33,400 nucleotides of DNA from Gloeocapsa sp. UFS-A4-WI-NPMV-4B04 (GTDB lineage: Bacteria; Cyanobacteriota; Cyanobacteriia; Cyanobacteriales; Chroococcidiopsidaceae). The stretch spans positions 1 through 33,400 of the forward strand of contig JAHHHE010000042.1 in assembly GCA_019359535.1 (NCBI GenBank). Reading direction: 5' to 3'. The position numbers and the translations under genes were made by a program. The notes under the pieces are model-generated. The model ran no database searches. It was not told where the DNA came from and worked only from the letters and a program-made list of their open reading frames with translations. Positions 1 to 33,400 of this stretch are shown here, one piece after another. Position 1 is the first letter of the stretch; each line of letters begins with the position of its first letter.

Positions 1-87
1 CGTATTTTTCAGTTCATTGATTACTTCAATTGCACGATGGCGAAACCATTTCGATGGACGTATAAAGGGAAGGTTCTGAACATCTAA
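1..87 (+). CDS. IS630-family transposase, C-terminal end (partial, runs off left edge)
   Basis: The first 29 codons read in frame from base 1 to a TAA at 85-87. They end in a peptide containing FIDYFN, then AKPFRWTYKGK and a short tail. A closing stretch of this kind (aromatic-Asn, then AKPF-W-T-Y-G) is characteristic of the C-terminus of IS630-family DDE transposases, as I recall the family. Catalytic residues lie outside the window. It sits head-on against a two-component kinase gene whose reading frame ends 23 bp away, which fits an insertion. Only 28 residues are visible, so the family call rests on this short match. Confidence 0.65.
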   Translation, partial: RIFQFIDYFNCTMAKPFRWTYKGKVLNI

Positions 88-112
88 AAACGATATGTAA
101 ACTTACGCCTCA
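1..112 (+). mobile_element. Right end of an IS630-like insertion sequence inserted in the sensor kinase gene
   Basis: The transposase stop at 85-87 is followed by about 25 bp of non-coding sequence containing TGTAAACTTACGCC. This is where the terminal inverted repeat should lie. Kinase coding sequence begins immediately after, around the TACTA at 115-119. IS630/Tc1-type elements duplicate a TA dinucleotide, and a TA is available exactly at this junction. The other end of the element and its second TA are outside the window, so the exact boundary is inferred to within a few bases. Confidence 0.6.
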
Positions 113-670
113 GCCTACTAGAGTCATTGCAATTGGCAATCCTAGCAATAAAATCAATTTCACATTTGCGAGGTAATCGTCAATGTCTTTAAGACTTCGT
201 CCCATCTGCATATATCCCCAAGGCAGATTATCCTGAGTATGCAGCGCCAAAGAAATTTGATGATAACGATTTCCCTCAGCGTCCTTCAGCGTTTGCCAGG
301 TACCTTTGCCTGATTTTGGTAATCCTTCAGGCTGAAAACCTGCCACAGCAATCATTCGTTCAGAATTGTTTAACAACCGTATGTAGTAGTTGCCTTGGTG
401 AATTGCTCCTAAAGTGTGGCGTTTCTCCGTTTTTGGCAAGAGTTGTTGAGTAATTGGTTCTAAGCGTCCAGGTTGCTTTAATGTGTTTTCAATGCTGTCA
501 TGTAGCGTTCCGGCAACAGATTCTAGCTCTCGATCTAGGGTTTGCCAATGGGCGTGGACGATCGCCTGATATACCCCCAAACCACACAGTCCTAGAATAA
601 AACCCATCACGACTCCATACCAAAGAGCCAATCGCCAGCGAGTCAGGTGAAAAAGTTTATTTTGGTTCAT
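110..670 (-). pseudogene. rppB: Sensor histidine kinase of RppB/NrsS type, truncated by an IS element
   Basis: What remains is 186 codons. There is an N-terminal membrane helix (about residues 13-36, after a TRWRLALWYG stretch typical of this family), a periplasmic sensor region (about 37-168) and the start of a second membrane helix ending in AMTLVG. The frame then hits TGA. The HAMP, His-phosphotransfer and ATPase domains, normally another 250 or so residues, are missing. None of the three frames in bases 1-112 continues them; an IS630-like end lies there instead. The ATG overlaps the last 14 bp of the upstream regulator gene, so the two form a translationally coupled pair. The family senses metals: NrsS senses nickel in Synechocystis, and the related CopS senses copper. 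The truncated product could insert in the membrane but could not phosphorylate anything. Confidence 0.8.
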
Positions 671-1361
671 GACTGGGATTGAGACGATACCCTATACCAT
701 GTATGGTTTCAATTAAGCGATCGCCGCCTGTCTGGCTCAGTTTACGCCGCAGTAGACGCATTTGAGCCGCTACCACATTACTAATAGGTTCGGCACTCAT
801 TTCCCAAAGCTGATTTTGAATTTGGTCGCGGCTGACAATCTGATTCGGGTGCTGCATAAAATACTCCAGCAGCTGGAATTCTTTACTGGTCAAAGGAATA
901 ACCTGCTGCTCAGAATCCGCGTTTTGCAAACAAACCGTGTGGGTAGCGTAATCTAAAGTAAGGTTCCCGACTTGTAATTGTTGGGGTTGGAAGGAGGGCG
1001 ATCGCCTTTGCAATACTCTAAGTCTTGCTAGCAGTTCCACCATGCCAAATGGCTTTACTAGATAGTCATCTGCTCCCGCATCCAATCCTGCTACTTTATC
1101 TTCCATTCTGTCTTTGGCTGTCAGCATCAAAACAGGTAAAGGATTGCGTTGCTTCCGTAGCCGTTTGCATAGTTCTAATCCTGACATTCCTGGCAGCAAC
1201 CAGTCAAAAATAGCTAATGTATATTGAGTCCACTGGCTTTCTAGATAGTGCCAAGCTTCATTACCATCCAAAACCCAGTCAACAACATACTTTTCCTGGT
1301 TCAACGTTCGCTTGATAGCTGTACCCAAATCTGGCTCATCTTCGACTAGCAGAACTTTCAT
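657..1361 (-). CDS. rppA: OmpR/PhoB-family response regulator, RppA/NrsR type
   Basis: This is a 234-aa two-domain DNA-binding regulator. The receiver domain (1-120) has the acidic pocket at E7-D8, the phosphoacceptor D53 in a DWLLPGMSG context, T81 and K103. The winged-helix domain (about 130-230) ends in an ETIHGIGYRLNP wing. The run YVVDWV-DG-AW-YLE-QWT is characteristic of the cyanobacterial RppA/NrsR group. The 14-bp overlap with the kinase gene shows a two-gene operon. With the kinase broken by an insertion, this regulator is either orphaned, fed by another kinase, or active through small phosphodonors. The best guess for its targets is the set of three direct-repeat promoters at 2777-2815, 8427-8465 and 9391-9429. 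No such repeat lies in its own 172-bp upstream gap. Its metal (nickel or copper) cannot be decided from sequence. Confidence 0.88.
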   Translation of the reverse strand: MKVLLVEDEPDLGTAIKRTLNQEKYVVDWVLDGNEAWHYLESQWTQYTLAIFDWLLPGMSGLELCKRLRKQRNPLPVLMLTAKDRMEDKVAGLDAGADDYLVKPFGMVELLARLRVLQRRSPSFQPQQLQVGNLTLDYATHTVCLQNADSEQQVIPLTSKEFQLLEYFMQHPNQIVSRDQIQNQLWEMSAEPISNVVAAQMRLLRRKLSQTGGDRLIETIHGIGYRLNPSHEPK

Positions 1362-1533
1362 AAAACTCTATTTCTTTACCATGCTTACGGTTTTAGACTT
1401 TGAGCGGCACTCTGGGTTGAGTAAGCAAAATAGCAAAATGGCACGAAAATAAGCCCAAATGTGATAGTTAAAGTCTGATTAAATTTTTGTTAATGCCTAA
1501 TTACAACTTAACTTACTATCGTTTCACCTAAGT

Positions 1534-2154
1534 TTATAAAATTAGTAATTGCAAAACTAAAATAAGGGCAAGATGAACAGGATAAAAGGGATAAAACCAT
1601 TTACCTTTTCTGCCTTGCTGACTATTCCATAGGCTTAAAATAAGTGGAGTTAATCCTGCTAAAAATTGATGAAAGAAGAACCCAGGAAGCCAAAAAGTTA
1701 GTAAATTAAGTGAAATCCACTTGAGCCACCAAGTAATTCTATTAATATTCATCTCAGATAACAGAATTATTACAAATACTCCATAAGCTCCATATTCAGC
1801 ATTAGCTAGTTGAGCTAACGCTGCGAAAATTAATGTAAATAGATTGGAGCCAATTACCTTGTTAACTCTTATCGCTAGTAAACCAAAAGCTAATGTTGCC
1901 AAAATATTGAGAGCCGAAGAGTGAAAAGTCAAATAATATATTGGTTGACTTATTAATCCCAAAATAACGAGTCTTAATAGATAAAGGTTAAAATTATTAG
2001 TGTGCTTTTCTCCTTGTCCAATTAACCAGGCAAACAAGGGAAAACTTAATCTACCCAAAAATCTTAGAATAAGTATCTTTGGAAAAATAACTGCTCCTAT
2101 ATGATCGCACACCATTAAAACCGCAGCTAAAAGTTTAATTTGAAATGTTGTCAT
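1534..2154 (-). CDS. TraX-family integral membrane protein
   Basis: This 206-aa, very hydrophobic protein has about seven to eight membrane segments. The N-terminus (IKLLAAVLMVCDHIGAVIFP) and the following LRFLGRLSFPLFAWLIGQG are the conserved start of the TraX family. The family is named for the F-plasmid pilin N-acetylase, but chromosomal members in bacteria are mostly uncharacterised and probably act as membrane acyltransferases. The D-H in the first helix is the conserved polar pair. It lies between the two-component genes and the Cys-rich protein gene, with 172 and 249 bp gaps, so it is probably transcribed separately. Nothing ties it to metals apart from position. It is AT-rich, and I saw no HIP1 site in it. 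Confidence 0.8.
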   Translation of the reverse strand: MTTFQIKLLAAVLMVCDHIGAVIFPKILILRFLGRLSFPLFAWLIGQGEKHTNNFNLYLLRLVILGLISQPIYYLTFHSSALNILATLAFGLLAIRVNKVIGSNLFTLIFAALAQLANAEYGAYGVFVIILLSEMNINRITWWLKWISLNLLTFWLPGFFFHQFLAGLTPLILSLWNSQQGRKGKWFYPFYPVHLALILVLQLLIL

Positions 2155-2256
2155 GTCATAGCTTCATATAATCCACTTATAGTTATTTGATTTAAATTAT
2201 TGCCATAAAGATATTTACTAAACAGATAAATAGCAGGCTGCATAACAGTGGATAGT

Positions 2257-2275
2257 GGACAATTGACAATTGTCC
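2257..2275. repeat. Perfect 9-bp inverted repeat made of two ACAATTG heptamers
   Basis: GGACAATTG, one A, then CAATTGTCC form a perfect inverted repeat, and ACAATTG is also directly repeated. Heptameric short tandem repeats of this kind (STRR) are widespread in cyanobacterial intergenic DNA. It lies in the 249-bp gap between the Cys-rich gene and traX, so it might also act as a weak hairpin after the Cys-rich gene. Confidence 0.6.
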
Positions 2276-2349
2276 CGCAGATCGGGAATAAAAATCCCAT
2301 CCTCAAACCTCACGAATAAATGTCAACTCTTCGGCAAAGCTCAGAGACC

Positions 2350-2373
2350 ACTGTCAACTGTCAACTGTCAACT
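2350..2373. repeat. Heptamer tandem repeat, ACTGTCA x 3.4
   Basis: Three perfect copies of ACTGTCA are followed by ACT. This is the standard form of cyanobacterial STRR sequences. It sits just beyond the 3' end of the Cys-rich protein gene. Confidence 0.8.
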
Positions 2374-2403
2374 TTTTAACAGCCTACTTGGAGCTTTTTT
2401 AAG

Positions 2404-2748
2404 CTACGCTGCTGATGCCATTTCGCGACAACTTTGAGCGCAGCGACGACAAGATTTAGCACAGCGTTTGCAGTGGTCACTATCGTGCTTCTCACATTCA
2501 CTCGCACAAAGTTCGCAGGCTTCGGCGCAAACACCGCACATTTGGGTGTATAGATCCGAGTTACGCGACATCAAACGAGCGCATAGCGCACAAGTATCAC
2601 TGCAATCACGACACCGCTTAATACATTCCGCCATCATCTGCACCATATCACCACTCAGGCAAGTATCAGCACAGTATTCGCAGTCACGCAGGCAATCTAG
2701 ACAAGCTTGAATGCAAGCCTCAAAATTTGATTGTTGAGTTGTATTCAT
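2404..2748 (-). CDS. Cytosolic four-helix-bundle copper-storage-type protein (Csp / DUF326-like), 21 cysteines
   Basis: This is a 114-aa protein with 21 cysteines spaced mostly as CxxxC and CxxC along predicted helices (for instance C12, C16, C19, C23, C26, C30). The pattern is that of the DUF326 / Csp3 family, whose four-helix bundles line their core with Cys thiolates and hold many Cu(I) ions. There is no signal peptide, so it should be cytosolic, like Csp3 and unlike exported Csp1. His is scarce (two near residues 88 and 92). It has its own promoter with the direct-repeat box at 2798-2815 and a -10-like TAGGTA 28 bp before the ATG, shared with the RND and DUF305 promoters. The likely role is buffering copper inside the cell while the RND pump clears the periplasm. 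An older name for such proteins is 'ferredoxin-like', but no iron-sulphur motif is present. Confidence 0.85.
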   Translation of the reverse strand: MNTTQQSNFEACIQACLDCLRDCEYCADTCLSGDMVQMMAECIKRCRDCSDTCALCARLMSRNSDLYTQMCGVCAEACELCASECEKHDSDHCKRCAKSCRRCAQSCREMASAA

Positions 2749-2776
2749 ATCTAATTTCCTGAAATAACGGGTTCAA

Positions 2777-2815
2777 TACCTAGATTGACAAAGTGAAATG
2801 AAATCAAGATGAAAT
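2777..2815 (-). promoter_or_regulatory. Metal-regulon promoter of the Cys-rich gene: ATTTCAT direct repeat plus -10
   Basis: On the minus strand two ATTTCAT copies (2809-2815 and 2798-2804) are 11 bp apart, one helical turn. After 15 nt comes TAGGTA (2782-2777), a plausible -10 placed 28 bp before the ATG. The repeat stands where a -35 would be, as expected for an OmpR-family activator. The same layout is found at 8427-8465 and 9391-9429. Confidence 0.75.
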
Positions 2816-2859
2816 ATCAGATTAAACAACATTTATCTATAAATTACCTGTGATCGTAG

Positions 2860-3357
2860 TTAGCGATTAAAAGTGAAGCGACCGTTTACTTTTTCGCCAC
2901 TAACATCAGAAAGAATCGCAACATTGTATTTCCCTGATGCTTTCCCAGGTAGCAAAGCTGTGTAGTGTTTACCCTTAGCATCATAAGTGAGAGGAAGTGA
3001 CTTTTGTGTGCCATCAGGTAATTGAACTTTAGCTATTACTTTCGCATTAGGGATTGCTTCGTGGTTGTCCCCTTTTTGGAGATAGAAATCCATGTGAGTT
3101 CCATCAGTTTCAGGCTCAGATACAAACTCTAAATGATAGGAACCTGATTCTATCACTTGACCCCCTTTAGACTCGCTGGGATGCTCAGTTGTCTCGGTAT
3201 TTTCTGAGGATGCAGATGGAGTATTCTGGGTTGCTGTTTGTACGGGCGAAGCACTTGGGATGCTGGTCGAATTTGTGGATTGTGTACCATTTCTACAGGC
3301 TCCTAGAAAAATTAGCCCTACACTACTTACAATAATTAAATTTATTTTCAAATTCAT
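2860..3357 (-). CDS. Small lipoprotein of the RND metal-efflux operon
   Basis: This 165-aa protein has a lipoprotein signal (LIFLGAC, lipidated Cys at 21). A Ser/Thr/Gln-rich linker (22-65) follows, then a compact beta-rich domain (about 66-165). That domain contains SGSYHLEFVSEP, a THMDFYLQ stretch and a C-terminal SGKYNVAILSDVSGEKV. It resembles the immunoglobulin-like YtkA/FixH class of small periplasmic domains, but I do not recognise a precise family. It starts 39 bp after the RND pump gene and is clearly the third gene of that operon. It probably sits on the outer face of a membrane and handles metal or assists the pump. The H and M in its THMDF segment could bind copper; that is inference. 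Confidence 0.65.
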   Translation of the reverse strand: MNLKINLIIVSSVGLIFLGACRNGTQSTNSTSIPSASPVQTATQNTPSASSENTETTEHPSESKGGQVIESGSYHLEFVSEPETDGTHMDFYLQKGDNHEAIPNAKVIAKVQLPDGTQKSLPLTYDAKGKHYTALLPGKASGKYNVAILSDVSGEKVNGRFTFNR

Positions 3358-3396
3358 TTTGTCTTCGTCTTTTAGTTTTTGCTAATGGTTAAATCG

Positions 3397-6300
3397 TTAG
3401 TTTGAAATTTTTTGATGAATAGGTATATCTTGTGTAAATTCTTCATTCTGAAGTTTTGGCGTTGTCTGCTTAGGTATTAAGGTTTTCCCAAATTGGGCGT
3501 ACAAAGCCGGGAGAACTAACAGTGTTAACGCTGTAGAAGTAAACAAACCTCCCAATACAACAACTGCCAAAGGTTGCAGAATTTCCTTGCCTGCACCACC
3601 CCCAAGTACCAAAGGAGCTAAACCTAAAGCTGAGGTAAAAGCTGTCATCAAAATAGCGTTTAGCCGTTCCATTGAGCCTTGAATTATTACCTCTTTAAAA
3701 GGCACTCGCTCGGCGAATTTGGCATTGTAATTATCAACTAATAGCAAGCCGTTACGAGTTGCTACACCAAATAAAGTAATAAAACCGACTAACGAGGCAA
3801 CAGAAATAATCCCACCCGTAAGAGCAACTGAAATTACTCCTCCCACTAATGCCAAGGGCAAGTTAATCATAATCATGGCGGTTGAAGGAATGGATTTTAC
3901 TGTTAAATACATCAATACGGTAATTAGAACAAAAGCGATCGCACTAAAGACTAATATATTTTGGGTAGCTCGTTGTTCTGACTCAAATTGACCACCGTAT
4001 TGAATAAAGTAACTAGCAGGTAATTGTATTTGTTGCTTTACCTTTGAACTAATTTCATCAACTATGGAGCGTAAATCTCGCCCTGTAGCATTCGAGGAGA
4101 CTACAATCAGTCGAGAAATATTTTCACGGTTAATCGTATTTGGTCCTGTACCATATTCAATTTTGGCAACTTGAGCGAGGGGAATCTTTTGATTACTTGG
4201 AGTATCAATTAACAAATTGTTAATCATTTCTAAATTGCTGCGATCGCTTGACTGTAACCACACAACCAAATCAAAGGTTTGTTGCTCTTCCAATACTTGA
4301 GAAACTACTCGCCCGTTTAAAGCAGTTTCAATAGTTTCAGCCAGTTCTCTCACTGTTAAGCCATAACGAGCAGCAGCCGCTCTGTCAAACTGAATTTGGA
4401 TTTGTCTAATTGGTACTTGAGGTTCGAGTTGCAAGTCTACAACACCCTCAACTGTTTTCATCACCTCCTCGACTTGACTACCAATTGTGCGGAGTTGCTC
4501 TAAATCAGAACCATAAATTTTGACAGCGATCGCACTTCTTACCCCAGACAATACCTCATCCATCCGGTGAGAGATAAATCCGCCCACATTGGCTGCAACT
4601 CCAGGCAATCTAGCGAATTCCTCTCTCAGTTTTTCAATACTCGCTTCCCGATTTTTTATCCCTAATTCACTCAACTCCACATCCAGTTCGCCGAAGTTGA
4701 CACCGCCGACATCGCTATCGCCTGGTGCGCGCCCAGAACGCAGGGCGATCGCCTCAAATGCAGGATCATCCTTCAAGGCATCTTGAATCGCTCCTCCAGC
4801 GCGGTTAGTGGCTTCTAGAGAGACACCTGGATAGAGGTTTACGGCGTTGATTAGCGATCGCTCTTGAAACTGAGGTAAAAATACCCGTCCCAACGACGGA
4901 ACAATTACAATTGCTGCCACTAAACTTGCAGCAGCAACTACCAGAATTAGCTGAGAAGAACGCATCGAAAAATTCAAAACCGGACGATAAAGCCCTTTAA
5001 AAAATCTCGCTACCAGGGGTTCTCTTTCTAGTAAGCGACCTGATGGTAGTAAGATGGCACACAAAGCCGGAGTAACTGTTAATGCTGTCGCACTCGAAGC
5101 CAAAACTGCTACTAAATAAGCCACACCCATCGGTGTAAAAATCCGACCTTCTACACCAGCCAAAGCAAAAATGGGGGAAAAGACAACTACAGTAATTAAA
5201 GTTGCCCCAAATAGAGAATCCCGCACTTCCTGACAGCCTGCCAATACAACTTGTAGTGGTGATCGCGGTTGCGGTGAAAACTTGTTTTCCCGTAGAGAAC
5301 GATGGACATTTTCGGCATCTACAATTGCATCATCAACTGCTGAACCAATTGCTACAGCTAGCCCTCCTAAAGTCATTGTATTAAGCCCTTGCCCTAACCA
5401 ATTTAGAGCTAGCAATCCTAATAGCAAAGACAGGGGAAGTGCAGTAAGACTAACAACAAGAGTACGCCAATCCATCAAAAACGGGATGAGAATCAAAGCA
5501 ACAATAATGCTACCCTCAACCAGCGCTTCCTTAACATTTTCGATTGAGGCTTCAATAAAGTCTTCCTGACGAAAAGTGACGGTAACTTTAATATTTTTGG
5601 GTAAGCCTAATTTAACTTCTGCCATTGCCGCTTCAACTGCCCGCGTCACAGTCGGCGTATCGGCAAGTGGCTGTTTATTAACGATTAAAATAATTGCTTT
5701 TTGACCATTCAAACTAGCATCGCCACGCTTAAGAGCAGCGCCAATTTGCACATCAGCAACATCCCCTAATGTGATTGGTGTGCCATTGCGAGATGTAATG
5801 ACTGATTGGTTTAATTCTTCAATTGAGGAAATGCGTCCAACACCCCGAATTAGTAGTTCTGTGTCGGGATTAGTTAAATAGCCACCAGGAGCATTAACAT
5901 TAGCTGACTGTGCAGCTTTAGTAACGTCTTCTAAAGAGATATCAAATGCTCTTAGTTTGGCTGGATCAACCAACACTTGATACTGACGTACATCCCCACC
6001 AAACACCACCACTTGACTAACGCCTGGTACAGCCAAAAGGCGATTTGTCACTTGCCAATCGACAAGGCGGCGCACTTCCATTAAATTGTTTTGCGATTGG
6101 GAATTGGGGCTTGGGATTCCTTCCTCTTTGCTCCCCTGCTCTCCTGCTTCCACAGTGAAGGCATATTTAATAACAGTTCCGACAGGAGAACTGATTGGAG
6201 AAATTTGCGGCGTTTCGACTCCTTCGGGCAGCTTATCTGTGGCTTGCTGCAATCGCTCCGTTACCAGTTGGCGCGCTTGATAGATATCTGTTCCCCAGTC

Positions 6301-6591
6301 AAAAATGACCCTGACAACCGAGATACTTACAGCTGAGGACGAGCGTACCGTTGCAACACCAGTAGTTCCATTAATTGCACTTTCAACTGGTAAAGTGACG
6401 AGGGATTCAACTTCTTCTGGGGCGAGTCCTGGTGCTTCAGTTTGAATTTCGACTTGGGGTGGAGCAAAGCTAGGAAAAACATCTACGGGCATTTGGGAGG
6501 CGACACGAAATATCCAAACTGTAATCAAAGCAGCAGCCAGGATAACTAACCAGCGTCGGGCAATTGACCACTTGATGATGGCACTGAGCAT
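3397..6591 (-). CDS. Heavy-metal efflux RND pump (CusA/CzcA family)
   Basis: This is a 1064-aa inner-membrane proton antiporter subunit that drives metal out through a tripartite channel. The length is normal for the family. It starts with a single helix and MPVDVFPSFAPPQVEIQTEAPG, has paired periplasmic loops and two blocks of membrane helices. The first block carries AIGSAVDDAIVDAENVHR, the helix-4 motif of heavy-metal RND pumps whose acidic residues relay protons. The SHRMDEVLSGVR segment marks the HME group. Metal specificity is unclear: one Met is visible there, but I cannot confirm the CusA Met triad. Codons in 6091-6150 encode a low-complexity insert (EAGEQGSKEEGIPSPNSQSQ) in the first periplasmic part; it matches the G-rich repeats seen elsewhere in the window. 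It is the second gene of an operon, 43 bp after the adaptor gene. No outer-membrane channel gene is in the window. Confidence 0.93.
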   Translation of the reverse strand: MLSAIIKWSIARRWLVILAAALITVWIFRVASQMPVDVFPSFAPPQVEIQTEAPGLAPEEVESLVTLPVESAINGTTGVATVRSSSAVSISVVRVIFDWGTDIYQARQLVTERLQQATDKLPEGVETPQISPISSPVGTVIKYAFTVEAGEQGSKEEGIPSPNSQSQNNLMEVRRLVDWQVTNRLLAVPGVSQVVVFGGDVRQYQVLVDPAKLRAFDISLEDVTKAAQSANVNAPGGYLTNPDTELLIRGVGRISSIEELNQSVITSRNGTPITLGDVADVQIGAALKRGDASLNGQKAIILIVNKQPLADTPTVTRAVEAAMAEVKLGLPKNIKVTVTFRQEDFIEASIENVKEALVEGSIIVALILIPFLMDWRTLVVSLTALPLSLLLGLLALNWLGQGLNTMTLGGLAVAIGSAVDDAIVDAENVHRSLRENKFSPQPRSPLQVVLAGCQEVRDSLFGATLITVVVFSPIFALAGVEGRIFTPMGVAYLVAVLASSATALTVTPALCAILLPSGRLLEREPLVARFFKGLYRPVLNFSMRSSQLILVVAAASLVAAIVIVPSLGRVFLPQFQERSLINAVNLYPGVSLEATNRAGGAIQDALKDDPAFEAIALRSGRAPGDSDVGGVNFGELDVELSELGIKNREASIEKLREEFARLPGVAANVGGFISHRMDEVLSGVRSAIAVKIYGSDLEQLRTIGSQVEEVMKTVEGVVDLQLEPQVPIRQIQIQFDRAAAARYGLTVRELAETIETALNGRVVSQVLEEQQTFDLVVWLQSSDRSNLEMINNLLIDTPSNQKIPLAQVAKIEYGTGPNTINRENISRLIVVSSNATGRDLRSIVDEISSKVKQQIQLPASYFIQYGGQFESEQRATQNILVFSAIAFVLITVLMYLTVKSIPSTAMIMINLPLALVGGVISVALTGGIISVASLVGFITLFGVATRNGLLLVDNYNAKFAERVPFKEVIIQGSMERLNAILMTAFTSALGLAPLVLGGGAGKEILQPLAVVVLGGLFTSTALTLLVLPALYAQFGKTLIPKQTTPKLQNEEFTQDIPIHQKISN
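6091..6150. repeat. G-rich low-complexity insert, in frame within the RND pump gene
   Basis: On the plus strand this reads TGGGAATTGGGGCTTGGG, then CTCCCCTGCTCTCCTGC, the same sort of sequence found at 11757-11845, 20090-20135, 22373-22436, 26053-26139 and 31055-31116. It adds about 20 residues between the conserved 'YAFTVE' and 'LMEVRRLVDWQV' parts of the pump without a frameshift. Confidence 0.7.
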
Positions 6592-6634
6592 TTTTAGGAG
6601 TTCTTAGCTTCAGGGAAAGGAAATTAAAGTTTTA

Positions 6635-8320
6635 TTATTTCTGACTATTGACTCCTGACTTTTCGTTGTTAACGTGGTGCTTATCATTCCATACTGGCGA
6701 TTCGGTTGGAGAAACTGCCTCGCTGGCAGCTGCTCGTGTAGAGACAGGATAATCCTTGTGTGCAGAGACATCTGGCACGTAATTATTAACCCCTGCCGCT
6801 ACTGGAACTAACCGAGGTGAGGTGCGACGACCTACCCAGAAAGCCGCAGCGATCGCGCCCCCCACTGGAATGATTAACCACCAAGGTAACTGAGAGCCAT
6901 TACTAGAATCAGCAGTTTGAGATGGTGCAGATGTTTCGGCATGATCGTCTGAAGTTGTATTACCACCGCGCAAAGATTGGGCGTATAGTTGCATTGCGCC
7001 TTGAGTGACGACGCGATCACCATCAAATAAACCACTTTTAACTTCAACTCTGTCCCCAGACGTTTGACCTAACGTGACTTCAGCACTTTGGTAAGCATTG
7101 CTATTTTGGACATAAACAAGTTTTTTACCATTAGCTTCAACCACAGCCGAGCTTTTAATTGCCACAATAGCTGTAGGCGTTTGGTCTGTTAAAACTTCTA
7201 ATTGGGCAAACATTCCAGGCTTAAGCTGACCGCCAAAGTTATCCAGTTGAGCTTGTACTGGTACAACTCGTGTTTCCCCTTCCACAACAGAGCCAATTCG
7301 TTTAATTTGTCCCGTAAAAGTACGATTAGGTAAGCTAGCAATTTTTACACTTACTTTTTGACCCGTCTCAACTTTGTCTAAATCTTTTTCATAAATATTC
7401 GCCGTAGCAAAAACCTGGCTGTCATTCACAATTGTCATTAGCTTGCCGCCTGCATCCTCAAATGACTGACCAAGAGTAGCTTCTCGCTCGGCAATTTTGC
7501 CAGAGATGGGAGCAGATACTGTAACCAGTCCTTTAGCATCTGCACGGGTTCCCAGTTGAGCCAGCCGCGTCTGATAGGTGGTGTTACTAAGGCGGATACG
7601 GGACTGAGCCACCTCAACAGCTGACTGAGCGCGTTTAAGTTGAGCTTCTGCTTCTAGAACTTCGCGACGGCTAGTTGCTTTTGCTAGTTGCGCCTTACCT
7701 TCTGCTAAATGAGCAAGAGATTCCAGCATTTCGCGTCGTGCGATCGCTCCTGCTGTTACCAAATCGCGATCGCGGTCATACTGTTCCTGAGCTACTTTAA
7801 GTTCGGTGCGGGTTTGTTCGATATCAGCTGCGGCAATTTGACGCTGACGTTGCAGATTTTGTTGGGCTAGCTTTAAGTCTGCTTGAGCTTGCTGCAAATT
7901 AGCTTCTGCCTCTGCTCGTTTTTCTTGGGATTCTACGCGCAGTTCAACTAGATCAGGACTGGATAAAATAGCGACGGGTTGACTCGCTTTTACAGATGCA
8001 CCAGGTTCTACCAATAGTTCAACTACTGTGCCTGGAATCGGTGCAGTAACTTCTACTTTTTTGCTAGGCAGAGTTTCAATCTGTCCGGTAGTTTTGATGC
8101 CAACAGCCAGCCGAGTTTTGTTAACAGGCTCTACTTTAATTCCTAGCCGTTTAGCTGTTTCTGCATCAACTTGAATATCAGCAGCATGAGTAGCTTCGCC
8201 TCCTTGAAATTCATTTCCATGTCCGCCGTGAGCGAAAACTGGAGTACCCAGTAAAACAAAACTCAGGATTGCTCCAGAAATATAATGAGGCGCAATTGAT
8301 CGAGAGGAGTTACTGAGCAT
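6635..8320 (-). CDS. RND efflux periplasmic adaptor (CusB/CzcB family) with a C-terminal membrane helix
   Basis: This is a 561-aa membrane-fusion protein linking the RND pump to an outer-membrane channel. It has a signal peptide ending near FAHGG, a short His-rich start (HGGHGNEF) and a barrel-sandwich half (about 85-120). A long alpha-hairpin follows (about 120-245, Ala/Gln/Glu-rich coiled coil). Then come the second lipoyl half (VSAPISGKIAEREATLG), the beta-barrel (IYEKDLDKVETGQKV) and a membrane-proximal domain ending near 445. Beyond the usual end there is a Ser/Thr linker and a predicted membrane helix (LPWWLIIPVGGAIAAAFWVG), then about 55 polar residues; most family members lack this. 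It is the first gene of the adaptor-pump-lipoprotein operon. A promoter with the shared direct-repeat box lies 107-145 bp upstream. Confidence 0.92.
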   Translation of the reverse strand: MLSNSSRSIAPHYISGAILSFVLLGTPVFAHGGHGNEFQGGEATHAADIQVDAETAKRLGIKVEPVNKTRLAVGIKTTGQIETLPSKKVEVTAPIPGTVVELLVEPGASVKASQPVAILSSPDLVELRVESQEKRAEAEANLQQAQADLKLAQQNLQRQRQIAAADIEQTRTELKVAQEQYDRDRDLVTAGAIARREMLESLAHLAEGKAQLAKATSRREVLEAEAQLKRAQSAVEVAQSRIRLSNTTYQTRLAQLGTRADAKGLVTVSAPISGKIAEREATLGQSFEDAGGKLMTIVNDSQVFATANIYEKDLDKVETGQKVSVKIASLPNRTFTGQIKRIGSVVEGETRVVPVQAQLDNFGGQLKPGMFAQLEVLTDQTPTAIVAIKSSAVVEANGKKLVYVQNSNAYQSAEVTLGQTSGDRVEVKSGLFDGDRVVTQGAMQLYAQSLRGGNTTSDDHAETSAPSQTADSSNGSQLPWWLIIPVGGAIAAAFWVGRRTSPRLVPVAAGVNNYVPDVSAHKDYPVSTRAAASEAVSPTESPVWNDKHHVNNEKSGVNSQK

Positions 8321-8426
8321 CGTGGTATAAGGTCATTGAGTACCAAGAGGTGGAGTTGTACTTTGTCGGCATTCTTAGAAAGGTATTTTTGTTCTGCGCT
8401 TTCTTGGGCGCTAGAAATGCACTAAG

Positions 8427-8465
8427 AATTCAGTTTTCCACATAAAAATGAAATCAGGATGAAAT
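8427..8465 (-). promoter_or_regulatory. Metal-regulon promoter of the RND operon: ATTTCAT direct repeat plus -10-like hexamer
   Basis: On the minus strand ATTTCAT occurs at 8465-8459 and 8454-8448, 11 bp apart. After 15 nt comes TGAATT (8432-8427), a weaker -10. The sequence from the first repeat onward (CATCCTGATTTCATTTTT, then GTGGAAAACT) matches the DUF305 promoter almost base for base over about 32 bp, far beyond the repeats themselves. Confidence 0.75.
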
Positions 8466-8543
8466 CGTGTGGCGGAGGACGAAGTAATTACCGCAGCATT
8501 ACTCCAAAGCTATTTGGAAGATATTACCAACGACTAGATTGGC

Positions 8544-9233
8544 TTAGTTTTTATACCAAGCTTGTCTCCACTGCTGCATTTGCTCAATTTCTACCTCTTG
8601 TGCTTTGACAATTTCTTGGGCTAATTGCTTAATTTCGGGGCGCTTAGACTTACTCAAGGCATCTTCAGCCATCGTTACAGCTCCTTGATGGTGAGGAATC
8701 ATGGCATTAATAAACCGCAAATCGAACTGAGCATCGGCTGTTCCTAAGTATTTGCTCATCTTCATGCTTTGCATTTGCTCAGATGACATTTCCATCATCT
8801 GTCCCTGTGAAGTGTTATAAGCCATTAATTGTCTAGCTTGGGGATACCAGGCTTGTCGCCATTGCTTCATTTGAGCAATTTCTTGATTTTGAGATTTAAT
8901 AATGTCGTCTGCTAGCTGTTTAATCTCAGAGCGTTGAGATTTCTGCTGCGCTGCTGAAGCCATTTCTACCGCTCCTTGATGATGCATTATCATTGCGTCG
9001 ATGAACCGCAGCTCGTAGCTAGCATCTGCCGTACCTAAATCCATTGCCATGCTGTGATTCATGCCACTGTGATCAATGTTCTGCTGACCGCTTATATCAG
9101 TTGCAGTAGTGTTTGCAGCTTGGTTTTGATTGTCATTACTAGAACAGGCTGTCAGAACGCCGCTTGTTAAAGAAGCGATCGCTAACATAGTAAACGCCAA
9201 AAAACTAAATTTTAAAGAAATAGGTTGCATCAA
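8544..9233 (-). CDS. DUF305 lipoprotein with two tandem domains (CopM-like)
   Basis: This 229-aa protein has a lipoprotein signal (LTAC, Cys 30), a short Asn/His/Met-rich linker and two DUF305 domains (about 66-131 and 162-229). Each has the ferritin-like helical motif RFI-AMI-HHQGAV with paired His (84-85 and 181-182) and each ends in EI-QMKQWRQAWY or a near match. The halves are so similar that an internal duplication is evident. The linker between them is rich in Met (QMMEMSSEQMQSMKMSK), a classic Cu(I)-binding style. In Synechocystis the DUF305 protein CopM is encoded with the CopRS system and binds copper in the periplasm, as I recall. Here it is encoded next to the RND operon and has the same type of promoter, which supports copper as one substrate of the cluster. 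Confidence 0.85.
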   Translation of the reverse strand: MMQPISLKFSFLAFTMLAIASLTSGVLTACSSNDNQNQAANTTATDISGQQNIDHSGMNHSMAMDLGTADASYELRFIDAMIMHHQGAVEMASAAQQKSQRSEIKQLADDIIKSQNQEIAQMKQWRQAWYPQARQLMAYNTSQGQMMEMSSEQMQSMKMSKYLGTADAQFDLRFINAMIPHHQGAVTMAEDALSKSKRPEIKQLAQEIVKAQEVEIEQMQQWRQAWYKN

Positions 9234-9390
9234 CTTTGATTTTTAGATACTCAATATTTGATTTAAACGGTGGTTTAACTGTCTTATTCAGTAATCTCCA
9301 GCAGATACAGATTCAAGGAGTTATTTATGTGATTTGGAGATTAATCCTAAAACTGCAAGTTCTTCACAGCGATGTGCTGCGCCACTTACT

Positions 9391-9429
9391 ACCTAGCTTT
9401 CCACGCAAAAATGAAATTAGGATGAAATA
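9391..9429 (-). promoter_or_regulatory. Metal-regulon promoter of the DUF305 gene: ATTTCAT direct repeat plus -10
   Basis: On the minus strand ATTTCAT occurs at 9429-9423 and 9418-9412, then 15 nt, then TAGGTA (9396-9391), the same hexamer as at the Cys-rich gene. It would leave a leader of about 150 nt before the ATG at 9233. The rest of the 336-bp gap (9234-9569) holds the leader and the start region of the lyase gene; I see no other gene or clear structure there. Confidence 0.75.
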
Positions 9430-9569
9430 CTGCGCTCTTAGATAAACAACCGCACTACAATAAACCCACATTTGGGACTAACGCATTGACAAAAATTGTG
9501 GGGTGAATTTCAAAAAAGGTGGCTAAAGTGTTCAATTAATTTAAAGGGATTTTGATTGGGTGTAACGAA

Positions 9570-10169
9570 ATGACCCGCTCTCAAACGCTGATAACATTAG
9601 CCCAATGGCTAGCCGGAGAATTTGAAAACCGCAGTCAAGCTTTAGATCAACCAGCCTGGTTTGTTCACCTCCGCTTGTGGCATCGTCCCTTGCCGCATAC
9701 AATTCAGGGTAATTTAGCGCTGTTTGCTGAACAGGCAAATGCTTTATACCTAGAGCAGACTTATCGCCAGCGTATAATCCTTTTAAAAGAAACTCAGCAT
9801 TCGCACTCCTTCCAGATTCAATATTTAGCACTAAAGCAACCGAGGCAATTTCGAGGCGCAGCAGCCAATGGCAGTAAGTTGAGTGAACTGAGTTTGACAG
9901 ACTTGGAATTATTACCTGGGTGTACACTGATGGTGACGCAGCAAGATGGAACCTTTACGGCTCAACCAGAACCAGAGGCTAAATGTTACTTTCAGTACGA
10001 GGGCAAAACTCGTCAGGTGATTCTAGGATTTGAAGTGGGTGCAGGGCGATTCCTCAGCTATGACAGAGGCGTTGATCCAGAAACGGGACAATCTCTTTGG
10101 GGTGCTGTGCTTGGGCCGTATCAGTTCAACAAGTGTCAAGATTTTGCTGCTGAACTGCCTTTGGATTAA
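9570..10169 (+). CDS. CpcT/CpeT-type phycobiliprotein chromophore lyase
   Basis: This 199-aa protein starts from the ATG at 9570. An upstream in-frame TTG at 9552 would add six residues that do not look conserved. T-type lyases attach a bilin to Cys-153 of phycobiliprotein beta subunits and fold as a small beta-barrel. Recognisable parts are LAQWLAGEFENRSQALDQPAWFVHLRLWHRPLP at the N-terminus, LYLEQTYR (about 60) and GCTLMVTQQDGTFTAQPEPEAKCYFQYEGKTRQVILGFEV in the middle and C-terminal half. The end, SLWGAVLGPYQFNK, is also typical. It is convergent with the DUF3598 gene, the stop codons overlapping by 4 bp. Whether it serves phycocyanin (CpcT) or another pigment protein is not decidable, because no phycobilisome genes are nearby. 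Confidence 0.88.
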   Translation: MTRSQTLITLAQWLAGEFENRSQALDQPAWFVHLRLWHRPLPHTIQGNLALFAEQANALYLEQTYRQRIILLKETQHSHSFQIQYLALKQPRQFRGAAANGSKLSELSLTDLELLPGCTLMVTQQDGTFTAQPEPEAKCYFQYEGKTRQVILGFEVGAGRFLSYDRGVDPETGQSLWGAVLGPYQFNKCQDFAAELPLD

Positions 10170-10999
10170 GCAGTAATTTTGCGCTCTGTTACTAATGTAA
10201 GGCTAATCCAGCCTCCTTTAGCGTCGTAGTTGCGAATCATCCGTTGGCGCAGGTTTTCTGCAATCAGCCAGCCAGCTTCTAAGAAAAATGGGCTTTTGGG
10301 AATAGTTAATGGAGTGGTAGAAGACGCACCGTCGGGCAGTAATAGAACTTGTACTGCATGACTTCCTTGATCGAAATGAAGCCTAGAACCATCAATTTTT
10401 GCTGTTGAGGTAAATTCCAAACTAGGAGTTGTCAAGCGTTGAGATAAGCGATCGCCCACCATTTGAAGAGATAAACTGGTACGATAACTTTCGGGATTAC
10501 GCCAATCAGCATACAGTGTCACTGCTTCTCCCTGCCATTCCCCCAAGAGCATTTCTAAAGTTAAAGGCGGACGTTCTGGTGCTTGTGTATCCAAAAGACG
10601 TTCACGAATTAGCGTCAACCTTGATAAATTACTATCTTTGTCAAATAGTTGCACCAAGCGCAGACGGCGATTGCCATTGATAAACCCTAGTTCAGCACCA
10701 AACTCAGAGAACGGCCCAAATTGAATCGAGCCTTGAGAAAACGCGCCATCTTCAAAAAGAAGTATACCCCGATTCAAAGAACTGTACACCAGCACCTTTT
10801 CTTTGATTACTTCCCCATCTAAGGAAAAATGCTGTACTGTTTGGCGAATGGTTTGATTATCGTTAACTCCTTCAAAGGTAACTAAGGTAGGAATGTCTTG
10901 CTGGATTTCTCCTTGAGGTGAAAGACGGGTGAACGAACCTTGCCAAGCACCTAGATTATGGAGTAGATTTGCCCATTGAGATGATGAACTAGATGTCAT
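10166..10999 (-). CDS. DUF3598 family protein
   Basis: This is a 277-aa protein counted from the ATG at 10999 (MTSSSSSQWANLLHNLG). The frame is open further upstream to 11062, but that adds 21 unconserved residues reaching toward the tandem repeats. Family features visible are WANLLHNLGAWQGSFTRLSPQGE at the start and GPFSEFGAELGFINGNRRLRLVQLF in the middle. LEMLLGEWQGEAVTLYADWR opens a second, similar half. The predicted fold is two calycin/lipocalin-like beta-barrels. The family is conserved in cyanobacteria and plants without a firm role. Facing a T-type lyase, also a calycin-like barrel, invites a pigment-related guess, but that is only inference. Its upstream region is the 21-bp repeat array. 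Confidence 0.75.
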   Translation of the reverse strand: MTSSSSSQWANLLHNLGAWQGSFTRLSPQGEIQQDIPTLVTFEGVNDNQTIRQTVQHFSLDGEVIKEKVLVYSSLNRGILLFEDGAFSQGSIQFGPFSEFGAELGFINGNRRLRLVQLFDKDSNLSRLTLIRERLLDTQAPERPPLTLEMLLGEWQGEAVTLYADWRNPESYRTSLSLQMVGDRLSQRLTTPSLEFTSTAKIDGSRLHFDQGSHAVQVLLLPDGASSTTPLTIPKSPFFLEAGWLIAENLRQRMIRNYDAKGGWISLTLVTERKITA

Positions 11000-11057
11000 C
11001 GGCGTACCATACAGAATAAAGTTATTTTTCTGAACTATAGCAAGCGCTTGCTCCTTT

Positions 11058-11361
11058 AACACTCAACCACCAGTCGTCAATACTCAACCACCAGTCGTCA
11101 ATACTCAACCACCAGTCGTCAATACTCAACCGCCAGTCGTCAATACTCAACCACCAGTCGTCAATACTCAACCACCAGTCGTCAATACTCAACCGCCAGT
11201 CTTTGATACTCAACCATCAGTCTTTGATACTCAACCATCAGTCTTTGATACTCAAGCGCCAAGCTTCAACACTCAACTACCAGTCTTCAATACTCAACCA
11301 CCAGTTTTCAACACTCAACCGCCAGTCTTCAACACTCAACTACCAGTCTTCAATACTCAAC
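11058..11361. repeat. 21-bp tandem repeat array, about 14.5 units
   Basis: The consensus is AATACTCAACCACCAGTCTTC-like, 21 bp long, starting at 11058. There are fourteen full units to 11351, then a partial unit that ends six bases before the rsmB ATG at 11367. Units 1-6 are almost identical with GTCGTC ends, units 7-9 have GTCTTTG ends, and units 10-14 have GTCTTC ends, so local copying has spread variants. No spacer separates units, so it is not CRISPR. The period divides into three heptamers (AATACTC, AACCACC, AGTCGTC), like cyanobacterial STRR DNA. Because 21 is a multiple of three, frames on both strands stay open and give spurious 60-codon frames with a 7-residue period. It takes up the whole divergent intergenic region. 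Confidence 0.95.
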
Positions 11362-11366
11362 AATCA

Positions 11367-12818
11367 ATGGATAATCCTCGCCAGCTAGCATTTGTCACCC
11401 TCCGAGATGTTCATAAAGGAGCTTATGCTGATGTTGCCTTAGAGCGAGTGCTACGCAATGCTAATTTAAGCAATGCTGATCGCCGTTTGCTTACAGAATT
11501 GGTTTACGGCAGTGTAAGGAGAATGCGATCGCTTGATACCCTAATTGACCAATTAGCTAAAAAAAAAGCTCACCAACAACCCCCCGAACTTCGGGCAATT
11601 CTCCACTTAGGCTTATATCAACTGCGCTACCTAAATCACATTCCCGCTTCTGCTGCTGTTAATTCCACAGTTGAGCTAGCGAAGGAAAACAGATTTTCGG
11701 GACTAACTGGGTTTGTTAATGGTTTATTGCGGCAGTATACTCGCCTGACGGAAGGCAGAGGAGCGGGGGAGCAGAGGAGCAAGGGAGCAGAGGAGCAAGG
11801 GAGCAGAGGAGCGGGGGAGCGGGGGAGCGGGGGAGCGGGGGAAGAGTCACAATTAGTCCAGCATTACCAAGATCCGTTACAACTGCCGTCTAATCCAGTG
11901 GAACGCTTGGGGATTTTGCACAGTTATCCTGACTGGATTATTGAAGTGTGGTTAGAACAGTTGGGTTTAGCGGAAACAGAGCAACTGTGTGAATGGCTGA
12001 ATCAACCACCAGCAATTGATCTGCGGATTAATACTCTGCGTAGTTCGATTGAAACAGTTGAAGCAGCGATGCAAGCAAGTGGCGTATCTGTAAGTCGCGT
12101 TCCCTATCTACCCCAAGCTTTGAGATTAATAGGAAGTACAGGTTCAATTCAAAATCTGCCTGGGTTTAGCGAAGGTTGGTGGACGGTGCAAGATAGTAGC
12201 GCCCAACTCGTGAGTTATTTACTCGATCCGCAACCGCGTGAGGTAGTGATTGATGCTTGTGCTGCACCCGGAGGAAAGACAACGCATATCGCCGAATTAA
12301 TGCAGGATGAAGGAACAGTATGGGCTTGCGATCGCACTGCTTCTCGACTCCGCAAACTTAAGGAAAACGCGGCTCGACTACAACTGCAATCAATTCAAAT
12401 TTGCATTGGTGATAGTCGTAATTTGCCGCAGTTTAAAAATTCTGCTGATCGCTTATTACTAGATGTACCTTGCTCTGGGTTAGGAACTTTACACCGCCAT
12501 GCCGACGCTCGTTGGCGGCAAACACCAAAATCTGTTCAGGAACTTGCTGTTCTTCAATCAGAACTACTATCACAAGCGTCTACCTATGTCAAGCCTGGAG
12601 GTACTCTGGTATATGCTACCTGCACACTACATCCCTTAGAAAATGAAGGTGTAATTCAACCGTTTCTCACTCACCACCCTGAGTGGCAAATTGAGCCTCC
12701 TGCGCCTGATTCGCCTGCTTTTGCTTTTAAGACAGCCGAAGGTTTTGTCAAGGTTTGGCCGCATTTACAGGCGATGGATGGGTTTTTTATGGTGCGTTTA
12801 AGGAAAGAAAGTTATTAA
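11367..12818 (+). CDS. rsmB: 16S rRNA (cytosine-967-C5)-methyltransferase RsmB
   Basis: This 483-aa protein methylates C967 of 16S rRNA using S-adenosylmethionine. An N-terminal NusB-like helical domain (about 1-135: RQLAFVTLRDVHKGAYADVALERVL) is followed by the Rossmann methyltransferase domain. SAM is bound by DACAAPGGKT (about 298-307). The two catalytic cysteines are in DVPCSGLGTLHRHAD and in YATCTLHPLENE. Between the two domains, codons for about 30 residues come from a G-rich repeat (11757-11845) and give a low-complexity Gly/Glu/Arg linker (GAGEQRSKGAEEQGSRGAGE), placed where a loop can tolerate it. The start codon lies six bases beyond the 21-bp repeat array, and I see no good ribosome-binding site in that array. 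Confidence 0.93.
   Translation: MDNPRQLAFVTLRDVHKGAYADVALERVLRNANLSNADRRLLTELVYGSVRRMRSLDTLIDQLAKKKAHQQPPELRAILHLGLYQLRYLNHIPASAAVNSTVELAKENRFSGLTGFVNGLLRQYTRLTEGRGAGEQRSKGAEEQGSRGAGERGSGGAGEESQLVQHYQDPLQLPSNPVERLGILHSYPDWIIEVWLEQLGLAETEQLCEWLNQPPAIDLRINTLRSSIETVEAAMQASGVSVSRVPYLPQALRLIGSTGSIQNLPGFSEGWWTVQDSSAQLVSYLLDPQPREVVIDACAAPGGKTTHIAELMQDEGTVWACDRTASRLRKLKENAARLQLQSIQICIGDSRNLPQFKNSADRLLLDVPCSGLGTLHRHADARWRQTPKSVQELAVLQSELLSQASTYVKPGGTLVYATCTLHPLENEGVIQPFLTHHPEWQIEPPAPDSPAFAFKTAEGFVKVWPHLQAMDGFFMVRLRKESY
11757..11845. repeat. G-rich 8-bp repeat array inside rsmB
   Basis: Units such as GGAGCGGG, GGAGCAGA and GGAGCAAG recur with an 8-bp period for about 89 bp. An 8-bp unit shifts frame with each copy number change unless changes come in threes, yet the rsmB frame is kept through it. 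Confidence 0.85.
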
Positions 12819-12856
12819 GCTTGTAGTGTGAGTGTGAGTGTGAGGAAGCAGAAACC

Positions 12857-13276
12857 GTGCAGAAATCTAATCTAAAAAACTTAATTAAAATCTTGATTGG
12901 AGCGGCTTGGCTTGACGGTAGAATTCAGCCAGAAGAACGGCAGTATCTCCAACAACTAGCAAAAACAACGGGTTTGGCTGCTGATCCAGACATCCAACCT
13001 TGGCTCTACGAATTTAGATCAGTGCAGCCAACAGAGTGCTACGAGTGGGTGAAAGAGTATCTAGGCGATCGCCCCACTAATGACGATTACCAGAATCTTG
13101 TTGAAGCCATTAGTGGCTTGATTTATCGTGATGGAGAAGTGGCGATCGAAGAAGCTAAACTCTTAACTAAATTAGAGTCTTTGAATCCAGCCAAGGGTAC
13201 ACCTCAACCGTATTACAGTAGTGTACTCAAAAAAATTCAAAAGCTCTACCAGCGTTGGGTTTACAGTCAAAATTAG
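12857..13276 (+). CDS. TerB-like helical protein
   Basis: This 139-aa protein begins at GTG 12857, 38 bp after rsmB and probably cotranscribed with it. It is a TerB / DjlA-N-like helical domain. Two repeats of the family motif are visible, AAWLDGRIQPEERQYLQQLA (about 16-35) and GLIYRDGEVAIEEAKLL (about 87-103), each with the DG-hydrophobic pair and following acidic residues that bind metal in TerB. TerB domains occur in tellurite-resistance proteins and, more commonly, in membrane-linked stress or signalling proteins. No other ter genes are nearby, so tellurite resistance should not be assumed. Confidence 0.75.
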   Translation: MQKSNLKNLIKILIGAAWLDGRIQPEERQYLQQLAKTTGLAADPDIQPWLYEFRSVQPTECYEWVKEYLGDRPTNDDYQNLVEAISGLIYRDGEVAIEEAKLLTKLESLNPAKGTPQPYYSSVLKKIQKLYQRWVYSQN

Positions 13277-13306
13277 TTAAGATCTGCTTATACTAAACCA
13301 TAATGC

Positions 13307-13537
13307 TTAAGACTTTTTAGGTTCACCAATACCGGGAGTTTCTTCTTTCTGGACTTCAGGCACAATGTTAGGACGCTCTTTGTCTTCCCAACCAACAGGG
13401 CGCTTAGAGTTGTACCAAGCAATAGAACCAATTGTTGCCGCCGAAATAAACCCAACTACATATACTAAAGTGGCAGATAGGGGGAAGTGAGGGCCATTTT
13501 CTGCGGCTTGCGCTGCTGTTTGCATTAAGAAATTCAT
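13307..13537 (-). CDS. psb35: Psb35-like photosystem II assembly protein
   Basis: This 76-aa protein is read from ATG 13537, chosen because AGAGGA stands 7 bp before it. A longer frame begins at 13555 but lacks such a site. It has one membrane helix (about 20-40: LSATLVYVVGFISAATIGSIAWY), then the conserved NSKRPVGWEDKERP segment, and a Pro/Glu-rich cytosolic tail. I recall this arrangement from Synechocystis Ssl2148 (Psb35), which associates with CP47 and high-light-inducible proteins during photosystem II assembly. The match is from memory of the NSKRP-GWE signature, so the name is tentative. It is convergent with the terB-like gene and downstream of the penicillin-binding protein gene on the same strand, 88 bp away. 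Confidence 0.65.
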   Translation of the reverse strand: MNFLMQTAAQAAENGPHFPLSATLVYVVGFISAATIGSIAWYNSKRPVGWEDKERPNIVPEVQKEETPGIGEPKKS

Positions 13538-13625
13538 ATTTATATCCTCTTTCATTGGGCAACACTACTTTTAAGACCGTACAAAAAGAGGAGATCCGCT
13601 ACATCCCCCCCAAGTTTGATTTCCA

Positions 13626-16001
13626 TTATTCTTGTGCCGCTTCTGGTTGGATTTGGGGCTGATTTGATGGTGGTTCGCTAGAGGTTTGGGGTTGGACTGG
13701 TGTCAGCCTTTCCCGCCAAGAACGAGTTGCTGGCGTTGGCTGTTGCTGAGTAGGAGGAGACGATGTTCGTCTGCGTTGTGGGCGCGTAACCTGCTGTGAT
13801 GAAGGATGATTGACGCGATCGCGCCGACGGTAACGCCTGCTGCGGGTTGGTACTTCTTCTTGCTGTTGGGATCTCAAGTAGCGCCTGCGGGGAGTGTAGT
13901 TGTTACTTTCTGGAGTAACTGTAAGCTCAGAATTACTTTTAGTTATCTTAGTCGGGATTCTGCCAGAAAAAACTCGTTTTGGCTTCAGTGGTTGCGCCTT
14001 AATACTTCCTTTGCGTCCTTCTAACTTCGGTAGTTCTGGGAAGTTCTGCATGGGCATTTCTGCAACTGCTTTTGCCATAAATTGATGCCAAGTGTAAGCT
14101 GCGGTGCTACTACTGCCGCTAGTAGGACGATTGTTATCGTTACCCAGCCAAACACCCGTCACCATTTGGGGAATGTAGCCGATAAACCAAAGATCACGAG
14201 CTTCATCTGAAGTACCTGTTTTACCAGCTACAGGACGATTTAATTGCGCGGCGCGGCCTGTACCTGCTTGGACTACATTCTTTAACATCCAGGTTGCGAT
14301 CGCCGCACTGTCTCGATCCAAAACGCGCTTAGGCTGATATTCAGCTGCATAAAGAACATTACCACTGCGGTTAAGAATACGGCGAATCCCGTGAGCTTCT
14401 GTGTAATTACCCTCAGTTGCCAAAGTTCCATAAGCGTTTGTTAGCTCTAGCAGATTTACCTCAGATGAGCCTAGAGCTAGAGAATAAGTAGGCTTGAGTT
14501 GGGATTTAATCCCCATTTGGTGAGCGATGTTGATAGTTGGCTGAAAGCCAACATCAATTAACACCTTGACTGCAATTGTATTAACTGAGGCAGTAAAAGC
14601 ATCTCGGAGCGTCAGCCAACCTCGGTAATCATGGCTGTAGTTTTTGGGTTCGTAGCCTTCGACAATATAGGGAGCATCAAGGTAGCTTTTATAAGGAGAA
14701 ATACCAGACGCGATCGCCGCCGTATACACAAATCCTTTAAACGTCGATCCTGGCTGTCTTTGAGCTTGGGTAGCACGATTAAACTGGTTTTTGTCAAAAT
14801 TCTTGCCTCCAACCAAAGCTCTAATTTCACCATTACGCGGATCAATAGCAACCAAGGCTGCTTGCTCAAATCTCTGCCATCGTCCGTTACGTTCTACTGT
14901 TTCTTTAACAGCTTTTTCTGCTACTTGCTGCCATTGAGGATTCAACGTTGTTTCAACCGTTAATCCACCAGCTTCTAGAACATCTTGCGAGATATACTTT
15001 GGTAATTGCTTCTGAATGTACGTCGTGAAATATGGCGCTTGCACCTGGAGGCGTTTGGGTAGACTAGATTTAATTTCAAGTGGTGAAACACTTGCCGCCG
15101 CCGCCGCTTGAGGAGTAATTACGCGATCATCTTTCATCCGTTGCAATACTAGATTCCGGCGTTGTTGAGCGGCTTGTTTATTTACCGCAGGCGAGTAGAG
15201 ACTAGGAGCAGGTGCTAAACCAGCGATCGTTGCCATTTCTGGCAGAGTTAGTTTATTTACTGGTTTACTAAAATAAACCCAGGCAGCATCAGCAACACCA
15301 TAAGCCCCCTCGCCCAAGTAAACTAAATTTAAGTAGCGCTCTAAAATCTGCTGTTTACTTAATTTCTGCTCAATTTTCTGCGATAGACGCACTTCCTTAA
15401 GCTTGCGCCACAGCGATCGCTCTTGATCGAGAAAGAGAATCCGCGCTAGCTGTTGCGTAATCGTGCTACCGCCTTCTACAACATTTGCCGAGCGGAGATT
15501 AGAGAAAGATGCCCGCAAAATGCCTTGGTAATCAACGCCATTGTGTTGGTAAAAGCGCCTGTCTTCTGAGGCGATAAAAGCTTGCACAAGTGGCTTAGGG
15601 ATTTCCTCAAGCTTCAGATGCTGGCGCGTAGCTGGCCCTTGCTGCTGAAGGATAGTATTATCAGCAGCCTTGATTGTTACAGTGTCATCGCGCACAAACG
15701 TAAAAAGTTCAGCAGTTTCCGGCAGACTGCGTTCTATAGACCACCAAACACCCACAAAAGCAATCATCCCGCCACTGACACCCAAGCCCAGCCAAAACGA
15801 GCGCCGACGATATAGCGTGTCACTAGGGACTTTAGCAAAAATCTGGGTCGTCCGGCTTTTAATTTGCCTCAGTAGCTGCGATCCTCGCCGTAGTGGCTTT
15901 TGCCCAGTGTCACTTTTACCAGGCGTTAATGCTTGATTTTCCTCTGCTTCAGAGTTACTCAACTTGGTTGTTCGCTCCTTGAACCAGGGCTGATTCGGCA
16001 C
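13626..16001 (-). CDS. Class A penicillin-binding protein (PBP1A type)
   Basis: This is a 791-aa bifunctional peptidoglycan synthase starting at GTG 16001, with GAGGAA just upstream. It has a cytosolic basic tail and one membrane helix (about 70-87). A glycosyltransferase-51 domain follows, with catalytic E146 in ASEDRRFYQHNGVD and GGSTITQQLAR (177-187). The transpeptidase domain has STFK (nucleophile S419), SVN (472-474) and KTGT (594-597). The last 100 residues are Pro/Gln/Arg-rich with no fold evident, likely periplasmic and disordered. It polymerises lipid II and cross-links stem peptides at the outer face of the inner membrane. It is divergent from folK across 165 bp. Confidence 0.93.
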   Translation of the reverse strand: MPNQPWFKERTTKLSNSEAEENQALTPGKSDTGQKPLRRGSQLLRQIKSRTTQIFAKVPSDTLYRRRSFWLGLGVSGGMIAFVGVWWSIERSLPETAELFTFVRDDTVTIKAADNTILQQQGPATRQHLKLEEIPKPLVQAFIASEDRRFYQHNGVDYQGILRASFSNLRSANVVEGGSTITQQLARILFLDQERSLWRKLKEVRLSQKIEQKLSKQQILERYLNLVYLGEGAYGVADAAWVYFSKPVNKLTLPEMATIAGLAPAPSLYSPAVNKQAAQQRRNLVLQRMKDDRVITPQAAAAASVSPLEIKSSLPKRLQVQAPYFTTYIQKQLPKYISQDVLEAGGLTVETTLNPQWQQVAEKAVKETVERNGRWQRFEQAALVAIDPRNGEIRALVGGKNFDKNQFNRATQAQRQPGSTFKGFVYTAAIASGISPYKSYLDAPYIVEGYEPKNYSHDYRGWLTLRDAFTASVNTIAVKVLIDVGFQPTINIAHQMGIKSQLKPTYSLALGSSEVNLLELTNAYGTLATEGNYTEAHGIRRILNRSGNVLYAAEYQPKRVLDRDSAAIATWMLKNVVQAGTGRAAQLNRPVAGKTGTSDEARDLWFIGYIPQMVTGVWLGNDNNRPTSGSSSTAAYTWHQFMAKAVAEMPMQNFPELPKLEGRKGSIKAQPLKPKRVFSGRIPTKITKSNSELTVTPESNNYTPRRRYLRSQQQEEVPTRSRRYRRRDRVNHPSSQQVTRPQRRRTSSPPTQQQPTPATRSWRERLTPVQPQTSSEPPSNQPQIQPEAAQE

Positions 16002-16166
16002 ATCAGTTCCTCAAATACGCCATTTTAGCTCCAGCTAATGAAATTGCTGTGAGTTTTGTTTATTTTACGGCTTCGTGGGGATCAAGGTTATTGGTGGAAT
16101 ATTTTAACTTAGTAAAAGCTGATGTTTTGCGAAAGCAAGATTGTAGATTAAGTAAAAAGAGGGAGT

Positions 16167-16676
16167 GTGAATCTAACAGGGAAAAGTGCGATCGCGGAAC
16201 GTACGCTATGTGCGATTGCTCTTGGCAGCAATTTGGGTGATTCTCGCGCCATTCTAGAAGCTGCGCTACAAAGTTTAGCCGCAACACCAGACATTACTCT
16301 AAAAGCTAGATCCAGTTGGTATCAAACCAAAGCTGTTGGTCCACCGCAACCAGATTATCTCAACGGCTGCGCCCTGCTGCACGTTGAGACTCCACCACAG
16401 CAGTTATTAGAAACTTTATTAGCAATTGAGACACAATTTGGGCGAATACGTCGGGAACGCTGGGGACCGCGATCGCTCGACCTCGATTTATTGCTATATG
16501 ATGACTTAATTCTCGAAACTCCAACACTTCAGTTACCACACCCCCGGATGAGAGAACGAGCATTTGTCCTCGTACCTTTAGCTCAAATTGCCCCAGACTG
16601 GATAGAACCAGTTTCCGGCAAGGCGATCGCCCAACTCCTCCAAGCTGTAGACTGTTCAGAAGTCCATCGAATATAG
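16167..16676 (+). CDS. folK: 6-hydroxymethyl-7,8-dihydropterin pyrophosphokinase FolK
   Basis: This 169-aa protein starts at GTG 16167. FolK transfers pyrophosphate from ATP to hydroxymethyl-dihydropterin, the step before dihydropteroate synthase in folate synthesis. Family marks are ALGSNLGDSR (about 17-26), RSSWYQTKAVGPPQPDYLNG (about 48-67), and the ATP/Mg motif RRERWGPRSLDLDLLLYDD (about 93-111). LPHPRMRERAFVLVPLAQIAP (about 123-143) is also typical. The first 12 residues are not conserved, so a slightly later start is possible, but no better start codon is seen. It stands alone, 139 bp before the NUDIX gene. Confidence 0.92.
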   Translation: MNLTGKSAIAERTLCAIALGSNLGDSRAILEAALQSLAATPDITLKARSSWYQTKAVGPPQPDYLNGCALLHVETPPQQLLETLLAIETQFGRIRRERWGPRSLDLDLLLYDDLILETPTLQLPHPRMRERAFVLVPLAQIAPDWIEPVSGKAIAQLLQAVDCSEVHRI

Positions 16677-16710
16677 CCACCAAAACCAAAGACTCTCTTT
16701 AACTCTCTTT

Positions 16711-16792
16711 TCTTAGCGTTCTCTGCGTCTAACGCGCTCTTTGCGCTAACGGCTTACGCCTTCGCCTACGGCTGACGCTGCGCTGAGGCGGT
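16711..16792. repeat. Interspersed GC-rich palindromic repeat
   Basis: The folK-NUDIX gap is filled by TTAGCG ... CGCTAA arms around CTCTGCGTCTAACGCGCTC, then GCTTACGCCTTCGCCTACGG and GACGCTGCGCTGAGGCGG. These phrases are familiar as dispersed repeats of cyanobacterial genomes. A decayed relative appears at 26738-26790. Confidence 0.6.
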
Positions 16793-16815
16793 TCGTTTTC
16801 CAAAACTTATTTACT

Positions 16816-17364
16816 ATGCCACTAGGTCAAGAACCACCACAACTGCTAAAACAACGCCTATTTTACCGAGGGCGTAAATTTGATTTTGATGTCAATCGCC
16901 TGCGCTTACCAAATTCTGTTGAGGGAGACTGGGAATGTATCCGTCATCCAGGCGGCGCTTTAGCTGTCCCAGTCACCCCAGAAGGTAAACTGATTTTAGT
17001 GCGGCAATATCGCTTTGCTGTTCAAGGTCGGCTTTTAGAGTTTCCAGCTGGAACTATAGAAGTTAATGAAGACCCATTTGAGACAATTAAGCGAGAAATA
17101 GAAGAAGAAACTGGCTACCGCGCCCAAACATGGAAAAAGCTCGGAGAATTTTTCCTTGCTCCTGGCTACTCCGATGAAATCATTTACGCCTTTCTTGCTC
17201 AAGACTTAGAACGCCTAGATACGCCCCCAAGTCAAGACGATGACGAAGATATCGAGACAGTTTTAATGACTCCCCAAGAATTAGAGCAAGCTATTTTAAA
17301 TGGGGAACCAGTAGATGCCAAATCAATCTCTAGTTTTTTCCTGGCTCGTCCATTCCTGAATTAA
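16816..17364 (+). CDS. NUDIX hydrolase, ADP-ribose pyrophosphatase-like
   Basis: This 182-aa protein contains a complete NUDIX box, G-x5-E-x7-R-E-I-x-E-E-T-G-Y, at about residues 77-99, preceded by GRLLEFPAGTI. The N-terminal sequence RKFDFDVNRLRLPN and the ALAVPVTPEGKLILVRQYRF stretch are those of the NudF/ADP-ribose diphosphatase group. That group splits ADP-ribose to AMP and ribose-5-phosphate. The exact nucleotide substrate is not provable from sequence. Not obviously in an operon: photolyase follows after 103 bp. Confidence 0.88.
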   Translation: MPLGQEPPQLLKQRLFYRGRKFDFDVNRLRLPNSVEGDWECIRHPGGALAVPVTPEGKLILVRQYRFAVQGRLLEFPAGTIEVNEDPFETIKREIEEETGYRAQTWKKLGEFFLAPGYSDEIIYAFLAQDLERLDTPPSQDDDEDIETVLMTPQELEQAILNGEPVDAKSISSFFLARPFLN

Positions 17365-17467
17365 AACAAAGATATTACTGTTGGCAACAAAAACCTTCTT
17401 CAGATTGATTCCCACTCCCACCAGTACATTTATACTGGCATCAGCTAACTATAAGCAGCCTTGATTC

Positions 17468-18901
17468 ATGTCTGACCTGATTCTATTCTGGCATCGCCGC
17501 GATCTACGCATTGCTGACAATATAGGACTTCTACGCGCACGACAGCAGAGCCAAAAGGTTGTCGGAGTATTCTGCCTCGACCCCAATATCTTAGAACGGG
17601 ATGATACTGCCCCTATAAGAGTCACATACATGATCGGCTGTTTGCAGCATTTACAACAGCGCTACGCTGAAGCTGGTAGCCAGTTGTTGATTTTACGCGC
17701 CGATCCGCGTCAAGGAATACCGTCTCTAGCTGCGGCTCTTAATGCCAAGGGAGTGTTCTGGAATTGGGATGTGGAGCCGTACTCACAAGAACGCGATCGC
17801 ACTGTTCAGGATGCTCTTAAAGAGAAGGGCATTGAATTTCTTGATCACAATTGGGATCAAATCTTACACGCACCAGAAGAAATTTTTACGGGTTCTAATC
17901 AGCCTTACACGGTTTATACCCCCTTTTGGCGCAACTGGAGTAGCAAACCAAAAGCTGCTCCAGTTGAATCTCTCCATGATGTAATTGGACTAACGGAAGC
18001 TGAACAGGAAACAGCGCGTCAAGCTGGGGCGATCGCATTACCTACAGCTAAGGATTTAGGCTTTAATTGGGACAATGACTTAGTGCTTGCTCCAGGCGAA
18101 GCAGCAGCACAAGCAAGACTAGAAGAATTTTGCGATTATGCAATTACTGAATATAAAGAACAGCGCAATTTTCCTGCTAATAACGGCACATCTCAACTAA
18201 GTGCTGCTCTCAAATTCGGCGCAATTGGTGTTCGTACAGTTTGGGCGGCTACAATAGCTGCTTTAGAGAATAGCCGCAGTGATGAAGTTGAAATTAGTAT
18301 TCGCGCTTGGCAACAAGAAATTGCTTGGCGAGAGTTCTATCAACACGCGATGTATAATTTCCCTCAATTAGCAACAAGCGCATACCGCGAAGCCCTGAAA
18401 AACTTTCCTTACACAGACAACGAAGAATACTTCCAGGCTTGGTGTGAAGGTAGAACGGGTTATCCAATCGTTGATGCTGCAATGCGGCAAATGAATACAA
18501 TCGGCTGGATGCACAATCGTTGTCGGATGATTGTCGCCAACTTTCTCACCAAAGATTTGCTGGTTAATCCCCAATTAGGAGAAAAATACTTTTATCAAAA
18601 ATTAATTGATGGCGATCTTTCATCTAATAATGGCGGTTGGCAATGGAGCGCTTCGAGTGGTTTAGATCCCAAACCAGTGCGGATTTTTAATCCATCTACT
18701 CAAGCACAAAAGTTTGATCCAGAAGGCGAGTATATCCGGGAATGGTTGCCAGAATTGCGGTCTATTGACACAGAGTTTTTACTTACTGGCAATATTTCAG
18801 AGCAGGAACGTGATGCTCTTGGTTATCCAATGCCAATTGTGGATCATAAAATACAGCAACGGCAGTTTAAAGCAATTTACCAACAGCAGAGAATTAATTA
18901 A
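17468..18901 (+). CDS. phrA: Deoxyribodipyrimidine photolyase (class I CPD, 8-HDF type)
   Basis: This 477-aa enzyme repairs cyclobutane pyrimidine dimers with blue light. The N-terminal antenna domain opens with LILFWHRRDLRIADNIGLL. The C-terminal FAD domain has GTSQLSAALKFGAIGVRTVW, EIAWREFYQHAMYNFP, GRTGYPIVDAAMRQMNTIGWMHNRCRMIVANFLTKDLL and DGDLSSNNGGWQWSASSGLDP. The N-GGWQW and the tryptophans of the electron-transfer chain are intact. The best-known cyanobacterial member, from Synechococcus (Anacystis), uses an 8-hydroxydeazaflavin antenna; I infer the same cofactor. A short 6-bp inverted repeat (CCAGTA / TACTGG) lies in its upstream gap. Confidence 0.93.
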   Translation: MSDLILFWHRRDLRIADNIGLLRARQQSQKVVGVFCLDPNILERDDTAPIRVTYMIGCLQHLQQRYAEAGSQLLILRADPRQGIPSLAAALNAKGVFWNWDVEPYSQERDRTVQDALKEKGIEFLDHNWDQILHAPEEIFTGSNQPYTVYTPFWRNWSSKPKAAPVESLHDVIGLTEAEQETARQAGAIALPTAKDLGFNWDNDLVLAPGEAAAQARLEEFCDYAITEYKEQRNFPANNGTSQLSAALKFGAIGVRTVWAATIAALENSRSDEVEISIRAWQQEIAWREFYQHAMYNFPQLATSAYREALKNFPYTDNEEYFQAWCEGRTGYPIVDAAMRQMNTIGWMHNRCRMIVANFLTKDLLVNPQLGEKYFYQKLIDGDLSSNNGGWQWSASSGLDPKPVRIFNPSTQAQKFDPEGEYIREWLPELRSIDTEFLLTGNISEQERDALGYPMPIVDHKIQQRQFKAIYQQQRIN

Positions 18902-18959
18902 TCAAATGCGGCTGTACTTTTATAATCATAAAAATTGAGCCGCGATCGCGAGGAAAAGA

Positions 18960-20291
18960 GTGAAAATTTTAGTTGTTGGTAATGGAGGTCGTGAACACGC
19001 GATCGCTTGGAAACTGCTACAACAGGCTCGAATTGAGCAAGTAGTCTGTGTGCCTGGCAATGGAGGTACAGCAAGCCTAGAGCGTTGCCAGAACCTGTTT
19101 TTAAGTGTGGATGACTTCGAGGGTATTGGTAAATTTGCTTTAGAGCATGACATTTCTCTCGTCGTGGTTGGCCCTGAATTGCCTCTAGCTATGGGCATCA
19201 CAGACTATCTCCAGCGCCAAGGGCTAATGGTATTTGGCCCGACAAGATTAGGAGCGCAAATTGAAGCAAGTAAGGCTTGGGCAAAAGCATTGATGCAGGA
19301 AGCGGGGATTCCGACAGCGCAAGCAGCTGTATTTACAGAAGCTCAACCAGCAAAAGCTTACGTAGAAGCTGGAAAAGTGCCAATTGTTGTCAAGGCTGAT
19401 GGTTTGGCAGCAGGTAAAGGTGTCACGGTTGCCGCTACTGTGGAAGAAGCCCAAAGTGCTATTGACGCTATTTTTCAAGGTCAATTCGGCAATGCTGGTA
19501 AATTTGTCTTAATTGAAGAATGTTTGACTGGGCAAGAAGTTTCGGTTTTGGCTTTGACGGATGGCTTGACAATTCGACCGTTGTTACCTGCTCAAGATCA
19601 CAAGCGTATTGGTGAAAGTGATACAGGAGAGAATACCGGAGGAATGGGAGCTTATGCACCCGCACCTTTAGTAACACCAGCTTTGATGCAGAGAATTGAT
19701 ACTGAGGTTTTGCAAAGAGCGATCGCGACGCTGCGAAAGCGAGGCATTGACTATCGAGGCGTACTCTACGCAGGTTTAATGATTACGCCCGAAGGCGATT
19801 TCAAGGTTTTGGAATTTAATTGTCGCTTTGGCGATCCAGAAACTCAAGTCATTCTGCCACTACTAGAAACGCCTCTAGAAGACTTGCTCCTTGCTTGTGT
19901 TGAGCAGCGCTTGTCAAAACTGCCGCCAATTACCTGGAAAACTGGCGCTGCTTGTTGTGTTGTTGCTGCTGCTGGCGGTTATCCACGAGATTACCAAAAA
20001 GGGCAAGCAATCAAGGGAATTGAGACAGCCCAAGGCTTGGGAGCGTGTGTATTTCACGCTGGAACAAAGCTAGAGGCGAGAAGAACTGAGGATAACTCCC
20101 TAGCCCCTAGCCCCCATCCCCTAACCCCTTCCTTAGTGACAGATGGTGGTCGTGTTTTGGGTGTGACTGGCATAGGACAAAATTTTGAAAGCGCGATCGC
20201 GCTTGCTTATGGCGCTATCAACCAAATTCAGTTTGAAGGGATGTATTATCGGCGAGATATCGGCAAGCGAGTTTTAAGTGTTAAGTTTTAA
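18960..20291 (+). CDS. purD: Phosphoribosylamine-glycine ligase PurD
   Basis: This 443-aa GAR synthetase performs the second step of purine synthesis. Translation starts at GTG 18960 (MKILVVGNGGREHAIAWKL). The ATP-grasp core is complete: IVVKADGLAAGKGVTVA, GKFVLIEECLTGQEVSVLALTDG, DHKRIGESDTGENTGGMGAYAPAP, and VLEFNCRFGDPETQVILPLL. Near residue 378, codons in 20090-20135 add a Pro/Ser-rich insert (NSLAPSPHPLTPS) from a C-rich repeat between KLEARR and LVTDGGRVLGVTG, where the family normally has a short loop. It lies 154 bp before nblS; the purD-nblS pair is common in cyanobacteria. Confidence 0.95.
   Translation: MKILVVGNGGREHAIAWKLLQQARIEQVVCVPGNGGTASLERCQNLFLSVDDFEGIGKFALEHDISLVVVGPELPLAMGITDYLQRQGLMVFGPTRLGAQIEASKAWAKALMQEAGIPTAQAAVFTEAQPAKAYVEAGKVPIVVKADGLAAGKGVTVAATVEEAQSAIDAIFQGQFGNAGKFVLIEECLTGQEVSVLALTDGLTIRPLLPAQDHKRIGESDTGENTGGMGAYAPAPLVTPALMQRIDTEVLQRAIATLRKRGIDYRGVLYAGLMITPEGDFKVLEFNCRFGDPETQVILPLLETPLEDLLLACVEQRLSKLPPITWKTGAACCVVAAAGGYPRDYQKGQAIKGIETAQGLGACVFHAGTKLEARRTEDNSLAPSPHPLTPSLVTDGGRVLGVTGIGQNFESAIALAYGAINQIQFEGMYYRRDIGKRVLSVKF
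20090..20135. repeat. C-rich low-complexity insert, in frame within purD
   Basis: The plus strand reads TCCCTAGCCCCTAGCCCC, then CATCCCCTAACCCCTTCC, a loose CCCCTAG-type repeat. It interrupts a surface loop of PurD without breaking the frame. Confidence 0.75.
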
Positions 20292-20445
20292 GTATGAGTT
20301 GAAGTAGTCCTCAACGGTTACAGGTTTTGGGAGTTGCATAAAAAGCAACTAGGGGGAATTAATCAGAGGGCTAATTTCGTAACTCACTCCGCACAAAGCG
20401 TATCTAGTAGCGCTCATCCAAACTCAAAACTTAAAACTATTGGAA

Positions 20446-22398
20446 ATGCTGCCTCTTTTAAAAAAAATCCGAGAAGCGATCGCGCATTGGTGGTTAGAGT
20501 TTACCCTCCAAACCAAGCTCATGGCTGCGGCAACATTGGTGGTTTCTTTGGTGATGAGCGGTCTGACATTCTGGGCTGTAAATACGATTCAACAAAATGC
20601 CCGTTTGAATGATACTCGCTTCGGTAGCGACCTGGGGCTGTTACTTGCCTCTAACGTCGCTCCATTAATTGCCGAAAATAATTTAACAGAAGTCGCCCAG
20701 TTTTCCCAACGCTTCTATGGCAGCACCTCTAGTGTGCGGTATATGCTCTACGCCGATGAAACAGGGAAAATCTTTTTCGGAACTCCTTTTTGGCAACCGG
20801 AAGTCCAAAACTCCCTCACTATTGAACGTCGAATTCATCTGCCAGAAGATTACGCCGCGCATTCTGAATTGCCGATGGTGCGGCAACACCTAATGCCAGA
20901 CGGGGAAGTTACAGATGTTTTTGTTCCTCTAAATCACAACGGCAAATATCTAGGTGTATTAGCCATTGGAATTAATCCCAATCCTACAGCAGTCACTTCC
21001 TCAGACCTCACTCGCGATGTGACGATTGCAGTTTTTGTCTCGATTTGGGTAATGGTGATTTTGGGAGCAGTATTTAATGCTTTGACCATCACTAAGCCGA
21101 TTAAAGAACTGCTGGAAGGTGTCAGAAATATTGCAGCTGGAAATTTCAAGCAGCGAATCAACCTACCGCTAGGAGGTGAACTAAAAGATTTAATCTCCAG
21201 CTTTAATGAAATGGCAGAGCGACTTGAAAGTTATGACGAACAAAATATTGAAGAACTAACTGCCGAAAAAGCAAAGCTTGAAACTTTGGTTTCGACGATC
21301 GCCGATGGTGCTATCCTGCTTGATACTAATATGCAGGTAATTTTAGTTAACCCAACGGCGCGACGAATTTTTGGCTGGGAGAACGCTAATGTGGTAGGCG
21401 AGAATGTTTTGCACCACTTACCACAGGCAGTGCAAATCGAATTAACGCGCCCCTTGTACCAGGTAACATCAGGCGATCGCGATAGTGCTGAGTTCCGCAT
21501 TGCTCTCAATCAGCCAACTAACCGTACTGTCCGCATTCTGTTAACTACAGTTCTCGATCAATACCGTGAAAGCATTAAGGGTATTGCGATGACTGTGCAG
21601 GATATTACCCGCGAGGTAGAACTCAACGAAGCCAAAGGTCAATTTATCAGTAATGTTTCTCACGAACTGCGAACTCCTTTGTTCAATATCAAATCTTTTA
21701 TTGAAACTTTGCATGATTACGGCGAAGATTTGAGTGAAGCTGAACGGCGGGAGTTTTTAGCAACTGCAAATCATGAAACTGACCGTCTGACGCGCCTGGT
21801 TAATGATGTTTTAGATTTATCACGGCTGGAATCTTGCCGAATCTATCAGTTTAATGCTGTAGACTTGGCACAAGCGATCGAGCAGACGCTACGCACTTAT
21901 CAGCTAAATGCTAGAGATAAAGGCATTGAGTTGATTCAAGAAGTTGATTCCGACTTACCGCCAGTCTTAGGTCATTACGATTTGTTGGTACAAGTGTTTG
22001 CCAATTTAGTTGGTAATGCGCTCAAGTTCACCAAGTCAGGTGGAAAAGTGGTAATTCGCGCCTATCCCCTAAAACCTGCCACCGACAATTCTCAAAAGAC
22101 TCCTCAAGTGAGGATCGAAATTTCTGATACCGGAATTGGTATTGATCCAGAAGACCAGCAAGCAATCTTTGATCGCTTCTTCCGTGTAGAAAACCGCGTT
22201 CACACCCTAGAAGGTACAGGTCTTGGTCTTTCCATTGTCAGAAATATTATTGATAAGCATCACACTACTGTTCACTTAGTTAGTGAAGTCAGTGTTGGGA
22301 CAACTTTTTGGTTTGATCTAACCGTTTTTCAAGAACAAGTGGCATTAGTGGATAATCTCCCGCTTGTCGAAGTAGGGGGGATAGGAAGTAAGGAGTAG
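20446..22398 (+). CDS. nblS: NblS/Hik33-type sensor histidine kinase
   Basis: This is a 650-aa kinase from ATG 20446; an in-frame TTG six bases earlier is the only alternative close by. Domains are: membrane helix 1 (about 28-48), an extracytoplasmic sensor loop to about 190, helix 2 (about 192-215), and HAMP (to about 265). Then come PAS (about 278-390, STIADGAILLDTNMQVILVNPTARRIFGW), HisKA with the phosphorylated His near 406 in SNVSHELRTPL, and the ATPase domain (VFANLVGNALKFT, DTGIGIDPEDQ, GTGLGLSIV). This order, and the sequence FTLQTKLMAAATLVVSLVMS, identify NblS/Hik33. That kinase controls light, cold and nutrient stress responses with RpaB. The last dozen residues (VEVGGIGSKE) are encoded by a G-rich repeat. 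Confidence 0.93.
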   Translation: MLPLLKKIREAIAHWWLEFTLQTKLMAAATLVVSLVMSGLTFWAVNTIQQNARLNDTRFGSDLGLLLASNVAPLIAENNLTEVAQFSQRFYGSTSSVRYMLYADETGKIFFGTPFWQPEVQNSLTIERRIHLPEDYAAHSELPMVRQHLMPDGEVTDVFVPLNHNGKYLGVLAIGINPNPTAVTSSDLTRDVTIAVFVSIWVMVILGAVFNALTITKPIKELLEGVRNIAAGNFKQRINLPLGGELKDLISSFNEMAERLESYDEQNIEELTAEKAKLETLVSTIADGAILLDTNMQVILVNPTARRIFGWENANVVGENVLHHLPQAVQIELTRPLYQVTSGDRDSAEFRIALNQPTNRTVRILLTTVLDQYRESIKGIAMTVQDITREVELNEAKGQFISNVSHELRTPLFNIKSFIETLHDYGEDLSEAERREFLATANHETDRLTRLVNDVLDLSRLESCRIYQFNAVDLAQAIEQTLRTYQLNARDKGIELIQEVDSDLPPVLGHYDLLVQVFANLVGNALKFTKSGGKVVIRAYPLKPATDNSQKTPQVRIEISDTGIGIDPEDQQAIFDRFFRVENRVHTLEGTGLGLSIVRNIIDKHHTTVHLVSEVSVGTTFWFDLTVFQEQVALVDNLPLVEVGGIGSKE

Positions 22399-22436
22399 AA
22401 GCAGGGGAGCAGGGGAGCAGGGGAGCAGGGGAGCGG
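22373..22436. repeat. GGGGAGCA 8-bp repeat at the 3' end of nblS
   Basis: Five near-perfect copies of GGGGAGCA follow a looser G-rich start. The repeat supplies the last codons and the stop of nblS and leaves only 24 bp before the end of the convergent zinc-ribbon gene. A short hairpin, GAATAC-GAA-GTATTC (22440-22454), follows directly. Confidence 0.85.
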
Positions 22437-22460
22437 TAGGAATACGAAGTATTCTTGGTT

Positions 22461-22844
22461 TTAGAAGAGAGCGATTAAAAAACTTACTAATAATAGAGCT
22501 AGTAGAAGCAGCCAAATTTGGTTGCGTTTTAACCAGTTTGTAATGCTTGGGAGAAAGCCACGTAGAGCTTTGCCCTTGCCCCAGGCATCGTTATTGTACT
22601 GATTAATATTTAACTGATTCTGCTCAATATCTTGATAAAGCGTGCATTCTCTAGCATGAGGACGTTGAGGAAAATTACAAGAATCATCCGCATGATAGAT
22701 GCAGCTTTCACACAAAGACAATTCCCCAGTTGCACGATGCAAGTGAATACCTGGATGTCCGTAAGCCTTTAAAGGTGTACGACAATATGGACAAGTCACT
22801 GCTTGAGCGTTAATAGATTGATGACAACGAGGGCAATTTGGCAT
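22461..22844 (-). CDS. Zinc-ribbon protein with a C-terminal membrane anchor
   Basis: This 127-aa protein opens with a double-CxxC zinc ribbon (CPRC at 4-7, CPYC at 18-21). A second Cys/His cluster (LCESCIYHADDSC and HARECTLY) follows at about 49-73. The C-terminus is one strongly hydrophobic helix (about 109-126, IWLLLLALLLVSFLIALF), so the protein is probably tail-anchored with its zinc domains in the cytosol. I do not recognise a functional family beyond the ribbon. It is convergent with nblS, and the TIGR03792-like gene lies upstream on the same strand across a 59-bp gap. Confidence 0.7.
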   Translation of the reverse strand: MPNCPRCHQSINAQAVTCPYCRTPLKAYGHPGIHLHRATGELSLCESCIYHADDSCNFPQRPHARECTLYQDIEQNQLNINQYNNDAWGKGKALRGFLPSITNWLKRNQIWLLLLALLLVSFLIALF

Positions 22845-22903
22845 TGATAGAAACGTTTTTGCCAGTGAAGGGTGGGGAAATTGAATTTGGGATTGGAACT
22901 GAG

Positions 22904-23212
22904 TTAAGGTTGGGAAAACTCATAGACTTGATACTCAGCTGAGTCAATAATCTGATAAGTGTTTCCCAGTTGTTGGGCGAACTGGCGTTCAATTTTATCT
23001 AATACTACGGGTGAAATTGATTTCCATTGTTCTTTAGTTGCCCAACGAATTATCAGGATAACTTCTGTCGGTTCACTAGGGTTGAGCCAAACCTCTTTAC
23101 CCAGAAATCCAGGAAAGTTCGTCAGTGCCTGTGTCCAGATTTCTGCATCTTTTTGGAGATATTTTTCCCTTTCTGCGGGAATAACGTTAACTTTAAGCAA
23201 CTCAATGATCAT
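22904..23212 (-). CDS. TIGR03792-type small protein, ABM-like fold
   Basis: This 102-aa protein is read from ATG 23212 (MIIELLKVNV). The open frame extends to 23299, but the extra 29 residues look like untranslated sequence. The sequence has the pattern of a dimeric alpha/beta-barrel monooxygenase-like domain: a first strand MIIELLKVNV, the helix EREKYLQKDAEIWTQALTNFPGFLGKEVWLNPSEP, then EVILIIRWATKEQWKSI. I recall this as the cyanobacterial family TIGR03792, function unknown. No heme-binding His stands out. It lies upstream of the zinc-ribbon gene on the same strand and may be cotranscribed. Confidence 0.65.
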   Translation of the reverse strand: MIIELLKVNVIPAEREKYLQKDAEIWTQALTNFPGFLGKEVWLNPSEPTEVILIIRWATKEQWKSISPVVLDKIERQFAQQLGNTYQIIDSAEYQVYEFSQP

Positions 23213-23505
23213 TGCGGTTATTATCTGTCTACTAAAAGCCGTAGACATACCTTTAAATTTGCCAAAATAGAATTGTATGCTTAGAAGTTCATGCTTCAAG
23301 CATAGCTTTATTAGGCTAGGGTTTAGAGGTAAGAAGAATTCATGCCAAGTCCCGTAACAAGCGACACATTAATATCAAGGAAGGTTTTTACCCTGCACGC
23401 GAATTTGGGAGAAAGTATAGCTAAATCGGCAATCCTTCGCTTTCTTTGTGAGCAGTTTAACCCCCGACCCTTAAACCATTTTATTAAATAACTGGAAGTA
23501 GTAGG

Positions 23506-23829
23506 ATGGATAATAACAACTGGATTAAACAGCTAATGATGCTTGGTGTTGGTACAACATCTTTGGTAGCAGAAAAGCTGCGGGAAGCAAGCGACGACTT
23601 AGTTAAGGATGGCAAACTTAACCCAGAGCAAGCCAAAGTGTTTATAGATGACATGATGCAGCAGTTGAAGTCAGAGCAAGGTAACTTTGAAGTACAATTG
23701 CAGCGCCAAATACGAAATATGATGCAGGAACTCGGAGTACCTCGCCAGTCGGAAATGGACGAATTACGGGGTCGCATTGACCGCTTAGAGCGCCAAATCC
23801 GTGATTTAGAAAATAAGCTCTGGCGTTAA
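23506..23829 (+). CDS. Phasin-like coiled-coil protein
   Basis: This 107-aa all-helical protein runs MDNNNWIKQLMMLGVGTTSLVAEKLREASDDLVKDGKLNPEQ at the start. A long amphipathic helix follows, ending in a Leu/Arg heptad zipper (EMDELRGRIDRLERQIRDLENKL, about 82-104). The N-terminal hydrophobic patch followed by a coiled coil is the plan of small phasins (PhaF/PhaI-like), which coat polyhydroxyalkanoate granules. Many cyanobacterial homologues occur in genomes without an obvious PHA context, so the granule role is only a family expectation. Unlinked to neighbours. The 206-bp gap upstream shows nothing I recognise. Confidence 0.65.
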   Translation: MDNNNWIKQLMMLGVGTTSLVAEKLREASDDLVKDGKLNPEQAKVFIDDMMQQLKSEQGNFEVQLQRQIRNMMQELGVPRQSEMDELRGRIDRLERQIRDLENKLWR

Positions 23830-24057
23830 GTACAAAATTTGGATAACTTGGCCCCTTTCAAATTGGGGCTAAGTTAGATATTTTTATAGACAAAATATTA
23901 TTTGCTGATGGAATTTTACTTATTAGATAAGAGTTTTAATCTTTAAAAGTAATTGTTTTTTAAACTAGAGATATTATCAGGATATATTGTACTATTTTAC
24001 AGTGACAATTTATCGCAATCCAATGGTAAATTGATATTACCTAATGGAGGACTGATT

Positions 24058-24597
24058 TTGAAGGAAATTTTAATCAGCGTAGGTGTAATGCTGGTGTGCG
24101 TCCTGGTTATAATAGTTGCTCAAATTAGCGGTCAGCCAAATGCGATCGCAGATGAACTTACTCAAAACCATGTTTCGACAAAGCTCAACAACCAGCCTGC
24201 GCTCACTACAATAACTGAAACCAATAATTTGATTGCAAATACTATGGCTGATACTGATGTTGTGACTACAGAGTCGGGATTAAAGTATAAGGAATTACAA
24301 GCAGGAACTGGTGCAACTCCCAAAAAGGGCGAAACAGTTGTAGTTCACTACACTGGTACTTTAGAAGATGGCACAAAGTTTGATAGTTCACGCGATCGCA
24401 ATCAGCCGTTTAAGTTCAAGCTAGGCGAAGGACAAGTAATTAAAGGCTGGGACGAAGGAATTAGCACAATGAAAGTCGGTGGCCGGAGACAGTTAATTAT
24501 TCCCCCAGAGTTAGGTTATGGCGCGAGGGGTGCTGGTGGCGTAATTCCGCCCAACTCAACGTTACTTTTTGATGTTGAATTACTGAAAATTGGCTAA
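24058..24597 (+). CDS. FKBP-type peptidyl-prolyl cis-trans isomerase, membrane-anchored or exported
   Basis: This 179-aa protein starts at TTG 24058: a perfect GGAGG lies 7 bp before it, and cyanobacterial homologues start with the same [10 protein letters not shown]. The frame remains open upstream to 23953 but that part is not conserved. An N-terminal signal-anchor (about 3-22) and a Thr/Asn-rich linker lead to one FKBP domain (about 73-179). Its catalytic/binding residues are [47 protein letters not shown] and [13 protein letters not shown]. The likely site is periplasm or thylakoid lumen, helping folding of exported proteins. Convergent with dnaB. Confidence 0.9.
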
Positions 24598-24656
24598 TAA
24601 TAACTTTTTTAGTTAGTTGTAACTTCTGCTAATTGAAACCAAAATCATTTCCACAA

Positions 24657-24690
24657 TGCCCAGGATATTTATAGTATTCCTGGGCAGTTA
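24657..24690 (+). terminator. Hairpin terminator between convergent FKBP and dnaB genes
   Basis: TGCCCAGGA (24657-24665) pairs perfectly with TCCTGGGCA (24678-24686) around a 12-nt AT-rich loop. On the plus strand it is followed by GTTATTTAGATTTTT, so it suits the FKBP transcript best. On the minus strand the stem is not followed by a T run, so any effect on dnaB would be weaker. Confidence 0.65.
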
Positions 24691-24699
24691 TTTAGATTT

Positions 24700-26052
24700 T
24701 TAATAATTTTGGGATTTGGCCAAATTAACAAATCTCGTTAAATTTGGATCGAACAAAAGCTTAACAACTCCAGTTGGGCCGTTACGATGTTTTGCTAGGA
24801 TTACTTCAGCAACATTTCTATCTGGAGAATCTGGATTATAGTAGGAATCCCTGTACAACATCATGACTAAATCCGCGTCTTGTTCAATCGAACCCGATTC
24901 TCTTAAATCAGACAACATGGGACGCTTATTAGTACGGGCTTCAACACCTCGACTTAGCTGAGAAAGAGCAATAATTGGAACATTAAGTTCACGGGCTAAA
25001 CCTTTAAGACTGCGCGTAATTTTTGACAATTCTTGCACGCGGTTATCGCCACTGCCTTCCATTAACTGCAAATAATCAATCAAAATCATGCCCATCTGTC
25101 TCCCTTGTTCTGCTTGAAGACGACGAGCCTGACTACGCATTTCTGTAACAGTAATATTTGCCGTATCGTCAACAAAAATCGGCATTTCAGACAGCATACC
25201 AATAGCGTGGCTTAATTGCGCCCACTCATTTTGGCTAACCCGCCCCGCCCGCAGACGATTACTCTCAATTCTAGCCTCACTAGATAACAATCGCTGTGCT
25301 AGTTGCTCCTTTGACATTTCTAAACTGAAGATAGCAACCGGAAGCTTGTGAAGAGCAGCGATTTGATAAGCAAGGTTAAGAGCAAAGCTAGTTTTTCCCA
25401 TTGATGGTCTACCAGCGACGATAATCAGATCAGAGCGCTGAAAACCGCCAGTCATGGCATCTAAATCATAAAAGTCGCAGGAAATCCCCGGAAGGGCAAT
25501 ATTCTGATGACGACTTTCAATATCCTGAAAAGTGTGAGTGAGGGTGTCAGAAACCGCAACTAAACCTTGCTGAGGACGCTCCTGAGTAATACTGAATACT
25601 TTTTGTTCTGCTTGATCGAGAACAAGTGGTAACTCTGTTTCTGTCTCGTAGCCGAGATGCACAATTTCGTTACCAGTTTTAATTAACTGGCGACGGAGGT
25701 ACTTATCCATCACTAGCGCCGCTAATGCGTCAATATTGACTGCTGACACAGTGCGATCTACTAGCTGCGCTAACTTGTTTTTGCCACCGATGCGTGTTAG
25801 TAAGTCGTGGTCAGTAAGCCAAGCCATGACGCTTAACAAATCTGTCGGCTTACCTTGAGTGTGGAGTTTTTGCGCCGCTTGGTAGATATCTTTGTGAGCG
25901 CTGATGTAAAAAGCTTCTGGAACTAGGCGATCGCTAACTCGGCTAATTCCTTCTGGATCTAGCAGAATACCTCCCAAAATAGCTTCTTCCGCCTCAATGT
26001 TTTGGGGAGGAAGGCGATCGCTGCCATTACCTTGAAAAGTTAGTTGCTGCAT
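24700..26052 (-). CDS. dnaB: Replicative DNA helicase DnaB
   Basis: This 450-aa hexameric helicase opens the replication fork. I place the start at ATG 26052 (MQQLTFQGNGSDRLPPQN). The frame stays open to 26139, but those 29 codons are repeat sequence. The N-terminal domain (about 20-120, NIEAEEAILGGILLDPEGI) is followed by the RecA-like motor. It has Walker A GRPSMGKTS, IFSLEMSKEQLAQRLL, Walker B MGMILIDYLQLM, LSQLSRGVEARTNKRP and DLRESGSIEQDADLVMMLYR. No intein is present, although cyanobacterial DnaB proteins often carry one. It is downstream of rplI on the same strand, an arrangement conserved in cyanobacteria. Confidence 0.95.
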   Translation of the reverse strand: MQQLTFQGNGSDRLPPQNIEAEEAILGGILLDPEGISRVSDRLVPEAFYISAHKDIYQAAQKLHTQGKPTDLLSVMAWLTDHDLLTRIGGKNKLAQLVDRTVSAVNIDALAALVMDKYLRRQLIKTGNEIVHLGYETETELPLVLDQAEQKVFSITQERPQQGLVAVSDTLTHTFQDIESRHQNIALPGISCDFYDLDAMTGGFQRSDLIIVAGRPSMGKTSFALNLAYQIAALHKLPVAIFSLEMSKEQLAQRLLSSEARIESNRLRAGRVSQNEWAQLSHAIGMLSEMPIFVDDTANITVTEMRSQARRLQAEQGRQMGMILIDYLQLMEGSGDNRVQELSKITRSLKGLARELNVPIIALSQLSRGVEARTNKRPMLSDLRESGSIEQDADLVMMLYRDSYYNPDSPDRNVAEVILAKHRNGPTGVVKLLFDPNLTRFVNLAKSQNY

Positions 26053-26139
26053 AAAGCAATTTAAAGAAGGGAGGTAGGGAAATTGGGAGATAGGGAGATA
26101 AGGAATTTTATCTGGCCCCTGATCCCTGACCCCTGTCAA
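26053..26139. repeat. G-rich low-complexity repeat between rplI and dnaB
   Basis: Plus-strand phrases such as GGGAGGTAGGGAAATTGGG, AGATAGGGAGATAAGG and TGGCCCCTGATCCCTGACC mark a relative of the other G-rich inserts. It fills the gap between the two genes and stays in frame with dnaB, adding a spurious 29-codon extension. Confidence 0.7.
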
Positions 26140-26142
26140 TGA

Positions 26143-26601
26143 CTATTCCGGGACTACTTGAATATCTACTACTGCCGTAACTTCAGGATAAAGCTTGATT
26201 TGGGCTTGGTAAGTACCAGTTTGGCTGATATCAGGTAAAGTAATACCGCGCCGATCTACTTCTTGATTGATCGCTTGCTGAACCAAGGCTGCAACTTCGC
26301 GGTCAGTTACCGTACCAAAAATAGCATTTTCTTCACCTACCTGCTTGGCTATAGTGAAGCTGCCAATTTTCTCCAAAGCGGCTTTGAGTTCTTGAGCTTG
26401 TTGCTTCAATTCCAATTGACGCTGCCGTTCTTGCTCTCTTCTACGTTCAACTTGCTTGAGAATACCCGCAGTTGCATTAACCGCCAATTTTTGGGGAATT
26501 AGATAATTACGAGCATAGCCAGGAGCGACTTCAACCAGATCGCCTAATCTGCCTAGCTTACTGACATCTTGATTCAAAACTAATTGCACTCGTTTCGCCA
26601 T
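26143..26601 (-). CDS. rplI: Large-subunit ribosomal protein bL9
   Basis: This 152-aa protein is of standard length. The N-terminal rRNA-binding domain ([36 protein letters not shown], about 1-36) is joined by the long connecting helix (about 40-75, rich in Arg/Gln/Glu) to the C-terminal domain ([30 protein letters not shown]). It stabilises the L1 stalk base of the ribosome. dnaB follows after a 90-bp repeat-filled gap and is probably cotranscribed. Confidence 0.95.
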
Positions 26602-26916
26602 TGTCTTTCTGTATAGGGTTTCAACTGCCTGAGTTTAAGGCAGAAGGGTTTACTAGCTGTCGTAGACTAGCCTTCTAATTTAGTCTACCAATGCCTAAAG
26701 ATGAGGTAGAATTTTCTATGGTAACGCACATTGAAGAGCGATGCCTTCTGCCGGCTACCCTACGGAAATGCCAAGGGTGAACGCCTACGCAAGTATTATC
26801 CTAAACAAACTGAGATTTGGTAGATGCTTCCTGCTGGCTTTTGCTTTATTTGAACTTTAGACAAAACGATCTTAGTCAGGTACGCGGTTAAGATGCATCA
26901 CCTACCGTGTTCTTTA
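26602..26916. other. Gene-free stretch with a decayed GC-rich repeat (26738-26790)
   Basis: This stretch holds the rplI upstream region and, at 26738-26790, a degenerate dispersed repeat (GCGATGCCTTCTGCCGGCTA, then CCCTACGGAAATGCC and GAACGCCTACGC). Stop codons break all frames, and I see no RNA gene. Confidence 0.5.
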
Positions 26917-27202
26917 CTAATCCTGTCCTAACTGAACATTATGCTTATTCTTCCAAAATCCAAAGACAATATTATGATTAATGCCACTGACTCTTTCAAT
27001 CCCACGAAATCCTATGCCATTGAGATACATTTTTAAGCAAATCTGTTGGGCATCGTCACTTTAGCCTTTTTCGTCGTAAAATTCCACAAATTGGCGACCA
27101 CAATGTTTGCAAATATAGTTCTGCTTGCCTCGGCGACAAACGTTTTTAGTGATTTGAGTTAAAAAGCATTTAGGGCATTCCATACTCCTATTATGCAACA
27201 CC
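26917..27202 (-). pseudogene. IS1-family transposase remnant (InsA-like N-terminus), nonsense-mutated
   Basis: Reading from ATG 27183 gives MECPKC, KNVCRRGKQNYICKHCGRQF and FYDEKG, then TAA. The frame goes on with SDDAQQICLKMYLNGIGFR, GIERVSGINHN and stops at 26917-26919 after 88 codons. CPxC ... CxxCGRQF is the zinc finger of IS1-type InsA proteins, and YLNGIGFRGIERV is its helix-turn-helix. In relatives the codon after KG is Tyr (TAT/TAC), so TAA is probably a one-base nonsense change. The InsB catalytic part is gone. GGTGTTGCA (27202-27194, minus strand), 11 bp before the ATG, is a plausible left terminal repeat. No right end was found. Confidence 0.75.
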
Positions 27203-27397
27203 TAAAATCGAGCTAATGTTACTTTCGTACCAGTATACAAGGCTACATAAAACATTTAAAAAATATTTAGAAGTCTTTTCCTAAATAAATTTTGAATAAA
27301 GCCTTTATAAAGAATTAGGTGGAGCTATATAAACTTTAAACCTATTGTGATATAAATAGCTTGAATCCTATTATGTAGAAATTCATACATTAACTAT

Positions 27398-28267
27398 ATG
27401 GGAATGCCTAACTTCCTAATTATAGGTGCGCAAAAAGCTGGAACAACAGCACTCTATTCCTTTTTAAAGCAGCACCCGCAAATTTATATGAGTCCTATTA
27501 AAGAACCCCATTTTTTTACCTACGAAGGTGAAAAACTAGATTATTTAAAGCCTGTAGTAATTACTAACATTGAAGACTACTGCAACCTGTTCCAAGAAGT
27601 CTCAAAGGGAATAGTTATGGGTGAGGCATCTCCTTCTTATATTTATAGTCCGAGAGCTCCTGAACGTATACAGCACTATATACCCGAGGCGAAACTGATC
27701 GCTATTCTTCGCCATCCAGCTGAGAGAGCATATTCAAACTTTATATTCAATATTCAGCGCGGTAATGAGCCACTTAAGGACTTTGCTCAAGCACTGCGAG
27801 AGGAGGAAACGCGGATATCCAATAACTCGGGTTTTCGTTGGCACTATAAGCATAAAGGGTTTTACTATACGCAAATGAAGCGCTATTTCGATAGGTTTGA
27901 TCGGAGTCAGATTAGAGTCTATCTTTACGAGGATCTGAACACCAATCTTGTTAGCGTGCTACAGAGCATTTTTCAATTTCTTGGTGTAGACGAAACGTTT
28001 ATGCCAGATGTGTCCCATAAGTCCAACGTATCCCTTGTTCCCAAAAATGAAACTATACATATTTTAGTGACAAGGCTGAACTCGGCAAAACGAGTTCTCA
28101 AGCTGTACCTTCCAGAGCGATTTCAGGCTTACATTAAGAGCCAAATCTTTGACAAGCCACCTCCACTTCCACCTGAGATTCGCAGACAATTAATCGATGT
28201 GTACCGGGAAGATATCTTGCAGCTGCAAGATCTTATTCAGCAGGATCTCTCAAGCTGGCTGGAATAA
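27398..28267 (+). CDS. Sulfotransferase family protein (PAPS-dependent)
   Basis: This intact 289-aa protein has the 5'-phosphosulfate loop at the very start (NFLIIGAQKAGTTALYSFL, about 4-22), followed by HPQIYMSPIKEPHFF. The 3'-phosphate motif is AILRHPAERAYSNF (about 104-117). The catalytic base is unassigned, and WHYKHKGFYYTQMKRYFDRF and VYLYEDL fit the family's later helices. Such bacterial enzymes move sulfate from PAPS to sugars, lipids or small molecules; the acceptor is unknown. A second start codon 6 bp downstream (MPNFLI) is equally likely. The gene is AT-rich, flanked by an IS1 remnant and a pseudogene, and has no HIP1 site that I could find, which suggests acquisition by transfer. 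Confidence 0.88.
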   Translation: MGMPNFLIIGAQKAGTTALYSFLKQHPQIYMSPIKEPHFFTYEGEKLDYLKPVVITNIEDYCNLFQEVSKGIVMGEASPSYIYSPRAPERIQHYIPEAKLIAILRHPAERAYSNFIFNIQRGNEPLKDFAQALREEETRISNNSGFRWHYKHKGFYYTQMKRYFDRFDRSQIRVYLYEDLNTNLVSVLQSIFQFLGVDETFMPDVSHKSNVSLVPKNETIHILVTRLNSAKRVLKLYLPERFQAYIKSQIFDKPPPLPPEIRRQLIDVYREDILQLQDLIQQDLSSWLE

Positions 28268-28432
28268 TAGTGATCTTCGCTATGAAAAGCAGAACAGTAA
28301 ATTAGTTGTAGAATTACAGCCTGTTTCTGTAGAAATTCGCTACATCATCATGAAGACTAATCTCAACTTAGATTAGCCCACTAATGAGTCCACGACACGA
28401 ACAACAATGCCAAAAAAGAAAATTAAACATGA

Positions 28433-29733
28433 GTAATCAGTAAATTAGAAATATCTTCAAGTTATGAGCAAGATAAAACTTTATTAATTATTGTTAGAAA
28501 TAACTTACTAAGGTCAGAAGATAGTGGCTATAGTTGGCAAAGAATAGTGAAAGGCTTAGATAACAGATATCTTTTGTCTTCCTTGGTTATTTCTTCTGCT
28601 CATTAAATAAATTTCTATTTTGATTATCAGACGGAGATGGCATATACAAGTCACAGAATAAAGGTCACTCATGGTTTAAAGTTAACAATAGACTTCGTAG
28701 CTTAAATATTGGCATATTATCTATTTCTGCTGATTATACTAATGACAAAATTGTTTTGGTTGCTGGAACTAAAAAGGGACTCTACAGGACAAAAAACGGC
28801 GGTGAAAGTTGGTATCAAGTTATAGATGGCAATGACCAAATCACTGCCATAGCTTCTTTCCCTGATCAGAAAGGGTATATACTTTTTGGTGATCGTAAAG
28901 GTCTTTTATACCTTTCTACTGACAGCAGTGATGTTTGGAAGCAACATTTTCAAATTGCAAATAGCGGTGCTATTACAGCTGTTTGGAAGGGAAGAGGTAA
29001 ACAGGTATAATCTCTAGTTATATCACCAAATTTTTCATTTGATAAAACACTATATGCAAGTGTTTTCGGCGGTGAAGGAGTATATAAATGAGTTGATAGA
29101 GGTGACACATGGCAACCTGTAAGTAACGGTATTGCATTTAGAAAGGAAGGTATTAAGTTAGTTATTTCACCTTATTACAAAGTAGATAAAACTATTTTCG
29201 CTGGTACTGTAGGAGGACTTTTTAAAACAACAGATGCAGGTAAAAGTTGGATAAAATTAGCAGGTTCTGATTATGGTAGTGATGGTTATATAGAAGCTAT
29301 GGCAATATTGCCAAATTACCAAAGCGATCAGACATTTATTATTAATGTTAAAGGGAGAGGATTATTTAAAACTATGAAAGGTGGGGAGACCTTTGCCCAA
29401 ATTGGTATTGACTTGATAAATAACAATCATTCTTTATCTAATATGGACAAATTTCCACCAGCATCTGCCCCAATTAAATTTTCACCATCCTATGCAATTG
29501 ACAACACGATTTATGGCTCATTTGCGGAAGAACTTTTTCAATCCACAGACGGTGGCAATACCTGGAAAATTATTACAATGCCAATCAGATATGAGGACAG
29601 CAGAAAAAATGTTGTTGGTCTCATCCAGCTTTTGAGTGATCTAGTTGGAGGTGTAGTTATTACGGCAGCAGCGGCGATAAGTGGTTTGGGTGCTTATTAC
29701 CTCTTAAAGATAAAGCTAAAACACCTGAAGTAA
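28433..29733 (+). pseudogene. Decayed BNR/Asp-box beta-propeller with a C-terminal membrane helix
   Basis: Fragments in register spell eight Asp-box blades: LLRSEDSGYSW, GIYKSQNKGHSW, GLYRTKNGGESW, LYLSTDSSDVW, GVYK-stop-VDRGDTW, GLFKTTDAGKSW, GLFKTMKGGETF and ELFQSTDGGNTW. These come with spacers like ISPNFSFDKTLYASVFGG. The family resembles sialidase/YCF48-type propellers. A frameshift with a TAA lies at about 28603-28627, and in-frame stops are TAA 29008-29010 and TGA 29089-29091. No start codon is recognisable. The last 40 codons form a hydrophobic helix and a short basic tail (LGAYYLLKIKLKHLK), so the intact protein was membrane-tethered. It lies 165 bp after the sulfotransferase on the same strand; whether they once worked together is unknown. 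The 165-bp gap between them shows nothing else. Confidence 0.8.
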
Positions 29734-29852
29734 TTAAAGTGAGAGAAGTCGTTAAAGTTATCGCCGTTGATTTCGCCTTTACGACCAGAATTAAGTTATT
29801 CGGGCTGCTATTTCTATGCGTATAGACTTAAGTGAACGAGACGCTGGAAGCT

Positions 29853-30626
29853 CTAAAACCGATCTTTCATTCCCCTTAAACGGGCAAAAGTTTGCACTGG
29901 TTCATAACTTTTCACGGCTGATTGTAATGTAGGCTGGTCCCAGCGCAAAAACGGGTTTGTGCGCTTCTCCACCTCCAGCATTGAGGGTATAGTTGCTTGG
30001 GATTTACTACGAACAGCCTTAACTTCAGTAAACCGAGATTTTAGTTCTAGGTTACTGCTATCAACAGTAAGGGCAAATTGCAGATTTTTTAAAGTGTATT
30101 CGTGAGCGCACCAGACTCTCGTATTGTCGGGTAAACTTCTGAGTTTACTGAGAGAATCGACCATTTGAACCGGGTTCCCTTCAAGTAAGCGACCACAGCC
30201 ACCAGCAAATAATGTGTCGCCACAGAATAATTCCCCTGTTTCGCCTGCTTGTTCAGGTTCAAAGTAGTAGGCAATGTGAGCGCGGGTATGTCCGGGAACG
30301 AATAAAACTTCCGCCTCACGGTTAGCAAACTGAACGCGATCGCCTTCTTGCAAAAATACTTGTTGTCCGTGAATTCTCCCCCGATCTTCTGCTCCTCCAT
30401 AAACTTTGGCTTGTTTAAAGTGTTGCAGTAGTTTTGAGTTACCACCAATATGATCGATATGATGATGGGTGTTAAAAATTGCCACCAAATGAGCTTTCAG
30501 TTCTGCAAGTCGCTCTAAGACTGGTTCAGCCTCTGCTGGATCGACAACGGCGGCAATATTTTGTTGAGGATCATGTAGTAAAAAAATATAATTATCAGAA
30601 AGTGCTGGAATCAGCGTTATTTGCAT
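29853..30626 (-). CDS. gloB: Hydroxyacylglutathione hydrolase (glyoxalase II)
   Basis: This 257-aa metallo-beta-lactamase-fold enzyme hydrolyses S-lactoylglutathione to lactate and glutathione, completing methylglyoxal detoxification. The start is [19 protein letters not shown]. Metal ligands are H54, H56, D58 and H59 in [11 protein letters not shown], then H113 (GHTRAHI), D138 ([12 protein letters not shown]) and the H of [12 protein letters not shown]. The C-terminal part has the family's helical substrate-binding domain with [11 protein letters not shown]. It stands alone on the minus strand. Confidence 0.93.
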
Positions 30627-30682
30627 TCTGTGTTTGTCTGCCTCAATTTAACTACTCGCAATTCCATCTTGTAATTATAATT

Positions 30683-31054
30683 TCACTGCCAGGAATCCAA
30701 ATCTAGAGATTGAAATCCTTTTTGTTCTACTAAAGCAAACATACTTCCCAGTTGATACCAAACTAGGAAGCCAATTAATAAAGTCACTGGGATAGCAACT
30801 GCATAAGAAAGCCAACCTGTAAAGCCAAAAATTTCTAACCCTGAAACAAGAAAAAGAAAAACACCAGCAGAAATGCCTAAGAACGGAATTAGCAATTGTC
30901 CTGTTCGCAATTGACTTTTTACATTTGCAGCGCGATCGCTTGACCATTTCTGCACAATTTGTTTTAGCGTCGCTGCAAACGCTGTCCCACAAGCTAACGA
31001 AATTAGCAAACCGATAACTAGCAAAAAATACGACGGTTCTGAATAGTAAGACAT
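30683..31054 (-). CDS. Small integral membrane protein, cyanobacterial, function unknown
   Basis: I do not recognise this 123-aa protein. I place the start at ATG 31054 (MSYYSEPSYFLLVIG); the frame is open a further 21 codons through a G-rich repeat. Three membrane helices are clear: about 8-28, about 51-71 and about 76-98. Helices 1 and 2 are linked by a cytosolic helix (ATLKQIVQKWSSDRAANVKSQL). The C-terminal tail (EQKGFQSLDLDSW) is polar. No catalytic motif is seen. It lies between gloB and the ABC1-kinase gene on the same strand, but gaps of 56 and 125 bp leave operon membership open. Confidence 0.7.
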   Translation of the reverse strand: MSYYSEPSYFLLVIGLLISLACGTAFAATLKQIVQKWSSDRAANVKSQLRTGQLLIPFLGISAGVFLFLVSGLEIFGFTGWLSYAVAIPVTLLIGFLVWYQLGSMFALVEQKGFQSLDLDSWQ

Positions 31055-31116
31055 GGGGAGATGGGGGGATTGAGAGACGGGGAGCATTCTTAGCAGGGGA
31101 GCAGGGGAAAACTCCA
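31055..31116. repeat. G-rich low-complexity repeat upstream of the 123-aa membrane protein gene
   Basis: The plus strand reads GGGGAGATGGGGGGATTGAG, then GACGGGGAGCATTC and GCAGGGGAGCAGGGG. It directly abuts the start codon and would form the 5' leader of the transcript, as at dnaB. Confidence 0.75.
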
Positions 31117-31179
31117 CTGTCCACCTAGACTAAGGCAGTATACCTAAGTCTGGAGTTTGGATTCAATAACGTTGCTGTT

Positions 31180-32868
31180 TTAGTTTTGCTGTTGAAATCT
31201 CAAAACTGCTGTGGGTAGAATTGCAGCTGTTCGCTCTTTGGATAACTCTGTCAATGCTTCGAGCGCAACGTTAAATAAACGGTTCGGTTTTAATTCATCT
31301 TTAACTAAATCCCAAAGCCGTTGAACTTCTGCTGTGTGCAGGCGATCGTCCTCAGTTAATGCCAAAACTAGCTGCTGTCTGAGAAACTTACCTTCATCAG
31401 AAAGAAGATATTGGAGTCCTAGCTGCGCTGTAGGCAACAGATCGAAGTTTTCATCAGAACGGGCGATCGCAATCAAGTCTTCCAACCTTTGCCACTGAAA
31501 TTTACCATCTTTGAACAATAAATTAAGCAGCCGTCGCCTTAATTCTGGGGTTTCTCCTGTTAATAACCGCCGCGCTACGTAGGGATAAGCTACCTCAACA
31601 ATTTTGAAATTGGGGTTAAGACTCAGCGCAATTCCTTCTTGCGTCACTAGGGAACGAATGATCAAGGCAAACTTGGCGGGAACTCGGAAAGGATATTCAT
31701 ACATCAACTCCGAGAAGGAATCTGTGATGCTTTTGAAGTTAAAACTGCTTACACTTTGACCGATCGCATTTCCTAGTACAGCTTCTAAGGCAGGTACAAT
31801 TGGGCGAATATCTGTGTCTGGAGTCAGAAACCCTAGCTTCACAAAATCAGCAGCCAAATCGGTATAGTCTCTGTTAACTAGATGCACAATTGCATCGACC
31901 AAGGTTTCTTTTGTCAATTCATCTAGCTGATCCATCATCCCAAAATCAATATATGCCATGCGACCATCTGGGAGGGCAAACAAATTACCCGGATGCGGAT
32001 CAGCATGAAAGAACCCGTATTCCAATAGCTGTTGTAAACCTGCTGTAACCCCGACTTGAATTAAGGTATCTGTATTAAGTCCTGCTGCTGTGATACTTTT
32101 TGTATCTGTGAGTTTAAATCCGTTAATCCACTCTAAAGTTAATACACGAGTTGCACAAAACCGCCAGTAAATAGCTGGAACTTTAACATGAGGATCGTTG
32201 CGGAAGTTAGTAGCAAATTTTTCCGCGTTGCGACCTTCATTGAGATAGTCAATTTCTTCAAATAGCTTTGTGCCAAATTCATCCACAATCAATGTCAAAT
32301 CGTGACCCAGGTTTAAAGGCAACCAGGGAGCTAACCAACCTGCTGCCCACCGCATTAAATAAAGGTCGAGTGTCAATACAGGTCGTAAGTTAGGACGCTG
32401 TACTTTTACAGCAACTTCTTCGCCGTTGTGCAGGCGCGCTCGATATACCTGACCTAAGCTTGCTGCTGCTATAGGATCTGGCGAGATTTCACTAAATACT
32501 TCTGTAACCGAGCGTTGTAGCTCAGTTTCTATAATCCCGAAGGCGATCGCGTTATTAAATGGTGGTAGCTGGTCTTGCAGCTTAATAAGTTCATCTAAGT
32601 AATCTTTTGTGATCAGATCAGGTCTTGTAGAGAGAGCTTGACCGACTTTAATAAACGTTGGACCAAGACGGGTGAGCAATTGCCGTAACTGCGTGGCTCG
32701 TTTGAGCTTATTCTGCTCAACTTTGTCTAGCCATTCATCCCACTTGAGATTAAGAATAAATCCCGTAAAGCTCCAGATAATTGTGAAAGCCCGCCAGAAA
32801 ACAAGCCAGGGACGATAGCGGTAGTGTTGAGCGATTACTTTTGGATTATATGACTGATGCTGCCCCAC
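31180..32868 (-). CDS. ABC1-family (AarF/UbiB/ABC1K) atypical kinase
   Basis: This 562-aa protein has all ABC1K marks in order: the KxGQ motif (TFIKVGQALSTRPDL, about 70-84), the Ala-rich nucleotide loop AAASLGQVYRARL, VAVKVQRP with the ATP Lys, and the ExD motif LFEEIDYLNEGRNA. These are followed by HADPHPGNLF and the metal-binding DFGMMDQL. Length and C-terminal helices match plastid/cyanobacterial ABC1K proteins. Family members regulate prenylquinone synthesis and, in phototrophs, tocopherol/plastoquinone metabolism and photoprotection. Most act as ATPases or small-molecule-handling proteins, not classical protein kinases. No signal peptide; probably peripheral at membranes. Monocistronic by its spacing. 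Confidence 0.9.
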   Translation of the reverse strand: MGQHQSYNPKVIAQHYRYRPWLVFWRAFTIIWSFTGFILNLKWDEWLDKVEQNKLKRATQLRQLLTRLGPTFIKVGQALSTRPDLITKDYLDELIKLQDQLPPFNNAIAFGIIETELQRSVTEVFSEISPDPIAAASLGQVYRARLHNGEEVAVKVQRPNLRPVLTLDLYLMRWAAGWLAPWLPLNLGHDLTLIVDEFGTKLFEEIDYLNEGRNAEKFATNFRNDPHVKVPAIYWRFCATRVLTLEWINGFKLTDTKSITAAGLNTDTLIQVGVTAGLQQLLEYGFFHADPHPGNLFALPDGRMAYIDFGMMDQLDELTKETLVDAIVHLVNRDYTDLAADFVKLGFLTPDTDIRPIVPALEAVLGNAIGQSVSSFNFKSITDSFSELMYEYPFRVPAKFALIIRSLVTQEGIALSLNPNFKIVEVAYPYVARRLLTGETPELRRRLLNLLFKDGKFQWQRLEDLIAIARSDENFDLLPTAQLGLQYLLSDEGKFLRQQLVLALTEDDRLHTAEVQRLWDLVKDELKPNRLFNVALEALTELSKERTAAILPTAVLRFQQQN

Positions 32869-33279
32869 GTCTTAATTTGCCTCTTAACCTGTTAAGTTAT
32901 ACTTTTATTTTCTAATCAGCGCCAACCATAAAAGTTACCACTTGAAGTTAGTAACTGTTGTTGATCTAGCGACTTTTATTCAGCGTTGTATTTAATTTAT
33001 TCAACTAAACTTAGTAACTATTTTTATCTTTTTGTTAATTCTATTATATAAGACTGCAAAGACTTATTAAAAAAACTTAAGGAAGCAAAAGGAGATAATA
33101 CAAGGGCTAGAGAGAATTGATCCCAACTTGGATTCAACTGTAAAGATTAATAGGCTAGAGCTTCCCCTGCACCTCTACACGGGTGTGATCACAAACAGTT
33201 GGTACAAAATCTGGATAACACTTTTGACAGGGAAAGCTTTGAGAATCTAGAGTTTAAGTGGTTTGGAAGAAGACTTATC
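32869..33279. other. Gene-free stretch: ABC1K upstream region and exon-side flank of the intron
   Basis: The first 200 bp are AT-rich and must hold the ABC1K promoter. No frame over 40 codons looks coding. The last 20 bp (GGTTTGGAAGAAGACTTATC) precede the intron-like GTGCGA and would contain its intron-binding sites, but I cannot tell what gene, if any, was interrupted. Confidence 0.4.
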
Positions 33280-33400
33280 GTGCGATTCGTTGGTAGCTGA
33301 ATCACGGTGAAAGCCCGTACATAGGCTACCCAACCTGACAGCAGATTACTGTCACTAAGGTTGAACTTCTCGATTGATGTAGGTGCAAGCCCTACCTGCC
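33280..33400 (+). mobile_element. 5' end of a group II intron (runs off right edge)
   Basis: The sequence begins GTGCGA, the GUGYG group II 5' splice-site consensus. The next 120 nt fold as expected for the start of domain I. GTTGGTAGC pairs with GGCTACCCAAC, enclosing ACGG/CCGT. TGACAG pairs with CTGTCA, and GTAGG pairs with CCTAC around TGCAAGC. The phrases GTGAAAGCCCGTACATAGG and AGGTGCAAGCCCTACC are familiar from cyanobacterial chloroplast-like introns. The maturase/reverse transcriptase gene and the catalytic domain V would lie to the right, outside the window. Confidence 0.75.

Follow-up and report, generated by a model that had tools for sequence, protein, structure and literature searches.

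A shared direct-repeat promoter at three metal-gene units of a Gloeocapsa genome points to a copper-resistance regulon of the CopRS/RppAB kind

Does a promoter element that recurs upstream of separate metal genes in Gloeocapsa sp. UFS-A4-WI-NPMV-4B04 tie them into one regulon, and, if so, which regulator and which metal does it serve? We examined a stretch of 33,400 nucleotides from this genome (hereafter "the window"), where an initial annotation had noted the element. We conclude that the window very probably encodes a copper-resistance regulon of the cyanobacterial CopRS/RppAB type, in which a box and an extended −10 drive three units, because the neighboring proteins match CopM, CopB, CopA, CopC, CopR, and CopS, and because the copM promoter of Synechocystis plasmid pSYSX has the box at the same distance.

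Results

Three Metal-Gene Units Share a Box That Is Otherwise Absent from the Assembly

A pattern scan of the window identified perfect copies of ATTTCAT-N4-ATTTCAT on the minus strand at 2798-2815, 8448-8465, and 9411-9428, upstream of csp (DUF326), cusBA-copC, and copM (DUF305), respectively. The genes of this region are:

8544-9233, minus strand: copM-like gene for a DUF305 protein (PF03713, 1e-40; above the cut-off of the NCBIfam CopM model NF049983; 42% to Synechocystis CopM)
6635-8320, minus strand: copB/cusB-like RND periplasmic adaptor (48% to Synechocystis CopB)
3397-6591, minus strand: copA/cusA-like heavy-metal RND pump (64% to Synechocystis CopA)
2860-3357, minus strand: copC-like lipoprotein (50% to Synechocystis CopC, slr6044; no Pfam family)
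2404-2748, minus strand: csp, DUF326 Cys-rich protein, Csp-like copper store (21 Cys in 114 aa; PF03860, 1.1e-10)
1534-2154, minus strand: TraX-family protein, without box
657-1361, minus strand: RppA/CopR-type OmpR-family response regulator (NF041734, 421 bits; 65.5% to CopR), without its own box

The order within the CopB-CopA-CopC HME-RND operon is the same as in Synechocystis. The csp product resembles the Csp copper storage proteins (Csp3; PMC5171941) in being a Cys-rich DUF326 protein, but falls below the cut-off of the Csp1-family model TIGR04401 (43 versus 100 bits).

The initial annotation had described one box design at three metal promoters, followed after exactly 15 nt by TAGGTA (csp), TGAATT (cusB), or TAGGTA (copM), and we confirm both the perfect copies and the spacing. 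Scanning the whole 5.15 Mb assembly retrieves only these three perfect boxes, all within 6.6 kb and each preceding a metal gene, versus one match to a reversed-pattern control. As this control yields on average ~0.14 matches per comparable genome (8 matches in 57 genomes), chance is excluded as the source of the three copies. A scatter of boxes over unrelated promoters, which would have spoken against the original proposal, is thus not seen in this genome. Also as proposed, the regulator gene and traX lack the element: the window scan found no copy upstream of either, with up to 3 mismatches allowed.

When the box is combined with the downstream element TG-NN-A-NNN-T described below, the whole assembly contains three perfect sites and none at 1-2 mismatches; at 3 mismatches the 13 matches (8 in controls) are near background. 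A looser scan for TTTCATN5TTTCAT with one mismatch was uninformative, returning 52 genome matches and 64 reversed-pattern controls; since it is swamped by background, the evidence rests on the perfect boxes and the composite motif. Generic scans for sigma-70 promoters and terminators gave little or nothing beyond what shuffled sequence gives. Further regulon targets could be missing from the assembly, whose completeness is 84%. Elsewhere in the window, a short-repeat array (ACTCAACCACCAGTCGTCAAT-like, 11060-11370) precedes an rRNA methyltransferase-like gene.

The Box Is Followed by a Probable Extended −10 Element

We aligned the sequences downstream of 98 non-redundant perfect boxes, left after thinning and preceding many gene families. 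Counting from the 3' end of the box, conservation peaks at T8 (86%), G9 (84%), A12 (93%), and T16 (86%). The pattern nAnnnT with the hexamer starting 10 nt after the box is present at 83/98 boxes, whereas any other register accounts for at most 22, and the longer TGn-nAnnnT at the 10-nt register is present at 67/98. The conserved element is therefore probably an extended −10, TGN-NANNNT, in a register that was derived by inspecting these same 98 boxes and rests on their conservation. The three promoters of the window are then predicted as follows:

9395-9428, minus strand: copM promoter (box 9411-9428, TG 9402-9403, inferred extended −10 hexamer AAAGCT 9395-9400)
8432-8465, minus strand: cusB (copB) promoter (box 8448-8465, TG 8439-8440, inferred hexamer AAAACT 8432-8437)
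2782-2815, minus strand: csp promoter (box 2798-2815, TG 2789-2790, inferred hexamer CAATCT 2782-2787)

In most cases the first T of a canonical hexamer is absent, as would be expected of an activator-dependent promoter. In class II activation by OmpR-family proteins, the pho box of PhoB is a direct repeat of 7-4-7 layout and 11-bp period that replaces the −35 and ends ~10 nt before the −10 hexamer. The boxes described here have the same layout, and differ in the half-site, in the extended TG, and in the hexamer without its usual first T.

These positions disagree with the initial annotation, which took TAGGTA/TGAATT/TAGGTA as the −10 and was probably 5 nt out of register. That the hexamers at 15 nt are the true −10, with TGN-NANNNT as an extra spacer element, would fit the conserved T at the 16th position, an A at the 17th in 56% of the boxes, and a T[AG] peak at exactly that offset. 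We nevertheless consider it unlikely: the same T also closes the alternative hexamer, the T, A, and final T of that register (T16, A17, T21) occur jointly at only 9/98 boxes, and a 10-nt gap is the one generally known from PhoB-type boxes. A literature search for mapped transcription starts of copM or nrsB found none among the papers covered. A third in-phase ATTTCAT as the source of the conserved TG was rejected on a position-by-position reading of the 98 boxes.

The cusB and copM promoters match over ~32 bp, and on that ground the three boxes might be duplicates that have spread and lost their common regulation. We regard this as highly improbable, since the positions common to the three boxes coincide exactly with those of the composite promoter, and the csp copy keeps the TG, A, and T in spite of a different spacer and different flanks. 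In addition, Gloeocapsopsis crepidinum LEGE 06123, a member of the same family, retains the csp box at another location in its genome: the nearest csp homologue (79%) lies there on a different contig, with a perfect box and TGT-CAATCT. As a general rule, csp with a same-strand box had to be rejected; outside the family, where a csp homologue has a perfect box nearby, the two are on opposite strands. Because boxes in more distant relatives are only sometimes near csp, and then in opposite orientation, the place of csp in the regulon is supported for this family only.

The Box and Gene Set Correspond to the Copper System of Synechocystis

The closest known counterpart is the CopRS regulon of Synechocystis sp. 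PCC 6803 (copMRS, copBAC), which has the same box, the same spacing, and matching CopM/B/A/C/R/S proteins. On pSYSX (NC_005232.1) the gene order is copM-copR-copS-copB-copA-copC. The copM promoter there reads ATTTCATCCTGATTTCAT-TTTGCTTTGCCAGACT, its box being identical to that of cusB in the window, and the copB promoter reads ATTTCATCTTGGTTTCAT-ATTCCTGTGAAACACT, with one mismatch in the box; both keep the box spacing and TGN-NANNNT. A putative CopR site, TTCATN4-5TTCAT, has been described for the cop promoters as well as for the region preceding mntC and the stretch that separates nrsRS from nrsBACD (PMC4182526). This shorthand is not exact, as the sequence reads TTCAT-N6-TTCAT, or ATTTCAT-N4-ATTTCAT. 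The idea that one box joins the three metal promoters of the window is thus borne out by its match to the Synechocystis CopR box, and also by the co-occurrence with RppA/CopR-type regulators reported below. The Gloeocapsa arrangement differs from that of Synechocystis in several respects: copM, cusBA-copC, and the regulator genes form separate units, the regulator has no box and stands outside a copMRS operon, with its genes not adjacent to copM, the regulon gains csp, and the kinase gene is interrupted.

At 421 bits, the regulator scores well above the NF041734 cut-off of 250 bits and is named RppA by NCBIfam, the name that PGAP also gives to Synechocystis CopR; NCBIfam groups CopR and NrsR together under it. 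Its recognition helix, SNVVAAQMRLLRRKL, is one residue from those of the CopR orthologues of Synechocystis relatives and likewise one residue from that of their NrsR-like protein, and the helix of the only other RppA-like regulator of the genome (contig C44, 258 bits) is much more different. In a tree of 94 regulators, the window protein does not group specifically with CopR as opposed to NrsR, and copper as the signal is therefore proposed from the cargo.

The regulator could accordingly be an orthologue of NrsR, with a regulon that answers nickel or cobalt and not copper. The NrsRS (RppAB) nickel regulon of Synechocystis involves the same NCBIfam families and a near-identical recognition helix, and NrsR-like promoters of Synechocystis relatives have degenerate TTTCA repeats: the box at their NrsR-like locus reads TTTTCACCTGAATTTCAT, followed by CTGGCAAACT with a spacing 1 nt longer. 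We judge this quite improbable, given that the cargo of the window is of copper type (CopM, a CopC-like lipoprotein, and a Csp-like store), that no nrsD-like gene was found among the linked genes examined, and that copMRS and copBAC are not induced by nickel in Synechocystis (PMC4335983). The nickel regulon differs in its cargo and in its imperfect box, which lies 1 nt further from the TG. In one Synechocystis relative the degenerate box stands before an nrsB-like gene (L172:3505), with the TG one nucleotide further away than at cop promoters.

A 2026 review (PMC13421787) assigns to Synechocystis RppA (sll0797) a motif of quite another kind, AAMAWCTCYYWCCCC. This motif counts against our reading of the box; we see no way to reconcile the two, and it should be kept in view.

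For a copper regulon, we propose a mechanism that combines the box, gene set, regulator co-occurrence, and −10 register read from sequence with binding, activation, and a copper signal by analogy with Synechocystis CopRS. The phosphorylated RppA/CopR-type regulator would bind the two ATTTCAT half-sites head-to-tail, one helical turn apart, at the place of a −35, and would recruit RNA polymerase to the extended −10 (TGN-NANNNT), a weak element with its hexamer beginning 10 nt beyond the box. The regulator would thereby turn on copM, a periplasmic copper binder, cusB-cusA-copC for efflux, and csp, a Csp-like cytosolic copper store. We regard the system as a new and well-supported case of the known CopRS/RppAB copper control, to which it adds a rule for the composite promoter, the proposed shift of the −10, csp as a member, and a kinase gene that is broken. 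A site known from one model strain becomes a searchable rule at the level of the phylum, in which box, fixed gap, and extended −10 together pick out regulon members with almost no background. A copper-store gene joins the regulon, and the corrected placement of transcription starts is testable.

The Sensor Kinase Gene Is Split by an Insertion Sequence

At its start, the window holds the end of an insertion sequence and part of a disrupted kinase gene:

110-670, minus strand: rppB/copS sensor kinase gene, 5' half, interrupted by an insertion sequence (encoded N-terminal half 47% to CopS)
1-121, no strand assigned: repeated insertion-sequence end (1-117) and target duplication CTAG (118-121)

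We found no intact CopS-type kinase beside the regulator; the 3' part of rppB begins near the end of another contig (C56), where it follows the opposite end of an insertion sequence. CTAG is common to both rppB junctions, the codons continue in frame between the parts, and both halves are at contig ends. Four other contig places carry a 100% identical copy of positions 1-121 (five places in the assembly in all), and the ends resemble what we take to be an IS701-type element with a YTAR target. The break would be a real insertion, carried either by the strain or by a fraction of the population sampled. A split sensor kinase gene may change how this strain reacts to copper: the regulon could have stopped responding, be expressed constitutively, or take its signal from another kinase. 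The initial annotation was right that the regulator gene and traX have no box, but had missed the split kinase, as well as the boxes at regulators of related loci.

Boxes Co-occur with RppA/CopR-Type Regulators across Cyanobacteria

We further compared perfect boxes with RppA matches in 291 cyanobacterial genomes, taking scores of ≥340 bits as strong RppA, a threshold chosen after viewing the score list, at its drop. The 57 genomes with strong RppA contain 121 perfect boxes, in 46 genomes, versus 8 reversed-pattern matches, and the other 234 contain 37 boxes, in 32 genomes, versus 34 controls (Fisher p = 3e-22 on genomes with a box, related genomes being treated as independent); 11/57 strong-RppA genomes have no perfect box. 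Among the matches listed, 71/147 box places are ≤15 kb from a strong RppA, compared with ~1% expected by chance. Comparative genomics thus supports a link between the box and RppA/CopR-type regulators. Within 80 named RppA neighborhoods, the box precedes RppA itself in 29 loci (about a third), and also CopM, CusB, CusA, the CopC-like lipoprotein, and other genes.

In other cyanobacteria the box additionally precedes genes of unknown role. Across Nostocales (loci L045, L064, L070, L076, L079, L081, and others), perfect boxes with TG-NN-A-NNN-T stand before DUF2808 genes (39 boxes in 20 loci), which hints at unexplained members of the regulon. SLH/OprB porin genes, at L076:4042-5763 and at five loci like it, are preceded by the box as well, so that RppA may have a role in the envelope.

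Since the box is carried before functionally unrelated genes, the RppA regulon might be wider than the copper and nickel genes of Synechocystis. We tentatively raise, as a possibility that we hold to be the less probable one, that RppA/CopR-type regulators throughout cyanobacteria use one fixed composite promoter, ATTTCAT-N4-ATTTCAT-N7-TGN-NANNNT with a hexamer lacking the usual first T, before unrelated genes (DUF2808, OprB porin, and possibly others), so that the regulon would serve a wider envelope stress and, in the present strain, would operate without its own kinase. In one genome without strong RppA (G110:C43:1813-1863), head-to-tail repeats of ATTTCATTATA in 11-bp steps form a false box array.
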